NCBI RefSeq assembly: GCF_003402235.1
Contig: NZ_QEWO01000001.1
Span: 1,240,001-1,304,000, forward strand
DNA from: Parahaliea mediterranea
Lineage (GTDB): Bacteria > Pseudomonadota > Gammaproteobacteria > Pseudomonadales > Halieaceae
Direction: 5' to 3'
Length of the DNA: 64,000 nucleotides
Within the stretch, counting starts at the first letter, position 1; each line of letters begins with the position of its first letter. A program made the translations under genes and the position numbers. Shown here in pieces: positions 1-64,000 of the stretch. The notes beneath the pieces are model-generated. The model had not been told where the DNA came from and ran no database searches. It saw nothing but the letters and a program-made list of their open reading frames with translations.

Positions 1-1158
1 GTGATCCGCATTCCCGTGCAGGCCCAGGGCACGGTGACCCCCCTGCGCAGCACCCGCCTGGTGGCCGAGGTTGCCGGGCGTATTACCGAAGTTTCCGACG
101 CCTTTAACGTGGGCGGCTTCGTTGCCGCCGGCGACGTGCTGCTGCGCATTGACCCTCGCGACTACCAGACCGCCCTGCTGCGGGCCCAGTCCGCGGTGGC
201 CTCAGCCGAGAGCCTGCTGGCCCAGGAGAAGGGCCGCGCCCAGGTGGCCGAGCGGGAGTGGAAGAAACTGCCCGCCGGCAGCCAGCGCAGCGACGAGGCC
301 AAGGCCCTGTACCTGCGCCAGCCGCAGCTGGAGCAGGCCGAAGCCGAGCTGTTGGCGGCCCGCGCCGACCTCAGCACCGCCCGCGACAACCTGGAGCGCA
401 GCGTGATCCGCGCGCCCTACGACGCCCTTATCAACGCCAAGTCGGCGGAACTCGGCCAGTACGTCAGCCCCGGCTCAGCGCTGGCGGACATCATCTCCGT
501 GGATGTAGCCGAGGTGCGCCTGCCCATTCCCCAGGGCAAGCTGGAGTACCTGGAACTGCCGGGGCTGGGCGTGTATCCACAGGGCGCCGAGATTGACCTG
601 TATACCGACGTGGGCGGGGTGGTGAACCACTGGGCGGCACAGCTGCACCGCAGCGAAGGGGTGTTCGACGAGCGCTCCCGGGTGCTCTATACCGTCGCCC
701 GCATAGAAGACCCCTACGCCCTGCAGGACCCCCAGCGCGAGCCCCTGCGGGTGGGCACTTTCGTCAACGCCAACATCCGCGGCCGCGCCCTGCCAGACCT
801 GGTGGCCCTGCCGCGCTATGTGATGCGGGCCGGCAACCACCTGTGGGTGGTGGATGGCGACAACCGCCTGCGCGACCGCGAGGTGAGCATCCTGCGCACC
901 GGCGGCGACCTGGTGTATGTGTCCGCCGGGCTGGAAGACGGCGAGCGTGTCTCCCTCACCAGCCTGGACACCTCCCTGGCGGGCTCCGAGGTGGAGGTGG
1001 TCTCCAGCCGCAGTTCGGCGCAACTGCGGCAGCAGTACCAGACCGACGCACTGCCCAAGGCGACGACGGTGGAAGCCGCCCAGCGCGATACGCCCGCCGC
1101 CGCCCGGGATAGTGCCGCCGGCAGAGATAGCGCCGCGGCGCCCGACGCGGAGGCCTGA
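1..1158 (+). CDS. RND efflux periplasmic adaptor subunit (HlyD/MFP), 5'-partial
   Basis: This is a membrane-fusion adaptor that would link the inner-membrane RND pump encoded next to it with an outer-membrane channel. The reading frame is open from the first base; the visible 385 residues begin inside the N-terminal barrel-sandwich region, so the signal peptide and true start lie upstream of the window. A lipoyl/biotinyl-like half motif (GGFVAAGDVLLRIDPRDY) is followed by an Ala/Glu-rich coiled-coil hairpin at about residues 55-130, the second lipoyl half (IRAPYDALI), a beta-barrel domain and a low-complexity Ala/Asp/Arg tail. Its TGA overlaps the ATG of the pump gene by one base, indicating translational coupling. 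The substrate cannot be told from sequence. No outer-membrane factor gene follows. Confidence 0.9.
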   Translation: MIRIPVQAQGTVTPLRSTRLVAEVAGRITEVSDAFNVGGFVAAGDVLLRIDPRDYQTALLRAQSAVASAESLLAQEKGRAQVAEREWKKLPAGSQRSDEAKALYLRQPQLEQAEAELLAARADLSTARDNLERSVIRAPYDALINAKSAELGQYVSPGSALADIISVDVAEVRLPIPQGKLEYLELPGLGVYPQGAEIDLYTDVGGVVNHWAAQLHRSEGVFDERSRVLYTVARIEDPYALQDPQREPLRVGTFVNANIRGRALPDLVALPRYVMRAGNHLWVVDGDNRLRDREVSILRTGGDLVYVSAGLEDGERVSLTSLDTSLAGSEVEVVSSRSSAQLRQQYQTDALPKATTVEAAQRDTPAAARDSAAGRDSAAAPDAEA

Positions 1159-4100
1159 TGCAGGACCCAAACGCCGTGCCCACGGGCATCATCGCCTGGT
1201 TCGCGCGCAACCCGGTGGCCGCCAACCTGCTGATGATCATCATCATGGTGGTGGGCCTTGGCAGCGCATTCACCATCCAGCGCGCCATGTTCCCCGCCTT
1301 CGACCTGGAGGTGATTTTCATCAACATGTCCTACCCCGGCGCACCGCCGGAGGAAGTGGAACAGGGCATCGTGCTGAAGATCGAGGAAGCCATCAACGAT
1401 GTGGACGGCATCAAGCGGGTGGAGTCCGATGCGCTGGAATCCCACGCCCGGGTGATGATCGAGCCGCTGGAAGGCACCGACCTCAACAAGCTCATGGACG
1501 ACGTCAAGAACCGCATCGACGCCATCCTGTTCTTCCCCGAGGAAGCGGAAAAACCCATTATCAGCCAGCCGGAGTTGCAGTTTCCGGCCATCACCCTGCA
1601 GCTTTCCGGGGAGTTGGGCGAACGCAGCATGAAGACCCTGGCAGAGGAAGTGCGCCGGGAACTGCTGACCTACCCCGAGGTATCCTCGGTGACGGTGGTG
1701 GGGGCCCGCGAGTATGAGATCTCCATTGAAATTTCCGAGCAGCTGCTGCGGGAATATCACCTGAGCCTGGGCGAGGTGGCGGACATCATCTCCGCCTCGT
1801 CGCTGGATCTGCCCGCCGGCTCGGTGCGCACCGAGCACGGCGATATCGCCCTGCGCACCCTGGGCCAGGCCTACGTGCAGCAGGACTTCGAGAACATCGT
1901 GCTGCGCACCAACGCCGATGGCACCCGCCTGCTGCTGGGCGACATCGCCACCGTGAAGGACGACTTCGAGGAAGCCGAGGGCTTTGCCCTGTTCAACAAC
2001 CGCTACTCCCTCGGCATCCAGGTGTACGCCATGGGCGAGCAGGACATCATCGACACCGCCCGGGTCACCAAGGCCTATCTGGAAGAGAAAAACCGCACCC
2101 TGGCCGACAACGTGGTGCTGGAGCCCTGGTCCGACATCACCTTCTACCTGGAAGGCCGCCTGGGCATGATGTTCAGCAACCTCGCCATGGGCGCCCTGCT
2201 GGTGTTCCTGGTGCTGGCCCTGTTCCTGGAAATCAAGCTGGCCTTCTGGGTGATGCTGGGTATTCCGGTGTGCTTCCTGGGGGCCATGGCGATGATCAAC
2301 ACCCCCTACATTCACGCCAGCCTGAACATGATCAGCATCTTCGGTTTTATTCTGGTGCTGGGGATTGTGGTGGACGACGCCATTATCATGGGCGAGAGCG
2401 CCTACTCCGAAACCGAGCGCCACGGCCACAGCGTGGACAACGTGATTCGCGGGGTGTACCGGGTGTCCACTCCCGCCACCTTTGGCGTGCTCACCACCAT
2501 CGTGGCCTTTGCCCCCACCCTGTTCATGGAGGGCATGTTCGCCGCCATGCCCGCCGCCTGCGGCTGGGTGGTGATTCTGTGCCTGGCCTTCTCGCTGGTG
2601 GAGTCCAAGTGGATTCTGCCCTCCCACCTGGCCCACAGCAAACCCACCCGCAACCGCCTGCTGCTGTACATCGACCACCGTCAGGAAGCCATCAACGGCT
2701 GGCTCAAAACCTTTATCGACCAGCGCTACACGCCCTTTGTGGCGCGCTGTGTGCGCAACCGCTACCTGACCCTGGCCACCTTTATCGCCGGCCTGATCCT
2801 GTGCGCCGGCCTGCTGGTGGGGGGCGTGGTGCGCACCGTGCTGGCGCCGGACGTGCCCGGCGAATTCCTGCACGCCGATGTCACCATGTCCGAGGGAACT
2901 CCCGAAGAGCGCACCCTGGAGGCCATCCAGAAAGTGGCCCGCGCCCTGCAGGACGTAGATGCCGAGCACCAGCGCAGCCACGGCGGCGAAAAGCTGGTGA
3001 AACACATCTTCGCCTACGGCGCCAGCCGGGTGTCCGGCGGCATCGACGTGGAGTTGACCAAGGAAGACAAACGCTCGATCAGCACACGGGAAATCGAGCG
3101 CCGCTGGCGGGACAAGATCGGCTTCATCCACGGCACCGAGGTACTGGCCATCTCCAGCGCCGACGGCCCGGAGTTTGGCCCCACCATCGCCTTCGACCTG
3201 ATGCACAACGACTTCGACACCCTGCGCGCCGCCTCCCAGGAACTGGAGGAAGCCCTGCGCCACTACGAGGGCCTGTACGACATCCGCAACGGCGCCAGCG
3301 ATACGCGGGACGAATTCCATATCGACATCCTGCCCGAGGGCGAAGCCCTTGGCCTGACCCGCTTCGACCTGGCCAGCCAGGTGCGCCACGCCTTTTACGG
3401 CGCCGAGGCCCAGCGCATCCAGCGCGGCATTGACGAAATCCGCGTGATGGTGCGCTACCCGCGGGCCGACCGGGAAACGGTGAGCAGCCTGCACGACATG
3501 TTCATCCGCACCCCGGACGGCAGCGAGGTGCCCTTTGGCACCGTAGCCCGCCTGCGGGTGGAACAGGGCCTGCTGAAGGCCACCCACATCAACTACCAGC
3601 GGGCCGCCGAGGTCACCGCCGAGGCCAACAAAGATCTGGTTGAACCCGGCCGCGTGATGGCCGATATCGAGGCCCGGGTCATACCCGAGCTGATAGAGAA
3701 GTACCCCGGCCTGCGCTGGGCCATCTCCGGCATGGCCGAAGAAGAAATGAAAATGGCCCGCAGCATGATGATCGGCTTCAGCCTCGCGCTGTTTGGCATC
3801 TACGCCCTGCTGGCGGTGCCCACCAAATCCTACCTGCAACCGCTGATCATCATGGGGGTGATTCCCTTTGGCGTGATCGGCGCCGTGGTGGGCCACTGGA
3901 TCACCGGCTACCCCCTGTCGATGATGTCGCTGATGGGGGTTATCGCCCTGTCCGGCGTGGTGGTGAACGACAGCCTGATTCTGGTGGATTACATCAACAA
4001 GGCGGTACGCGACGGCGTTGCCCCTTTGCAGGCAGTCATGGACGCCGGCACCACCCGCTTCCGGGCCATCTTGCTGACCTCCCTCACCACCTTCTTCGGC

Positions 4101-4301
4101 CTGGCGCCCATGCTGCTGGAGCGCAGCGCCCAGGCCCAGGAAATTGTGCCGATGGCAGTGTCGCTGGCCTTTGGCATTGTGTTCGCCACAGTGATCACCC
4201 TACTGCTGGTGCCCAGTTTGTACATGATCCTCGACGACCTGGCGCGCTGGAACGAGCGCCGCCAGCACTCTGGCGCGGCGAGCCCCAGCGCGGGGGCCTA
4301 A
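1158..4301 (+). CDS. RND efflux permease, AcrB/HAE-like
   Basis: Inner-membrane proton-driven RND pump of 1047 residues, the usual length for the AcrB superfamily. An N-terminal TM helix (residues about 15-35) is followed by a large periplasmic porter domain, a TM2-6 block, a second porter domain and TM8-12. TM4 keeps the paired proton-relay aspartates (IVVDDAII, about residue 410). In TM10 the position of the AcrB lysine is Asn (VVVNDSLILVDY), a pattern I associate with uncharacterised AcrB/AcrD/AcrF-like proteins rather than the best-studied HAE1 drug pumps; that association is from memory. It is coupled to the adaptor gene by a 1-bp overlap and followed 6 bp later by an AraC-family regulator. 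Drug or solvent efflux is possible; the substrate is unknown. Confidence 0.92.
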   Translation: MQDPNAVPTGIIAWFARNPVAANLLMIIIMVVGLGSAFTIQRAMFPAFDLEVIFINMSYPGAPPEEVEQGIVLKIEEAINDVDGIKRVESDALESHARVMIEPLEGTDLNKLMDDVKNRIDAILFFPEEAEKPIISQPELQFPAITLQLSGELGERSMKTLAEEVRRELLTYPEVSSVTVVGAREYEISIEISEQLLREYHLSLGEVADIISASSLDLPAGSVRTEHGDIALRTLGQAYVQQDFENIVLRTNADGTRLLLGDIATVKDDFEEAEGFALFNNRYSLGIQVYAMGEQDIIDTARVTKAYLEEKNRTLADNVVLEPWSDITFYLEGRLGMMFSNLAMGALLVFLVLALFLEIKLAFWVMLGIPVCFLGAMAMINTPYIHASLNMISIFGFILVLGIVVDDAIIMGESAYSETERHGHSVDNVIRGVYRVSTPATFGVLTTIVAFAPTLFMEGMFAAMPAACGWVVILCLAFSLVESKWILPSHLAHSKPTRNRLLLYIDHRQEAINGWLKTFIDQRYTPFVARCVRNRYLTLATFIAGLILCAGLLVGGVVRTVLAPDVPGEFLHADVTMSEGTPEERTLEAIQKVARALQDVDAEHQRSHGGEKLVKHIFAYGASRVSGGIDVELTKEDKRSISTREIERRWRDKIGFIHGTEVLAISSADGPEFGPTIAFDLMHNDFDTLRAASQELEEALRHYEGLYDIRNGASDTRDEFHIDILPEGEALGLTRFDLASQVRHAFYGAEAQRIQRGIDEIRVMVRYPRADRETVSSLHDMFIRTPDGSEVPFGTVARLRVEQGLLKATHINYQRAAEVTAEANKDLVEPGRVMADIEARVIPELIEKYPGLRWAISGMAEEEMKMARSMMIGFSLALFGIYALLAVPTKSYLQPLIIMGVIPFGVIGAVVGHWITGYPLSMMSLMGVIALSGVVVNDSLILVDYINKAVRDGVAPLQAVMDAGTTRFRAILLTSLTTFFGLAPMLLERSAQAQEIVPMAVSLAFGIVFATVITLLLVPSLYMILDDLARWNERRQHSGAASPSAGA

Positions 4302-4307
4302 CAGCCC

Positions 4308-5372
4308 GTGGGACTGGCCAGCCTGATCGCCGCCAGCGGCGCCCTGCTGGGCGCCCTGATCACCCTGGCGCTGGCCCTGCCGCCCAACCGGCACACCGCC
4401 GCCAATCAGCAACTGGCGGCGCTGATGGGGCTGGTAACGGTGTACCAGCTATCCACCATGGCGCGCCACGCCCCGGACATCCAATGGCTGGGCCCCCTGC
4501 TGCCCCTGAGCCTGAGTATTTTTTTGCTCGGCCCCGGCCTGTACCTGTATACCCGGGCCCGCATTGACCACGACAGCCAGTGGCGGCGCGCGCAGTTGTG
4601 GCACACCCTGCCCTTTGCCCTTTTGTTGCTGGACGCCGTGGCCGGCACGACCCTGGCCACCCGCTATCCGCACACCATCGGGGTGCTCTGCTACCTCCAT
4701 CTGCTGGCCTATCTGGGCATCAGCCTGCGCCTGCTGGGCCGGGCCCGCCGCCAGGCCGAGCTGCCGCCAGCGGCCCTGCGCTGGCTGGCCAGCCTGCTGT
4801 GGGGCTGCACCGCCCTGGCCCTGCCGGGGCTGCTGTTTGCCATGGGCCGCTGGCTGCCCGGCACCATTGGCTGGCCGCAGCAGCTGTGGTCCATCACCCT
4901 TACGGTGGGCATGAGCTACCTGATCGCCTTCTTCGCGGTGCTTGACCCTTCTGTCTTTCACGCCAGCCGCAGTGCCCGGGCCGACCGCAAGGCCACCAAG
5001 GCCCGCTACGAAACCAGCAGCCTGGGCGACGAGCAGGCACAACAATTGTGGCAACAGCTGCAGGCGCTGATGCAGGACAGCCAGCCCTACCTGCAACCCC
5101 AGCTCAAGGTGGGGGAACTGGCCCGCCAGCTGGCGGTGCCCCCCAGCCACCTCAGCCAGACCATCAACCAGGTGGGGGGCTGCAGTTTCGCCAGCTTCCT
5201 GAACGGCTACCGGATAGAGACCGCCAAAACCCTGCTGCGCAGCAGCCAGCCCGGCGAGCGCACCATGCTCGATATCGCACTCAGCAGTGGGTTCAATTCC
5301 GAATCGGTGTTCTACAAACAGTTTCGCGCCCTGGTGGGCCAGACGCCGCGGCAGTACCAGCAGCAGGGCTAA
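4308..5372 (+). CDS. AraC-family regulator with multi-helix membrane N-terminus
   Basis: Starts with GTG six bases after the pump stop codon, so it is probably cotranscribed. Residues 1-220 are very hydrophobic and contain about seven Leu/Ala-rich segments separated by short Arg-rich loops, which predicts an integral membrane sensor. After a basic linker (SARADRKATKARYE) comes a C-terminal AraC-type double helix-turn-helix at about residues 250-354, with the family's typical second-helix region (MLDIALSSGFNSESVFYKQF) and ending GQTPRQYQQQG. This layout is seen in a subset of AraC regulators that sense membrane-associated or extracellular ligands. By position it is the likely regulator of the adaptor/pump pair, but no operator could be identified because the pump promoter lies outside the window. 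Confidence 0.85.
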   Translation: MGLASLIAASGALLGALITLALALPPNRHTAANQQLAALMGLVTVYQLSTMARHAPDIQWLGPLLPLSLSIFLLGPGLYLYTRARIDHDSQWRRAQLWHTLPFALLLLDAVAGTTLATRYPHTIGVLCYLHLLAYLGISLRLLGRARRQAELPPAALRWLASLLWGCTALALPGLLFAMGRWLPGTIGWPQQLWSITLTVGMSYLIAFFAVLDPSVFHASRSARADRKATKARYETSSLGDEQAQQLWQQLQALMQDSQPYLQPQLKVGELARQLAVPPSHLSQTINQVGGCSFASFLNGYRIETAKTLLRSSQPGERTMLDIALSSGFNSESVFYKQFRALVGQTPRQYQQQG

Positions 5373-5523
5373 GGCCCGCTTCTTTCACGTTTTTCTTCTC
5401 TTTTTTTGCAAAACCGGAGGCCACAGAGCCCGATTCGGGGGATGTTGGCCGGGTGCGGTACTGTTTGCGCCCGCTTGCGACCGGATGCCGCACCTCATAA
5501 CAGTCAATAAAGAGGACAACACA

Positions 5524-6555
5524 ATGCCAGTACTTCCCCTCAACCCCCTGCGGCGCGGGATTGCCACCGCGGCCCTCGGCCTGGGCCTGGGCCTTGCCCT
5601 ACCGGCCTGGTCCCTCAATATCATGGTGACCAACGACGACTCCTGTAACGCCGAGGGCATCAATGTGCTGATGGACGCCCTGGAAGCCGCTGGCCACTCC
5701 GTGACCATGTACGCCCCCGCCGGCGAACAGAGCGGCCGGGGTGGCGCCATTTCCACCGCTATTGGCAGCAGCTACGACATCAGCAACGTCGGCTTCCACG
5801 GCCCTACCGGGGCAGAGAATCGCTACTGCGTGCGGGTGCCTTCCGCCAACCCGGCCGAGGGCGCCGAAGACGAAACCATCACCATCTCCGCCACTCCCAA
5901 GGACAGCATGCTGGTGGGCCTGCAGCGCCTGAAGGGTACCGATATCGACCTTGTGGTGAGCGGCATCAACGACGGCCAGAATATTGGCAGTACCGCCACT
6001 TCCTCGGGCACCGTGGGTGCGGCGGTGGGCGCGGTACTGTCGGGCATTCCGGCCATTGCCGTGAGCCACAACCGCTTTAGCGGTGAAGCGGGTATGAGCG
6101 TCGCCGAGCTGGCCGACCTGGTGGTTGAGGTGGTGGCTGCACTGGAAGAACAGCGCGAAGCCGGTGAAGCCCTGCTGCCGCCGCTGACGGCCCTTAACAT
6201 CAACAACCCGCCCGGGCCGGTGCGCGGTATCGCCCACACCACCCTTGGCACCCGGACCGACATCCTCTACGGCCCCACCGCCAATGACGCCGGCGGTGTG
6301 GATATTGCCTTCAATGGCCTGGTGAGCCTGGCCAGCCTGCTGGGCGACGAGGCGCTGGCCAACGAACTGGCCAACAACCCCGACGCCACCATCGAGGACT
6401 TTGCCGCCGCCGGCCTGGATGTGAACGACGAAACCAGCATGTCTGCCGCTGGCTACGTCACCATCACCACCATGGATGGCGACTTCACCGCCGGCCTGCG
6501 CAAGCGCGAGCTGCTGCAGCTGAAACTGCGCGACCTCAGCGCCGGAGGTGAATAA
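5524..6555 (+). CDS. Exported SurE-like 5'/3'-nucleotidase
   Basis: SurE-family phosphatase of 343 residues. I chose the ATG at 5524 because it is preceded by an AAAGAGGAC ribosome-binding stretch and opens a clear signal peptide (arginine pair, then an Ala/Gly/Leu-rich core ending AWS). The mature protein starts with the SurE metal-site signature (MVTNDDSCNAEG; canonical NDDG-x-APG) and retains the Asn-bearing loop SGINDGQNIG. SurE enzymes dephosphorylate nucleoside monophosphates and are usually cytoplasmic and about 250 residues; this one is exported and longer, with an acidic Ala-rich insertion near residues 265-310. It is probably a periplasmic nucleotide-scavenging phosphatase. It overlaps the next gene by one base. 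Confidence 0.85.
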   Translation: MPVLPLNPLRRGIATAALGLGLGLALPAWSLNIMVTNDDSCNAEGINVLMDALEAAGHSVTMYAPAGEQSGRGGAISTAIGSSYDISNVGFHGPTGAENRYCVRVPSANPAEGAEDETITISATPKDSMLVGLQRLKGTDIDLVVSGINDGQNIGSTATSSGTVGAAVGAVLSGIPAIAVSHNRFSGEAGMSVAELADLVVEVVAALEEQREAGEALLPPLTALNINNPPGPVRGIAHTTLGTRTDILYGPTANDAGGVDIAFNGLVSLASLLGDEALANELANNPDATIEDFAAAGLDVNDETSMSAAGYVTITTMDGDFTAGLRKRELLQLKLRDLSAGGE

Positions 6556-7271
6556 TGCGGTATTTGATCACTGCCCTGGCGGCCTGCGCGCTGCTGGGGG
6601 CCTGCAGCGACTCAAGTGACAGCCGCCCGGACACCCCGCCGCCACCGGAGCCACCACCGCCGCCGGAGGTTACCGATCTGGACAGCACCGGCATCTACCG
6701 CGGGCAGATCGTGACTGATGATGGCAACCTGGCGCTGCTGACGGTGAACCTGGCCAGGGATGGCGTCACCGCCGTTGCCATCGACAGCGACGACGACGAA
6801 GTGGCCGATATCGTACTGTGGGGTGACACCAGCGAATCCGCCGGCGAGCTGCACTTCAGCGGGCGCGATGGCCGCGATGGCAGCAGCGTGGAACTCACCT
6901 TTGCCATCGACGACGAGGTGCTTGGCGCCACCGTCCGCGTCAATGGCCTGTCCGGTGAGGCCAGTGCGCCGCTGGCGGCAGACAGCGCTGCCGGCTCCGC
7001 GCCCGAGGGCGATTATGCCCGGGAAGACGGCGTTGGCGGCCTGACACAACTGAGCATCGGCGCCGATGGCAGTGTGACCCTCAGCAGCCCCTGCAGCGGC
7101 AGTGGCGAACTGAGCGCGGCAGACAGCGCGGTGAACCTCTACCGCCTGAGCCTGGCCAGCGACTGCCTGAACTGGGAGGCGCTGGTATCCGTGGGCAGCA
7201 TCGAAGGCGATGGTGCGGTGCTCACCATCAGCGGTGCCGACAACCTCGACACCCGGCTATACCAGCCCTGA
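6555..7271 (+). CDS. Hypothetical lipoprotein coupled to the SurE-like gene
   Basis: Predicted lipoprotein of 238 residues. A short signal peptide ends in a good lipobox (LLGAC, Cys at about residue 17) and is followed by a Pro/Glu-rich tether (DTPPPPEPPPPPEV). The rest is acidic, rich in Asp, Gly and Ser, and looks beta-rich, with repeated phrases such as IDSDDDEVAD. I recognise no family. Its ATG shares one base with the stop of the SurE-like gene and a strong terminator lies directly downstream, so the two form a closed two-gene operon. It may work with, or be matured alongside, the exported nucleotidase; that is inference from position only. Confidence 0.75.
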   Translation: MRYLITALAACALLGACSDSSDSRPDTPPPPEPPPPPEVTDLDSTGIYRGQIVTDDGNLALLTVNLARDGVTAVAIDSDDDEVADIVLWGDTSESAGELHFSGRDGRDGSSVELTFAIDDEVLGATVRVNGLSGEASAPLAADSAAGSAPEGDYAREDGVGGLTQLSIGADGSVTLSSPCSGSGELSAADSAVNLYRLSLASDCLNWEALVSVGSIEGDGAVLTISGADNLDTRLYQP

Positions 7272-7283
7272 GGGGTGCATCCT

Positions 7284-7315
7284 GCCGCTGGCCGTTACCG
7301 GCCAGCGGCTTTTTT
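7284..7315 (+). terminator. Intrinsic terminator after the SurE/lipoprotein operon
   Basis: Perfect 11-bp stem (7284-7294 with 7299-7309), TTAC loop, followed by a run of six T (7310-7315). It sits 13 bp after the lipoprotein stop codon. Confidence 0.9.
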
Positions 7316-7331
7316 ACGTGCCATCTCCCGG

Positions 7332-7385
7332 AAAAAGCCCTGGCTAACGTCCCGGCCAACTCCCTGTAAAAAGCCCTGGCTAACG
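7332..7385. repeat. 18-bp direct repeat at 36-bp spacing
   Basis: The sequence AAAAAGCCCTGGCTAACG occurs at 7332-7349 and again at 7368-7385 in the 3' intergenic space between the lipoprotein operon terminator and the end of the convergent sppA gene. It looks like a small local duplication with no gene content. Confidence 0.7.
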
Positions 7386-7416
7386 CCCAGCCCCTATCCC
7401 CAGCAAGCACCCAACC

Positions 7417-9291
7417 CTACAGCGGCGCGGCGCAGGCCAGGCAGCGCATGTACAGGTGGCCGGGGTCGCGCAGCGACGCCATCAGCTCCGCCGCCTCGTT
7501 CAGGGGCGCCAGCAGCAGGTCAAGGGCGGCGCTGGTCTGGCCCATCCGGCTGGCCGGCGCAAAGCCGGCGGCACTGCGCAGGTTTAGGCCGGCACTGCGC
7601 TCGGCCAGTTGCTGCAGCAGCTGCTCCCGTGGTGACAATGGCTTGCTCACGTACTCAACCCGCGGCGCATCCAGCCCCGCCAGCTCGGCGGCCGCCGCAA
7701 TGGCCTCGCGCAGGGAGCCCAGCTCATCCACCAGGCCGTTGGCCTTGGCGTCGGCGGCGCTCCACACCCGGCCCTGGGCTACCGCGTCCACTTCCTCCAC
7801 GCTCATGTCGCGGCCTTCCGCCACCAGCTGCAGGAAGTTGCGGTAAGTAAATTCCACCGAGCTGGTCAGGGCGCTGGCCACCTGCTCGTTCAGTGGCCGG
7901 TCCACGCGCAGGGAGCCGGCCAGCGCCGTGGTGCCCACGCCGTCGGTGTTCACCCCAAGGCGCCCCATCAGCTCCTCGAAGGTGGGAATGGCGGCAAACA
8001 CCCCGATGCTGCCGGTGATGGTGGCCGGGGTGGCAAAGATACGGTCGGCACTGGCGGCAATGTAGTAACCGCCGGAGGCCGCCATGGCCCCCATCGACAC
8101 CACCACCGGCAGGCCGTCGGCCTGGGTGGCCAGCACCGCCTGGCGGATCACCTCGGAAGCGAACACGCTGCCGCCACCGCTGTTGATGCGCAGCACAATG
8201 GCCTTCACCCGGTCTGCCGCGGCGGTGTCGCGAATCAGCTGCGACAGACTTTCGCCGCCGATGGTGCCGGGGGGCTGGTCGCCGGGCAGAATGTTGCCCT
8301 CGGCGGTGATGACCGCCACGTGATCGGTATCGGGCTGGGGCAGGTCCGGCCCACGCTTGCGGCCCACATAGTGCTCAAAGGGCACCGCCTGGAAGCGCTC
8401 TTCGTCGTCGCGCGCGCCCACAATGCCGGCCAGGTAATCGTTGGACTGGTGATGTGGCATCAGCTCATCCACCAGCCCCGCCGCCAGTGCAGCCTTGGCG
8501 GTATCGCCGCCCTGGGCCTTGAGGGCGCTGGCATAGCCATTGACGTAGGCGTTCACCGCGCCGGCCTCCAGGCTGCGGCGCTGCTCCACTTCCCGGGTAT
8601 AGCGCTGCCACAAATCCCCCAGCCAGCGCGCGGTAATTTCGCGCTCGCCGGGGGACATGTCATTGCGCACGAAGGGTTCGGCGATCGACTTGTGCTCGCC
8701 GGCCTTGAACACATGCACGTTGACCGACAGCTTCTCCAGCGCGTCGCGGAAATAGTTCTGGTAGCTGCCAAAGCCCTCCATGGCCACCGCGCCAAAGGGG
8801 TGCAGGATCAGGGTATCGGCCTGGCTGGCCAGCAGGTACTGGTCCTGGGTGAAGTAGTCGCCGCGGGCGATCACCGGCTTGCCGCTGCTGCGAAAGGCAT
8901 CCACCGCCTCGCGGATTTCCAGGGTCTTGCTCATGCCCACCGACAGCAGGCCGTCCAGCTCCAGCACCAGGGCGGTAATGCCCGGGTCATCCGCGGCAAA
9001 GCGAATGGCATCGAGAATATCGCGCAGCGCCACCTCGTCGCTGGCGGGGCTCGGGTCGCCCACCAGTGCCAGCATCGGGTCCACCGGGGTGCGCTGGTCC
9101 ACCACAACGCCCACCGGGTTCAGCAGCAGGGCGGCCTTGGCCGGCAGCGGTGTGGGCCCGCTGCCGCTGAACAGCAGGTAGAGCAGCACCAGCACGGCGA
9201 TGAACAGGAGGTTGGACAGGGCCACGCGCACCCGGGTAATGAAGTTCCACAAGCCGCCGAACAGGCGGCGCAGGGCCGAGGGTTTGCTCAT
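7417..9291 (-). CDS. sppA: Signal peptide peptidase SppA, 67K type
   Basis: Membrane-anchored serine protease that degrades cleaved signal peptides in the inner membrane. At 624 residues it matches the long tandem form (E. coli SppA is 618). A single N-terminal TM segment lies at about residues 24-42, followed by two ClpP-like S49 domains. The catalytic dyad is recognisable: Lys201 in HKSIAEPF (E. coli Lys209 context) in the first domain and Ser406 in GAMAASGGYY (E. coli Ser409 context) in the second. It is the last gene of a minus-strand series with DUF2069, wrbA and arsC; about 30 bases separate it from DUF2069. Its C-terminus ends with a short Cys-containing tail. Confidence 0.95.
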   Translation of the reverse strand: MSKPSALRRLFGGLWNFITRVRVALSNLLFIAVLVLLYLLFSGSGPTPLPAKAALLLNPVGVVVDQRTPVDPMLALVGDPSPASDEVALRDILDAIRFAADDPGITALVLELDGLLSVGMSKTLEIREAVDAFRSSGKPVIARGDYFTQDQYLLASQADTLILHPFGAVAMEGFGSYQNYFRDALEKLSVNVHVFKAGEHKSIAEPFVRNDMSPGEREITARWLGDLWQRYTREVEQRRSLEAGAVNAYVNGYASALKAQGGDTAKAALAAGLVDELMPHHQSNDYLAGIVGARDDEERFQAVPFEHYVGRKRGPDLPQPDTDHVAVITAEGNILPGDQPPGTIGGESLSQLIRDTAAADRVKAIVLRINSGGGSVFASEVIRQAVLATQADGLPVVVSMGAMAASGGYYIAASADRIFATPATITGSIGVFAAIPTFEELMGRLGVNTDGVGTTALAGSLRVDRPLNEQVASALTSSVEFTYRNFLQLVAEGRDMSVEEVDAVAQGRVWSAADAKANGLVDELGSLREAIAAAAELAGLDAPRVEYVSKPLSPREQLLQQLAERSAGLNLRSAAGFAPASRMGQTSAALDLLLAPLNEAAELMASLRDPGHLYMRCLACAAPL

Positions 9292-9324
9292 TCTCTGTCT
9301 CCGATCAATGACGGTAAACGGCCA

Positions 9325-10307
<983 letters not shown>

Positions 10308-10658
10308 CTAGCCCAGCAAATCCAGTACGTTCTCCGGCGGCCGGCCGAGCACGGCGCGCTCGCCGCGCACCACAATGGGCCGCTCGATCAGCTTCGGGTG
10401 GCTCGCCATGGCCGCCAGCAGCTGCTCGTCGCCGCTGTCGGCACCCAGCCCCAGCGCCTTGTAGGCATCCTCGCCCTTGCGCACCAGTTGCGCCGGGGTC
10501 ATACCGAGCTTGCCCAGCAGGGTGCGCAGGGTGGCGGCATCCGGCGGTGTTTCCAGGTACAGGATGATCTCCGGCTCGATGCCCTTGTCGTTGAGCAGGG
10601 CCAGGGTATTGCGCGACTTGGAACAGCGCGGGTTGTGGTAGATCTGGATGTCGGTCAC
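10308..10658 (-). CDS. arsC: ArsC-family arsenate reductase (glutaredoxin-coupled type)
   Basis: Thioredoxin-fold ArsC-like protein of 116 residues when started at the GTG at 10658, the normal length for the family. The start is supported by an upstream GGAG; an ATG at 10697 would add 13 atypical residues. The catalytic cysteine is in HNPRCSKSRNTL (Cys12), and the conserved RPIVV segment with its arginine is present. ArsC enzymes reduce arsenate with glutathione/glutaredoxin, but this chromosomal housekeeping type, in an operon with wrbA and without other ars genes, is often of uncertain substrate. Confidence 0.88.
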   Translation of the reverse strand: MTDIQIYHNPRCSKSRNTLALLNDKGIEPEIILYLETPPDAATLRTLLGKLGMTPAQLVRKGEDAYKALGLGADSGDEQLLAAMASHPKLIERPIVVRGERAVLGRPPENVLDLLG

Positions 10659-10736
10659 GTCGGTCTCCGCAGGGTCGAAAGGCCGCGAGTATAACAAAGG
10701 CGCGGGGCGATCTGGCGGCCGTGCGCTCTACAGCAT

Positions 10737-10784
10737 CCTCTATCTCGCCCTCTATAACCCCCTCTATAACCCCCTCTGTAACCC
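10737..10784. repeat. 12-bp tandem repeat (four units) upstream of yihY
   Basis: Two perfect copies of CCTCTATAACCC (10749-10760, 10761-10772), a one-mismatch third copy (10773-10784) and a degenerate first unit (10737-10748). They lie in the arsC-yihY divergent spacer, about 50 bp before the yihY start, where they could change promoter spacing by slipped-strand events. Confidence 0.75.
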
Positions 10785-10836
10785 CGTGCGCAACCCGCCC
10801 TCGTTGCCCCGCGTGCCCCGTGCCATAATGCGGCCC

Positions 10837-12066
10837 ATGGACGCACTCAAAGCAAAAATCAAAAAACTCTGGCCGCGCATCCCCTACCTGGTGGAGCGCT
10901 TCGGTGCCGACCGCTGTACCGACAACGCCGCGGCCCTGACCTACATGAGCCTGTTCGCCCTGGTGCCGCTGATGACGGTGCTCTACACCATGGCCTCGGC
11001 GGTGCCGGCCTTCGACGGCCTGGAAACGCGCATGCAGGACCTGATGTTCGAGCACCTGCTGCCCGACACCAGCACCGAGCTGGAAGGCTACCTGGAGGAC
11101 TTCTCCCGCCAGGCCAAGAACCTCACCGGCTTCGGTATTGTGTTCCTGGTGATTACGGCGGTGCTGATGCTGCGCAATATTGAGCGCGCCTTCAACCTGA
11201 TCTGGCGCACCGGGGAGAACCGCAGCGCCCTGTCCAGCTTCCTCATTTACTGGGCGGTGCTGAGCCTGGCGCCCATCACCATCGGCCTGGCCCTGGGCAT
11301 TCCCGGCATGGTGGCCGCCGCCGCCCTGTTCGTGGAGGACTACGACGTTATCGGCGTGGCCGACCTGCTGCTGCGCCTGACCCCTTTGCTGCTGACCGGC
11401 GCGGGCTTTACCCTGCTCTACGTCACCGTTCCCAACTGCCGGGTGCCCTTTCGCCATGCGCTGGCCGGGGGCTTTCTGGCCGCCCTTGGCTTTAACCTCG
11501 CCCGCACCCTGTTTGCCAAACTGGTGGCGGGCTCCAGCATCACCTTTATCTACGGCGCTTTTGCCGCGGTGCCGCTGTTTTTGATGTGGATCTACCTGTC
11601 CTGGAACATCGTGCTGCTGGGGGCGATTTTTGTGCACAGCCTGTCCTCCTACCAGAACTCTGACCAGGCCGCCCGGCCCACGGTGCTCAAGGCCCTGGAT
11701 GTGCTGTACCTGTTCTGGACCCGCCAGCGCAGCGGCCGCCCGGTGCGCGAGCTGGAACTGCTGAGCGGGCGCATAAAAGTGGTGCAGGGGCTCGACAGCG
11801 AAACCTGGCGCTTCCTGCGGGAAATCTTCATGCAGCACAAGCTGATTGCCCAGAACCACCGGGGCAATTACTTCCTGTGCCGCGACCTGCACACCATCAG
11901 CTTCTGGCAGGTCAAGGAGTGGGTCAACGACGAGCGCGCCCTGGACCGGGAGGCCATCGACGCCCAACTGGACTGGCAACAGCGGGCCTATCACCTGCTG
12001 CGCAATGAGCGCAGCCACCAGCGCGAAAACATGAACATGAACCTCGTGGAGCTGTTTGAAGAATGA
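10837..12066 (+). CDS. YihY/UPF0761 family membrane protein
   Basis: Integral membrane protein of about 409 residues from the ATG at 10837; an in-frame ATG at 10828 would add three residues. Six or so TM helices occupy residues 30-270. The family signature in the first helix (DNAAALTYMSLFALVPLMTVLY) is clear, and a C-terminal cytoplasmic region of about 130 residues has a winged-helix-like, charged composition (ELELLSGRIKVVQGL). Members were once misannotated as ribonuclease BN. The role is unproven, with transport or envelope roles suggested. It shares 4 bp with the downstream thioredoxin-like gene (stop within ATGAGA), so the two are coupled. Its order with arsC and wrbA resembles Pseudomonas. 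Confidence 0.9.
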   Translation: MDALKAKIKKLWPRIPYLVERFGADRCTDNAAALTYMSLFALVPLMTVLYTMASAVPAFDGLETRMQDLMFEHLLPDTSTELEGYLEDFSRQAKNLTGFGIVFLVITAVLMLRNIERAFNLIWRTGENRSALSSFLIYWAVLSLAPITIGLALGIPGMVAAAALFVEDYDVIGVADLLLRLTPLLLTGAGFTLLYVTVPNCRVPFRHALAGGFLAALGFNLARTLFAKLVAGSSITFIYGAFAAVPLFLMWIYLSWNIVLLGAIFVHSLSSYQNSDQAARPTVLKALDVLYLFWTRQRSGRPVRELELLSGRIKVVQGLDSETWRFLREIFMQHKLIAQNHRGNYFLCRDLHTISFWQVKEWVNDERALDREAIDAQLDWQQRAYHLLRNERSHQRENMNMNLVELFEE

Positions 12067-12488
12067 GAACCTGCGTTATTGCCCTGCTCGTCACCCTGCT
12101 GGCCGCCTGCGGCAAGGGCGACTCGGCCGCGCCAGCTGGCGTTGCCAGCTACAGCGGCCAGTGGGTGGTGGTGAACTACTGGGCCAAGTGGTGCAAACCC
12201 TGCATTGAGGAAATCCCCGAGCTGAACCGCCTGGACCGGGAGCACGGCGACATCCAGGTGCTGGGCGTGAACTACGACGGCCTGACCGGCGAGGCACTGG
12301 CGGCCCAGGTGGCCGAACTCGGGGTGGACTTTCCCATCATCCCCGACCCCGCCGCCGAACTCGGCACACCGCGCCCGGTGGTGCTGCCCACCACCCTGAT
12401 TCTGGATACCCGGGGCGCGCTCATTGCCACCCTGGTGGGGCCGCAGACGGGCGCGTCGATTCTTGCCGCGATGAATCGCCAGCCATAA
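12063..12488 (+). CDS. TlpA/ResA-like thioredoxin lipoprotein
   Basis: Thioredoxin-fold protein of 141 residues with a lipoprotein signal (LVTLLAACGKG, Cys at residue 16) that would anchor it to the periplasmic face. The redox motif is WCKPC in NYWAKWCKPCIEEIPELN, typical of TlpA/ResA-type thiol-disulfide reductants, and the cis-proline region LPTTLIL is present. It probably reduces periplasmic disulfides or supports cytochrome c or copper-site maturation; the exact partner cannot be read from sequence. Translation is coupled to yihY by a 4-bp overlap. Confidence 0.88.
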   Translation: MRTCVIALLVTLLAACGKGDSAAPAGVASYSGQWVVVNYWAKWCKPCIEEIPELNRLDREHGDIQVLGVNYDGLTGEALAAQVAELGVDFPIIPDPAAELGTPRPVVLPTTLILDTRGALIATLVGPQTGASILAAMNRQP

Positions 12489-12512
12489 AAAAACCGGCCC
12501 AGGGGGCCGGTT
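12487..12512 (-). terminator. Hairpin with T-tract on the minus strand after the TlpA-like gene
   Basis: A perfect 9-bp stem (12492-12500 with 12504-12512, AGG loop) follows the TlpA-like stop codon directly. The uninterrupted A run at 12487-12493 is a T tract only for minus-strand transcription; on the plus strand the stem is followed by GGAACA, without a T run. It may still stall plus-strand transcription, but its best reading is as a terminator for a leftward transcript. Confidence 0.55.
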
Positions 12513-12670
12513 GGAACAGAGATAGAAACTATCTCCAGGGGGTTTGGACCTGATGGGGCCTCTGCGTGCTGGCGGGGCTGTCTGACCCTGGCCGGCAGAG
12601 GGTTACCGTCTTACCACTGTCTACTCAGACGCACCCCGGCAGGGGAAGTTCCACCATCCTTCACAATTTT
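12513..12670 (-). ncRNA. Possible structured minus-strand RNA ending at the 12487-12512 terminator
   Basis: No coding frame is convincing here, yet the segment holds nested inverted repeats: a perfect 7-bp stem with AAA loop (12519-12535), a 7-bp arm pair (12559-12565 with 12595-12601) enclosing further GC pairing, and GTCT/AGAC arms near 12617-12628. Read leftward, these run into the oriented terminator. It does not match 6S, tmRNA, 4.5S or RNase P RNA as I know them. The 5' end is a guess. Alternatively the segment is only the cysK leader and spacer. Confidence 0.25.
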
Positions 12671-12701
12671 TTTCAGCGGGCGCTGCACCCGGCCCGGGGC
12701 G

Positions 12702-12730
12702 TGGACATGCCCCCCGCCCGGGTCTACCCT
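12702..12730 (+). promoter_or_regulatory. Candidate sigma-70 promoter for cysK
   Basis: TGGACA (12702-12707), 17-bp spacer, TACCCT (12725-12730), giving a leader of about 45 bases before the cysK ATG. The spacer is GC-rich and overlaps a GGGGC/GCCCC hairpin. The match to consensus is moderate only. Confidence 0.35.
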
Positions 12731-12782
12731 TGCAGCTCTCACGGCGCCCTGCGGCGCCCGGCGCTCACCAGGAGGACGACAC

Positions 12783-13751
12783 ATGGCCAATATCTACCAG
12801 GACAACGCAGGCACCATCGGCAGGACACCGCTGGTGCGCATCAACCGCATCAGCGAGGGCAATATTTTCGTCAAACTGGAGAACCGCAACCCGGCGATGT
12901 CGGTCAAGTGCCGTATCGGCGCGGCCATGATCAACGCCGCCGAGCAGGACGGCAGCCTGAAGCCCGGCATGACCATTGTCGAACCCACCAGCGGCAATAC
13001 CGGCATTGCCCTGGCCTTTGTGGCCGCCGCCCGGGGTTACGGCTGCACCCTGATCATGCCAAGCACCATGAGCCTGGAGCGCCGCAAGCTGATGAAGGCC
13101 CTGGGGGCGGACATCATCCTCACCGAGGGCGCCAAGGGCATTCCCGCCGCCATCGCCAAGGCCGAGGAAATCCTCGCCTCGGACCCGGCCAAATACTGGG
13201 GCCCCCACCAGTTTGAAAACCCCGCCAACCCGGCCATCCACGAGGCCACCACCGGCCCGGAAATCTGGGACGACACCGACGGCGGTATCGACATTCTTGT
13301 CTCCGGGGTTGGCACCGGCGGCACCCTCACCGGCATCTCGCGCTACATCAAGCACACCCGCGGCAAGGCGATCACCACAGTGGCGGTCGAGCCAGACAGC
13401 TCCACCATTATCAGCGCCGCCAAGGCAGGCCAGGAGCCCAGCCACGGCCCCCACAAAATCCAGGGCATTGGCGCTGGCATCCTGCCCGCCAACCTGGATC
13501 TGGACATGGTGGATGTGGTGGAGCAGGTGAGCAACGAGGCGGCCTTTGAATGGGCCCACAAGCTGATGCAGCAGGAGGGCATCCTCGCCGGGGTCTCTTC
13601 TGGCGCCGCCATGGCGGTGGCGGACCGCCTGGCCCGGCGGCCGGAAAACGCCGGCAAGACCATTGTTGCCATCCTGCCGGATTCGGGCGAGCGCTACCTG
13701 AGCGGCCCCCTGTTCGAGGGCATGTTCAGCGACAACGAACTGGTGCAGTAG
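12783..13751 (+). CDS. cysK: Cysteine synthase A (O-acetylserine sulfhydrylase)
   Basis: PLP enzyme that makes cysteine from O-acetylserine and sulfide in the cytoplasm. The 322 residues align by eye with E. coli CysK throughout: the PLP lysine is Lys42 in MSVKCRIGA, the substrate loop is TSGNTG (69-74), the phosphate-binding Gly-rich loop is [10 protein letters not shown], and the C-terminal serine region is SSGAAMAV. These features favour CysK over CysM. A strong ribosome-binding site (AGGAGGA) lies 8 bp before the ATG. It is monocistronic between the TlpA-like gene and convergent minus-strand genes. Confidence 0.95.
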
Positions 13752-13760
13752 GCCCCTGGC

Positions 13761-14378
13761 TCAACCGGCCCTGCCGCGCAGGGCCAGCAAATGCGCCCGG
13801 GTGGCGGGCCATTCGTCGTCCAGCACGCTGAAGTACACCGAATTGCGCCGGTAGCCCTGCTGCACCACCATGTGCTGGCGCAGCACCCCCTCGCGCACGG
13901 CGCCAATGCGCGCCAGCGCCCGCTGTGAGCGCAGGTTGCGCTCGTCAGTCTTGAACTCCACCCGTATACAACCCAGGCCCTCGAAGGCGTATTCCAGCAG
14001 CAGGAACTTGGCTTGGGTATTCACGCCGGTGCGCTGCCAGTCGGCGCCCAGCCAGGTCCAGCCGATTTCCAGGCCGCGGTGCTCCGGGCGCATATTCAGG
14101 TAGCGCGAGCTGCCCACCGCGCGGCCGCTGGCAACATCAACAATAGCGAAGGGCAGGTAGCTGGAGCCGCTGGGGCTGCCGGGATTGCCGGGATTGCCGA
14201 GCGCCTCGTCAATCCAGCGCCGGGTATCGGCCAGGTCGGTAAACGGCCCCCGGGGCATGTAGGCCCAGTCCGCCTCGCTGCGCCCCTGGTCAAACAGGGC
14301 TTCGGCATGGCCCTGCGACAGGGGCTCGAGCCGCACCAGATCGCCCTGCAGGGTGACCGGCTCGCGCCAGCGGTTCAC
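13761..14378 (-). CDS. GNAT acetyltransferase, RimJ/RimL-like
   Basis: Acetyl-CoA-dependent N-acetyltransferase of 205 residues. It opens with the typical RimJ/RimL phrase (LVRLEPLSQGHAEALF) and keeps the core strand and helix (HRGLEIGWTWLG, FKTDERNLRSQRALARIGAVREGVLRQH) of the GNAT_3 group. Such proteins acetylate ribosomal N-termini, amino acids or antibiotics; the substrate is not predictable. Its ATG overlaps the stop of the quinone oxidoreductase gene by 4 bp, so the two are cotranscribed leftward. It converges on cysK with only 9 bp between stops. Confidence 0.85.
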   Translation of the reverse strand: MNRWREPVTLQGDLVRLEPLSQGHAEALFDQGRSEADWAYMPRGPFTDLADTRRWIDEALGNPGNPGSPSGSSYLPFAIVDVASGRAVGSSRYLNMRPEHRGLEIGWTWLGADWQRTGVNTQAKFLLLEYAFEGLGCIRVEFKTDERNLRSQRALARIGAVREGVLRQHMVVQQGYRRNSVYFSVLDDEWPATRAHLLALRGRAG

Positions 14379-15346
14379 GGCACGATGACCGTGGAGCCCG
14401 TGGTGCGGCGGGCCTCCAGGTCCCGGTGGGCGTCGGCGATATTCGCCAGCGGGTAGCGCTGCTGGATTTCCACCCGCAGGCGGCCGTCCAGTACCCGCTC
14501 GAAGACAGCGGCGGCAGAGTCGCGCAGCTCCTCGGTGGTGCCGGTGTAGGTCACCAGGGTCGGGCGGGTTACATAGAGGGAGCCCCCCAGGGCCAGTTGC
14601 TGCAGGTCCACCGGCTCCGGCGCGCCCGAGGCATTGCCGAAGCTGACCAGCAGCCCACGGGGCTGCAGGCTGGCGAGGGAGGCGGCAAAGGTATCGCGCC
14701 CCACCCCGTCGTACACCACCGGCACACCGGCCCCGCCGGTGATCTCCGCCACCGCTTCGGCCACGTCCTGCTCGCTGTAGTTAATGACATGGGCATAGCC
14801 ATTGGCCCGGGCCAGTTCGGCCTTGGCGGCGGAACTGACGGTGCCGATGACCGTTGCCCCGAGCGCGCTGGCCCACTGGCCAAACAGCAGGCCGACGCCG
14901 CCAGCGGCGGCGTGAAACAGGCAGGTGTCGCCACGCGCCAGGGGCCGGCAGCGCTGCAGCAGATACTCCACCGTCTGGCCCTTCAGCATCACGGCGGCGG
15001 CGGTATCAAAATCCACGCCTTCGGGAATCCTGACCAGGCGGGCCGCAGGCAGGTTGAGGGCATCGGCATAACTGCCGATACCAGCGGAGCAGTACGCTAC
15101 CCGGTCGCCCACCGCGAGGTCTGCGCCTTCGCCCACGGCGGTGACCACACCCGCACCCTCGGTGCCAAGCCCGGTGGGCAGCGCCAGCGGATAGAGCCCG
15201 TTGCGGTGGTAGGTGTCGATAAAGTTAAGGCCAATGGCGCGGTTTTCCACCTGCACCATGCCGGGGCCGGGTGCTTCCAGTTCGATGTCTGCCAGGGTCA
15301 TTGCCTCCGGTCCGCCGGCGGCGGTGATGCGTACTGCTCTGGTCAT
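14375..15346 (-). CDS. NADPH:quinone oxidoreductase, zinc-independent MDR family
   Basis: QorA-like medium-chain reductase of 323 residues. The N-terminal GroES-like domain starts with AVRITAAGGPEAM and includes the family phrase GLNFIDTYHRNGLYPLALPTGLGTEGAG; no structural or catalytic zinc cysteines are seen. The Rossmann domain has AAAGGVGLLFGQWA at about residues 140-155, and the YDGVG signature is present. It reduces quinones or enals with NADPH. It is first in a two-gene minus-strand unit with the GNAT gene and is divergent from the NTT-like transporter at 15461, leaving a 114-bp shared promoter region. Confidence 0.9.
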   Translation of the reverse strand: MTRAVRITAAGGPEAMTLADIELEAPGPGMVQVENRAIGLNFIDTYHRNGLYPLALPTGLGTEGAGVVTAVGEGADLAVGDRVAYCSAGIGSYADALNLPAARLVRIPEGVDFDTAAAVMLKGQTVEYLLQRCRPLARGDTCLFHAAAGGVGLLFGQWASALGATVIGTVSSAAKAELARANGYAHVINYSEQDVAEAVAEITGGAGVPVVYDGVGRDTFAASLASLQPRGLLVSFGNASGAPEPVDLQQLALGGSLYVTRPTLVTYTGTTEELRDSAAAVFERVLDGRLRVEIQQRYPLANIADAHRDLEARRTTGSTVIVP

Positions 15347-15460
15347 TGCTTGCTCCTGTTATCGGGGGAATGTGACGGTTGGCATGCGCGGTGGCGCGCC
15401 CTGCAACCCGGGGGAATCGCGTTATACTGCCAGACAACGCCCGGCCACCTGACGCACTGC

Positions 15461-17101
15461 ATGCCCCGCCGATTTACACGCACAGAACGGTTTTTCTCGC
15501 TGTTCACCATCCTGCGGCCGGGTGAGGGCTATGCCGCCAAGCGTCTGTGCCTGCAGTCGTTTGCCATCATGTTCGCCTACTACCTGCTGAAAGTCATCCG
15601 CGAACCGATGATCCTGGCGGAGGGCTCGGCGGAACTGAAAACCTACTCCACCGCCGTGCAGGCCGTGCTGCTGATGCTGATTGTGCCGCTGTTCGCCGCC
15701 GTCTACCGTCGGGTGCGCGACAGTGGCGAAAAACACTTTCTTTACCGCAGCACGATGCTGTTTTTCGCCCTCAACCTGCTGCTGTTTGCCGCCGCCTGGA
15801 GCGCCAGCCTCGGCGTTGCGGTTGCCTTCTATGTGTGGCTCGGCATTGCCTCGGTGATGATGCTGGCGGTGTTCTGGGCCTTCGCGGCAGACCTGTTCAA
15901 CCTGCGCTCCGGCCAGCGCATCTTCCCGCTGATTGCCGCCGCCGGCGCCCTGGGAGCCCTGATCGGCTCCGGCGTTTCGGCCGACGTGGACGGGCACATC
16001 GGCCACGGCGGGGTGATGCTGCTGGCGGCTTTGCTGCTGTTGCTGGCGGCGGGGCTGGCCGGCGCCACCGGCCACCTGGTGCCCCAAGGCTCTGCCGCCA
16101 TCGCCGACATTCAGCCGGCGCCCAGCCCCGCCTATCCACTGGCGCAGGGGTTTCTGGTGGTGTGGAACAGCGCCACCCTGCGCCTGATAGCGGCGCTGGT
16201 GATTCTGTTGAACCTGATCAACACCAACGGCGAGTACATCCTCGCCAGCTTTGTCACCGAACACAGCCGCACCCTCGCCCCCCGCGAGGCGGATGACTAC
16301 CTGACCACCTTCTACGCTCGCTACCTGTTCCTCACCACCGCCCTCGGCTTTCTGATCCAGCTTTTTCTGGTATCGCGCATCTATAAAAGAATCGGCATTG
16401 CCGGTGCGCTCTATGTGCTGCCGGTGCTGATGATCGCCAGCTACAGCCTGATCGCCCTGGTGCCGGTGCTGGCAGTGGTCAGGGCCGCCCTGATGCTGGA
16501 AAACAGCGTGAATTACTCGCTGGAAACCACCACCCGCCACGCCCTCTTCCTGCCGGTGCGGCGGGAGGAGAAGTACGTCGGCAAGCACACCATCGACACG
16601 TTTTTCTTCCGCCTGGGTGATGTGCTGTCGGGGGGCTTTGTCTTTCTGGCCAGTGCGCTGTTGGGCCTGGCGCTGCAGGGTTTTGTGCTGATCAACGCCC
16701 TGCTGGCAGTGGCGCTGTTACTGGTGTCCATCGGCATTGGCCGGCGCCACCGTGAGGACGCCGCCCGCAGTCTGGCCAACCACCCGCCGGTGGCCACCGA
16801 CCAGTTGGATGACATGGTCATTCCCGCCGGCAGCCTGACCCGCCTGCAACTGGCGGAGGACACCTTCATCGACCCCGACGTGGGCGACGCCCTGCGTTAT
16901 CGCGCCCAGTGCGACGACGGCGAGCGGCTTCCCCAGTGGGTCACCTTCGACAGCCTCAAGCGCCGCTTTCATTTTCACCCGCCGGACGACAGCAGCGGCC
17001 ACTTGCGCATCAAAGTGGTGGCCCGCGACTTCGACGGGCTGGAGGCGGAAGTGAGCTTTAACGTGATTTACGGCGCCGGCGTGTCGCTGGCCTCCTCGTA
17101 G
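15461..17101 (+). CDS. NTT/MFS-type transporter with C-terminal cadherin-like domain
   Basis: Membrane protein of 546 residues from the ATG at 15461, 38 bp after a TATACT -10-like element. Residues 30-435 form about 12 hydrophobic helices resembling the nucleotide-transporter-like (TLC/ADP:ATP antiporter) branch of the major facilitator fold: the first helix region has FAYYLLKVIREPMIL and a later segment has VRREEKYVGKHTIDTFFFRLGD. After the last helix (about 425) comes a soluble tail at about 450-540, beginning NHPPVATDQLDDMVIPAG and containing DPDVGDALRY and VVARDFDGLEAEVSF, which is the pattern of dystroglycan/cadherin-like (He_PIG/CADG) domains. Such a tail on a transporter is unusual. 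The substrate is unknown; the convergent neighbour is a paralogue. Confidence 0.8.
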   Translation: MPRRFTRTERFFSLFTILRPGEGYAAKRLCLQSFAIMFAYYLLKVIREPMILAEGSAELKTYSTAVQAVLLMLIVPLFAAVYRRVRDSGEKHFLYRSTMLFFALNLLLFAAAWSASLGVAVAFYVWLGIASVMMLAVFWAFAADLFNLRSGQRIFPLIAAAGALGALIGSGVSADVDGHIGHGGVMLLAALLLLLAAGLAGATGHLVPQGSAAIADIQPAPSPAYPLAQGFLVVWNSATLRLIAALVILLNLINTNGEYILASFVTEHSRTLAPREADDYLTTFYARYLFLTTALGFLIQLFLVSRIYKRIGIAGALYVLPVLMIASYSLIALVPVLAVVRAALMLENSVNYSLETTTRHALFLPVRREEKYVGKHTIDTFFFRLGDVLSGGFVFLASALLGLALQGFVLINALLAVALLLVSIGIGRRHREDAARSLANHPPVATDQLDDMVIPAGSLTRLQLAEDTFIDPDVGDALRYRAQCDDGERLPQWVTFDSLKRRFHFHPPDDSSGHLRIKVVARDFDGLEAEVSFNVIYGAGVSLASS

Positions 17102-18447
17102 TCACGGAACACACGGCCGGCGTAGCGCGCCGCCGCTACCCACACCACCAGCAGGAGCAACGTCACCAGGCTCAGGTAGCGCAGGCTGTTGAAATCGCCA
17201 AAGGCGTAGGTCAGGCCCAGGCTGATGAGCACCGCCACCGCCTTGGCAAAGCGCTGCACAAACATATCGATAAAGGCCTTGGCCCGGTACTTCTCCGCCG
17301 GCGTGGTGGGCACGTACAGGGCCTCCTTGGCGGACTGGTTGATGGAGTAGCTGAAGCCGTTATCCGCCGTGTTCAGCAGGCTGCCCACCCACAGCGCCGG
17401 GAACACCAGAAAGGCCGCCGACCCCATGGCAATGGTGCAGGGCAGCACCAGCAGCGCCAGCCCCACGCCAAAGCGCGACATCACCAGCCCGGTGAGGAAC
17501 AGCTGCACCAGCAGCGACACCCAGTTGGTAATGGAGAACACCAGGGCAAACTGGGCGCCAATGGCCGGGCCGCTGAGGTAGTGGGCCACCGTCGCGGTGA
17601 ACTGGAAATCCACAATGGTGGAGATAACCTCGTACAGCCCCACAATGGCCGCCACCGCCATCAGGTAGCGGGAGCGAAACACCAGGGCCGCCCCTTCGGT
17701 GGCCGGGCCGTGCCGCCGGGTTCTTGGTTTAGGCTCGGGCGCGGGCTGAGTCTTTGACCGAGCCTGGGCCGGCCGTGCCGGCTCGCTCGCCGCGGCCGGC
17801 ACCTGTACATAGCGCCCGGCCACCGCGGCCGCCACCACCATCAGCACCGCCAGCACGGCGCAAATGCCAAGCCACCCTGGATAGGAAAAGTTGTCGATGT
17901 TGACCCGCACAATGGTGGAACCAAACACCCCGCCAGCCACCCCCCCGAGGCCCACCAGGCCATAGAGGCGGCGGGCCGTCTCCGGGTAGACGGCATCATT
18001 GAGGAAGGCGAAAAAGGTCGCCACCATCAGGGTGCTGAACAAATCGCCGAACAGATAGAAGCTCCACACCGTGCCATCGCCAAGGTGCGACAGCCAGCGA
18101 CCGAACAGTGCGTAGCACAGCAGGAAGAAGCCGCAGAACACAAAACTCAGGCGCTCGCGCCGCAGGTGCCGGCTGAGGGCACTGAACACCACCACCGCCA
18201 CAAAGGCCACCACCATGTTGAGCACCTTGGCCAGCAGTTCCGCCTGGGCGGCGCTGAAGTTCATCCCCAGCAGACTGAAACCGCTGGCGTCGTAGTACTC
18301 GATAAACAGGCCCTTCTTCAGGGGCTTGAGAATCCAGAAACTGGTGATGACCAGAAAAAAGTAACTCAGCATGGCAAGCGCCAGAGGCCACTCGCCGCGG
18401 CGCACGTCCATAAAGGCCTGCAGGGGATGGGTCATGGCGTCCTTCAT
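17068..18447 (-). CDS. NTT/MFS-type transporter, paralogue of the convergent neighbour
   Basis: Polytopic membrane protein of 459 residues with about 12 hydrophobic segments. Signature segments include FFLVITSFWILKPLKKGLF in the first helix and TTPAEKYRAKAFIDMFVQRF near the end, the latter equivalent to the EEKYVGKHTIDTFFFR segment of the plus-strand gene, so the two are diverged relatives in the NTT-like branch. A Pro/Lys/Arg-rich cytoplasmic loop (about residues 220-245) joins the two halves. Its 3' end overlaps the convergent paralogue by 34 bp. It could exchange nucleotides or related anions, but similar proteins in free-living bacteria lack assigned substrates. Confidence 0.8.
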   Translation of the reverse strand: MKDAMTHPLQAFMDVRRGEWPLALAMLSYFFLVITSFWILKPLKKGLFIEYYDASGFSLLGMNFSAAQAELLAKVLNMVVAFVAVVVFSALSRHLRRERLSFVFCGFFLLCYALFGRWLSHLGDGTVWSFYLFGDLFSTLMVATFFAFLNDAVYPETARRLYGLVGLGGVAGGVFGSTIVRVNIDNFSYPGWLGICAVLAVLMVVAAAVAGRYVQVPAAASEPARPAQARSKTQPAPEPKPRTRRHGPATEGAALVFRSRYLMAVAAIVGLYEVISTIVDFQFTATVAHYLSGPAIGAQFALVFSITNWVSLLVQLFLTGLVMSRFGVGLALLVLPCTIAMGSAAFLVFPALWVGSLLNTADNGFSYSINQSAKEALYVPTTPAEKYRAKAFIDMFVQRFAKAVAVLISLGLTYAFGDFNSLRYLSLVTLLLLVVWVAAARYAGRVFRDYEEASDTPAP

Positions 18448-18499
18448 CGCTCTGGCGGGGGGCGCAGGCGGGCGGGGGTGACCCCGCCGCAGTGCGGGT

Positions 18500-20416
18500 T
18501 CAGGACGGGTCGGCGGTGCGCACCGCCTCTTTCACGATCAAATCGCGGCGCTTGAGAATGGCCTCGATCTGGCGTGGGTGAAGATACGCCCCCAACTCCG
18601 CCTGCAGTTGCTCGGCAGTCAGCGCCTGCAGGCGCTGGATCAGCAGATCCGACACCCGCAGATCCACTTTGCGATACTGTTTGGGCCGCTTGTCGCGCGA
18701 GCGGAAGGCCAGGCTGTGGTCGATGAAGCGCAGCATGTAGCCGTCCTTGGTCCACAGGATATTGGTGAGATTGCGGTCATCGTTGTGAATCAGAATGTCG
18801 AACACAAAGCGCAGACGGTACTGCTCGGACTGTTGGCAATAGCTGTTAAAGGGCAGCTTTTGCTCCAGCCGGTCGCGTTCGTTGATGGTATTGTCGGCCC
18901 AGTCAGACAGGGCGCCCTCGGTACCTTCCACCTGGCCGATCACCGCGGTGGGCACCAGGTTCAAACCCAGCAGGCGGTCCAGCTTGTAGGCCGCCACATC
19001 GTACACGTAGCGGTCGCTGTCGTCGGCGGTGCGAATACTGTAGTGGGTTTTGTTCTGCAGGCCGGGGTCGGTATCTTCGTACTTAAAAACGGCATCGTTG
19101 CTTTTGCCGTCCTGCTCCTGGGTTACCCGCTTGGGCTTGGTGATGCCGGTGCCAATGTCCTCCACCGCCACCACCGGCGCGCTCTGCATGAACTGCTCCA
19201 GTTCGGCATCGCTCATGCCCGACAGTTCCATGGCCAGGTCGCGCTGCTCTGGCACCGGCGCGGCCCGCTGCGGCTCGCCCAGGTAATGCACGAACTGCTC
19301 GCCACCCTCGCTCACCAGGGCCGACGCCCGACCCTTGTAAACGCTGTTGAGCATGCCGGTATCCAGGCGCAGCACCTTGCCATCCATGCGCGACTGGACC
19401 TCACCGTGGGTCGGGGTATGGCCGATCACCAGCTGCTGTGCGCCCACGTTTTTCAGGAACACCTCGGTGTTCCAGCTTTCGGCGTAGGGATGACACAGGG
19501 CAGAGCCCCGGTACCAGTTGAGGCTGTCGTCACTGAATACAAAGGCGGTCTGGGCGTCGAACACGGCCTGTAGCGGGTCAAACCAGTCGGCACGGGTGCG
19601 CGGGTTGGCGGCGGCAAATTCCTCGGCGCGGGCGTTCAGGTAGGTCAGCCGGTCGTGGTAGCCCACGTGCCAGGGCATCACCCCGGCGGCGCGCAGCTTG
19701 CCCATGTTGTCGAGAAAGTCGCGCAGCTCGCTCAGCATTTTTTCATTGAGCGCTTCCAGGGAATTGAACGCCGGGTTTTTGGCGATGCCCCCGTGCATGT
19801 ACACGCTGTCGTTAACCTTCACCGCAAACTGCTGCTGCAGCAGCCAGTCGCCGATTGCGCCACCGGGCGAGAAGGCCTTGCGCAGGGCCACATAGCCGGG
19901 GGGATACTGCTGCTCGAATACGGCTCGCACCTCTGCCTCGTCGCCACCGGGGTTGACCTTGCGGTAGTCCCGCCACAGGGCCTCCCGCTCGGCGGGGCTT
20001 TCATCGGCGGCGAAGGCGGCGTATTCCTCCGCAGACACGTAACGCAGGTCACCGGTCATCACCATCACTTCGTGATTGCCCAGGGTCAGGTGCACATCAC
20101 CGCCGGCGGCGCGGGCCTGCTGTTGCAGCTGCATCAGCAACTCAACCACCTGCCGTGAACCCGGCCCCCGATCCACTAGATCGCCGGTGGATACCAGGTG
20201 GGCGCCACCGCCGATCCAGCGGTTCTGCTGGTCGATCACCTGCACTTCTCGCAGCAGGCGAGTCCAGTCGTCGTAGGCGCCATGCACATCGGCAAAGGCA
20301 ACCACCCGGCTGTCGGTCTCGAAGGTGTAGTCCGGCGCGGCCTGGGCGGTGGCCGCCAGCAGGCCGGCCAGCCCCAACAGGGCGGTGATAATGCCGATTC
20401 GCTTGCCTTTCAACAC
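18500..20416 (-). CDS. Exported PPP-type phosphatase fused to a Fam20C/HipA-like kinase domain
   Basis: Protein of 638 residues with a signal peptide (basic start, hydrophobic core to about residue 26, ending AQAA). Residues 35-380 are a metallophosphatase of the PPP kind, with every metal or catalytic motif visible: DVHG (43-46), GDLVDRG (78-84), GNHE (113-116), His208 in MHGG and His333 in GHTP. Residues 415-630 look like a Fam20C/HipA/PI3K-type atypical kinase: a basic glycine-containing strand (GTGITKPKRV), Lys445 in AVFK, the family phrase DVAAYKLDRLLGLNLVP (473-489), a catalytic-loop candidate HNDDRNLTN (544-552) and metal-site Asp566 in FIDHSLAF. The kinase half is my inference from motif order. 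If both are active it would be a periplasmic two-way phospho-enzyme. It lies 52 bp downstream, on the opposite side, of no obvious partner. Confidence 0.8.
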   Translation of the reverse strand: MLKGKRIGIITALLGLAGLLAATAQAAPDYTFETDSRVVAFADVHGAYDDWTRLLREVQVIDQQNRWIGGGAHLVSTGDLVDRGPGSRQVVELLMQLQQQARAAGGDVHLTLGNHEVMVMTGDLRYVSAEEYAAFAADESPAEREALWRDYRKVNPGGDEAEVRAVFEQQYPPGYVALRKAFSPGGAIGDWLLQQQFAVKVNDSVYMHGGIAKNPAFNSLEALNEKMLSELRDFLDNMGKLRAAGVMPWHVGYHDRLTYLNARAEEFAAANPRTRADWFDPLQAVFDAQTAFVFSDDSLNWYRGSALCHPYAESWNTEVFLKNVGAQQLVIGHTPTHGEVQSRMDGKVLRLDTGMLNSVYKGRASALVSEGGEQFVHYLGEPQRAAPVPEQRDLAMELSGMSDAELEQFMQSAPVVAVEDIGTGITKPKRVTQEQDGKSNDAVFKYEDTDPGLQNKTHYSIRTADDSDRYVYDVAAYKLDRLLGLNLVPTAVIGQVEGTEGALSDWADNTINERDRLEQKLPFNSYCQQSEQYRLRFVFDILIHNDDRNLTNILWTKDGYMLRFIDHSLAFRSRDKRPKQYRKVDLRVSDLLIQRLQALTAEQLQAELGAYLHPRQIEAILKRRDLIVKEAVRTADPS

Positions 20417-20541
20417 GCTGCTCCCCTCATTCTGTCTTCTGGTTTTATGCCCGGCGACCGCCTCAGTCTAGATGAGATTGCCGCACTGTGCCCGCCGCCG
20501 CGTCGCGACTTACGTTAGAATAGCCCACCCGCCTGACTGGA

Positions 20542-21870
20542 ATGCCTACCGTGCTGCAAGAGCTCCCCCTTGATCGCCAACTGCGCCTCGCCCTGGATGA
20601 ACTGGCGCTGGCAACGCCCACCCCCGTACAGGCCCAGGTGATTCCCGCCGCACTCACCGGCAGCGACCTGCTGGTGAGCGCGGCAACCGGCAGCGGCAAG
20701 ACCTTGGCCTATCTGCTGCCCACCCTGCAACGCCTGCTAGAGGAAACAGCGCCGCGTCAGGCGGGCACCCTGGCCCTGGTGCTGGTGCCCACCCGGGAAC
20801 TGGCGCGCCAGGTGCTGAAAAGCTGCCGCCAGCTGACCGCCAAGTCGCCCCTGCAGTGCATGGCGCTGACCGGCGGCGCCGACTTCAAGTACCAGAAGGC
20901 CCAGTTCCGCAAAAACCCCGAAGTTGTCATCGCCACTCCCGGGCGACTGCTGGAGCACTGCGAAAAAGGCAGTGCCGACCTCGCCGCCCTGAAGGTGCTG
21001 GTGCTGGACGAGGCAGACCGCATGCTGGAAATGGGCTTTCGCGAGGATGTGCTGAAAATTACCGATGCCTGCAACCCTGCCCGCCAGACCCTGATGCTCT
21101 CCGCCACCCTGAAAGCCAAGGGTCTGGGGGAGCTCAGCAACACCCTGCTCAACGCGCCGCAAACCATTGCCGTGGACCCGCCGCGTCAGGCCCAGGCCAA
21201 CATCCACCACCAGCGTATATTGGCCGACAGCACCGAGCACAAGAACCAGTTGCTGCTGGCCCTGCTGGCGCAGAACGAAGGGCGGCGCAGCCTGGTATTC
21301 GCCAACAAACGCCGCAGCGCCGAACGGCTGGCGGGCCTGCTGGCCCACAACGGCCTGAAGGCGGACTGCCTGCACGGCGAGATGAGCACCGAAGAGCGCA
21401 AGCGGGTGATGGCCGCCTTTCGCGAGGGCAAAATCCAGGTGCTGTGTGCCTCCGACCTGGCGGCGCGCGGGCTGGACGTGCCTGACATCGACACCGTTAT
21501 CAACTACGACCTGCCCCACTCCGGCGATGACTACGTACACCGCTGCGGCCGCACTGGCCGCGCCGGCGCCAGCGGGGTGGCCATTTCACTGGTGGAAGCC
21601 AGCCAGTGGAACCTGATGATCAGCATCCAGCGTTACCTGAACATGGATTTTGAGCAGCGCGCCCTGCCCGGTCTCAAGGCCAAGTACAGCGGGCCAAAAA
21701 AAGCCAAGGGCTCGGGCAAGGCCGCGGGCAGCAAGAAAAAGAAACCCGCCAAGGGCGAGGCCAAAGCCAAGCAGCGGGCGCGGGATGCAAAAAACAAGGG
21801 CAAACCAAAGCGGCCCAAATCCACCGCCGGGGGCAATGACGGCACCGGACCGCTGATGAAGAAAAAATAA
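20542..21870 (+). CDS. DEAD-box ATP-dependent RNA helicase
   Basis: Cytoplasmic RNA helicase of 442 residues with all core motifs in order: Q motif (TPTPVQAQVI), Walker A (ATGSGKT), PTRELA, TPGR, DEAD in VLDEADRM, SAT in MLSATL, then in the second RecA domain RGLDVPD and HRCGRTGRAG. A basic tail of about 70 residues rich in Lys, Ala and Gly (residues 375-442) probably binds RNA. It resembles the SrmB/RhlE-type helicases that act in ribosome assembly or RNA decay; I cannot fix the subfamily. A TAGAAT -10-like element at 20516-20521 sits only 21 bp before the ATG, so the leader would be very short; a GTG at 20551 is an alternative start. Confidence 0.93.
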   Translation: MPTVLQELPLDRQLRLALDELALATPTPVQAQVIPAALTGSDLLVSAATGSGKTLAYLLPTLQRLLEETAPRQAGTLALVLVPTRELARQVLKSCRQLTAKSPLQCMALTGGADFKYQKAQFRKNPEVVIATPGRLLEHCEKGSADLAALKVLVLDEADRMLEMGFREDVLKITDACNPARQTLMLSATLKAKGLGELSNTLLNAPQTIAVDPPRQAQANIHHQRILADSTEHKNQLLLALLAQNEGRRSLVFANKRRSAERLAGLLAHNGLKADCLHGEMSTEERKRVMAAFREGKIQVLCASDLAARGLDVPDIDTVINYDLPHSGDDYVHRCGRTGRAGASGVAISLVEASQWNLMISIQRYLNMDFEQRALPGLKAKYSGPKKAKGSGKAAGSKKKKPAKGEAKAKQRARDAKNKGKPKRPKSTAGGNDGTGPLMKKK

Positions 21871-21888
21871 GGCGCTATAGCGTGTACC

Positions 21889-21917
21889 GGGCGAGCCCAT
21901 CATCCATGGACTCGCCC
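21889..21917. terminator. Weak hairpin between convergent helicase and S9 peptidase genes
   Basis: GGGCGAG (21889-21895) pairs with CTCGCCC (21911-21917) around a 15-base loop. There is no T tract on either strand, so this is at best a Rho-independent-like stall site for both genes. Confidence 0.25.
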
Positions 21918-21930
21918 GCTCGCCGGGTAA

Positions 21931-23985
21931 TCAGCCCTCTTGCGCTGGCCCGTAGCGTGAAAACCATTCCAGAATCGCCGCCACCTTGCCAATCAGCTGG
22001 CTGGGGCGCTTGTAGATGGAGTGGGACGCCCCCGGCATGCGCACCATGGCCGTATCCACCCCGCGCAGCTTGAGCGCCTGGTAGTACTGCTCGGTCTCGG
22101 GCATGGGCGTGCGCAGGTCCGATTCGCCGGTCAGCAGCATGGTTGGCGTGGTGACGTTACCCACCCGGGACAGGGGCGAGCGCTGCCAGTAGGTCTCGGG
22201 ATCTTCCCAGGGCATTTTGTCGAACCAGTAGCGGGCAAAGTAGGGCGACATGTCCGCGGTGAGCACAAAGCTGGTCCAGTTAATCACCGGCTTGGCCACC
22301 ACCGCCGCGCGAAAGCGATCGGTGCTGCCCACAATCCAGGCGGTGAGCACCCCGCCGCCGGAGCCGCCGGTAACGTAGAGCTGCTGTGGGTCCACGTAGC
22401 CCTTGGCAATCACCGCATCCACCACACTCATCAGGTCGTCGTAATCCTGGCTGGGATAGTTGTGGTGAATCAGGTTGCCAAATTCCTCGCCGTAGCTGGT
22501 GCTGCCCCGGGGATTGGCGTACACCACCACGTAGCCCGCCGCGGCGTAGAGCTGGATTTCCGCCGCGAAATGAGGGCCATAGGTAGCAAAGGGCCCACCG
22601 TGGATCTCCAGGATCAGCGGATAGCGCTTGGCCGGGTCAAAGCCTGGCGGCAGGGCCACCCAGGCCTGGATGTCGCGCTGGTCAAAGCTGGACTTAACCC
22701 ACAGCTCCTGCACCGGGGCCAGGTCGCGGTACTTGAGCAGGTTGTCATTCAGCCGGGTGAGCTGGCGATTGCGCCCGCTCTCGCCCACCGCCAGCTCCGC
22801 CGGAAAGGCCGGCGAGCCCACAGTGTAGGCGTACACGCCATCCCCACCCACCGCAAAACCCGCGCCGGTATAGGGGCGGCCGAGGGCGGTGCCGCCCAGG
22901 TCCCGCGCCAGTTCGGTGAGCTTGCCAGACAGGTTGGTGGCGGCCAGCACCGTTGCGCCCTTGTCGTCGTACTGGAAGTAAATGGCGCGGCCATCGGCGG
23001 ACCACTGGGGGTCGACAATGTTGCGATCCAGATCTGCCAGCAGCTCGCGCTTGTCGCTGCCATCGCGATTCATCACGTAAAGGCGGTTGCGGTGGTAGCC
23101 CATGCGCCGATCGTCCCAGCCGGTCCAGGCGATGCGCTTGCCATCCGGGGAGACCGCCAGGTCGCCATCGGGCCCCTTGCGCTCGGTGAGGGCGGTCAAT
23201 TCACCACTGGCGACATCGATGCGGTAAATATCGGTGTTGGAGACATCGGTGGCCCAATCGGCGTTGCGATTGGCAGACACGTACAGGGCGCGACCATCGC
23301 CCGACCAGCCAATGCTGCCGTCGTGGTGAAAATCCCCCTGGGTGAGCTGGCGCGGGCTGCCGCCATCGGCGGGCATCACAAACACATGGGTGTAGCCCTC
23401 GGGCTTGTCGCCGCTGCCGTCGTTACGATAAACGCTGCGCTCCACCACCACCGGCGGCGCCGCCCACTCGGCCCCCTCGGGCTTGGCGGGCAACTTGCCC
23501 ATCACCGGGGCGTCGCGGGGCACACGCATGGCAAAGGCCAGCCATTTGCCATCGGGCGAAAAGGCCAGGTTCTTGGCCTTTTCCGGCAGGCGGGTGAGCT
23601 GGGCGCTGCGGGGGCTGTCCAGCCAGCTGACAAAAATCTGCGAGCCCACATCGTCCTTGCTGATATAGGCCACCCGGCTGTCGTCCGGCGACAGCACTGC
23701 ACCGCTGATATTGTTCGGGCCGCTGGTCAGTGGCTGCTCGCGGCCGGAGTCGATATCCACCAGCCACAGGTTGCTGCGAGATCGGTCCTTCATGATGTCC
23801 ATGCTGTGGCGCAGGTAGAGGGCGCGCTCGCCCTCGCTGTCCACCAGCGGGTGGCTGGCATAGCGCAGCTGGAAGACATCCTCCGGCGCAAACACCGGCG
23901 CGGCGAGGGCGCTTCCGGCACACAGCGCCGCGCTGGCCATGGCGGCCAGGACCTGCCAGCAGTTCATCGGTTGTTGGCGATTCAT
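21931..23985 (-). CDS. Exported S9-family prolyl oligopeptidase/acylaminoacyl peptidase
   Basis: Serine peptidase of 684 residues started at the ATG at 23985, which has AGGGAGAAGG just upstream; a further in-frame ATG at 24024 lacks support. A signal peptide (hydrophobic Ala-rich core ending GSALAAP) predicts export. Residues 30-390 hold beta-propeller/WD40-like repeats with phrases such as SPDGKWLAF, SPDGKRIAW and SADGRAIYF. The C-terminal alpha/beta-hydrolase domain has the nucleophile in GGSGGG, an acid candidate in GESDLRTP and the histidine in GASHSIYKRPS. It probably clips oligopeptides in the periplasm. It is divergent from prlC with 62 bp between starts, so two peptidase genes share a promoter region. 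Confidence 0.92.
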   Translation of the reverse strand: MNRQQPMNCWQVLAAMASAALCAGSALAAPVFAPEDVFQLRYASHPLVDSEGERALYLRHSMDIMKDRSRSNLWLVDIDSGREQPLTSGPNNISGAVLSPDDSRVAYISKDDVGSQIFVSWLDSPRSAQLTRLPEKAKNLAFSPDGKWLAFAMRVPRDAPVMGKLPAKPEGAEWAAPPVVVERSVYRNDGSGDKPEGYTHVFVMPADGGSPRQLTQGDFHHDGSIGWSGDGRALYVSANRNADWATDVSNTDIYRIDVASGELTALTERKGPDGDLAVSPDGKRIAWTGWDDRRMGYHRNRLYVMNRDGSDKRELLADLDRNIVDPQWSADGRAIYFQYDDKGATVLAATNLSGKLTELARDLGGTALGRPYTGAGFAVGGDGVYAYTVGSPAFPAELAVGESGRNRQLTRLNDNLLKYRDLAPVQELWVKSSFDQRDIQAWVALPPGFDPAKRYPLILEIHGGPFATYGPHFAAEIQLYAAAGYVVVYANPRGSTSYGEEFGNLIHHNYPSQDYDDLMSVVDAVIAKGYVDPQQLYVTGGSGGGVLTAWIVGSTDRFRAAVVAKPVINWTSFVLTADMSPYFARYWFDKMPWEDPETYWQRSPLSRVGNVTTPTMLLTGESDLRTPMPETEQYYQALKLRGVDTAMVRMPGASHSIYKRPSQLIGKVAAILEWFSRYGPAQEG

Positions 23986-24047
23986 TCCTTCTCCCTTTTC
24001 AGTTCGGTTACCATGGCCTCCCATTCATCACTGTGCCCTTCTCCGTC

Positions 24048-26081
24048 ATGTCCAACCCCCTGCTTGAATACCACCTGCTGCCGCCCTTTTCCCGCATTCG
24101 CACCGAACACGTGGAAGAGGCAGTCCGGACACTGGTGGATCACAACAAGACGGCCATCGATACCCTGCTGCAAAGTGGGCAAACGCCGGCCTGGGACAAT
24201 ACGCTGCAGGCCATCGAGGAACTGGATGACGACCTGGAGCGCGCCTGGGCGCCGGTTTCGCATTTGAATGGCGTGATGAATTCCCAAGACCTGAGGGAGG
24301 CCTATAACCGCTGCCTCCCGCTGCTGTCGGAGTATAGCACCTGGATGGGGCAGCACCGGCCCCTGTACCAGGCCTGCCAGCAGCTGGCCGACGGCCCCGG
24401 CTACGCGGGCCTGGACCCGGCCCGGCGCAAGGCCCTGGACAACGCCCTGCGGGACTTTCGCCTGGCCGGTGTCGCCCTGCCGGCGGCGCAGCAGCAACGC
24501 TACGGTGAGCTGAAAAAGCGCCTGTCGGAACTCGGCAGCACCTTCAGCGAAAACGTGCTGGACGCCACCAAGGCCTGGACCCGCCAAGCCAGCGCCGAGG
24601 AGTTGGCCGGGCTGCCCGCCACGGCGCTGGCCAGCGCGCGCCAGGCCGCCGAGCAGGCCGGCAAATCCGGCTACCTGCTGACCCTGGAATTTCCCTCGGT
24701 ACAACCGGTGCTCACCTACTGCGACAACGCCGCCCTGCGCCAGGAGGTTTACACCGCCAACAGCACCCGCGCTTCCGACCAGGGCCCGAACGCCGGCCGC
24801 TGGGACAACAGCCCGCTGATCAGCGAAATCCTTGATTTGCGCCTGGAACTGGCACAGCTGCTGGGCTTTGACAATTACGCCGAGCTGTCGCTGGCCACCA
24901 AAATGGCCGACAGCCCGCAACAGGTGGTCGACTTCCTGGAGAACCTGGCCGCCCGGGCCCGGCCCCAGGCCCAGCGCGAATGGCAGGAGCTATGTGACTA
25001 CGCCCGCGACGAGCACGGGGTACAGACCCTGCAGGCCTGGGACGTGGCCTACTACGCCGAAAAGCTCAAGCAGGCCCGCTACCAGGTATCGCAGGAGGAA
25101 ATCCGCCCCTACCTGCCGGTGGACCGGGTGCTGGCGGGGCTGTTTGAGCTGGTGGGCCGGCTGTACGGGATCGCGGTGGCCGAGATCGACGACTTCGACC
25201 ACTACCACCCGGATGTGCGCCTGTTCGAACTGCGCCAGCAGGGCAAGGCCATCGCCCGCTTCTATCTGGATCTGTACGCTCGCAGCGACAAGCGCGGCGG
25301 CGCCTGGATGGCCGATTGCCGGGTGCGCCGGCGTCGCCAGGGCGAACTGCAGCTGCCGGTCGCCTTTTTGGTGTGCAACTTTACCGCGCCGGTAGGCGAC
25401 ACCCCCTCGCTGCTGACCGAGCAGGAGCTCACCACCCTCTTCCACGAATTTGGCCACGGCCTGCACCACATGCTCACCCAGCAGGAGGTGGCGGCGGTAT
25501 CCGGCATTAACGGCGTGGCCTGGGACGCCGTGGAGCTACCCAGCCAGTTCCTGGAGAACTGGTGCTACGAACCCGAGGCGCTGGCCTTTATCACCGGCCA
25601 CTACCAGAGCGGCGAGCCCCTGCCCCGGGAACTGCTGGACAAGATGCTGGCGGCGAAGAACTTCCAGTCCGCCATGTTCATGGTGCGCCAGCTGGAGTTT
25701 GGCCTGTTCGACTTTCGTCTGCACGGGGAGTGGTCGCTGGATAACCCGCCATCGGTGCAGGGGCTGCTGGACGCGGTGCGCCGCGAGGTTGCCGTGGTGG
25801 TTCCGCCGGCCTTTAACCGCTTCCAGAACAGCTTCTCGCACATTTTTGCCGGCGGCTACGCGGCGGGCTACTACAGCTACCTGTGGGCGGAGGTACTCTC
25901 GGCGGATGCCTATTCGCGCTTCGAGGAAGAAGGCATCTTCAACCCGGCGACCGGGGCCGACTTTCGCGACAAGGTGCTTGCCGTGGGCGGCTCCGTGGAT
26001 GCCATGCAGTTGTTTGTGGACTTCCGCGGCCGGGCGCCGGATACCGCCGCGCTGTTGCGCCACAGCGGCATTGCCGCCTGA
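24048..26081 (+). CDS. prlC: Oligopeptidase A, M3 zinc metallopeptidase
   Basis: Cytoplasmic oligopeptidase of 677 residues, the usual size, started at ATG 24048 (MSNPLLEYHLLPPF), as in PrlC proteins; an in-frame ATG 15 bp upstream is less likely. The zinc site is HEFGH (His466, Glu467, His470) with the third ligand Glu near residue 496 in AVELPSQFLENW. The C-terminal GYYSYLWAEVLSADAYSRF motif is typical of M3 enzymes. It degrades signal peptides and short peptides downstream of larger proteases. Its neighbours include an exported S9 peptidase (divergent). Confidence 0.95.
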   Translation: MSNPLLEYHLLPPFSRIRTEHVEEAVRTLVDHNKTAIDTLLQSGQTPAWDNTLQAIEELDDDLERAWAPVSHLNGVMNSQDLREAYNRCLPLLSEYSTWMGQHRPLYQACQQLADGPGYAGLDPARRKALDNALRDFRLAGVALPAAQQQRYGELKKRLSELGSTFSENVLDATKAWTRQASAEELAGLPATALASARQAAEQAGKSGYLLTLEFPSVQPVLTYCDNAALRQEVYTANSTRASDQGPNAGRWDNSPLISEILDLRLELAQLLGFDNYAELSLATKMADSPQQVVDFLENLAARARPQAQREWQELCDYARDEHGVQTLQAWDVAYYAEKLKQARYQVSQEEIRPYLPVDRVLAGLFELVGRLYGIAVAEIDDFDHYHPDVRLFELRQQGKAIARFYLDLYARSDKRGGAWMADCRVRRRRQGELQLPVAFLVCNFTAPVGDTPSLLTEQELTTLFHEFGHGLHHMLTQQEVAAVSGINGVAWDAVELPSQFLENWCYEPEALAFITGHYQSGEPLPRELLDKMLAAKNFQSAMFMVRQLEFGLFDFRLHGEWSLDNPPSVQGLLDAVRREVAVVVPPAFNRFQNSFSHIFAGGYAAGYYSYLWAEVLSADAYSRFEEEGIFNPATGADFRDKVLAVGGSVDAMQLFVDFRGRAPDTAALLRHSGIAA

Positions 26082-26090
26082 TCAGGCCAG

Positions 26091-26573
26091 TCAGGGCGCA
26101 ACCCACACCGCCCCGCCCCGTTGGCCCGGGCCGGAGGCCACGCAAACCTCCACCTCGCGCAAATCCTCCCCCGCCGACAGCGCGAGGAGTTTGCCCAGCA
26201 GGTAGTGGGCAAACTCCTCCACCGTGGCATTGCGAATCGGCAGCACCTGGGTATCGCTGCGCAAAAACAGCATGTCGTCATCCGCAAAGCGGACACGAAA
26301 ATAGCCCCCGTCCTCGCTGATCTGCTGGTGGGGTGATTCGCCGGCCAGCAGCATGTATTCATCCAGCTCGTCGCAAAGCTGCTTGATGCGGCCCTTGTAC
26401 ACGTTGTAATCAGCGGAAAACCCATTGTCGCCCATCGGCGCCACAATACGCGCCGACACCGAGTAATTGTGCCCGTGCAGGCGCTCGCGCTCGCCGGCGC
26501 CAAAAATGGTGTAGTGGGCCGCCGAGAATTTGTGGCTTTCTTTGTCGATGTAGAGTGTTGTCAGTCGCTCCAT
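26091..26573 (-). CDS. 6-pyruvoyltetrahydropterin synthase-like protein, PTPS-III-like (catalytic Cys absent)
   Basis: T-fold pterin enzyme of 160 residues from the ATG at 26573; an upstream ATG at 26630 would add 19 unlikely residues. Zinc ligands are present: His in FSAAHYTIF and both His of RLHGHNYSV. The cysteine that precedes HGH in QueD (CGRLHGH) is missing; the segment reads GERERLHGHNY, with Glu near the position that replaces Cys in PTPS-III enzymes. From the literature as I recall it, PTPS-III proteins convert dihydroneopterin triphosphate to 6-hydroxymethyl-dihydropterin and can substitute for FolB in folate synthesis. It is convergent with prlC (9 bp between stops) and divergent from the LuxR gene. 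Confidence 0.85.
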   Translation of the reverse strand: MERLTTLYIDKESHKFSAAHYTIFGAGERERLHGHNYSVSARIVAPMGDNGFSADYNVYKGRIKQLCDELDEYMLLAGESPHQQISEDGGYFRVRFADDDMLFLRSDTQVLPIRNATVEEFAHYLLGKLLALSAGEDLREVEVCVASGPGQRGGAVWVAP

Positions 26574-26703
26574 GACAGGGTTCCGCTTGCGGGGGCCAAC
26601 CATTGTTGCGGCTGGCCCTGGTGATGGCAAGGGCAGGCTTTGGCCGCGCTTGGGGGCGGGGCCTAAAACAGTTCAAGCCAGTGGACCCAGGCCCATGCCT
26701 GCG

Positions 26704-26726
26704 CCCGGCACCGTTCTGTTGCCGGG
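26704..26726. promoter_or_regulatory. Inverted repeat upstream of the LuxR-type gene
   Basis: Perfect 7-bp arms CCCGGCA and TGCCGGG separated by 9 bases, ending 40 bp before the LuxR gene's ATG and just upstream of two TACACT -10-like hexamers (26736-26741, 26749-26754). Could be an operator controlling the regulator gene; equally it may be a chance GC palindrome. Confidence 0.3.
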
Positions 26727-26766
26727 CAAAGGCCGTACACTGCCCCCTACACTCTGGGAGCAACGC

Positions 26767-27936
26767 ATGGCGCAACAGGCTCTGTCAGTACTGCTGGAAT
26801 ACGTCTACGACGGCGTGCTGGATGATGCGCGATGGCCGCAACTGCTGTCGCAGCTGCAAACCACGCTGTCGGCGGACACTGCCTGCCTGATGGTCGACGC
26901 CCTCGGCGAAACACCCCAGCCCCAGCTGCTGTATGCCGGCGGCTGCAATGCATCCATCGACCGCTACCGGCAGTCGCTGTATGCACAGGATCCCTTTGCC
27001 GACCTGCCCGATGGCACGGTGGTGCGCATCGAAGAGGTAGTGGCCGATGCCGACTGGCGCGGCAGCGCCTTTTATCGGGAGTGTGTTGCCCCCGCCGGCC
27101 TGCACTATTTTGCCGGTGTCGACCGGCGCTGCGAGCCCTACGGCAGATTGCGCCTGCGCGTGGGCCGTTCACCGTCCGGCGGCGGTTTCAGCAGCGCACA
27201 GTGCCAATTGCTGCAGGAACTGGCCGGCCATTTGCACCGCGCCTTCCTGCTCAAGCTGAAGCTGGGGCTCGACCAGCAGCAGTTGCAAGAGCACCAGCGC
27301 ACGCTGCGCCGCCTGTCTCTCGGCACCCTCGCCCTCAACCGTCAGGGCGAGGTCATGTATGCCAGTGACATTGCCCGGGACATGCTGCGCGCCCACGCGC
27401 AACTCACCCTGCGCGGCCCGCGCCTGCATTTTCGCCAGCGCAATGCGCAGGGCGCCTTTGACCAGGCGCTCGCCACCTGCCTGGCGACGCGGGCCCCCAA
27501 CACACCCGGCACAGTGGAGTTCCTGCGCCTGGAAGACAGCACCGAGCCCCTGGGCCTGGCCCTGCGGCCGGCTGTCGATGCCGCCGATGCTATCGATAGC
27601 TGCGCTGCCGGTACGGCATCGGCGCTGTCGATGCCGGGGGTGCGCTGCTGGGTGCAGCTCTCCCGCCTGCGCGGCGCCCATCCTGCGGAGGCGAACGCCG
27701 ACGCCGCTACAACCGACGAGGCGCCGGCACTGGCCAATGCCCTTGGCCTCACCCCCACCGAAGCGCGCCTGTCGCTGCTGCTGTCGCGGGGGCTCACCCT
27801 GGGCCGCGCTACCGAGCAGCTGGGCATGAAGCTCAACACCGGCCGCGCCCACCTGCGCTCCATCTTCGTCAAGCTGGCGGTATCCAGCCAGTCGCAGTTG
27901 GTCAGCGCCGTCAACCGCGCCACCGCCGCCCTGTAA
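26767..27936 (+). CDS. LuxR-family transcriptional regulator
   Basis: Regulator of 389 residues from the ATG at 26767. The N-terminal 240 residues look like a PAS/GAF-type sensory region (LLEYVYDGVLDDARWPQLL opening, later SLGTLALNRQGEVMYAS), and residues 325-385 form a LuxR-type helix-turn-helix (LGLTPTEARLSLLLSRGLTLG, then NTGRAHLRSIFVKL). Related LuxR proteins with this opening are common in marine gammaproteobacteria beside oxidoreductase genes. It lies 111 bp before a Rieske oxygenase gene in the same direction, and a palindrome in that gap is a candidate target. The ligand is unknown; it is not an acyl-homoserine lactone receptor by any motif I can see. Confidence 0.85.
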   Translation: MAQQALSVLLEYVYDGVLDDARWPQLLSQLQTTLSADTACLMVDALGETPQPQLLYAGGCNASIDRYRQSLYAQDPFADLPDGTVVRIEEVVADADWRGSAFYRECVAPAGLHYFAGVDRRCEPYGRLRLRVGRSPSGGGFSSAQCQLLQELAGHLHRAFLLKLKLGLDQQQLQEHQRTLRRLSLGTLALNRQGEVMYASDIARDMLRAHAQLTLRGPRLHFRQRNAQGAFDQALATCLATRAPNTPGTVEFLRLEDSTEPLGLALRPAVDAADAIDSCAAGTASALSMPGVRCWVQLSRLRGAHPAEANADAATTDEAPALANALGLTPTEARLSLLLSRGLTLGRATEQLGMKLNTGRAHLRSIFVKLAVSSQSQLVSAVNRATAAL

Positions 27937-27958
27937 GACTCGTCCGATCGGACTAGTC
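27937..27958. promoter_or_regulatory. 22-bp palindrome, candidate LuxR-type operator
   Basis: GACT-C-GTCCGA/TCGGAC-T-AGTC: 20 of 22 positions are symmetric around 27947/27948. It starts right after the LuxR stop codon and lies 90 bp before the Rieske oxygenase ATG. Its length and dyad symmetry fit a dimeric LuxR-type regulator. Confidence 0.5.
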
Positions 27959-28047
27959 GGGTTTGCAGAAGCCGCGGGGTCGCCTTCCCTGGAAGATGAG
28001 GCTGCCACTGCCGTGGCATTGTCCTACCGCATTCCAAGGAGCCTGAC

Positions 28048-29172
28048 ATGGCCACAACAAAAGAGTACGCCCTGGGCCCGGCCGCATTCCCGCGAGGCTG
28101 GTTCGTTATTGCCAGCAGCCAGTCCCTGACCCGCAAACCCCTCGCCCTGCGATTCTGGGGCCGCGATTTGGCGCTGTACCGGGGTGAATCCGGGCGCGCC
28201 ATTCTCATGGACGCCTACTGCCCGCACATGGGCACCCACCTGGCGGCCAGCGAATCCGCCGCGCTCGCCAGTAGCGGCCTGCAGATCGAGGGCGACACCA
28301 TTCGCTGCCCCTACCACGGGTGGCGATTCAATGCCGATGGCGAGTGCGATGACATCCCCTACCTTGACGGGCGTTGCCCGAAAAGCGCCCGCATCCGGAC
28401 TTACCCGGTTGTCGAGCAGCTGGGCTGCATCATGGCCTGGTACGACGACAACGCCGAACCGCCCCTGTTTTCAGCGCCGCAGCTACCCGAGTGGGATCAG
28501 CCGCGCTGGATTCAATGGACCCTGGACGACTGCGGCGAGATGGCCGTCCACCCGCAGGAAATTCTCGACAACATGGCGGACGTTCGCCACCTGGGGCCGA
28601 CCCACGGGGCGCCCTGCGAGATCTACGAGAACGAGTTCCAGGGGCATTACTACATCCAGCGCCAGGGCGGCTACCACCACGACTACAACGCCTTTCTGGA
28701 AACCATCACCTGGTACACCGGCCCCGGCATTCTCCTGTCGCGGCAGGCCTTTGCCGGCACCCAGACGGTGCAGTTCATCGCCACCACCCCGGTGGACGAT
28801 GGCGTTATCCACGCCTGGCATGGCCTGCTGTTCGACGCCGGTCACGACACGCCAACCGTGAAGGACAAAGCCCGGGCACAACAGGCCCAACAGGAAGCCC
28901 TCAACGCCCTGGCGGCGGACTTCTCAGTCTGGCGCAACAAACGGCCCGCCCTGAAAATCATGCAGGTAAAAACCGACGGCCCCTTTGACAAAGGCCGGCA
29001 GTGGCACCAGCAGTTTTATGCCAACAGGCCGGATGTCGAGGGCATTCAGGCGGCGATCGACGGCGTACACCGGGTCACCGGGCTGCCGGCGCCGGCGCCC
29101 GACTTCCCCTCCTTTGGCCGCGCCGGCTATCCACCCGCGCCCAAGGCCTTCGGCAAAGCCCGGGCCATTTGA
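28048..29172 (+). CDS. Rieske non-heme iron oxygenase, KshA-like
   Basis: Terminal oxygenase subunit of 374 residues. The N-terminal Rieske [2Fe-2S] ligands are Cys58/His60 (YCPHMGTHL) and Cys87/His90 (CPYHGWRF). The catalytic iron site is in DNMADVRHLGPTH, with His181 and His186 and a bridging Asp178; a third carboxylate ligand lies further on. The layout recalls 3-ketosteroid 9-alpha-hydroxylase oxygenases and similar one-component-looking oxygenases, which need a separate reductase not found here. An AAGGAG site precedes the ATG. An SDR gene starts 57 bp later, so the pair could oxidise then dehydrogenate a steroid, terpenoid or aromatic substrate; this is inference. Confidence 0.9.
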   Translation: MATTKEYALGPAAFPRGWFVIASSQSLTRKPLALRFWGRDLALYRGESGRAILMDAYCPHMGTHLAASESAALASSGLQIEGDTIRCPYHGWRFNADGECDDIPYLDGRCPKSARIRTYPVVEQLGCIMAWYDDNAEPPLFSAPQLPEWDQPRWIQWTLDDCGEMAVHPQEILDNMADVRHLGPTHGAPCEIYENEFQGHYYIQRQGGYHHDYNAFLETITWYTGPGILLSRQAFAGTQTVQFIATTPVDDGVIHAWHGLLFDAGHDTPTVKDKARAQQAQQEALNALAADFSVWRNKRPALKIMQVKTDGPFDKGRQWHQQFYANRPDVEGIQAAIDGVHRVTGLPAPAPDFPSFGRAGYPPAPKAFGKARAI

Positions 29173-29229
29173 ATCAGCGGGCAGGTAGGCGGCATACTGC
29201 GGTGCGAATTATCTGCAGGAAGCACCACC

Positions 29230-29931
29230 ATGAAAACCGCCATCATCACCGGCGCCAGTGTCGGCATCGGGCGCGCCACCGCTGCGCGCTTTATTGCCGA
29301 GGGCTATCAGGTCTTCAACCTGGCCCGCCGGGCCTGCCCGGAGGCCGGGGTTGAAAATCTTGTGTGCGATCTCGCCAGCGATGCCGACATTGCAAAATGC
29401 TGCGACGCGCTCGGTGCGGCCATCGCCGACAGCGACAGCGTCGCCCTCATTCACAATGCCAGCCAGATGCGCAAAGACAGCGCAACAGACTGCGCCAGCG
29501 ACAGCCTGCGTGCGGTGCTGGAAACCAATGTGGTGGCCATTAACAGCATCAACCAGCGCCTGTTGCCGGCGCTGCCGGCGGGCTCCAGCTTGCTCTATGT
29601 GGGCTCCACCCTGGCGGAGAAAGCCGTGCCCGGCTCCTTCAGCTACGTACTCAGCAAACACGCCCAGCTCGGCATGATGCGCGCCAGCTGCCAGGACCTG
29701 ATGGGCAGCGGCATCCACACCGCGCTGGTTTGCCCGGGCTTTACCGACACCGAGATGCTGCGCACGCACATCGGTGAGGACGTGACCATTGTGCAGGCCA
29801 TCTCCGCCATGAACAGCTACAACCGCCTGATCGAGCCGGCGGAGATTGCCGAGCTGCTGTACTGGGCCCATCACAACCCGGTGATCAACGGCGCGGTGCT
29901 GCACGCCAACCTTGGCCAGCGGGAAAGCTGA
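29230..29931 (+). CDS. Short-chain dehydrogenase/reductase (SDR)
   Basis: NAD(P)-dependent oxidoreductase of 233 residues with the classical SDR layout: TGASVGIG nucleotide loop at residues 8-15, NAS motif (IHNASQM), active-site serine in YVGST and the YVLSK catalytic Tyr-x3-Lys, then PGFTDTEM. A basic or acidic coenzyme-selective residue is not clear. It follows the Rieske oxygenase in the same direction with its own AGGAAG site and leads straight into the queuosine-precursor transporter gene. A role acting on the oxygenase product is plausible but unproven. Confidence 0.88.
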   Translation: MKTAIITGASVGIGRATAARFIAEGYQVFNLARRACPEAGVENLVCDLASDADIAKCCDALGAAIADSDSVALIHNASQMRKDSATDCASDSLRAVLETNVVAINSINQRLLPALPAGSSLLYVGSTLAEKAVPGSFSYVLSKHAQLGMMRASCQDLMGSGIHTALVCPGFTDTEMLRTHIGEDVTIVQAISAMNSYNRLIEPAEIAELLYWAHHNPVINGAVLHANLGQRES

Positions 29932-29932
29932 G

Positions 29933-30739
29933 GTGGCCAACGGCCCCGCCGGGGCCCTGGCACCGGCCCTGTTGCAGGAGCGCCGCGAGCGGGTCTTTCT
30001 GGTGCTGGCGGGCACCTTCCTGGCGGCCATGACCCTGCTCAACGTGATCGGCATCACCCGCTTTATCCAGATCGGGCCGATGGCACTGGCGGTGGGCGTG
30101 CTGCCCTACCCCCTGACCTTTCTCTGTACCGACCTGGTGTGCGAGCTGTACGGCAAGGCCCGGGCCAACTTCCTGGTCAGCGTGGGGCTTGGCCTGAACT
30201 TCCTGATTCTGGCCATCCTGTTTCTTGGCGATGCCATTCCATCGGTGCCGGCCGGCCAGATGCCGCCCTGGCAGATACTGCAGCTGGCAGCGCCCGTGGC
30301 CCTGCCCAATGGCGATGTGGTCGATGGCAGTGTCGGCCTGTACCAGCTGATTTACGCCACCACCTCCGGCGCAGTGTTTGCGTCCATGCTGGCCTACATT
30401 GCGGCCCAGTACTGCGACGTGCAGCTGTTCCACTTCTGGAAACGGGTCACCCGGGGCAAGTACCTGTGGGTGCGCAACAACTTCAGCACGCTGATGAGCC
30501 AGATGGTGGATTCAGTAATGGTGGTGACGGTGACCTTTGGCGCGGCCTTCCTGCGCGGCGACATTGCCTTTCAGGCCCTGCTGGTGCTGATCGGCAGCAA
30601 CTACCTGTTCAAGGCGGCGGTGGCCCTGCTGGACACCGGGCCGTTCTACCTGGCAGTGCGCTACCTGAAGCGCTACCTGCAATTGGGTGAGGGTGAGTAC
30701 GCGGTGCCCGGCGGGGCCGCAGCATCGCCCGCCGGTTAG
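29933..30739 (+). CDS. Queuosine precursor transporter, YhhQ/QPTR family
   Basis: Membrane protein of 268 residues with six hydrophobic segments. The family motif is visible in VLPYPLTFLCTDLVCELYGKARA, and the later helix carries WVRNNFSTLMSQMVDSVMVV, both diagnostic for YhhQ-type (DUF165) carriers that import queuosine precursors (preQ0/preQ1). The GTG at 29933, right after the SDR stop, is my preferred start; a TTG at 29912 inside the SDR gene would add seven residues. The C-terminus is a short Gly/Ala tail. Its link with the oxygenase/SDR genes may be only positional. Confidence 0.88.
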   Translation: MANGPAGALAPALLQERRERVFLVLAGTFLAAMTLLNVIGITRFIQIGPMALAVGVLPYPLTFLCTDLVCELYGKARANFLVSVGLGLNFLILAILFLGDAIPSVPAGQMPPWQILQLAAPVALPNGDVVDGSVGLYQLIYATTSGAVFASMLAYIAAQYCDVQLFHFWKRVTRGKYLWVRNNFSTLMSQMVDSVMVVTVTFGAAFLRGDIAFQALLVLIGSNYLFKAAVALLDTGPFYLAVRYLKRYLQLGEGEYAVPGGAAASPAG

Positions 30740-30753
30740 GCCTCAGGGGCGTA

Positions 30754-31830
30754 TCAGCTTACGGCCGCCAGAGCTGGCGGTTGTGCTCGCTTTTGCGCCA
30801 GGTACTCCTCTGCCAGTTGCTCGGCAATCGCCTCGGTGGAGCTGTGGCATTCGTCGGCGCGCCGCAGCACTTCCGCCAGGGAGCCCTCGATGCGGGCAAT
30901 ATGCTCGCGCTTCTGCGCCTCCGCCGAGCCGGCGCGCTGGTGATGCACGTCGATGATGCCGCCGGCGTTCACCAGAAAATCCGGGCAGTAGAGAATCCCC
31001 AGATCGCGCAGGTGGTCGCCATCGGCGGGTGTGGCCAGCTGGTTGTTGGCGGCGCCACAGACAATGCCCGCGCGCAGCTGGCCAATGCTCTGCTCGTTGA
31101 GGATGGCGCCCATGGCGCAGGGTGCAACAATGTCCACGGCCTGCTGCAGAATGTCCTTCACATCCACGGCAATGACCCCCAACTCGCTGACGGCGCGCTG
31201 CAGGTTCTGGCTGTTCACATCGGCGCCGTAAACGGTGGCGCCGTCGGCGCGCAGGTGGCGGGCGAGGTAGTAACCCACGTGGCCAAGCCCCTGGATGGCG
31301 ACCTTCAGGCCCTTGAAGTTATCCGCGCCCAGCCGGTGGCGCACTGCGGTGCGCATGCCCAGGTACACACCCCAGGCGGTGCTGGGAGACGGGTCGCCGC
31401 CAAATTCATTATCTTCCAGACCGCTTACCCACTGGGTGCGCTCGCCCATCACCCGCATGTCGGCCACGCCGGTGCCGGAATCTTCCGCCGCCACGTAACG
31501 TCCGCTCTGGGAGTTGACGAAATCGCCCATCGCCAGCAGCAGTTCGCGTGTTTTGTCGCGGTGCGGATTGCCGATAATCACCGACTTGCCACCGCCCAGG
31601 GGCAGCCCGGCCAGGGCCGATTTGTAGGTCATTCCCCGGGACAGGCGCAGCACATCGTGCAGGGCGTCGTCATCATTGGCATAGGGATACATTCGACAGC
31701 CACCCACACCGGGGCCCAGGGTGGTGTTGTGCACGGCGATAATGGCGCGCAGGCCACTGTCGCTGTCGGAGCAGAAAGACACCAGCTCGTGCTGGTCAAA
31801 GGCCGGGGCAGAAAACACACTCATCGCCAT
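30754..31830 (-). CDS. Leucine (branched-chain amino acid) dehydrogenase
   Basis: NAD-dependent amino-acid dehydrogenase of 358 residues in the Glu/Leu/Phe/Val family, at the shorter length typical of leucine/valine dehydrogenases. Substrate-binding lysines lie in MTYKSALAGLPLGGGKSVI, and the Rossmann loop is IQGLGHVGYYLARHL. It deaminates branched-chain amino acids to 2-oxo acids. ATGs at 31830 and 31824 are both possible starts. It lies just downstream of, and in the same direction as, the fused indolepyruvate:ferredoxin oxidoreductase (39 bp apart), which would oxidise 2-oxo acids, so the two probably form an amino-acid catabolic unit. Confidence 0.92.
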   Translation of the reverse strand: MAMSVFSAPAFDQHELVSFCSDSDSGLRAIIAVHNTTLGPGVGGCRMYPYANDDDALHDVLRLSRGMTYKSALAGLPLGGGKSVIIGNPHRDKTRELLLAMGDFVNSQSGRYVAAEDSGTGVADMRVMGERTQWVSGLEDNEFGGDPSPSTAWGVYLGMRTAVRHRLGADNFKGLKVAIQGLGHVGYYLARHLRADGATVYGADVNSQNLQRAVSELGVIAVDVKDILQQAVDIVAPCAMGAILNEQSIGQLRAGIVCGAANNQLATPADGDHLRDLGILYCPDFLVNAGGIIDVHHQRAGSAEAQKREHIARIEGSLAEVLRRADECHSSTEAIAEQLAEEYLAQKRAQPPALAAVS

Positions 31831-31869
31831 TCCTCGGTGGGTTCAGTCAGGGGTTGGTTGGGGTTGGCA

Positions 31870-34800
31870 TCAAGCCGCGTCGACGATTTTCACCGCCGCG
31901 GCAAGGGGTTCGCCGCGCAGTTGCGCGAGCAGTTGTTGTTTGCGCGGCTCCAGGTTGGCCCGGTTGCGATCTTTCACATGGCCAAAGCCACGCAGCCTGG
32001 CGGGCAGCCGGGCCAATTCCAGCGCTGCGTCGTAGTTGTCGGCGGTGAGCTGGCCCAGCACGGTATCCAGTATCGCTTCGTAGTCGGCAATGTCCTGGCG
32101 CTCCTGCTTGCGCTCGGCGGTGTAACCGAAGATGTCCAGGCGCGTGCCGCGCAGGCGGCGCAACTTGGCCAGCCAGCCAAAGGCGCTCATCATCCAGGGG
32201 CCGAATTCCTGCTTGATCAGGTGGCCCGTGTTCGGGTCGCGCTTGCTGAACAGGGGCGGCGCCATGTTAAAGCGCAGCTCGTAATCGCCCTCGAACTGCT
32301 GGGCCAGCTTTTTCTGGAAGCTGCCATCGGTGTACAGGCGGGCCACCTCGTACTCATCCTTGTAGGCCATCAGCTTGAACAGGTTACGGGCCACGGCAAC
32401 ACTGATGGAATTGGCCGCTGCGGCGCGCGGGTCGCTTCCGCGCACACGCTCCACCAGCGCGCGATAGCGCTCGGCGTAGGCGGCGTCCTGGTACTCGGTC
32501 AGGCGCTGCATGCGGTCGGCCACAATCTCGTCAACGGACTCAAGGCGCGGCTGGGGCGCCGGCGCCAGCTGATCCACCAGTGCCAGCACCTTGTCGGGCT
32601 GGTGGGCGCAACGGCGCCCCCACAAGAAGGCGGCCTTGTTGAAGGACACCGCCACACCGTTCAGCTCGATGGCTTCCTCCAGCGCCTCGGCGGACACCGG
32701 CACGGTGCCGCGCTGCCAGGCAAAGCCAAGCAGAAAGAGGTTGGAGGCGATGGAGTCACCCAGCAATTGGGTAGCAATCCGGGTGGAATCGATAAAGTGG
32801 GTGTCTTCCCCTACTTCGGTGCTGATTTTGTCCTTCATGGACTGGGTGGGGAATTTGGCGTCCGGATCCAGGATGAAGGCCGAGGTGGGGACTTCCGCCT
32901 CGTTCACCACCGCATGGGTGCGGCCCTGGGCCACCTTGCCCATGGCTTCGTAGGTGCTGGTAACCACCAGGTCGCAGCCCAGCAGCAGGTCCGCCTCGCC
33001 GGCGGGAATGCGCACGGCCTTGATGTCTTCCTGGTTCTGGCTCACCCGCACGTGACTCACCACAGCGCCAAACTTCTGTGCCAGACCGGTCTGATTCATG
33101 GTGGCGCAGCCCTTGCCTTCGATGTGCGCGGCCATGGCCACCAGGGCGGTAATGGTCAGCACACCGGTACCGCCAACCCCGGTCACCACCGTGTTCCAGG
33201 GGCGCTCAAGGGAGGGCAGCTGCGGCGCGGGCAAGGGGTCGAACACCACCTGGCTGTCGTCGCCGATGCCGCCAGGCTTGCGCAGTTTGCCGCCGATCAC
33301 GGACACAAAGCTCGGGCAAAAGCCGTTGGCGCAGCTGTAGTCCTTGTTGCAGGAGCTCTGGTCAATCTTCCGCTTGCGGCCGAGTTCGGTCTCCTTTGGC
33401 AGCACCGACAGGCAGTTGGATTTTACGCTGCAATCGCCACAGCCCTCGCACACCGCATCGTTGATAAACAGGCGTTTGTTAGGGTCCGCCATGCTGCCTT
33501 TTTTGCGCCGGCGGCGCTTTTCGGCGGCGCAGGTCTGCACGTAGACGATGACCGAGGTGCCCGTGTAGTCCCTGAGTTCCTTCTGCAGAGCGTCCATTTC
33601 GTCACGGTGGTGCAGGCTGAAGCCGGCCACGCCGGAGATTTCACCGCGCCAGGCATCGGGGTTGTCGCTGACCAGGGCGATGCGGCGCACATTCTCGGCG
33701 CTCACCTGGCGGATCACGTCGCTGACACTCAGTGGCCCGTCGATGGGCTGGCCGCCCGTCATGGCCACGGCATCGTTGTAGAGGATTTTGTAGGTGATGT
33801 TCACCTCGGCAGCCACGGCGGCGCGTATGGCCAGCAGGCCGCTGTGGAAGTAGGTGCCATCACCCAGGTTCTGGAATACGTGTTTGGTTTCGGTAAACGG
33901 CGCCTGCCCGATCCAGGTCACCCCCTCGCCCCCCATCTGGGAGAAGGTGTGGGTTTCCCGGTCTGGCATCCAGGTAGCCATGTAGTGGCAGCCAATGCCG
34001 CCGAGGGCGCGGCTGCCCTCGGGCACCTTGGTGGAGGTGTTGTGCGGGCAGCCGGAGCAGAAGTGCGGCACCCGCTCGATGGTTTCCCGCGGGGTGGCCA
34101 GGGAGGCCTCCTTGCGGTTGATCCACTCGATGCGCTCATCCATCAGTGGCGACTGGAAAAAACGCCGGATACGGCTGTGGATGGCCAGCGCCACCATGGC
34201 CGGCGTCAGCTCGCCCAGGTTGGGCAGCAGGTCGCGGCCGTTTTCGTCGAATTCACCGAACACCCGCGGGCGGGCGGCCACCGGGTAGTTGTAGAGCTGG
34301 CCGGTGAGCTGATCCTCAATGATGGAGCGTTTTTCCTCCACCACCAGGATTTCCTCCAGACCCTCGGCAAATTCATGGGTGGTGCGCGGCTCCAGCGGCC
34401 AGGGCATGCCAACCTTGTACACCCGCAGGCCGATCTGGGCGGCCACGGCGGCGTCGATCCCCATGTCCTCCAGGGCCTGCATCACGTCCAGATAGGCCTT
34501 GCCGGAGGTGATGATGCCAAAGCGGGCGTTGGGGCTGTCCACCACAATGCGGTTGAGGCCATTGACCCGGGCGAATTCGCGGGCGGCGTAGATCTTGTAC
34601 TTGTTCAGCCGCAGTTCCTGCTCCAGCGGCTTGTCTGGCCAGCGGGCGTGCACGCCGTCCGCCGGCAGCTGGAATTCCTCGGGAATGACAATGTCGATGC
34701 GGTTGGGGTCAATGTCGGCGGAAATGGCCGAATCCATGTTCTCGGTGATGGCCTTCAGCGCCACCCAGCAGCCGGAGTAGCGCGACAGCTCCCAGCCGTA

Positions 34801-35370
34801 GACGCCAAGGTCCAGCACTTCCTGCACGTTGGCCGGGCTCAGCACCGGCACCGAGGCGCCGATAAACATGTGTTCGCTCTGGTGCGGCAGGGTGGAGGAT
34901 TTACAGGCGTGGTCGTCGCCGGCCACCGCCAGCACGCCGCCGTAGCGGCTGGTGCCAAAGGCATTGGCGTGCTTGATCACATCCATGGAGCGATCGACGC
35001 CCGGGCCCTTGCCATACCACATGGAAAACACACCATCGTATTTGGCGCCGCGAAACAGATTGGTTTGCTGGCTGCCCCACACGGCGGTGGCGGCGAGGTC
35101 TTCATTCACCCCGGGCTGGAACACCACATTGTGCTTGTCCAGCCAGGGCTTGGCCCGCCACATGGCCTGATCCACTCCGCCAACGGGTGAGCCACGATAG
35201 CCGGAAATAAAGGCCGCGGTATTCAAGCCCCGGCGCTGGTCGCGCTGGTGCTGCAACATGGGCAGGCGCACCAGCGCCTCGATACCGGTCATGTAGGCCC
35301 GGGTCGCATCCAGTGCGTACTTGTCGTCCAGTGATACTTTGCGAACAGCGGTGTTGCCGTGGGAAGTCAT
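31870..35370 (-). CDS. Fused indolepyruvate:ferredoxin oxidoreductase (IorA-IorB type)
   Basis: Single-chain 2-oxo-acid:ferredoxin oxidoreductase of 1166 residues, which oxidatively decarboxylates aryl or branched 2-oxo acids to acyl-CoA. I chose the ATG at 35370, preceded by AGAGGTGAG; in-frame ATGs further upstream lack support. The N-terminal half has PFOR-like and TPP-binding regions (PHNTSTKVPEGSRALGGIGCHYMA, then ILYNDAVAMTGGQPIDG). A cysteine-rich Fe-S segment (CEGCGDCSVKSNC) is followed by the gamma-type domain (VVTGVGGTGVLTI). Aerobic proteobacteria carry this fused form. It is divergent from an Lrp/AsnC regulator with 125 bp between starts, and is followed by leucine dehydrogenase. 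Confidence 0.93.
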   Translation of the reverse strand: MTSHGNTAVRKVSLDDKYALDATRAYMTGIEALVRLPMLQHQRDQRRGLNTAAFISGYRGSPVGGVDQAMWRAKPWLDKHNVVFQPGVNEDLAATAVWGSQQTNLFRGAKYDGVFSMWYGKGPGVDRSMDVIKHANAFGTSRYGGVLAVAGDDHACKSSTLPHQSEHMFIGASVPVLSPANVQEVLDLGVYGWELSRYSGCWVALKAITENMDSAISADIDPNRIDIVIPEEFQLPADGVHARWPDKPLEQELRLNKYKIYAAREFARVNGLNRIVVDSPNARFGIITSGKAYLDVMQALEDMGIDAAVAAQIGLRVYKVGMPWPLEPRTTHEFAEGLEEILVVEEKRSIIEDQLTGQLYNYPVAARPRVFGEFDENGRDLLPNLGELTPAMVALAIHSRIRRFFQSPLMDERIEWINRKEASLATPRETIERVPHFCSGCPHNTSTKVPEGSRALGGIGCHYMATWMPDRETHTFSQMGGEGVTWIGQAPFTETKHVFQNLGDGTYFHSGLLAIRAAVAAEVNITYKILYNDAVAMTGGQPIDGPLSVSDVIRQVSAENVRRIALVSDNPDAWRGEISGVAGFSLHHRDEMDALQKELRDYTGTSVIVYVQTCAAEKRRRRKKGSMADPNKRLFINDAVCEGCGDCSVKSNCLSVLPKETELGRKRKIDQSSCNKDYSCANGFCPSFVSVIGGKLRKPGGIGDDSQVVFDPLPAPQLPSLERPWNTVVTGVGGTGVLTITALVAMAAHIEGKGCATMNQTGLAQKFGAVVSHVRVSQNQEDIKAVRIPAGEADLLLGCDLVVTSTYEAMGKVAQGRTHAVVNEAEVPTSAFILDPDAKFPTQSMKDKISTEVGEDTHFIDSTRIATQLLGDSIASNLFLLGFAWQRGTVPVSAEALEEAIELNGVAVSFNKAAFLWGRRCAHQPDKVLALVDQLAPAPQPRLESVDEIVADRMQRLTEYQDAAYAERYRALVERVRGSDPRAAAANSISVAVARNLFKLMAYKDEYEVARLYTDGSFQKKLAQQFEGDYELRFNMAPPLFSKRDPNTGHLIKQEFGPWMMSAFGWLAKLRRLRGTRLDIFGYTAERKQERQDIADYEAILDTVLGQLTADNYDAALELARLPARLRGFGHVKDRNRANLEPRKQQLLAQLRGEPLAAAVKIVDAA

Positions 35371-35404
35371 CGTTAACTCACCTCTTTGTATCGGCATAGT
35401 GTCA

Positions 35405-35418
35405 CCTAGAAGTATAGG
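35405..35418. promoter_or_regulatory. CCTA/TAGG dyad overlapping the oxidoreductase -10 candidate
   Basis: CCTAGAAGTATAGG has 4-bp symmetric arms. On the minus strand it contains TATACT (35411-35416 complement), a -10-like hexamer about 40 bp before the oxidoreductase ATG. A possible binding site for the divergent Lrp protein. Confidence 0.3.
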
Positions 35419-35427
35419 AATTGTTAT

Positions 35428-35457
35428 TTGATCTATAGCCGATACCGACCCTAGAAT
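35428..35457 (+). promoter_or_regulatory. Candidate sigma-70 promoter for the Lrp/AsnC gene
   Basis: TTGATC (35428-35433), 18-bp spacer, TAGAAT (35452-35457). It is set in an unusually AT-rich spacer for this chromosome and gives a leader of about 32 bases. Confidence 0.5.
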
Positions 35458-35471
35458 GCATAGATTATGCA
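35457..35471. promoter_or_regulatory. TGCATA-GAT-TATGCA palindrome, candidate Lrp operator
   Basis: Perfect 6-bp arms with a 3-bp spacer, the 15-bp size typical of Lrp/AsnC-family sites. It begins at the last base of the Lrp gene's -10 hexamer, so occupancy would repress that gene and perhaps modulate the divergent oxidoreductase. Confidence 0.45.
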
Positions 35472-35495
35472 CTCTTTGAGTTTTTTGAGGTTAAT

Positions 35496-35972
35496 ATGCC
35501 TAACTCCCTGGCCAAACAGGATTTGGACATCCTCCGCCTGCTGCAGCGGGACGCCACCCTCAGTACCGGCGAGGTCGCCGAGCGGGTGAACCTGTCCCAG
35601 TCCCCCTGCTGGCGCCGCATCAACCGGCTGGAGCAGGAGGGCATCATCCAGCGCCGCGTGGCCCTGCTGGACAGGGACGCCCTCGGCATGGAGGTCGTGG
35701 TGTTCGCCACCATTAACCTCACCTCCACCGGGCGCCAGAACCTGATGAGCTTTGAAGAGGAGATCGTGCGCCACCCGGAGGTCATGGAGTGTTACACCAT
35801 GACCGGGATATGGGACTATATGTTGAAGATCGTCACCCGGGACATCCGCCACTACGAGGAGTTTGTGCGCAACACCCTGACCGCCAGCCCGGCGATCCGC
35901 GAGCTGCACTCCCATATGGCGGTGACCGAGATCAAAAACAGCACCGAGCTGCCGCTGGATACCCAGCTGTAA
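35496..35972 (+). CDS. Lrp/AsnC-family transcriptional regulator
   Basis: Feast/famine regulator of 158 residues. The N-terminal winged helix-turn-helix is clear (LDILRLLQRDATLSTGEVAERV, LSQSPCWRRINRLEQEGII), followed by the RAM ligand domain (VMECYTMTGIWDYMLKIVT). These proteins bind amino acids and control amino-acid metabolism. It is divergent from the indolepyruvate oxidoreductase, its likely target, and two dyads lie in the intergenic space. Methionine aminotransferase follows 25 bp after its stop in the same direction and might share the transcript. Confidence 0.93.
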   Translation: MPNSLAKQDLDILRLLQRDATLSTGEVAERVNLSQSPCWRRINRLEQEGIIQRRVALLDRDALGMEVVVFATINLTSTGRQNLMSFEEEIVRHPEVMECYTMTGIWDYMLKIVTRDIRHYEEFVRNTLTASPAIRELHSHMAVTEIKNSTELPLDTQL

Positions 35973-35997
35973 GTCGCGCCACCGGCCAAAGGACGCC

Positions 35998-37143
35998 ATG
36001 AACCTGCACAGCAAGCTGCCGGATGTCGGCACCACCATCTTCACCCGCATGTCTGCCCTGGCGCGGGAGCATAACGCCATCAACCTGTCCCAGGGCTTTC
36101 CGGACTTCCCGGCCCCCGAGGGCTTGCGCCAGGCCCTGGCCCACCATGCACTCACCGGCCACAACCAGTACGCCCCGATGATCGGCGAAGCCGCCCTGCG
36201 CGAGCAGGTGGCCCTGCAGCTGCAGCGCTTTCGCGGGGTGCGGCCCGACCCGGTCGATGAAATCACCATCGTGCCCGGCGCCACCGAGGGCCTTTTTTGC
36301 GCGATCATGGCGCTGGTGGCGCGTGACGACGAAGTGCTTCTGCTGGACCCGTGCTACGACAGCTACGAGCCCGCGGTACGGCTGGCCGGCGGCCGGGCAG
36401 TGCATGTGCCGCTGGCAGAGCACGATTTTGCCATCGACTGGGATCGCGTGGCCGGGGCGCTGTCAGCTCGCAGCCGCATGATTGTCATCAACAGCCCCCA
36501 CAACCCCACCGGCGCCGTGCTCAGCCACGCCGACCTGGAAACCCTGCAGGCACTGGCAGAGCTGCACGACCTGCTGGTGGTGAGCGACGAGGTTTACGAG
36601 CACCTGGTGTACGACGGCCAGCACCACCACAGCGTGCTGCAATACCCGGCCCTGCGGGCGCGCAGCGTGGCGGTGTACTCCTTCGGCAAGACCTACGGTG
36701 TCACGGGCTGGAAAACCGGCTATTGCGTGGCCCCGGCGGCCATCACCACGGAGCTGCGCAAGGTGCACCAGTTCAACTGCTTTGTGGGCGTGACACCGGT
36801 GCAGCTGGCGCTGGCGGACTTCATGGCGGCCGAACCGGACTACCCCGCTGCGCTGGCGGGCTTTTACCAGGCCAAGCGGGATCTGCTGCAGCAGGCCCTG
36901 GCGCCCTCCCGCTTTCGTCTGCGCCCAAGCCCCGGCACGTATTTCCAGTTGCTGGACTACAGCGACATCAGCGATGAGCCCGATCATCACCTGTGCGAAC
37001 GCTGGACCGAAGCGGTCGGCGTTGCCAGCATTCCTATTTCCATTTTTTACCAGGCCCCGCCACAGCAGCATTTTCTGCGCCTGTGCTTTGCCAAGCAGGA
37101 CGAACAGCTGCTGCGGGCCGCGGAGGTACTATGCAGGATCTGA
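35998..37143 (+). CDS. PLP-dependent aminotransferase, YbdL-like methionine aminotransferase
   Basis: Class I/II aminotransferase of 381 residues. The PLP-binding lysine is in SFGKTYGVTGWKTGY (about residue 230), preceded by the NSPHNPTG substrate/cofactor loop and the DEVYEHLVY strand. The N-terminal INLSQGFPDFPAPEGL phrase is typical of the YbdL/KAT group, which transaminates methionine and aromatic amino acids using glutamine-derived or other 2-oxo acids. The downstream omega-amidase gene overlaps by 13 bp, the usual partner that hydrolyses 2-oxoglutaramate or similar amides, so the pair fits a glutamine transaminase/omega-amidase module. Confidence 0.9.
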   Translation: MNLHSKLPDVGTTIFTRMSALAREHNAINLSQGFPDFPAPEGLRQALAHHALTGHNQYAPMIGEAALREQVALQLQRFRGVRPDPVDEITIVPGATEGLFCAIMALVARDDEVLLLDPCYDSYEPAVRLAGGRAVHVPLAEHDFAIDWDRVAGALSARSRMIVINSPHNPTGAVLSHADLETLQALAELHDLLVVSDEVYEHLVYDGQHHHSVLQYPALRARSVAVYSFGKTYGVTGWKTGYCVAPAAITTELRKVHQFNCFVGVTPVQLALADFMAAEPDYPAALAGFYQAKRDLLQQALAPSRFRLRPSPGTYFQLLDYSDISDEPDHHLCERWTEAVGVASIPISIFYQAPPQQHFLRLCFAKQDEQLLRAAEVLCRI

Positions 37144-37916
37144 AGGTAGGCCTTATCCAGTGCGAACTGGCCTGGGAGGCCCCCGAGGACAACCGCCGCC
37201 AGTTTGACGAGGTGATTGCCGGCATCGCCAACAATACCGACCTGATCGTACTGCCGGAGATGTTCACCACAGGCTTTTCCATGAACGCCCTGGCCAATGC
37301 CGAAGCGCCCGGGGGCGACACGGAACAGTGGCTGCTGCAGACCGCGCGGGTGCGCAACTGCGCCATCACCGGCTCCATCGCCGTGCAGGTGGGCGAGGCG
37401 GTGTACAACCGCATGCTGTTTGCCACCCCCGACGGCTGCCAGCATTACGACAAACGGCACCTGTTTCGCATGGCCGGCGAGCACAAGCGCTACGCACCGG
37501 GCAGTGAAAGGGTGGTGGTGAACTGGCGTGGCTGGCGCATCCTGCTGCAGGTCTGCTATGACCTGCGCTTCCCGGTGTTCAGCCGCAACACCGGCGACTA
37601 TGACCTGGCAGTCTATGTGGCCAACTGGCCCGCGGCCCGGCGCCTGCACTGGCGCAGCCTGCTGCAGGCGCGCGCTATCGAAAACCAGGCCTGCGTGGTG
37701 GGGGTCAACCGCATCGGCAGCGATGCCAAAGGCCTGGATTACAGCGGCGACAGCCTGGCCATCGACGCCCAGGGCAACATGCTTGTTGACCCGGAAAATA
37801 AAAACGGCACCGCCAACGCTGTGTTGGACGGTGCCGCTCTGCTCAGGTACCGGGAGGGCTTTCCCTGCCAGCTGGATGCCGATGGCTTCCAGCTGACGGG
37901 CATCACCCTCCGGTGA
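37131..37916 (+). CDS. Omega-amidase, YafV-like nitrilase-family hydrolase
   Basis: Carbon-nitrogen hydrolase of 261 residues from the ATG at 37131, which lies inside the end of the aminotransferase gene. The nitrilase triad is visible: Glu in VLPEMFTTGF, Lys in YDKRHLFRM and nucleophile Cys in QVCYDLRFP; the last phrase is typical of YafV/Nit2 omega-amidases. It would hydrolyse 2-oxoglutaramate or 2-oxosuccinamate formed by the coupled aminotransferase, pulling the reaction forward, and may serve methionine salvage. It converges on ompA with only 7 bp between stops. Confidence 0.9.
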   Translation: MQDLKVGLIQCELAWEAPEDNRRQFDEVIAGIANNTDLIVLPEMFTTGFSMNALANAEAPGGDTEQWLLQTARVRNCAITGSIAVQVGEAVYNRMLFATPDGCQHYDKRHLFRMAGEHKRYAPGSERVVVNWRGWRILLQVCYDLRFPVFSRNTGDYDLAVYVANWPAARRLHWRSLLQARAIENQACVVGVNRIGSDAKGLDYSGDSLAIDAQGNMLVDPENKNGTANAVLDGAALLRYREGFPCQLDADGFQLTGITLR

Positions 37917-37923
37917 GCGTTAC

Positions 37924-38946
37924 TTACTCTTCGTAAGTCACTTCCAGGGTGGCCATGGTGCGGCGGTTTTGCGCGCGGCCATCCTTGGTGTCGTTGGTGG
38001 CAACCGGCTGGGACTCACCATAGCCGACCGGCTTGATACGGCTGGCGGAGATGCCGTACTGGTTAACCAGCATGTCTTTCACGGCGTCGGCACGACGCTG
38101 GGACAGTTTCTGGTTGTAGTCGTCCGGACCCACGCTGTCGGTGTGGCCTTCCAACTGCACGTCAACATCGTCGAAGCGCTTGAGGAAGTTGGCCAGCTCG
38201 CCGATGTCGTTGAAGTACTGCTCTTTCACCTGGCTGGAGTCGAAGTCGAAGTTCACCTTCAGCTTGATGGAAGCAACACGCTCAACCGGCAGCGGGCAGC
38301 CGTTGGCGTCGACGCGGGTACCAGCCGGGGTGCCGGGGCACTGGTCTTTGTCGTCGGTTACGCCGTCACCGTCAGAATCCACTGGCGCCGGAGGCGGCGG
38401 GGGAGTGTCTTCCTTCACTTTACCGAAGTAGTAGTTCAGGCCTGCGCTCAGCAGCAGGTCGTTCTCGCTCTCGTCCAGGCTGTGCACCAGACGGGCTTCC
38501 AGGCGGGCGCCGAAACGGGGCGTCAGCATGTAGCGGATACCGGCACCGGCATTCAGCACGGTTTCGACAGAATCCACACCGGTGTCGTCGACTTCAAAGT
38601 CGATCTCACCACCACCAAAGGCCAGGTAGGGACGCACGCGGTTGCCGCCACCGATGTAGCTGCCGCCGTAGTACAGCATGTCCAGCTGCCAGGTGGAGAC
38701 ATCGACGTCAACACCGTTGGTGTTGGTTTCATCTTCTGCGTAGAAGATTTCCGCCGCCCAGTTATCGTCAAAGGCGTACTCCAGGCTCACCCAGGGCGTT
38801 GCGGTATCGTCGATATTGCGGTCATTGTCGAAATACCACTGACCGATCCCCCCGTTAATGGTAATGGGTACATCGGCGGATGCGGGCACCGCCAGCACCG
38901 AGGCCAGCGCTGCACCGGCCGCAAGGGAAAGAATTCGTTTTTTCAT
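37924..38946 (-). CDS. OmpA/OprF-like outer-membrane porin with peptidoglycan-binding domain
   Basis: Outer-membrane protein of 340 residues from the ATG at 38946, preceded by CAGGAGATG; an upstream ATG at 38967 is weaker. Signal peptide (MKKRILSLAAGAAL ... ASADV), then an eight-stranded beta-barrel to about residue 170, a calcium-binding thrombospondin-3-like linker (DSDGDGVTDDKDQCPGTPAG) and a C-terminal OmpA domain with GHTDSVGPDDYNQKLSQRRAD, which contacts peptidoglycan. It is a structural porin or anchor. A good minus-strand promoter lies upstream. The gene is single, convergent with the omega-amidase. Confidence 0.93.
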   Translation of the reverse strand: MKKRILSLAAGAALASVLAVPASADVPITINGGIGQWYFDNDRNIDDTATPWVSLEYAFDDNWAAEIFYAEDETNTNGVDVDVSTWQLDMLYYGGSYIGGGNRVRPYLAFGGGEIDFEVDDTGVDSVETVLNAGAGIRYMLTPRFGARLEARLVHSLDESENDLLLSAGLNYYFGKVKEDTPPPPPAPVDSDGDGVTDDKDQCPGTPAGTRVDANGCPLPVERVASIKLKVNFDFDSSQVKEQYFNDIGELANFLKRFDDVDVQLEGHTDSVGPDDYNQKLSQRRADAVKDMLVNQYGISASRIKPVGYGESQPVATNDTKDGRAQNRRTMATLEVTYEE

Positions 38947-39011
38947 TGTTACACATCTCCTGATCAAAAATACGCACGCCCGAGCCTAGTCGCGCGACCC
39001 TACGTCACTTC

Positions 39012-39040
39012 AATATAGCAGTGATTTTTGAACTTTCTAA
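39012..39040 (-). promoter_or_regulatory. Candidate sigma-70 promoter for ompA
   Basis: On the minus strand TTAGAA (39040-39035), a 17-bp spacer and TATATT (39017-39012), within an AT-rich island, giving a leader of about 60 bases before the ompA ATG. Confidence 0.5.
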
Positions 39041-39117
39041 TAAAGTTGGGGTGGAATTTTTACGGTGATTTTTGCGCACTTTGCCGGGAATAAACCCGGC
39101 GCACCGACGCGCCACCG

Positions 39118-39831
39118 CTACCAGTCCAGCACCCGTTTGACAAAGGGCACCGTCAGCGCTCGCTGCTCTGCGAGGGAATGACGGTCAAGCAAAGCCAGTA
39201 TATCGAGCAGTTCTGGCAGTGCCCGTGGCGCCCTGGCGACTATGAAGCGGGCCACTTCGGGCGGCAGCTGCAGGCCGCGGCGAGCGGCCCTGAAAGCCAG
39301 CACCCGACATTTGTGCTCATCGTCGCTGTCCGGCAGATGATAAACGATTCCCCACCCCAAGCGCGAGCGCAAGTCGGCCAACTGGACTGCCAAATGCCGC
39401 GGTGCGGCGTTGGCGGCCAGCAAAAGGCGGCATCCCGCCGCCCGCGCGCGGTTGAAAAAGTGGAACAGCGCCTGCTCCCAGTCATCATTTCCGGCCACCC
39501 GCTGCACATCGTCCAGGCACACCAGGGCCAGGTTCTCCATGTCTGCCAGCACCGCGTCCGGCGTGTAATCCAGAACCTCGCCCAGGGGCAGGTACAGGGC
39601 CCCCTGCGGCGCCAGGTGGCAGCTGGCCTGCAGCAGGTGGGATTTGCCGCTGCCGGGTGCGCCATGCAGGAAGATCACCGGCTCGCCGGAGTCCTCCAGC
39701 TGGCGGCGCAGCTGGGGCAGCAGCGGCGCCACCGCCTCTGTCGCCAGGAAGTTGTCGAGCGTGGCGTCGTCACGCAACTGAACGTTGAGGGCAAGCTGAT
39801 GCCCACCGGAAGCTGCCATGGACACGCTCAT
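39118..39831 (-). CDS. hda: DnaA regulatory inactivator Hda
   Basis: DnaA-related AAA+ protein of 237 residues that, with the sliding clamp, stimulates ATP hydrolysis by DnaA to prevent over-initiation. The N-terminus has QLALNVQLRDDATLDNFL, Walker A is GAPGSGKSHLLQ and Walker B is LVCLDDVQ; the arginine-bearing sensor segment LRSRLGWG is also present. It lacks DnaA's DNA-binding domain IV, as expected. Its start overlaps the end of the perM-like gene by 4 bp (minus strand), forming the order DUF2066-perM-hda, which resembles Pseudomonas. Confidence 0.92.
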   Translation of the reverse strand: MSVSMAASGGHQLALNVQLRDDATLDNFLATEAVAPLLPQLRRQLEDSGEPVIFLHGAPGSGKSHLLQASCHLAPQGALYLPLGEVLDYTPDAVLADMENLALVCLDDVQRVAGNDDWEQALFHFFNRARAAGCRLLLAANAAPRHLAVQLADLRSRLGWGIVYHLPDSDDEHKCRVLAFRAARRGLQLPPEVARFIVARAPRALPELLDILALLDRHSLAEQRALTVPFVKRVLDW

Positions 39832-40910
39832 TCCCCGGTGTAAAGGTCGCTGGCCCGGTAATGCGCCACCGCGTGCCGCAAAAAGACCATGATCACCGCC
39901 GACACCGGCAGGGCCACCAGCACGCCGACAAAACCGGCAATCTGGCCACCGGCCATCAATGCAAAAATCACCGCCACCGGGTGCAGCCCGATGCGATCCC
40001 CCACCAGGATTGGCGTGAGCACAACCGACTCCAGCACCTGCCCGATGCCGAACACCAGGGCCACCAGCAGCAGGGCGCTCACTTCGTGGAACTGGAACCA
40101 GGCCACCAGCAGGGAGCTGACAATACCCACAATAAAGCCGAGATAGGGCACGATGCTGGCCAGGCCCGCCACCATGCCCAGCACCAGGGCCAGCTGCACC
40201 CCGACAACACTGAGCCCGATACTGTAGATCACCCCCAGGGCCAGCATCACCAGCAGCTGCCCGCGAATGAAGGCGCCCAGCACCTCATCGGCCTCGCCGA
40301 CCATCAGCGCAGTGTTCTCCTGCCAGGCCTTGGGCACCATGCGCAGGATTTTGGCCATCAGGATGTCCCAGTCGCGCATCAGGTAAAAGGCCACCACAGG
40401 CACCAGGGCCAGGTTGAAGATGCCGGCCAGCAGGCCAGCGCCGGAGCCGGTAATGCGGCGCAGGGTCGAGGCGGTGGCCTTGCCCAGCGACTGCCAGTTC
40501 TCCGCCAGACGCGAGGTCCAGTCGATTTCCGGCAGGGCCGACACCGGCACACTGAAGCGGGCCTGCAGCCAGGGCAGCAGGGTGTCGGTGATCCAGCGGT
40601 AGATATCGGGAATTTTGCGCACCAGGGCATCTATCTGGTGAATCAGCGCCGGAATGGCAATCAGCAGGGCGATGGCCAGCAGGGCAGTGAAGATCAGGAA
40701 CACCACCGACACGCCAAGCCCACGCCCCATGCCGCGCCGTTCCAGCATATCCACCAGGGGGTCGCCGAGGTAGCCAATCAGGGCGCCCAGCACAAAGGGC
40801 AGCAAAATCGGTTGCAGCAGGTAAAAGGCCAGACCCAGCGCCACCAGAACGGCGAGCAGCCAGGGCCAGCGGCGCGGCCCCAGGGGGCCGGCGGTCACGG
40901 GTTCTGCCAT
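39828..40910 (-). CDS. AI-2E/PerM-family transporter
   Basis: Inner-membrane protein of 360 residues with about eight hydrophobic helices. The family phrases LPFVLGALIGYLGDPLVDMLERRG near the start, VIYSIGLSVVGVQLALVLGMVAGLASIVPYLG in the middle and VGVLVALPVSAVIMVFLRHA near the end identify the AI-2E/PerM group. Some members export autoinducer-2 or act as Na+/H+ antiporters; the role here is unassigned. It overlaps hda by 4 bp downstream and DUF2066 by 16 bp upstream, so these three genes are transcribed together. Confidence 0.9.
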   Translation of the reverse strand: MAEPVTAGPLGPRRWPWLLAVLVALGLAFYLLQPILLPFVLGALIGYLGDPLVDMLERRGMGRGLGVSVVFLIFTALLAIALLIAIPALIHQIDALVRKIPDIYRWITDTLLPWLQARFSVPVSALPEIDWTSRLAENWQSLGKATASTLRRITGSGAGLLAGIFNLALVPVVAFYLMRDWDILMAKILRMVPKAWQENTALMVGEADEVLGAFIRGQLLVMLALGVIYSIGLSVVGVQLALVLGMVAGLASIVPYLGFIVGIVSSLLVAWFQFHEVSALLLVALVFGIGQVLESVVLTPILVGDRIGLHPVAVIFALMAGGQIAGFVGVLVALPVSAVIMVFLRHAVAHYRASDLYTGE

Positions 40911-41989
40911 TGATACCTCAACTCATCGGTGGCGCCCGGCGCGGTGGCCGGCACCAGGCGCTTGTTCAGCTGGATCAGCGCGGCCAGCTGGCCGGCATCG
41001 GCCTGGGCGCTCAGGCGCAGCTGCAGGCGGTCGCCGCTGATGTGTTCCACGCGCGCCTGCTCAACCAGCTCCAGGCCCTCCAGCCAGGAGACAATCGCCG
41101 CGTAATCGGCGTAGCTGCGCACATTGCTCACGGTCATGGCGGTACCGGTGGCCGGCGCCGCCCCGGCGGCCACGGCGTAGCGTGCCGCCATGGTCTCGGC
41201 GACCAGCGCGGCACCGGCGCCAAGGAAGTCCTCGCGGCTTTCCGGCGAAGCGCTGCGGTCAACCCGGTCCTTATCGGTAAAGTAGGCCCAGTCTCCCAGC
41301 CACTGGCCGCCGGACAGCTCACTCAAACGACCGGCCAGAATGTTGTCGCTGCGATAGCGGGCGGAGGCCTGGCGCAGCGCCACCTCGCCCAGCGACCAGG
41401 CCTGGGCCGGCGACAGGGCCGCAGCATCGGCCAGATCAAACAGGGGGAAACGCAGGGGCACCCCGCGGGCGCGAAAATCCGCTTCGAGCTTGCGCACCAG
41501 CTCCGGGGCCGTTTCGCGGTTGACGAACTGTCGCCCTTGCGGGGAGTCCTGCACCAGCCACAGCAATACCGAAGGCCGGTTGGCCGTCCACAGGGGCGCG
41601 CCGGCCTCTCGCAACAAGCCCGACACCCAGCCCTGGCTGAACTCAAAGCGGGCGGCCAGGGGCTGATCCGGGTCGTCGGTGCGGGCATAGGAGAACTGCT
41701 GGGCCTGGGACATGGCGTTATTCAATGCCGCCGGGATGCCCGGCAACTCCAGCACCTCGGTGCTGCCGGAGACCTTCACCAGCACCTGGGACAGCGCCTC
41801 CTGTGCCGCCTGGGCCAGGGCCTTCTGGCTGCGGTCGGCCACCGGCGCCTGCCCGGTGTAAAGGTCCTTCACTACTTCCGCCCCGGCCCCGGTGGGCAAT
41901 GCTAGGGCAAGGCCCAGCAGCAGCAAGGCGCCATGGCGCCGCAACAGATTGATCACAGATTTCCCCGCAAAACTCGGCAAGGCTTGCAT
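40895..41989 (-). CDS. DUF2066 exported protein
   Basis: Protein of 364 residues from the ATG at 41989, which opens a signal peptide (hydrophobic core LLLLGLALALPTGAGAE). An ATG at 42115 would add 42 residues and lies across the purM promoter region, so it is rejected. The conserved DUF2066 opening VVKDLYTGQAPVADRSQKALAQAAQEALSQVLVKVSG is present. Function is unknown; it appears in pseudomonads next to purM and the hda cluster, as here. It is divergent from purM with 143 bp between starts. Confidence 0.85.
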   Translation of the reverse strand: MQALPSFAGKSVINLLRRHGALLLLGLALALPTGAGAEVVKDLYTGQAPVADRSQKALAQAAQEALSQVLVKVSGSTEVLELPGIPAALNNAMSQAQQFSYARTDDPDQPLAARFEFSQGWVSGLLREAGAPLWTANRPSVLLWLVQDSPQGRQFVNRETAPELVRKLEADFRARGVPLRFPLFDLADAAALSPAQAWSLGEVALRQASARYRSDNILAGRLSELSGGQWLGDWAYFTDKDRVDRSASPESREDFLGAGAALVAETMAARYAVAAGAAPATGTAMTVSNVRSYADYAAIVSWLEGLELVEQARVEHISGDRLQLRLSAQADAGQLAALIQLNKRLVPATAPGATDELRYQWQNP

Positions 41990-42050
41990 TGTAGCAGCCC
42001 CGCATGACAACTGAAGACGCGAGTTCGGCGCGGCGACACTTGTGTGAACA

Positions 42051-42098
42051 ATTGCCCCTGCGGGGTGTATCGCCGGGGCAATACCGCTAGAATAGCGG
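42051..42098 (+). promoter_or_regulatory. purM upstream region: nested inverted repeats and -10 element
   Basis: ATTGCCCC (42051-42058) and GGGGCAAT (42075-42082) form 8-bp arms. CCGCTA-GAA-TAGCGG (42084-42098) forms a second perfect dyad that contains TAGAAT (42088-42093), a good -10 element about 40 bp before the purM ATG. No clear -35 or PurR-type box was seen. The second dyad could be an operator. Confidence 0.4.
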
Positions 42099-42132
42099 GC
42101 CCTCCAGATTCCCAATACCGGACCCGTACCGC

Positions 42133-43176
42133 ATGAGCACAGACAAGGGCGCGCCCTCCCTCAGTTACCAGGACGCCGGCGTTAACATCGACGCCGGCAA
42201 TGCACTGGTCGAGCGCATCAAGAGCGTCTCCAAAAAGACCACCCGCCCCGAGGTGCTCGGTGGCCTCGGTGGTTTCGGCGCCCTCTGCGAACTGCCGGCG
42301 GGCTACCGCCAGCCGGTACTGGTTTCCGGCACTGACGGGGTGGGCACCAAGCTGCGCCTGGCGATGGATCTTGGCATTCACGACACCATTGGCATCGACC
42401 TGGTGGCCATGTGCGTCAACGACCTGGTGGTGGCTGGCGCCGAGCCACTGCTGTTTCTGGACTACTACGCAACCGGCGCCCTCAATGTGGACACCGCCGT
42501 GGATGTGGTGACCGGCATTGGCCGCGGCTGCGAGCTGGCGGGCTGCGCCCTGGTGGGCGGCGAAACCGCCGAAATGCCCGGCATGTACGAGGGCGAGGAC
42601 TACGACCTGGCCGGCTTCTGCGTGGGCGTGGTGGAAAAAGACGAGATCATCGACGGCAGCAGCGTGGCCGCCGGCGACGTGCTGGTGGGCATTGCCAGCT
42701 CCGGCCCCCACTCCAATGGCTATTCCCTGATTCGCAAGATCATCGAGGTCAGCGGCGCCGACCTGCAGCAGCCCCTGGGGGACACCACCCTCGGCCGCGC
42801 CCTGCTGGAACCCACCACCATTTACGTCAAACCCCTGCTGGCGCTGTTCAAGCAGGTGCGGGTGAAGGCCCTGTCCCACATCACCGGTGGCGGCCTGCTG
42901 GAGAACCTGCCGCGGGTGCTGCCAGACAACTGCCGCGCCCACATCGACACCGCCAGCTGGCAGTGGCCAGCGGTATTTAGCTGGCTGCAGCAGCAGGGCA
43001 ATGTACAAACCCGCGAAATGTACCGCACCTTCAACTGCGGCGTGGGCATGGTGCTCTGTGTGGCGCCGGCGGATGTAGACGCCACCCTGGCGGCACTGGC
43101 CGGCAGCGGCCTGTCGGCCTGGCAGATCGGCCACATTGAGCCGGGCGAACACGGGGTAGAGCTGGGCACGGCATGA
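42133..43176 (+). CDS. purM: Phosphoribosylformylglycinamidine cyclo-ligase (AIR synthetase)
   Basis: Fifth enzyme of de novo purine synthesis, making AIR from FGAM with ATP, 347 residues. Family phrases include [16 protein letters not shown] at the N-terminus, [16 protein letters not shown] (ATP/Mg loop), [12 protein letters not shown] and [15 protein letters not shown], then [16 protein letters not shown]. The stop overlaps the purN start by 4 bp, so AIR synthetase and GAR transformylase are coupled, as in many gammaproteobacteria. Confidence 0.97.
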
Positions 43177-43859
43177 GCCAGACCACCGCACGCCCTGCCC
43201 TGCCCGTTGCCATTCTTATTTCCGGGCGCGGCTCCAACATGGTGGCCTTTATAGAAGCCGTGGCCGTCGGCCAGCTGGATGCCAACATCACGCTGGTGCT
43301 GAGCAACAACCCCGACGCCGCGGGCCTGGCCCGCGCCCGCGAGGCGGGCATTGCCACAGCAGTGGTCAATCACCGCGACTACGACAGCCGCGAGGCCTTC
43401 GACGCCGCCATGGTGGCCCGCCTGCGCGAGGCCGGGGCGGAGCTGGTGATCCTGGCCGGCTTCATGCGCATCCTGACTTCTGTGTTTATTACCGCTTTCC
43501 GGGGCCGGCTGTTGAACATTCACCCGTCCCTGCTGCCAAAGTATCCGGGTCTCAACACCCACCAGCGCGCGCTGGACGCCGGCGACAGTGAAGCCGGCGT
43601 GACCGTGCACTTTGTCACCGAGGAACTCGATGGCGGCCCGCCGATTCTGCAGGCACGGGTACCCATCCAGCGCGGCGACACCGCCGACACCCTGGCGGCG
43701 CGGGTGATTGTTGAGGAGCACAAGATCTATCCGCTGGCCGCCCGCTGGTTCGTGCAGGGGCGGCTGGCGCTGAGTGAGCAAGGAGCGTTTCTCGATGGAG
43801 AGCGATTACCGGACACCGGCCTCGCCTACCGGCCGGGCCTCGACGAGGTCGCAGGCTAG
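43173..43859 (+). CDS. purN: Phosphoribosylglycinamide formyltransferase (GAR transformylase 1)
   Basis: 10-formyl-THF-dependent GAR transformylase, 228 residues. The phosphate loop is [11 protein letters not shown], and the catalytic region is [36 protein letters not shown] with the Asn-His-Asp triad. It follows purM with a 4-bp overlap. Its last 65 bases overlap the next gene if the DUF3108 start at 43795 is correct. Confidence 0.96.
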
Positions 43860-44586
43860 CTTGGCCCGGATCTTCGCACTGCTGACCGGGGCCGTCCTCG
43901 GCCTCACACCGCTGCTGGGAGCCGCCGTGGACAGCCTGCGCTCCTATACCGCCGAATACGACACCAGCGCCCTGGGCATGCACCTCACCCTGCACCGCGA
44001 GTTAAAAGGTGACGGCGAGGGCGGCTACACCCTCACCAACGGCGGCAAAATCCTGGTGGCGGGCTTTCACGAGGTGGCGGTGTTCAGCGTGCGCGAAGGC
44101 GAGGTGATTCCCAAATCCTATGTGTACCAGGGCACCGGGCTGATCAACCGGCGCCGCGAGGTACACATCACCCCCGGCGCCGACACCCTGCGCAGCCTGT
44201 ACAAGGGCGAGTGGTACGAGTTGCCCAACAAGCCCGGCACCCTCGACCGCCTGAGCCAGCAGGAGCACCTGCGCCTGCTGATGCTGAGCGACCCGAATCC
44301 GCGGGATGACCTGGTCATCACCGTGGCCGACGGCCGCAAGGTGAAGGACTACAAGATTGAATTTGTCGGCGAAGAAACCGTCGAGACCGCCGTAGGGCCG
44401 GTAAAAACCCTGCATTTTGCCCGCCTGCACGACGACCCGGATCGCAGCTCGGAAATCTGGGTGGCTCCGGACTGGGACTACCTGATGGTGAAAACCGTGC
44501 ATGTCGAGGATGACAAGCCGGTGGAAGTGCTGCTGACCAAGGCCAGCATCGACGGCGTTCCGGTAGGCAGCGACGCGGACAACTAG
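43795..44586 (+). CDS. DUF3108 exported protein
   Basis: Protein of 263 residues from the ATG at 43795, chosen for the AAGGAG nine bases upstream; it overlaps purN by 65 bp. A TTG at 43861, right after the purN stop, is the alternative. Either way the N-terminus carries a signal peptide (LARIFALLTGAVLGLTPLLGAA). The rest matches the DUF3108 pattern: SYTAEYDTSALGMHLTLHREL, GGKILVAGFHEVAVFSVREG and EIWVAPDWDYLMVKTVHVEDD, a beta-rich domain of unknown function. The position after purMN matches Pseudomonas. Confidence 0.83.
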   Translation: MESDYRTPASPTGRASTRSQASLARIFALLTGAVLGLTPLLGAAVDSLRSYTAEYDTSALGMHLTLHRELKGDGEGGYTLTNGGKILVAGFHEVAVFSVREGEVIPKSYVYQGTGLINRRREVHITPGADTLRSLYKGEWYELPNKPGTLDRLSQQEHLRLLMLSDPNPRDDLVITVADGRKVKDYKIEFVGEETVETAVGPVKTLHFARLHDDPDRSSEIWVAPDWDYLMVKTVHVEDDKPVEVLLTKASIDGVPVGSDADN

Positions 44587-44610
44587 CCGCCAGCACGCCA
44601 GCCGGCCTTA

Positions 44611-44636
44611 GGCGGGGCACACAACGCCGCCCCGCC
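44611..44636. terminator. GC hairpin between convergent DUF3108 and dcd genes
   Basis: GGCGGGGC (44611-44618) and GCCCCGCC (44629-44636), perfect 8-bp arms around a 10-base loop, 24 bp after the DUF3108 stop. No T tract on either side; possibly a shared, weak terminator. Confidence 0.4.
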
Positions 44637-44668
44637 CACTCCCCACTCTTACACCCTATTCGGCGCGC

Positions 44669-45235
44669 TCAGGCCTTGGGCAGGGTCACCCCGCGCTGGC
44701 CCTGGTACTTGCCACCACGATCCTTGTAGCTTGTTTCACAGACCTCGTCGGATTCAAAGAACAGCATTTGCGCCACACCTTCGTTGGCGTAAATCTTCGC
44801 CGGCAGGGTCGTGGTGTTGGAAAACTCCAGCGTGACATGCCCCTCCCACTCCGGCTCCAGCGGCGTCACGTTCACGATAATGCCGCAGCGGGCATAGGTG
44901 GACTTGCCAAGGCAGATGGTCAGCACATTGCGCGGAATGCGAAAGTACTCCACGGTGCTGGCCAGGGCGAAGGAGTTCGGTGGAATCACACACACCTCGC
45001 CCTCCACATCCACAAAGCTCTGCTCGTCGAAGTGCTTCGGGTCGACGGTGGCGGAGTTGATGTTGGTGAACACCTTGAACTGGTTGGAGCAGCGCACGTC
45101 GTAGCCATAGCTGGACGTGCCGTAGGAAATCAACCGGCGGTCGCCGTCCGCCCGCACCTGGCCCGGCGCGAAGGGCTCGATCATGCCGGCCTCTGCGGCC
45201 ATGCGACGGATCCATTTGTCTGACTTGATACTCAC
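44669..45235 (-). CDS. dcd: dCTP deaminase
   Basis: Trimeric enzyme of 188 residues that deaminates dCTP to dUTP for dTMP synthesis. It opens [15 protein letters not shown] and includes the family segments [38 protein letters not shown] and [18 protein letters not shown] (with the catalytic glutamate context) and ends in [13 protein letters not shown]. It follows apbC in the same direction, 18 bp apart, as in pseudomonads. Confidence 0.96.
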
Positions 45236-45253
45236 GCGCGCTTTACTCCTGTG

Positions 45254-46072
45254 TCAGTCGTCGCTGATGCTGATATTGGGGAACTGCTGCACCCCGCCAC
45301 CGGCCGCCTGGGCGGCCAGCGTGGCGGCGATGGCACGGGCGGCGTCGATGTAGGCCGCCGCTTCGGGGGAGTCCGGGTGCGACACCACGGTGGGGTTGCC
45401 GGCGTCGGTCTGCTCGCGAATGGACAGGGCCAGCGGCAGGCTGGCCAGCAGGGGCACACCGTAGTCGGCCGCCACCCGGCGGCCGCCCTCGGCACCGAAC
45501 ACGTGTTCGCTGTGGCCGCACTGGCTGCACACGTGCACCGCCATGTTCTCGATAATGCCGAGAATGGGCACATCCACCTTGCGGAACATCTCGATGCCCT
45601 TGCGGGCGTCCAGCAGGGCAATGTCCTGGGGCGTGGTGACAATCACCGCGCCGGCCACAGTGGCCTTTTGCGACAGGGTCAGCTGGATATCGCCGGTGCC
45701 GGGAGGCATGTCGATAACCAGGTAGTCCAGCGCGCCCCAGGCGGTCTGCTCCAGCATCTGCGCCAGCGCGCTGCCGGCCATTGGCCCGCGCCACACCATC
45801 GGCGTGCGCTCGCCGGCCAGGTAGCCCATGGACATGGTCTTCAAGCCGTGGGCCTGCACCGGCAGCAGGCGTTCGCCGTCGGCCTGCTGCGGGCGGGTGC
45901 CCTCCGCCAGGCCCAGCATGCGCTGCTGGCTGGGGCCGTAGATATCCGCATCCAGCAGGCCCACCTCGGCGCCCTCGGCGCGCAGGGCCAGGGCGAGGTT
46001 TACCGCGGTGGTGGACTTGCCGACACCGCCCTTGCCGGAGGCGACGGCGATGATGTGTTTGATCTGGTTCAT
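45254..46072 (-). CDS. apbC: Iron-sulfur carrier protein ApbC/Mrp, short form
   Basis: P-loop ATPase that binds and transfers [4Fe-4S] clusters. From the ATG at 46072 it is 272 residues. The deviant Walker A is SGKGGVGKSTTAVNLA, Walker B-like VIDMPPGTGD, and the CxxC cluster motif is CSQCGHSEHVFG. E. coli Mrp is longer because of an N-terminal DUF59 domain; here that domain is absent, and the region upstream is metG promoter DNA. The gene ends 18 bp before dcd and is divergent from metG, an arrangement seen widely in gammaproteobacteria. Confidence 0.93.
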   Translation of the reverse strand: MNQIKHIIAVASGKGGVGKSTTAVNLALALRAEGAEVGLLDADIYGPSQQRMLGLAEGTRPQQADGERLLPVQAHGLKTMSMGYLAGERTPMVWRGPMAGSALAQMLEQTAWGALDYLVIDMPPGTGDIQLTLSQKATVAGAVIVTTPQDIALLDARKGIEMFRKVDVPILGIIENMAVHVCSQCGHSEHVFGAEGGRRVAADYGVPLLASLPLALSIREQTDAGNPTVVSHPDSPEAAAYIDAARAIAATLAAQAAGGGVQQFPNISISDD

Positions 46073-46295
46073 GGGGGCAATCCGCTGGCGGCCCAGCTGC
46101 AAAAGGGCAGCAGCGGGGTCGGTTGGACAAAGGCCGGCAGTATACGCGCCCACCCGGGCTCCAACAATGGCGGCACTGGCGCCGGCCCCGTAAAAGCCGC
46201 GCCAGTACTGGCCTTGCAGCACAAGTCCGGCGTGAAATGGGCGGGCAAAAGCGCTATAGTGGCGCCCCTTTTTTTACCGCACCCACAGGCAGACA

Positions 46296-48362
46296 ATGGC
46301 TGAGCACAGCACCCGCGACATTCTGGTCACCAGCGCCCTTCCCTACGCCAACGGCTCGCTGCACCTGGGTCACCTGCTGGAAATGGTGCAGACCGATATC
46401 TGGGTGCGCTTCCAGAAATCCCGCGGCCACCGCTGCCACTACGTGTGCGCCGACGATGCCCACGGCACCGCCATCATGCTCACCGCCGAGAAGCTCGGCA
46501 TCACCCCCGAGGAGCAGATCCAGCGGGTGCAGCAGGAACACGAGCGCGACACCGCGGGCTTTCTGATCGGCTTTGACAACTACTACAGCACCCACTCGCC
46601 GGAAAACCGCGCCTGGAGCGAGGAAATCTACAAGCGCCTGCGGGCCAACGGCCACATCGCCACCCGCGCCATCACCCAGGCCTTCGACCCGGAAAAACAG
46701 CTGTTTCTGGCCGACCGCTTCATCAAGGGCACCTGCCCCAAGTGCAAAACCGCCGACCAGTACGGCGACAACTGCGAGGCCTGCGGCGCCACCTACACAC
46801 CGGCAGAGCTGATCGACCCGGTCTCCGCCCTGTCCGGCGCCACCCCGGTGGAAAAGGAGAGCGAGCACTTCTTCTTCACCCTGCCGGACTTTGCCGACAT
46901 GCTCAAGGACTGGACCGGTTCCGGCACCCTGCAACCGCAGATCGCCAACAAACTGCGCGAGTGGCTGGACGCCGGCCTGCAGGAGTGGGACATCAGCCGC
47001 GATGCCCCCTACTTCGGCTTCGAGATTCCAGACGCGCCGGGCAAATACTTCTACGTGTGGCTGGACGCCCCCATCGGCTACATGGCCAGCTTCCAGAACT
47101 ACTGCGAGCGCGAAGGCATCGACTTCGACAGCTACTGGCAGAAGGATTCGCAGGCCGAGTTGTACCATTTCATCGGCAAGGACATCATCAACTTCCACGG
47201 CCTGTTCTGGCCGGCCATGCTGCACTCGGCCGAACTGCGCACGCCCACCGCCATCTACGCCCACGGCTTTTTGACGGTGAACGGCACCAAGATGTCCAAG
47301 AGCCGCGGCACCTTCATCAAGGCCAGCACCTACCTGCAGCACCTGGATGCCCAGTACCTGCGCTATTACTTTGCCGCCAAACTGGCCGCCTCGGTGGACG
47401 ACATCGACCTCAACCTTGAAGACTTCGTGCAGCGGGTAAACGCCGACGTGGTGGGCAAGGTAGTGAACATCGCCAGTCGCTGCGCGGGCTTCTTGCGCAA
47501 GGGCTTTGACAACACTCTCACCGCCGACTGCGCCGAGCCGGCCATGGTGCAGGACTTTATCGACGCCGGTGACACCATTGCCGCGCTCTTTGAGGGCCGC
47601 GAATTCAACAAGGCCATTCGCGAGATTATCGCCCTGGCGGATCGCGCCAACCAGTACATCGACGACAAAAAGCCCTGGGTGCTGGCCAAGGAGGAAGGCA
47701 GCGAGGCCGAAGTGCACGCCGTGTGCAGCGTGGGCATCAACCTGTTCCGGGTGCTGATGACCTACCTGAAGCCGGTACTGCCGGCGATGGCCGAGAAGGC
47801 CGAGGCCTTCCTCAACACCTCCCTCGACTGGACCGCCCTCAGCGCCCCGCTGACCGCCCACAGGCTGGAGAAATTCCAGCCCCTGATCACCCGCATCGAC
47901 CCCAAGCAGATCGAGGCCATGGTGGATGCGAGCCGCGAAGAGGCGCCGGCCACCGCCGCAGCCGTCGGCAAAACCGCCCCCGCCAGTCAGGATGCCGGCA
48001 AGCCGGGCAAAGCGAGCAAGGCGCCTGCCGCCACCGACACCATTGCCTTTGAGGACTTTGCCAAAGTAGACCTGCGGGTGGCGCAAATCATCGCCGCCGA
48101 TCATGTGGAGGGTGCCGACAAGCTGCTGCGCCTGACGCTGAGCCTGGGCGATGAGCAACGCCAGGTGTTTGCCGGCATCAAGGCCGCCTACGCACCGCAG
48201 GACCTGGTCGGCCGGCTGACGGTGATGGTGGCCAACCTGGCGCCGCGCAAGATGCGCTTTGGCCTGAGCGAGGGCATGGTGCTGGCCGCCGGCCCCGGCG
48301 GCGAGGATATTTTCCTGCTCACCCCCGACAGCGGCGCAACCGTGGGCATGCAGGTTAAATAA
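46296..48362 (+). CDS. metG: Methionyl-tRNA synthetase
   Basis: Class I synthetase of 688 residues. The HIGH-type motif is [13 protein letters not shown], the zinc-knuckle cysteines are [18 protein letters not shown], and KMSKS is present in [11 protein letters not shown]. After a low-complexity Ala/Lys linker (about residues 545-585) comes a C-terminal tRNA-binding domain ([29 protein letters not shown]) that dimerises the enzyme. A TATAGT -10-like element at 46255-46260 lies about 35 bp before the ATG. It is divergent from apbC. Confidence 0.97.
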
Positions 48363-48507
48363 ACCACCAGCCCCTGTTATGAGCTTATGCCAAATCGCAA
48401 GTTGTCCGGGGCCGGCGAACTACTTACCATTAGTTGATTGACGACAACCTATAAACAGACGCGGCAAACACGCGACAACAACGCGGCGACAGACAAGCAC
48501 CCATACA

Positions 48508-49086
48508 ATGTTGGCTGACTATTCCATCCTGTTGATCGGGGCCATCCTGGTCAACAATTTCGTGCTGGTACAGTTCCTGGGACTGTGCCCCTTCATGGGC
48601 GTGTCCAACAAACTGGAAACCGCCATGGGCATGTCGGCGGCCACCACCTTTGTGCTCACCCTGGCGTCGGTTTGCAGCTATCTGGTATTCAACTACCTGC
48701 TGGCCCCCCTCGGGCTCGAATACCTGCGCACCATTTCCTTTATTCTGGTGATTGCCGTGGTGGTGCAGTTCACCGAGATGGTCGTGCGCAAGTCCAGCCC
48801 CCTGCTGCACCGGGTACTTGGCGTGTACCTGCCCCTGATCACCACCAACTGTGCGGTGCTGGGCGTGGCCCTGCTCAACATCAACAAAGAGCACAACTTC
48901 CTGCAGTCCTTGTTCTATGGCTTTGGCGCCGCGGTGGGCTTCTCCCTGGTGCTGGTGCTGTTCGCCGCCATGCGCGAGCGCCTTGCCGTGGCGGATGTGC
49001 CCATTCCCTTCAAGGGCGCCGCCATCGGCATGGTAACGGCGGGCCTGATGTCGCTGGCCTTTATGGGCTTTGCCGGGCTGGTCTAG
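48508..49086 (+). CDS. rsxA: Rnf/Rsx electron-transport complex subunit A
   Basis: Integral membrane subunit, 192 residues and six hydrophobic helices, of the Rnf complex, which passes electrons between NADH and ferredoxin or, as Rsx, reduces SoxR. The N-terminal [27 protein letters not shown] and the [25 protein letters not shown] segment, containing Cys residues proposed to hold a membrane Fe-S cluster, are diagnostic. No clear Shine-Dalgarno precedes the ATG. It heads rnfABCDGE. RnfE (53479) is its paralogue with opposite topology. Confidence 0.95.
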
Positions 49087-49090
49087 CGAC

Positions 49091-49127
49091 GCATGTTTGA
49101 GTTGAAAGCGAAGCATGTTTGAGTTGA
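49091..49127. repeat. 15-bp direct repeat duplicating the rnfB start
   Basis: GCATGTTTGAGTTGA occurs at 49091-49105 and 49113-49127. The second copy is the rnfB start. The first copy opens a nine-codon frame (MFELKAKHV) whose TGA at 49120-49122 falls inside rnfB, so ribosomes from the first ATG would terminate just after the real start. Confidence 0.85.
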
Positions 49128-49726
49128 TCGCACAGTACCCCCTGCTGGCCGCCCTGTTTGCCCTGGTGGGCCTGGGGCTGGTGTTTGGCGCCGTGCTCGG
49201 TTTTGCCGCCGTGCGCTTCAAGACCGAGGGCGACCCGATCGCCGACCAGATTAACGCCATCCTGCCCCAGACCCAGTGCGGCCAGTGCGGCCACCCGGGC
49301 TGTCGCCCCTATGCAGAGGCCATTGCCGAGGGCGAGGCCATCAACAAGTGCCCCCCCGGTGGCGAGGCAACCATCCAGGCCCTGGCGGACTTGCTGGACG
49401 TGGAAGCCATTCCGCTGGACGAAGAGCACGGCGAAGAAAAAGTAAAGGCGGTGGCCTTCATCCGCGAAGACGAGTGCATTGGCTGCACCAAGTGCATCCA
49501 GGCCTGCCCGGTGGATGCCATTCTCGGCGCCGCCAAACAGATGCACACCGTGATCGCCAGCGAATGCACCGGCTGCGACCTGTGCGTGGAACCCTGCCCG
49601 GTGGATTGCATTGACATGATTCCCCAGCAAGAAAGCCTGCAGACCTGGCACTGGAAGCTGCCGGAACTCGGCCGCGCCAACGTCGACATTATTGCCACCG
49701 ACGCGACGGCGGACCGCGCGGCATGA
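49115..49726 (+). CDS. rsxB: Rnf/Rsx electron-transport complex subunit B
   Basis: Ferredoxin-like subunit, 203 residues, with one N-terminal TM helix, a [4Fe-4S]-binding cysteine set ([16 protein letters not shown]) and two ferredoxin clusters ([12 protein letters not shown] and [12 protein letters not shown]). It relays electrons on the cytoplasmic side. Its start region is duplicated 22 bp upstream. It overlaps rnfC by 4 bp. Confidence 0.96.
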
Positions 49727-51774
49727 GAAAAATCTTCGACTTTCACGGCGGCATCCACCCGCCGGAGAACAAGCACCAGTCGCTGGGCGAGCCCATTCGC
49801 GATGCCGGCATTCCGGCGCAGCTGGTGGTGCCCCTGTCCCAGCATATCGGCGCCCCCTCCAGCCCCATCGTTGCCATTGGCGAGCGGGTGTTGAAGGGCC
49901 AGGTGATCGCCGAGGCCGCGGGCTTTGTCAGCGTGCCCCAGCATGCCCCCACCTCCGGCACGGTGGTGGCCATCGAGGCGCGGGCCATTCCCCACCCGTC
50001 GGGTTTCCATGCCCCCTGTATTGTCATTGACTGCGACGGCCTGGATGAATGGCTGCCCCACCGCGGGCTGGAAAACTACGAGGGCGAAAGCCCCTCCGAC
50101 CTGCTGGAGCATATCCGCGAGGCAGGCATTGCCGGCATGGGTGGGGCCGGTTTCCCCTCGGCGGTCAAACTGAAGGAAAAGCCCGGCGCCAGCATCGATA
50201 CCCTGATCATCAACGGCACCGAGTGCGAGCCCTATATCACCGCCGACGACGCCCTAATGCGCGAGCACGCGGCTGACATCGTGGCGGGCGCCGAAATTCT
50301 GCGCCATATCGTGGGGCCCAAAGACACCCTGATCGGGGTGGAGGACAACAAGCCCGAGGGCATCAGGGCCCTGAAGGCCGCCGCCGAGGGCACCGGTATC
50401 GAGGTGGTGGTATTCCCCACCAAGTACCCCTCCGGTGGCGAAAAGCAGCTGATCGAGATTCTCACCGGCCGCCAGGTACCCAGCGGTGGCCTGCCGGCGG
50501 ATGTGGGCGTGGTGTGCCAGAACGTCGGCACCGCCGTGGCGGTGGTGGATGCCATCATCCACGGCCGCCCCCTGCTGTCGCGCATCACCACCGTGACCGG
50601 CGAAGCAGTGGCCCGGCCCGGTAACTTCCGCGTGCTGCTGGGTACGCCGATGCAGCACCTGCTGGACCTGGCGGGCTTTGCCCCGCAGCGCAACCAGCGC
50701 CTGGTGATGGGTGGCCCCATGATGGGCTTTACCCTGACAGACACCGCGGTGCCGGTGGTGAAAACCACCAATTGCCTGCTGGCTCCCAGCGCCAGTGAAT
50801 TGCCCGCGCCGCCGCCGGCCCAGGCCTGTATCCGCTGTGGCTTGTGCGCCGAGGCCTGCCCGGCCAGCCTGCTGCCCCAGCAACTGTTCTGGTTTGCCCG
50901 GGGCAAGGAATACGACAAGCTCGAAGAGCACAACCTGTTCGACTGCATTGAGTGCGGCGCCTGTTCCTGGGCCTGCCCCAGCAACATTCCGCTGGTGCAG
51001 TACTACCGGGCGTCCAAGGCCGACATCCTGCAGCAGCGCCGCGACCACGAAAAATCCGAACAGTCGCGCATTCGCTTCGAGGCCCGCCAGGAACGCCTGG
51101 CGCGGGAAGAAGCCGAAAAAGAAGCCAAGCGCGTCGCCCGCAAAAAAGCGGCGGAAGCGCGCTCCCAACAGGCGGCCAGCGACAGCGCCGGCGACGGTGG
51201 CGCCGCCGCAGATGCCGATCCCATCCAGGCCGCCATTGAACGCGCCAAGGCGAAAAAAGCCGCCCAGCAGCAGGCGGCGGGCAGCGAGAGCGAACTGGAC
51301 ACGCTGGAAAAGGCCGTCGCCACAACCCGCAAGCGCCTGGCGACCGCCAGCGCCAAACTGGAGCAGGCCAGGGCCGAAGGCTCCGACCTGGTGGGCGCCC
51401 TGCAGGCCGGCGTCGACAAGACCCGCAGCAAACTCGAAGCGGCCGAGAAGGCGCTGGCCGATTATCTGGCGAGCCAGGCCGGTGCTGCCCCTGCTGTGGA
51501 GCCCGCCGACAAACCCAAGAGCGCCGCCGAGGCCGCGATTGAAAAGGCCCGCGCCGCCCGCGCAGCAGAAGCGGACATGAGCCCCGAAGAAAAAGCCCGC
51601 AAGCAGCTCGAGAGCCTGCGCCAGCGACTGGCCAAGTCCGAGCAGCGCCTGGCCCAGAGCCGGGAAGCCGGTGAAGAGGAGAAAATCGTGGAGGCACTGG
51701 CTGCCACCGTGGAGCGCCTGCAAGAGAAGATCAGCGCCCTTGAGAGCGACCTCGCAGCGGCGGAGCACTCCTGA
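49723..51774 (+). CDS. rsxC: Rnf/Rsx electron-transport complex subunit C with extended tail
   Basis: NADH-oxidising peripheral subunit, 683 residues. The N-terminal half has the Rnf-barrel and FMN/NADH-binding Gly-rich segment ([17 protein letters not shown]) and two [4Fe-4S] motifs, [12 protein letters not shown] and [12 protein letters not shown], at about 368-420. The C-terminal 240 residues are a highly charged Ala/Glu/Lys coiled coil with imperfect repeats of the [11 protein letters not shown] type, as in other gammaproteobacterial RnfC proteins, though it is not conserved in sequence. It overlaps rnfB by 4 bp and rnfD by 1 bp. Confidence 0.95.
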
Positions 51775-52817
51775 TGGCCCTGCTGCGCGTTACCTCCCCC
51801 CACGCCCACGGCCCCGCCAGCACCCCGAAGGTGATGCAGCAGGTGCTGCTGGCCACCGTGCCCGGGGTGATTGTGCTTACCCACTTCTTCGGTTTTGGCA
51901 CCCTGGTCAACATCCTGTGGGCCGCCCTGCTGGCACTGGTCTTCGAGAGCTTGGCCCTGGCCCTGCGCGGCCGCGAGCTTGGCTTTTACCTGCGCGACTG
52001 CAGTGCCCTGGTGACCGCCGTGCTGCTGGGCATCGCCCTGCCCCCCTATTCCCCCTGGTGGCTGATCGGTGTGGGCATGGCATCGGCCATTCTGTTGGCC
52101 AAGCACCTGTACGGCGGGCTGGGCTACAACCCCTTCAACCCGGCCATGGTGGGCTATGTGGTGCTGCTGATTTCCTTCCCGGTGCAGATGACCACCTGGC
52201 AGGCCCCCCTCGGCGTGGGCGAGGCGGCGGGCGTGCCCGGCGTGCTGGAGGCACTGCGGGCCTGCTTTAGCCCCGCCACCTTTGACGGCGTTACCGCCGC
52301 CACACCGCTGGATGTGCTCAAGCAGAACAACAGCCTACTGATCGAACACCTGTGGGCGAGCGAGCCGGTCTTCGGGCGCTGGGCCGGTATCGGCTGGGAG
52401 TGGGCCAACATCGCCTTTCTCGCGGGCGGCCTGTGGCTGCTGTACCGCCGCATCTTCACCTGGCACGCGCCGCTGGCCTTTCTGGCCGTGCTGGCGCTGA
52501 TGGCAGCGCTGTTCTACGACGGCGGCAGTTCCGCCAGCGGTGGCTCGCCCCTGTTTCACCTGCTGAGCGGGGCCACCATGTTCGGCGCATTCTTCATTGT
52601 CACCGACCCGGTCACCTCAGCTGTATCAGTGCGCGGGCGACTGGTCTATGGCGCCCTGGCCGGCCTGCTGGTGTACCTGATCCGGGTGTGGGGCAATTAC
52701 CCCGACGCCGTTGCCTTTTCGGTGCTGATCATGAACTTTGCCGCTCCCTTCATCGACCACTTCACCCAGCCGCGCACCTACGGCCACCGCAAAGTGCAAA
52801 AGCGGGAGGAAGGCTGA
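51774..52817 (+). CDS. rsxD: Rnf/Rsx electron-transport complex subunit D
   Basis: NqrB/RnfD-family membrane subunit, 347 residues and about nine helices, that carries covalent FMN. The attachment threonine lies in LLSGATMFGAFFIVTDPVT, and the GYNPFNPAMVGYVVLLISFP segment is typical. Its TGA shares a base with the ATG of rnfG. A short insertion (about residues 150-195, rich in Ala and Ala-Gly) is of no clear significance. Confidence 0.95.
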   Translation: MALLRVTSPHAHGPASTPKVMQQVLLATVPGVIVLTHFFGFGTLVNILWAALLALVFESLALALRGRELGFYLRDCSALVTAVLLGIALPPYSPWWLIGVGMASAILLAKHLYGGLGYNPFNPAMVGYVVLLISFPVQMTTWQAPLGVGEAAGVPGVLEALRACFSPATFDGVTAATPLDVLKQNNSLLIEHLWASEPVFGRWAGIGWEWANIAFLAGGLWLLYRRIFTWHAPLAFLAVLALMAALFYDGGSSASGGSPLFHLLSGATMFGAFFIVTDPVTSAVSVRGRLVYGALAGLLVYLIRVWGNYPDAVAFSVLIMNFAAPFIDHFTQPRTYGHRKVQKREEG

Positions 52818-53479
52818 TGCTGGGCCAGTCCATCAGCCGCAACAGCCTGTTGCTGGGGCTGTTCGCCGTGGTGACTACGGTGCTGATTGCCGGCACCTAC
52901 CTCGCCACCCGGGACCGCATCACCGCCGCCCAGCGCCAGGCAGAGGAAAAGGCCCTGCTGGAAATCGTGCCCGACGAGCGCCACGACAACAACATGCTCG
53001 ACGACACCGTCACCATCGCCGCCGGCGCGCTGGGGCTGAAACAGGGCAAGCCCGCCTACATCGCCCGCCAGGGGCGCGAGGCGGTGGCCATCATCCTGCC
53101 CGCCACCGCACCGGACGGCTACTCCGGCGCCATCGAGCTGATTGTGGGCGTCAACCGCGACGGCAGCGTGGCCGGGGTGCGGGTACTCAACCACCGCGAA
53201 ACGCCGGGGCTTGGCGACAAGGTTGAGCTGAACAAATCCGACTGGGTACTTGGCTTTAACGGCCGCTCGCTCGAGAAGCCGGCCGCCGAGAACTGGGCGG
53301 TGAAAAAGGACGGCGGCGCCTTCGACCAGTTCACCGGTGCTACCATTACCCCGCGGGCGGTGGTGGCCGCCACCAAAGGCGCGCTGGAGTACGCCCGCGC
53401 CCATCACGACAGCCTGTTTGCCGATGCCGGCGCCGCCGAGGGCAGCGCCGCACACAGCCACGATCAGGGAGCCGAGTAA
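52817..53479 (+). CDS. rsxG: Rnf/Rsx electron-transport complex subunit G
   Basis: Single-pass subunit of 220 residues exposing a periplasmic FMN domain. Start at 52817, sharing one base with the rnfD stop. An N-terminal TM helix ([20 protein letters not shown]) precedes the soluble domain, with [13 protein letters not shown] and the covalent flavin site FTGATIT, where the Thr is modified by ApbE. The His/Ala-rich C-terminal tail is variable. It overlaps rnfE by one base. Confidence 0.95.
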
Positions 53480-54192
53480 TGGCCGCTTCTGACTATCGCG
53501 AACTCAGCCTCAATGGCCTGTGGAAGAACAACCCGGCCATTGTGCAACTGCTGGGCCTGTGCCCGCTGCTGGCCGTCACCGGCAGCGTGGTCAACGCCCT
53601 CGGGCTCGCCGCCGCCACAACGCTGGTGCTGCTGTGCTCCAACACGGCGGTGTCACTGATTCGCAACGTGGTTTCCGATGCGGTGCGCCTGCCGGTGTTT
53701 GTGATGATCATCGCCGCCGCAGTCACCTGCATTGAGCTGCTGATGCAGGCGTTCACCTACGAGCTGTACCAGATTCTGGGGATTTTCCTGCCGCTGATCA
53801 CCACCAACTGCGTGATCCTCGGCCGCGCCGACGCCTACGCCAGCAAGAACCCCCTGCCCCTGGCCATGTGCGACGGGCTGATGATGGGCCTGGGCTTTGG
53901 CGTCATTCTGGTGCTGCTGGGCGCGCTGCGGGAACTGCTGGGCACCGGCGCCCTGTTCGCCAACATGGACCTGCTGTTCGGGCCATCGGCCGCCAGCTGG
54001 CAGTGGGTATTGGTTGAGGACTACCAGGCCTTCCTGCTGGCCATTCTGCCGCCCGGGGCCTTTATCTTCACCGGGCTGATCATTGCCGGCAAAAACCTGA
54101 TCGACAGCCAGATCAAGCGCCGCCAGGACGCCCTGAAAGACAAACCGGTGAAAGGCTCCAAGCGGGTGCGGGTTACCGGGACCATTTCCTAG
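53479..54192 (+). CDS. rsxE: Rnf/Rsx electron-transport complex subunit E
   Basis: Integral membrane subunit, 237 residues and six helices, paralogous to RnfA. It has [31 protein letters not shown] at the start and [29 protein letters not shown] in the middle. With RnfA it forms the membrane core around an Fe-S centre. The basic C-terminus is cytoplasmic. It ends the rnfABCDGE operon; no nth gene follows, and the next gene is on the opposite strand. Confidence 0.95.
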
Positions 54193-54266
54193 CAGCGCGA
54201 TGGGCACCTCCGGTCGCGCGCTGGAGGGTTTGCCTTCCCCGGGGCCGCTGGGGGTGGCCGAGCAGC

Positions 54267-54668
54267 TCAGTCCCGGTTCAATACAAGCAGCGTATCCAGA
54301 ATCTCATCCACCGCGGCATCGTCCATGCCGCGGTTCTCTTCGTCGCAGCTGTAGGTAATAAACAGCAGCATGGCCCCGCTGGCCAGGTACCATTCGCGCA
54401 CCGCCGCACCCTCTTCCACAAAGGCGCAGTGCACGCCGCTGAAGTCGCCCCGGGTGACGCTGCGCCACTCGCCGGCGTCGGGGCTTTCCGCGCGCGCAAT
54501 ACCCGCCACTTCCGCCGCCTCAAAGGCACCGGCTTCCTTGTGCAGGGTGCTGATTTCAATACAGCCAACGTCATCGAGATCCCCCACCAGAATGGTGTCA
54601 TCCTCGGCCTCGGCCCACCACTCCGGGGGAATCAACAGGCTCCACCATTCGGTTTCAAGCACGTTCAC
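54267..54668 (-). CDS. Conserved-looking hypothetical protein, acidic
   Basis: Protein of 133 residues, acidic, with no signal peptide or TM helix. It opens MNVLETEWWSLLIPPEWWAEAED, and mid-sequence has VGCIEISTLHKEAGAF and GVHCAFVEEGAAVREWYLASGAMLLFITYSCDEE. I recognise no family, although the compact layout and rich Trp content suggest a real folded domain. It lies 13 bp after rimI in the same direction, and could be part of the holD-rimI transcript. Confidence 0.6.
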   Translation of the reverse strand: MNVLETEWWSLLIPPEWWAEAEDDTILVGDLDDVGCIEISTLHKEAGAFEAAEVAGIARAESPDAGEWRSVTRGDFSGVHCAFVEEGAAVREWYLASGAMLLFITYSCDEENRGMDDAAVDEILDTLLVLNRD

Positions 54669-54681
54669 GTTCTGCTCCTGG

Positions 54682-55185
54682 TTATGACGACGGTTGTGGT
54701 GAAAGTTGTGGCGAAAGTTGTGGCGACAGTTCTGACGACAATTGCAGCGACATCAGCACCGCGTCTTCGCGGCCGTTCGCAGTCGGGTAATAATCTCGCC
54801 GGCGACCATCTTCGCTAAAGCCAAGGCCCCGGTACAGGGCCAGCGCGGCCACATTGGAGGCCCGCACTTCCAGCAGGCAGCACCGGGGCGGCGGATGCTC
54901 ATCGTCCAGCACCCGTTGCAGCAGGCAGCGGGCAAGGCCGCGACGCTGAGCCACCGGCGCCACCGCCACGTTATGGATATTCAGTTCATCGAGAATGCGC
55001 TGGCAGATCACAAAACCCTGCACGGCCCCATCGGCCTCTGCCACCCAGGCGAACTCACCGCGGGCACCAGCCTGCAGGGCATCAAGAAACTGGGCGGCCG
55101 ACCAGGGCGAGGGCGACACCGCGGCGTCGATGGCCGCCATCGCCGGCACATCGGCGGGCAGGGCCCGGCGCAGCTGCACGGTCAT
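54682..55185 (-). CDS. rimI: Ribosomal-protein-alanine N-acetyltransferase RimI
   Basis: GNAT enzyme of 167 residues from the ATG at 55185, acetylating the N-terminal Ala of ribosomal protein S18. The acetyl-CoA motif is VAVAPVAQRRGLARCLLQ, followed by EVRASNVAALALYRGLGF and the Tyr-rich YYPTANGREDAVLM. The last residues are not typical: LSPQ-type repeats encoded by 12-bp tandem units extend the protein beyond the normal end of about 148-150. It overlaps the holD-like gene by 4 bp, the same partnership as in E. coli holD-rimI. Confidence 0.92.
   Translation of the reverse strand: MTVQLRRALPADVPAMAAIDAAVSPSPWSAAQFLDALQAGARGEFAWVAEADGAVQGFVICQRILDELNIHNVAVAPVAQRRGLARCLLQRVLDDEHPPPRCCLLEVRASNVAALALYRGLGFSEDGRRRDYYPTANGREDAVLMSLQLSSELSPQLSPQLSPQPSS
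54692..54751. repeat. 12-bp tandem repeat (five units) in the 3' end of rimI
   Basis: Units GGTTGTGGTGAA, AGTTGTGGCGAA, AGTTGTGGCGAC, AGTTCTGACGAC and AATTGCAGCGAC at 54692-54751 (plus strand) encode a Leu-Ser-Pro/Ser-Gln/Glu periodic tail of RimI. The 12-bp period keeps the reading frame, so copy-number change only alters tail length. Confidence 0.85.
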
Positions 55186-55946
55186 TGCGCCGGTGTCACC
55201 CGGCGCAGCGGGCGAATAGCTTCCCAGACGCGAGGCTTGAGGGTAGGGTCGGCCAGCATGTCGGCGGTGCTGGCCGGCGCAATCACGCAGTCTGCCCCGG
55301 CAGGGCGAGCTTCGCCCAGGTGGGCCAGTGCGCCCTCGCCCAGCACAATCAGGGCGCGACAGCCGCGCTCGGCCACCTGGCGCTCCAGAAACGAATGCAG
55401 CGCGGCGCGCGCCGCCGCTTCGCCCAAATCCAGCTGGTGGTTGTTGTGCGGCGGCCAGTCGAACTGGGCAACCTGGGGCGCGCCCGGCGCGCCGAGCGCC
55501 TGTGCCATCGCCTGTATAAGCTGCACCTGATCCCGCGCCAGCACGGCGCGCGGCAGCGCCTCCAGCCATAGCCAGTGGCCCGCCACCGCCGCGCACAGGG
55601 TAAAGCGCACCACTGGCGACGCCGGCGCTGGCCGTGGCTCGGGCTGGCTGTCGACGGGATCTGGTTGCCGGCGGCCGGTATCGGGTTTGTCTTTGAAGGC
55701 TTCGGTGATGGCCTCTGGTATCGCCGAAGGCGCCCCGGGGCGCAGTCTGGCGGCCACGTCGCCGGATGCCGGCACCGCCGGCTCAGCCCTCTGGCCAGCC
55801 AGGGAGCCATGCGCCACCGGCGCGGCCACCTGCACCACCTGGCGCTGGCTTGGCGCCGCCCCCGGCAGATCACGGCGCGAGACGTGGCAGGCAATGCCGA
55901 GTGCATCGAGATAGGCCTGCTGGCGAATGATGTGGGCTTGCTGCAT
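55182..55946 (-). CDS. holD: DNA polymerase III psi subunit-like (HolD)
   Basis: Protein of 254 residues. The N-terminus (RQQAYLDALGIACHVSRRDLPG) resembles E. coli HolD's opening, with Leu-Gly-Ile followed by paired arginines, and the C-terminus (APASTADMLADPTLKPRVWEAI) matches HolD's closing Leu-x-Ala-x-Pro-x-Lys/Thr-Ala-x-x-Trp pattern. Between them are a Pro/Ala-rich linker (about residues 55-110) and a middle domain, making the protein almost twice E. coli HolD's 137 residues. Psi links the clamp loader to SSB through chi. Its coupling to rimI is the best support for this call. Confidence 0.7.
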   Translation of the reverse strand: MQQAHIIRQQAYLDALGIACHVSRRDLPGAAPSQRQVVQVAAPVAHGSLAGQRAEPAVPASGDVAARLRPGAPSAIPEAITEAFKDKPDTGRRQPDPVDSQPEPRPAPASPVVRFTLCAAVAGHWLWLEALPRAVLARDQVQLIQAMAQALGAPGAPQVAQFDWPPHNNHQLDLGEAAARAALHSFLERQVAERGCRALIVLGEGALAHLGEARPAGADCVIAPASTADMLADPTLKPRVWEAIRPLRRVTPAQ

Positions 55947-55996
55947 GGTCCGGCTGCTGGCGTAAAGCGCCAGTCTACCAGTTTTTGTTGCCCGCC

Positions 55997-56857
55997 CTAC
56001 AGCAGGCGCCAGCCGTAGCGGTTAAAGAAGGTCGCCGCCGAGCGGCAAAACAGCCGGATATGCCGCCACCCCTTGCTGGCAGCATAGCCGCCGTGGTGAA
56101 CGATGCGCATGGCCGGGTTGAACACCACTCGCCCCAGCCCAGCCACACGGATGGAAAGGTCGAAGTCTTCGAAGTACATAAAGAAGCGTTCGTCAAAGCC
56201 GCCTACCGACTGCAACGCCTGTGTACGCAGCACCATGCAGCAGCCGCTGACCAACGGCACGTCCAGCAATTCCCGGGCCTGGGCCAGCTCGCGCATTTCG
56301 TAGTTGGCCACGCTGCGCCGTAGCAGGCGGTGCAGCCAGGCCTGGCCGCTGGCACGCGCCAGCAACACCAGCAGGGAGGGATAGCGTTTGCACAAAAATT
56401 CAATGCCCCCGTCGCTGCCCCTGACCGCCGGGGCCATCAGCGCAATTTCCGGGGCCGCATACAGCGCCGCCAGCGCCTGCTGCAGGGCGTCCGAGGCCAG
56501 CTCCACATCGGGGTTGAGAATCAGGTGGCAGTCACTGTCGAGCCCATCCAGCACACGGTTATGGCCCGCGCCAAAGCCCAGGTTCGCCGAGGCCTGCTGC
56601 CATTGGCACTGCAGCAGGGCCGGGTCGCGCGCCAGCAGCGGCTCAACCTGCTGGCGATAGCCTGCCGGCGAGGCGTTGTCCACCACCGTCACCGTCACCG
56701 GCGTAGCCAGCACCCCACTGGCGCCGGCCTGCGCCACCGCCTGCTCCAGGCTGGCCAGGGTCGCTGCTAGCAATGCAACGTCGCTCTGGTACAACACCAG
56801 AGACACCGTAAGAACTGAAGGAGCAGCGGGATTGGCGGGCGTCGGCATGGCGCGCAT
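55997..56857 (-). CDS. Family 2 glycosyltransferase
   Basis: GT-A fold transferase of 286 residues (or 283 if started at the ATG at 56848). Motifs: VSLVLYQSD start, TVVDNASPAG nucleotide loop, NLGFGAGHNRVL, ILNPDVELA for the DxD-like metal site, and FFMYFEDFDLSIRV for the catalytic base, all of the rhamnosyltransferase-like WcaA/RfbN pattern. The end ends in RSAATFFNRYGWRLL, a segment often near a TM anchor. It probably adds sugars to lipopolysaccharide or another surface glycan. It lies 50 bp upstream of holD in the same direction. Confidence 0.9.
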   Translation of the reverse strand: MRAMPTPANPAAPSVLTVSLVLYQSDVALLAATLASLEQAVAQAGASGVLATPVTVTVVDNASPAGYRQQVEPLLARDPALLQCQWQQASANLGFGAGHNRVLDGLDSDCHLILNPDVELASDALQQALAALYAAPEIALMAPAVRGSDGGIEFLCKRYPSLLVLLARASGQAWLHRLLRRSVANYEMRELAQARELLDVPLVSGCCMVLRTQALQSVGGFDERFFMYFEDFDLSIRVAGLGRVVFNPAMRIVHHGGYAASKGWRHIRLFCRSAATFFNRYGWRLL

Positions 56858-56992
56858 GGTAGCAGGTCACCCCGGCCAAGTAACGGCGCGGCGTGCATAG
56901 CCGCGGCGCACGAAAGGCGCGGTCAGCAACAGGCGCTGGCAGCAGCAAGGATGCTACTATCGGCGCACGGTTTTCACCCGATTGGCATTTTC

Positions 56993-58216
56993 ATGGCTAC
57001 AAACGGCTTCCTGCGCAAATTCGGCCCCGGGCTACTGGTGACCGCCGCTTTTATCGGGCCCGGCACCATCACCACTGCCAGCAGCGCCGGCGCCCATTTT
57101 GGCTTTGCCCTGCTGTGGGCCCTGCTGTTTTCCCTGTTTGCCACCATCGTGCTGCAGGAGATGGCGGCACGCCTGGGCCTGGTGACCCGGGCCGGGCTGG
57201 CCGAGGCTCTGCGCAGTTACTTCCACAGCCCCATTCTGGGCCGGGCAGCGGTGCTTTTGGTTGTCGCTGCCGTTGGCTTTGGCAATGCCGCCTATGAAGC
57301 CGGCAATATCGCCGGCGCAGCCCTGGCCCTGGCCCTGGTGAGCCCCGCCGGCAACGGCCTGTGGGCCGTGGTAATTGGCCTGGCGGCGGCCGCCCTTTTA
57401 TACAGCGGCCGTTACCGGGTGCTGGAATCCGCCCTGATTGTGCTGGTGCTGTTGATGAGCGCAGTGTTTTTACTCACCGCCTGGAAGGTGGCCCCGGCAC
57501 CGGCCGCCATGCTCGAAGGCATGCTGAAGCCGACCCTGCCGCCGGGCTCCATCATGACGGTGATCGCCCTGGTGGGCACCACCGTTGTGCCATACAACCT
57601 GTTTTTGCACGCCAACGCGGTGCGCGAGAAGTGGCCGGCCAGCCTGCCCACCGGTCAGGCATTGCGTGAAGCCCGCTGGGACACGGGCCTGTCCATCGGT
57701 GTTGGCGGCCTGATCACCCTGGCCATCCTGAGCACCGCCGCGGTGGCCTTTTTTGGCACTGGCGCCGCCTACACCAGCGAGTCGCTCGCCCTGCAACTGG
57801 AACCACTGCTGGGCACCTGGGCGCGCTACGTGTTTGCCGCGGGGCTGTTTGCCGGGGGCCTGACCAGCGCCATAACTGCGCCCCTGGCGGCGGCCTTTGC
57901 GGTATGCGGCGCCCTGGGCTGGCGCAACGAGCTGAACGCCACCGGCTTTCGCCTGGTGTGCCTGCTGGTGCTGGCCACCGGCACCGCCTTTGCCGCCTTC
58001 GGCAGCAAACCCCTGGCTGCCATCCTGTTTGCCCAGGTGGCCAATGGCTTCCTGCTGCCGATTGTAGCGGTCTTCCTGCTGGTGGTAATGAACCAGCGCA
58101 AGCTGCTGGGCGAATTCACCAATGGGCCGCTGGCCAACCTGCTGGGGGCGCTGGTGGTGGCGGTGGCCTTTGGCCTTGGGGCCGTCAAGCTGCTGGGCGT
58201 AGCCGGGTTGGTGTAG
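56993..58216 (+). CDS. Nramp-family transporter with altered metal-site motifs
   Basis: Membrane transporter of 407 residues from the ATG at 56993, with about 11 helices. The overall pattern (GPGLLVTAAFIGPGTITTASSAGA, YEAGNIAGAALAL, GTTVVPYNLFLHANAV) is that of Nramp proteins, but the TM1 metal-binding motif DPGN is GPGT (residues 22-25), so the aspartate is a glycine, and the TM6 MPH motif reads VPY (199-201). Metal selectivity must differ from canonical Mn2+/Fe2+ carriers; Mg2+, Al3+ or non-metal transport are possible. It is monocistronic, ahead of a GC hairpin and a large lipoprotein gene. Confidence 0.85.
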   Translation: MATNGFLRKFGPGLLVTAAFIGPGTITTASSAGAHFGFALLWALLFSLFATIVLQEMAARLGLVTRAGLAEALRSYFHSPILGRAAVLLVVAAVGFGNAAYEAGNIAGAALALALVSPAGNGLWAVVIGLAAAALLYSGRYRVLESALIVLVLLMSAVFLLTAWKVAPAPAAMLEGMLKPTLPPGSIMTVIALVGTTVVPYNLFLHANAVREKWPASLPTGQALREARWDTGLSIGVGGLITLAILSTAAVAFFGTGAAYTSESLALQLEPLLGTWARYVFAAGLFAGGLTSAITAPLAAAFAVCGALGWRNELNATGFRLVCLLVLATGTAFAAFGSKPLAAILFAQVANGFLLPIVAVFLLVVMNQRKLLGEFTNGPLANLLGALVVAVAFGLGAVKLLGVAGLV

Positions 58217-58219
58217 CGC

Positions 58220-58239
58220 CCGGGCCGGTAGCGGCCCGG
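58220..58239 (+). terminator. GC hairpin after the Nramp-like gene
   Basis: CCGGGCC (58220-58226) and GGCCCGG (58233-58239) with a GGTAGC loop, four bases after the stop codon. There is no T run, so termination strength is doubtful. Confidence 0.3.
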
Positions 58240-58480
58240 CTGGTTCCCGCTCATCCCCGGGCCGCTTTCGAACCTGCCACAGCGCCCTTCCGGGCTTTCG
58301 GAAGAAAATCACAAAAAGTCCGTATCGCCATGTTATCCATCGCGTTTTTATGGGATATCCATGTTAATCTGTGGCGGCAATATCACGGGGCTACAGGCCC
58401 GGCCGTTTAGGGTCGGCGGGCCGGTTTTGATCATCAGGACGCCATAAGAGCTCAATAACAGCGGGCGCAAGGGGAAGATA

Positions 58481-60820
58481 ATGATTACTCGCTATGCCAG
58501 TTTCTTCAGCCGTGTTTCGGCACTGCTTGCCATTGCCACATTGCTCACCGCCTGCGGTGGGGGTGGCGGCGGTGGCGATGGCGGCGGCGGTTTCATCCCT
58601 GACAATGGCTCCGACGATGCCTACTTCCTGGCCCTGGGCCTAGAAGACGCCGACGGCAACAGCACCAATACCGTGACCACCTCCATGCCCGCCACCCTGA
58701 AAGCCAGGGTTACTCGCAAGGGTCCGAACGGGGCGGTGATTACCGATGCGGTGGTATCCGCCGAGGCCAGCATCGGCGTGCTCGACCAGGCAACCGCCCT
58801 CACCGATGCAGAAGGTTACGCTGTGTTCAGCCTGCAGGCCGAAGGGGAAACCGGCGCCGGCACCATCACCGCCAGCGTTACCAATGACGACGGTACAACT
58901 ACCACCCAGACCCTGAACTACCAGGTGGGCGCCGCCGGACTGCGGCTGGGCCACTTTGACAGCAACGGCCTGTTCATCGAAAACGAAATCGGCGTGCACC
59001 CGGGTTCCGACCTGGTCTATCGCGGCTCGGCGGAAGTCTTTGTGGACATTGTGGACGAAGCCGGCCAGCGCGCCACCAGCCCTGAAGTGATCACCCTGCG
59101 CAGCAACTGCCTGGCCACCGGCAAAGCCACCCTCGAACCGGCCAGCCCCCTGGAAACCACCACCGGCAGCGTATCCACCACCTTTACCGCCATCGACTGC
59201 GCCGGCGCCGACGAGATCACCGCCACCATTAACAGCGGCCAGGGCCAGGCATTTACCACCCTGAATATTGGCTCCCCCCGCGCCAACAGCCTGACCTTCG
59301 TCAGCGCCGAACCCAACCTGATCGTGCTAAAAGGCACCGGCGGCGGCAGCAGCCGGCAGGAATCCTCCACTGTCACCTTTCAGGTGATTGATTCCAGCAA
59401 CAACCCGCTGCCCAACGTCGATGTCAACTTCTCCCTCAGCACCGCCGTGGGCGGCCTGGCGCTGTCCCCCAGTTCCGACACCAGCGACGACGAAGGCCTG
59501 GTGCAGGTCACCCTGTTCTCCGGTGATGTCTCCACGGTGGTGCGAGTGATTGCCTCGGTACTGGCGGGCGATGGCAGCGGCCAGACCCTCTCGACCGTGT
59601 CCGATATTCTGACCGTGAGTACCGGCCTGCCCGACCAGAACTCCATCAGCCTGTCGGTGGAAGGCAGTTTTGTGGTGGAGAACGGCTTCTCCATGGACGG
59701 CGTTCAACGCTGCCTGACCGTGCGCATGGCCGACAAATTCAACAACCCCGTACCCAACGGCACCAGCGCGATCTTTACCACTGAGTACGGCACGATCGAT
59801 CCATCGTGCGTTACCGGCGAGCGCAACGGCGAGCGGGCCGCGTCGATACCCGCCTGCGGCGGCGCCACCCCGCCCCCGGAAGGCCAGTGCGACGTGCTCT
59901 GGACCAGCGGCGAACCGCGTGTGCCCACCCTGCCCGATGCGCAGGATGCGATCAAAACCATCAGCAACACCCGCTGCCCCAGCCTGGGCGGCGCCTACGG
60001 TCCCTGTCCGGATGACCTGGGCAATGTCCGCGGCGGGCGCTCCACCGTGCTTGTTACGGCGGTGGGCGAGGAGTCCTTTGTCGATCGCAACGGCAATGGC
60101 GTGATGGACGAAGAAGAGCGCGACCTGTTCGCCAACCTGCCAGAGGCCTTCATCGACCACAATGAAGACGGCTTCTACACCCCCGCCCTGTCCGGCTGCC
60201 CCAACCCCGATTCGCTGCAGTGCCTCTCCGGCTCGGAAGAAACCTTTGTGGATTTCAACAGCGATGGCAGCTACAACAGCAACGCCAACCCGGCCCTGTA
60301 CAACGGTCTGCTTTGCCCTCCTGAAGGAGACGGCGTGTGGTGTAGCCGCACCCTGCTGAACGTTTACGATGATGTCGTACTGATACTGTCCGCTGGCGAT
60401 ACCTTCGATGGCTGGCAGTTCCAGCTGGCACGGGGTTCTGCGGTGCAGCAGGGCACGGTCGAAGGCAGCAGCTACCAGGTCTACATTTCAGATCTGTTCA
60501 ACGGCCGCCCGCCGGCCGGCTCCACGGTGACCATCGCCTCTACCGATGGGCGCTGCCAGGTCTCCAAAGACTCCTTCACGGTGACCAACACCACTGGCGT
60601 AGGCGCATTTGGCGCATCCTTCGGTGTACTGACCAGCAGCGGCGACAACGACGGCTCGCAAACCCCCCAGGGCTGTGCACGGGAGTCCGGCACCGACACC
60701 CTGCGGGTGACCCTGTCACCCGCCAATAGCGGCGCCGCGGAGTCCGTGCTGTACACCTGCGGCTGGGACAACGACGCGCCGCAGCCCGCGCCGGCGGACC
60801 CGAACAACCCAAGCTGCTAA
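58481..60820 (+). CDS. Large Ig-like (invasin/Big_1-type) lipoprotein with calcium-like loops
   Basis: Lipoprotein of 779 residues. The lipobox is LLTACGGG, followed by a poly-Gly stretch. Two or more bacterial Ig-like (Big_1/intimin-type) domains run through residues 40-400, with phrases such as TDAEGYAVFSLQAEGETGAGTITASV and VTFQVIDSSNNPLPNVDVNFSLST. Residues 520-610 hold EF-hand/dockerin-like acidic loops (DRNGNGVMDEEE, DHNEDGF, DFNSDGSY), suggesting calcium binding, and several cysteines are present. The C-terminal region (VYISDLFNGRPPAGSTVTIAS) resembles another Ig-like unit. Likely an outer-membrane-anchored adhesion or matrix protein; the exact role is unknown. An AAGGGGAAG site precedes the ATG. 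A strong terminator follows. Confidence 0.82.
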   Translation: MITRYASFFSRVSALLAIATLLTACGGGGGGGDGGGGFIPDNGSDDAYFLALGLEDADGNSTNTVTTSMPATLKARVTRKGPNGAVITDAVVSAEASIGVLDQATALTDAEGYAVFSLQAEGETGAGTITASVTNDDGTTTTQTLNYQVGAAGLRLGHFDSNGLFIENEIGVHPGSDLVYRGSAEVFVDIVDEAGQRATSPEVITLRSNCLATGKATLEPASPLETTTGSVSTTFTAIDCAGADEITATINSGQGQAFTTLNIGSPRANSLTFVSAEPNLIVLKGTGGGSSRQESSTVTFQVIDSSNNPLPNVDVNFSLSTAVGGLALSPSSDTSDDEGLVQVTLFSGDVSTVVRVIASVLAGDGSGQTLSTVSDILTVSTGLPDQNSISLSVEGSFVVENGFSMDGVQRCLTVRMADKFNNPVPNGTSAIFTTEYGTIDPSCVTGERNGERAASIPACGGATPPPEGQCDVLWTSGEPRVPTLPDAQDAIKTISNTRCPSLGGAYGPCPDDLGNVRGGRSTVLVTAVGEESFVDRNGNGVMDEEERDLFANLPEAFIDHNEDGFYTPALSGCPNPDSLQCLSGSEETFVDFNSDGSYNSNANPALYNGLLCPPEGDGVWCSRTLLNVYDDVVLILSAGDTFDGWQFQLARGSAVQQGTVEGSSYQVYISDLFNGRPPAGSTVTIASTDGRCQVSKDSFTVTNTTGVGAFGASFGVLTSSGDNDGSQTPQGCARESGTDTLRVTLSPANSGAAESVLYTCGWDNDAPQPAPADPNNPSC

Positions 60821-60826
60821 CACGCC

Positions 60827-60855
60827 AGGGCCTCCTCACTTACCGGGCAGGCCCT
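60827..60855 (+). other. Hairpin preceding the lipoprotein terminator
   Basis: AGGGCCT (60827-60833) pairs with AGGCCCT (60849-60855) around a 15-base loop, just before the true terminator at 60861. It may protect the 3' end. Confidence 0.4.
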
Positions 60856-60860
60856 CGCCA

Positions 60861-60891
60861 AAGGCCACGTGCATTCCACGTGGCCTTTTTT
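60861..60891 (+). terminator. Intrinsic terminator after the Ig-like lipoprotein gene
   Basis: Perfect 11-bp stem (60861-60871 with 60877-60887), CATTC loop, then a T run from 60886 to 60891. Confidence 0.92.
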
Positions 60892-61043
60892 ATCGGGGCT
60901 GCTCCAGCACCACAACAGCTGGTCGATTCGGGCCTGGCCGACACTTCCGCAGATAAATATTACGAACAGGTAATAGCAGCGTGACTTTCCCGCAAAATCT
61001 GCTTTAGTTACCCAATCCCCTCGGAATCTTCTCCGGAGCTCAA

Positions 61044-64000
61044 ATGGAACTCAGGCTGGGTAGTATCAGGATCACGATCCGGATGACCGTGGTACTGATT
61101 TTCATCTTGGCCACGTTGCTGACCGCTGCCCTGGCCATCGGCCTGCAGTACTACTTTGGCCGCCAACTGGCTCGCGAAGCCACCACCGAGTTGTTCACCC
61201 TCGCCTCCGGCACCTTAATGACGGAGCAGATGAACTTTTCCATCGGCAATGCCACTGCCCTCAACCTGCTGGCGGAAAATGACACCCTGCTCACCGGCAA
61301 TGACGAAGCGCGTATGTTGCAGGCGTTTGCCCAGGCCCTCATTGCCAACCCGCTGCTCTATGGCATCTACATCGGCCGCGGCGACGGTCATTTTGTGGAG
61401 CTGGTGAACCTTGAAGCACAGCCCGACCTGCGCCGTATTCACCGGGCCGTACCCGACGACCGCTGGCTGCTGATCAAGGTTACACAGGGAGCAGAGGGCG
61501 CTTCGCGCAGCTACCACTACCTCAATACCGAGCTGGCCGAACGGGTACGCCGTAGCGAGCCGGCGAACTATGACCCCAGCACCCGCAACTGGTACCTCAA
61601 GGCCATGGAAAACCAGGGGGCACTGCACCGCACCGACGTGTACCTGTTCTCCCAGCTTGGTGTGCCCGGGCGCACCGTGTCGCGGCGGGTGGGCAACAGC
61701 GACACCGTGATCGCCCTGGACTTCACCCTGGAGTCCTTCTCCAACTGGCTGCGACAGCAGAAGATCTCCGCCTTTGGCGACATTTATATATACCGCGCCG
61801 ACGGCACGGTGATGGGCACCTCAGCCCGCCCGCAGGCACAAAACGCGCTGGCCGCCCGGGGCCAACTGACGCTAAACCGGGAGGAGCGTGCCCTGCTCAA
61901 ATCCCTCTCGCCCATCACCGTGTCCAACGAGATGGACTGGCCGCCCTTTGACTACGCCCTGACCGGGCAACCCCGTGGCTATTCCATCGACCTTGTTCAG
62001 CTGGTGGCAGACGAGTTGGGGCTGAGCATTCAGTTCGTCAATGGCTACACCTGGTCGGAACTGGTGGAGCGGTTTCGCGAGGGGCGTATCGACCTGCTGC
62101 ATTCAGTGTTGCTGACGGGCGACAACGCCCAGTGGGGCGAGGCCTCCGACGCCTACTTCACCCTGCCCTACGCCATTGTGACGACCCAGGGGCAAAAGCC
62201 CATTGGCAGCCTATCTGAGCTTGCCGGCCGGCAGCTGGCCATTCCCGCCGGCTGGTCGGTGATTCCCATCGTGCGCGAACGCTTTCCCCAGATCGGCATT
62301 GTAGAAACCTCCAGTACCCTGGCGGCCATGCGCCTGGTGCGCAACGGCGACGTGGACGCAGCACTCGATAACGAGGCCATCCTGCGCTACATCGAACAGC
62401 ACTACTTCCTGAGCGGGCTGCAGTACCACAGCAACATCGGACTTGGCGCCGGTCCCGTGCCCGACAGCCTGCACATGCTCGCCAGCCAGCGCCTGGCCCC
62501 GGCCCTGCCCCTGCTCAACCGCGCCATTGCCGGCATTACCCAAGCCCAGCGCGAAGAACTCAATCACCGCTGGCTGGACTATTCCGGCGGCAGCAATAAT
62601 GCCAGCGCCGGGGCGGTGCCCATGGAAACGATGATCTCCCTCATCCAGTCTCCCCACCTGTTCGACACCCTGCGCGAAGTGATGCACGAGGGCGAGCCCC
62701 ATTTCCTGTTTGTGTCGCCGTCGGTGGCAGCTGGCAGTGACCAGTTCTATTTCGGGGTACTGGTACGGCAGGCCGCCATCATTGACCCATTCCTGGAAAA
62801 GGTGAAGCTGTCTGCGATCATCACCGGCGGACTGTTCATTCTGCTGTTGCCGATGTGTTGGGCGTTTGCTTCACCCATCGTTCACCCAATTCGCCAGTTG
62901 GCGCTGGAAAACGACAAAATTCGCCTGCGACACTATGATGCCGTAAACCGGCTCCCCTCCCGCGTTCGGGAAATCGACGAGCTTTCGGACTCGATGTACA
63001 GCATGGTGCAGGCCATCCAGGCCCACGAAGCGGCCCAGCGGGAGCTGATGGATGCCTTCATCCGCCTTATCGCCCAGGCCATCGACGATAAATCACCCTA
63101 CACCGGCGGCCACTGTGAACGGGTGCCAGAACTGGCCCTGATGCTGGCCCGCCATGCCTCCGACTCTCAAATGCCCGCCTTTGCCGACTTCAAACTCGAC
63201 TCCCAGGAGCAGTGGCGGGAATTTCGCATCGCCGCCTGGCTCCACGACTGCGGCAAAATCACCACCCCGGAACACGTGGTGGACAAGGGCAGCAAACTGG
63301 AGACCATCTACAACCGCATTCACGAAGTGCGCACCCGTTTTGAAGTGCTGTGGCGCGATGCCGAAATCACTTACTTAAAGGCCTGCCTGGACGCCCCCGC
63401 CCAGGAGCCTGCCCACCGCAGCGCACTGGCAGCCGCCCAGCAGCAGTTGCTGGATGACTTCCGCTTTGTTGCCGAATGCAACGTGGGCGGTGAATTCCTG
63501 GGCGATGAGGCCCAGGCCCGCCTGCGCCAGATTGCCGGCATCACCTGGCAGCGCCACTTCGACAACCGCCTTGGCCTGTCCCCGGTGGAAGAGCAGCGCC
63601 AGCCCCTGCACTGCCCCCCGCTGCCGGCCACCGAGCCGCTGCTGGCGGACCGCCCGGAGCACATCATCCACCACCAGCGCAGCACCCAGTATCCCCCCGA
63701 ATACGGCATTCGCATGGATGTGCCCGAGCACCTGTACAACCTGGGGGAAATCTACAACCTGTCCATCTCCCGCGGCACCTTGACGGCGGAGGATCGCTTC
63801 AAGATCAACGAGCACATGATCAGCACCATCAAGATGCTGGAGAGCCTGCCCTTCCCGGACGAGCTGAAGAACGTACCGCGCTATGCCTCCACCCACCACG
63901 AAACCATGAAGGGTACCGGCTACCCGCGCAGGCTACCCGGCTCCGAGCTGAGCGTGCCCGAGCGGCTGCTGGCGGTAGCCGATGTGTTCGAGGCCCTGAC
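61044..64000 (+). CDS. HD-GYP phosphodiesterase receptor with Cache and inserted solute-binding (SBP3) domains, 3'-partial
   Basis: Open from the ATG at 61044 to the window edge (985 codons), so the C-terminus is missing. An N-terminal TM helix (about residues 15-35) leads to a double-Cache-like region with NWYLKAMENQGALHRTDVYLFS. Residues about 289-520 are a type 3 periplasmic solute-binding (amino-acid-binding-like) module: VSNEMDWPPFDYA, GYSIDLVQLVADELGL and DAALDNEAILRYI. A second membrane-proximal segment follows and a TM helix at about 590-613, then a HAMP-like stretch and an HD-GYP domain: His734-Asp735 in HDCGK, and HHETMKGTGYP (951-961), the motifs of c-di-GMP phosphodiesterases. About 140 residues separate HD from the HHE segment. 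It would couple an extracellular small molecule to c-di-GMP breakdown. Confidence 0.88.
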   Translation, partial: MELRLGSIRITIRMTVVLIFILATLLTAALAIGLQYYFGRQLAREATTELFTLASGTLMTEQMNFSIGNATALNLLAENDTLLTGNDEARMLQAFAQALIANPLLYGIYIGRGDGHFVELVNLEAQPDLRRIHRAVPDDRWLLIKVTQGAEGASRSYHYLNTELAERVRRSEPANYDPSTRNWYLKAMENQGALHRTDVYLFSQLGVPGRTVSRRVGNSDTVIALDFTLESFSNWLRQQKISAFGDIYIYRADGTVMGTSARPQAQNALAARGQLTLNREERALLKSLSPITVSNEMDWPPFDYALTGQPRGYSIDLVQLVADELGLSIQFVNGYTWSELVERFREGRIDLLHSVLLTGDNAQWGEASDAYFTLPYAIVTTQGQKPIGSLSELAGRQLAIPAGWSVIPIVRERFPQIGIVETSSTLAAMRLVRNGDVDAALDNEAILRYIEQHYFLSGLQYHSNIGLGAGPVPDSLHMLASQRLAPALPLLNRAIAGITQAQREELNHRWLDYSGGSNNASAGAVPMETMISLIQSPHLFDTLREVMHEGEPHFLFVSPSVAAGSDQFYFGVLVRQAAIIDPFLEKVKLSAIITGGLFILLLPMCWAFASPIVHPIRQLALENDKIRLRHYDAVNRLPSRVREIDELSDSMYSMVQAIQAHEAAQRELMDAFIRLIAQAIDDKSPYTGGHCERVPELALMLARHASDSQMPAFADFKLDSQEQWREFRIAAWLHDCGKITTPEHVVDKGSKLETIYNRIHEVRTRFEVLWRDAEITYLKACLDAPAQEPAHRSALAAAQQQLLDDFRFVAECNVGGEFLGDEAQARLRQIAGITWQRHFDNRLGLSPVEEQRQPLHCPPLPATEPLLADRPEHIIHHQRSTQYPPEYGIRMDVPEHLYNLGEIYNLSISRGTLTAEDRFKINEHMISTIKMLESLPFPDELKNVPRYASTHHETMKGTGYPRRLPGSELSVPERLLAVADVFEAL

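Follow-up and report, generated by a model that had tools for sequence, protein, structure and literature searches.

A predicted exported phosphatase–kinase fusion protein in Parahaliea mediterranea and its association with ATP/ADP-type transporter genes

Introduction

Could a bacterium add and remove phosphate outside its cytoplasm with one protein, given that the kinase reaction requires ATP in that compartment? This question is raised by a gene at positions 18500..20416 (minus strand) of a 64,000-nucleotide stretch of Parahaliea mediterranea DNA, referred to here as the window. The initial annotation, made from the letters alone, read its product as an exported chain in which a PPP phosphatase is joined to a Fam20C/HipA-like kinase fold, and proposed either that the protein performs both reactions or that one half regulates the other. 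In the accessible part of one review the route of ATP from the cytosol to the periplasm is called unknown, one of the reasons given being that Gram-negative bacteria have, as far as its authors knew, no known homologue of an ATP–ADP translocase (PMC7432876).

Searches of the open-access literature in PMC yielded no description of the gene set reported below, nor of an exported bacterial Fam20-like kinase. The available text of a Legionella kinome study describes the FAM20 cluster as specific to eukaryotes or Metazoa, and yet locates four Legionella families close to the FAM20/CotH group (PMC9758233). Within the accessible portions of two further papers, bacteria or prokaryotes are matched once, in a reference (PMC7948968), and never (PMC5865150); the corresponding portion of KINtaro names FAM20 once, in a reference (PMC10870513), and that of a HipA phylogeny is free of the terms phosphatase, signal peptide and periplasm (PMC8262856).

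Results and discussion

Translation of the minus strand over 18500–20416 gave an open reading frame of 638 amino acids with a GTG start and no internal stops, and an AGGGGAG stretch lies 4 bases upstream of the GTG. The gene is present as a single copy in the 5.09-Mb, 29-contig genome, and promoter and terminator scans at the locus returned no signal above shuffled sequence. Every phosphatase and kinase motif quoted in the initial annotation was located in this translation: ADVHG (residues 42–46), GDLVDRG, GNHE, MHGG and GHTP, followed in the kinase half by AVFK (ending in K445), AAYKLDRLLGLNLVP, HNDDRNLTN (544–552) and IDHSLAF (565–571). A chance or mis-framed reading frame was ruled out by conservation across relatives. 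The N-terminus, MLKGKRIGIITALLGLAGLLAATAQA-A, resembles, by eye, a Sec signal that has an AxA site, and residues 1–26 (20339..20416, minus strand) are accordingly annotated as a putative Sec-type signal peptide. The aligned fusion relatives also begin, by eye, with hydrophobic, signal-like N-termini, which argues for export of the protein.

The phosphatase domain (residues ~37–385; 19262..20308, minus strand) was assigned from Pfam and from sequence and structure searches. The fusion protein matched PF00149 Metallophos (calcineurin-like) with an E-value of 5.1e-12, and among solved structures its sequence comes nearest to the Shewanella phosphatases 1v73, 2z72 and 2zbm (about 1e-31). A full-length AlphaFold model (pLDDT 81.6, pTM 0.83) likewise had Shewanella phosphatase structures as its best Foldseek matches (3e-20). 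According to the accessible text of PMC535813, Shelph PPP phosphatases are defined by the motifs GDXHG, GDXXDRG and GNH(E/D), by the bacterial PPP motif (I/L/V)D(S/T)G, and by additional residues inserted between GNHE and H(A/G)G. The Parahaliea protein has ADVHG, in which A replaces the first G of GDXHG (A or G stands there among relatives), GDLVDRG and GNHE, with the metal residues kept in 24/24 aligned proteins; it also has LDTG at 351–354 and ~90 residues between GNHE (113–116) and HGG (208–210). On this sequence evidence the N-terminal half is a putative phosphatase of the Shewanella-like PPP (Shelph) type.

The kinase half (residues ~410–638; 18503..19189, minus strand) was characterised through Pfam and TIGR matches, AlphaFold and Foldseek. 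Its best sequence-family matches both lie below curated cut-offs: HipA_2 (PF20613) at E 3.9e-6, with 26.7 bits against 27 and over residues 533–577 only, and the SCO1664 family (TIGR03843) at 3.1e-9, with 36.5 bits against 172.4. A HipA-type toxin was set aside, as both cut-offs were missed. An AlphaFold model of the C-terminal half (243 aa, 24-row alignment; pLDDT 74.8, pTM 0.77) had Fam20-type kinases as its nine best PDB matches (E 4.1e-6 to 1.6e-4, probability 1.00; Fam20-type matches extend to 4.6e-4), followed by PI4KII-alpha (4.6e-4), MavQ (2.5e-3), CtkA (5.4e-3) and HipA (3.5e-2). The Fam20 superpositions have TM scores by query of 0.49–0.58 and rmsd values of 8.5–11.5, on a model of middling confidence, and the catalytic loop has a pLDDT under 50 in both models (residues 546–553 in that of the C-terminal half, 545–571 in that of the full length). 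As far as prediction goes, the original reading of a Fam20C/PI4K/HipA-type kinase fold was right. By membership the half nevertheless lies outside Fam20, because Pfam Fam20C gave no match to the fusion protein at E<=1 and the pattern of four conserved disulfides, ascribed to Fam20 kinases in the accessible text of PMC5865150, is absent. Assignment to a known phage-defence protein was also rejected, PADLOC having returned one weak local match (PDC-M66A, 3e-5, residues 530–573); in a viral structure library a phage protein (5.8e-4) was the sole match below 1e-3.

Homologues with the same two-domain layout were sought, and both halves were found together in 23 loci (L021–L043) and also in 15 of the 58 genomes in the relatives set, a count that takes in the window's own. 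The closest relatives of the fusion protein come from three Parahaliea species (75, 76 and 87 % identity), members of the family Halieaceae. A class-level search matched 2/274 genomes, the window's own and G223, while a profile search of 378 Pseudomonadota genomes, made with a mixed alignment of one Acidobacteriota and seven Halieaceae rows, returned, apart from the window's own genome, three matches that were short and weak; 0/14 control genomes matched the family. In an alignment of 24 rows (the window and the 23 loci, with four further sequences omitted), the phosphatase residues D43, H45, D79, R83, N114, H115, H208 and H333 are each kept in 24/24. The same is true of four kinase residues on the minus strand: K445, the putative ATP lysine (19082..19084), D547, the putative catalytic Asp (18776..18778), and the putative metal ligands N552 (18761..18763) and D566 (18719..18721).

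Outside the signal region all 24 family members have exactly two cysteines, both invariant: C308 in the phosphatase half (19493..19495, minus strand) and C527 in the kinase half (18836..18838, minus strand). Three divergent gammaproteobacterial fusions (L064, L065 and L066) have, by eye, Cys in both regions, and all 50 Acidobacteriota kinase domains lack Cys in the C527 column and in either adjoining column. The pair may form an inter-domain disulfide, which in the Halieaceae fusion would staple kinase to phosphatase.

The gene next to the fusion suggests where ATP might come from. TLC1 (17068..18447), 459 aa, is an NTT/TLC ATP/ADP-type transporter gene on the same minus strand, 52 nt downstream of the fusion gene; it matches PF03219 at 2e-24 and its nearest solved relative is the chloroplastic ADP,ATP carrier protein 1 (9j3j, 7.9e-15). 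TLC2 (15461..17101, plus strand), for which we chose the start codon within a longer open reading frame, encodes a second TLC-type transporter with a C-terminal He_PIG Ig-like domain (PF03219 3.1e-7, He_PIG 1.2e-6). Both pass the PF03219 cut-off of 21 bits, with 86.7 bits for TLC1 and 30 for TLC2. TLC2 converges on TLC1.

The charged substrate-site residues of AtNTT1, which we take to be K155, E245, E385 and K527, were traced in these transporters. Three of the four sites fit the alignment of TLC1 with 9j3j, and with that presumed numbering TLC1 has K44 (or K45), D135, D280 and K402, a conservative version of K,E,E,K. The combination K,D,D,K is found in TLC1 and three relatives, TLC2 has R,G,E,D, and 20/24 Halieaceae TLC rows have R,G,E or D,D. 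Gemmatimonadota rows have R, D, D and K in 13, 14, 15 and 15 of 15, respectively, and the Acidobacteriota rows (n=10) have R at the first site in 8, an acidic residue at the second in 0 and at the third in 7, and K at the fourth in 3. By these residues TLC1 is a better candidate for ATP transport than the TLC2 type. Nine transporters found with our own profile, from all groups, were also compared with Pfam: six pass PF03219, and the others are those of L171 (20.5 bits against 21), L132 (16.7) and L186 (unmatched, with MFS, HEAT and cNMP only).

With our own profile, and with several flanks short, a TLC gene was found within the fetched flanks of 12/23 fusion loci and was absent from those of 11/23. 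Five loci with no flanking TLC (L024, L026, L033, L041 and L043) still have the fusion between DEAD helicase and quinone oxidoreductase genes, as in the window, so the TLC is missing there from an otherwise similar place.

From the sequence, the predicted folds, the conservation, the gene neighbourhood and the co-occurrence described below, we propose a working model. The Fam20C-like half would phosphorylate an extracytoplasmic substrate (protein, glycan or lipid), the Shelph half would strip off the phosphate that the kinase half had put on, and the neighbouring NTT/TLC-type transporter would bring ATP to the periplasm, probably in exchange for ADP. A single periplasmic chain would thus both write and erase phosphate, fed with ATP by the adjoining TLC. 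We favour this reading, if only modestly. Against it weigh the fusion loci and kinase genomes that show no TLC, the changed substrate-site charges of most Halieaceae TLC rows and the Acidobacteriota rows with no acidic second site, the transporters that fall short of PF03219, and, as described below, the variable K445 position, the fusions with lost kinase motifs and the NTTs that carry NAD or no nucleotide.

The distribution of the genes bears on this proposal. Among 140 Halieaceae genomes, the kinase half occurs in 31, with one fragment (G024) and one degenerate copy (G357), and PF03219 in 37, 35 of them above the cut-off. PF03219 is present in 27/31 kinase genomes vs 10/109 others (Fisher p 1e-16, genomes treated as independent). 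The four kinase genomes without it are G010, G024, G336 and G417; TLC genes may have been missed in this family, because many matches sit near the detection limit. Clustering of neighbours for a third recurrent partner yielded no substrate candidate: in Halieaceae the clusters were core genes, and in the other groups the families were scattered.

In Acidobacteriota the parts are mostly encoded separately. At L044, a Terriglobia contig reached via its Shelph, three genes adjoin: one for a TLC-HEAT protein, one for a kinase whose N-terminus is signal-like, and a divergent Shelph gene. The kinase was found in 47/247 genomes and PF03219 in 76 (74 above the cut-off), with PF03219 in 47/47 kinase genomes vs 29/200 others (Fisher p 8e-31, genomes treated as independent). 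Shelph-profile matches at E<=1e-3 occur in 89/247 genomes, namely 42/47 kinase genomes vs 47/200 others (p 4e-17, genomes treated as independent). Many of the weak matches are probably other PPPs; at E<1e-15, a threshold picked post hoc, the counts are 41/47 vs 8/200 (p 3e-32, genomes treated as independent). By start coordinates, the kinase lies within 5 kb of a Shelph gene in 29 genomes and of a TLC gene in 19.

The varied gene orders are stronger evidence than these p-values, because genomes share ancestry and the tests count each one as independent. Inspection of 43 Acidobacteriota loci (L044 and L107–L148, the higher-scoring ones) revealed Shelph–kinase fusions in five (L109, L112, L114, L133 and L134), a separate Shelph in nine and no flanking Shelph in 29; a TLC gene is present in nine, in one of them (L112) at a distance of 5 kb. 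A hydrophobic stretch stands near the start of 47/50 Acidobacteriota kinase reading frames, judged on hydropathy only. On a kinase-domain tree whose midpoint root rests on a weak split (82/43), the label 'fused' needs three changes. Fusion, or separation, may therefore have happened on more than one occasion.

The kinase thus occurs nearly always with a TLC, and the TLC often without the kinase, which fits a transporter that supplies the kinase. The genes might instead serve the scavenging of phosphate or nucleotides, with the phosphatase acting on extracellular phosphoesters, the TLC importing nucleotides, as happens in intracellular bacteria, and the kinase half an accessory. Characterised NTTs from parasites and plastids do serve nucleotide and ATP uptake, according to the available text of PMC5381601, but scavenging leaves unexplained both the conserved kinase active site and the pattern in which the kinase predicts the TLC (47/47) while 29/76 TLC genomes have no kinase. 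We regard it as improbable.

The kinase residues themselves speak to what the kinase half does. The initial annotation had made its assignment depend on conservation of K445, N552 and D566 in homologues. All three held in the 24 aligned family members; in 50 Acidobacteriota kinases N552 (49/50) and D566 (50/50) held, as did D547 (49/50), and K445 did not, the position being K in 15, Q in 20 and R in 15. Such variation would suit a kinase-fold half that serves as a nucleotide-sensing regulator, binding TLC-supplied periplasmic ATP or ADP and switching the phosphatase on or off, which was the second of the options first put forward. Substitution of Q or R for the ATP lysine in 35/50 separate or distant relatives speaks for such a sensor, as do the fusions L064, L065 and L066, which have lost the DRN..N kinase motif and kept the phosphatase motifs (a TLC gene is still near L066), and an invariant cysteine on either side could hold the two halves together. 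The reverse case is seen in L109 and L114, however, where the phosphatase motifs are degenerate with the kinase intact; either half can therefore persist without the chemistry of the other. Separate kinase genes, at one to seven per genome, also count against a regulatory role, and D547, N552 and D566, which do not vary in the 24 Halieaceae proteins and hardly vary in Acidobacteriota, argue for chemistry. We consider a sensor unlikely.

The varying N-lobe lysine position would also be compatible with a different transfer from ATP, such as AMPylation or glutamylation, which the PPP half would reverse. Kinase-fold proteins with AMPylation- or glutamylation-type activities exist (KINtaro, PMC10870513, accessible text), but the nearest solved folds of the kinase half are mostly phosphotransferases, and we give this variant very little weight compared with a phosphate writer and eraser.

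Gemmatimonadota provided a further form of the gene set. Two loci containing Shelph genes (L047 and L057) have a TLC-HEAT-cNMP gene (TLC 44.5 and 61.2 bits), which in L057 is followed by response regulator and histidine kinase genes. The last gene before the Shelph in both encodes an exported-looking protein of 325–331 aa with the motifs QMKYAP, RYEL, HNDSNEGNF and VDNGVAF, for which Pfam returned no family above cut-off. This kinase-like protein was found in 17/200 Gemmatimonadota genomes, at 18 places. With transporters called by our own profile, transporter, kinase and Shelph stand together in 13/19 kinase loci (L047, L057 and L171–L187), and the remaining loci comprise one with kinase and Shelph, two with kinase and transporter and three with the kinase only (one on a 4-kb contig); the full trio is present in 11/17 loci fetched through the kinase alone, L047 and L057 being left out. 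The D.N.GN motif and the subsequent DN are kept in 19/19 of these kinases. Two of them alone compared weakly with the rest (hhalign prob 17, E 0.0015), and all 19 matched the Halieaceae and Acidobacteriota kinases with their motifs in register (prob 98.3, E 2e-14).

Kinase and phosphatase are thus fused in Halieaceae, and each of the three parts mostly has a gene of its own in Acidobacteriota and Gemmatimonadota. That these form a dedicated set across several phyla, in which an exported Fam20C-like kinase and an exported Shelph would act with an NTT sending ATP out across the inner membrane, is a tentative generalisation to which we assign not quite an even chance. The adjoining transporter genes and the three-gene form in other phyla change the picture drawn from the protein alone. 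An exported kinase tied to an NTT would make both periplasmic ATP and the function of NTTs in free-living bacteria testable in culturable marine bacteria. If the proposal is true, bacteria, and not eukaryotes alone, would possess regulated phosphorylation of envelope proteins or glycans, they would have a counterpart of Golgi phosphorylation, and the NTTs of free-living bacteria would gain a function.

Comparison with known systems

Both activities are found on one bacterial chain in AceK, the isocitrate dehydrogenase kinase/phosphatase. Unlike the Parahaliea fusion, AceK is cytosolic, has one active site and is built of unrelated domains. The phosphatase half resembles Shewanella psychrophilic phosphatase I and the Shelph group in domain sequence, fold and bacterial PPP motifs, including LDTG; the solved proteins of that group are phosphatases of 336–342 residues, whereas the Parahaliea domain is joined to a kinase fold. 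HipA toxins, related to the kinase half through its sub-threshold family matches, differ in context: here the neighbours are TLC and DEAD helicase genes, the N-terminus is signal-like and no antitoxin was seen at the locus.

TLC1, TLC2 and their relatives are like the NTTs of free-living bacteria, whose HEAT and cNMP-binding forms recur beside the kinase and Shelph genes. In the accessible part of PMC5381601 the functions of such fused NTTs (NTT-HEAT and NTT-HEAT-cNBD) are called unknown, one NTT outside the well-studied clade carries NAD and another moved no nucleotide, and NTTs are not linked there to an exported kinase or phosphatase. The Legionella effector kinases, which we liken by description only, are, like the Parahaliea kinase half, bacterial, and lie near Fam20 in sequence space, but the available text of PMC9758233 does not describe them beside Shelph and TLC genes.

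The closest solved fold is that of the Fam20 secretory kinases, with which the signal-like N-terminus and a compartment that would depend on imported ATP form further parallels. The kinase half differs from them in having one Cys in its domain instead of four disulfides, in the family of the transporter and in the PPP phosphatase that is fused to it or paired with it. The nearest analogue in working would be the eukaryotic secretory pathway, in which Fam20 kinases act (PMC5865150, accessible text) and into whose ER ATP is imported by SLC35B1 (PMC12267056, accessible text): secretory kinases depend on the ER ATP carrier as the proposed periplasmic kinase would depend on its TLC.

The PADLOC model PDC-M66A gave a weak match (3e-5) to residues 530-573 of the window fusion (window 18698-18829), which is presumably due to a kinase motif common to both. 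Downstream of this gene, the transporter genes TLC1 and TLC2 converge, and their 3′ ends overlap by 34 bases (window 17068-17101).

The Acidobacteriota locus L148 (5010-10819 within the locus, as for all loci below) carries a tandem of three separate kinase genes, one TLC gene and a fourth gene, kinase-like but with a decayed DRN motif, followed by a Shelph phosphatase gene and another TLC gene. In L057, response regulator and histidine kinase genes (3363-4663) lie between a TLC-HEAT-cNMP gene and that of an exported-looking kinase, and this pair is a possible controller. Two Bacteroidota Shelph proteins bear N-terminally fused ankyrin repeats (L056:5221-6828 and L058:5227-6858). The C-terminal region of a 681-residue Saprospiraceae Shelph (L046:5279-7324) weakly matched CotH-kinase (PF08757; E 0.004, under the family cut-off); this protein is possibly a separately arisen exported phosphatase-kinase fusion.

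Three divergent gammaproteobacterial fusions (L064:6530-8344, L065:5046-6923 and L066:4759-6810) have phosphatase motifs but have lost those of the kinase, making their kinase halves candidate pseudokinases. Two Acidobacteriota fusions, L109:4920-6623 (GDLDGD, GNALPTRG and GGHE) and L114:6561-8471 (GGVHG, GDLLGHG and GQEE; Metallophos match absent), show the reverse decay, with degenerate phosphatase motifs and intact kinase motifs.
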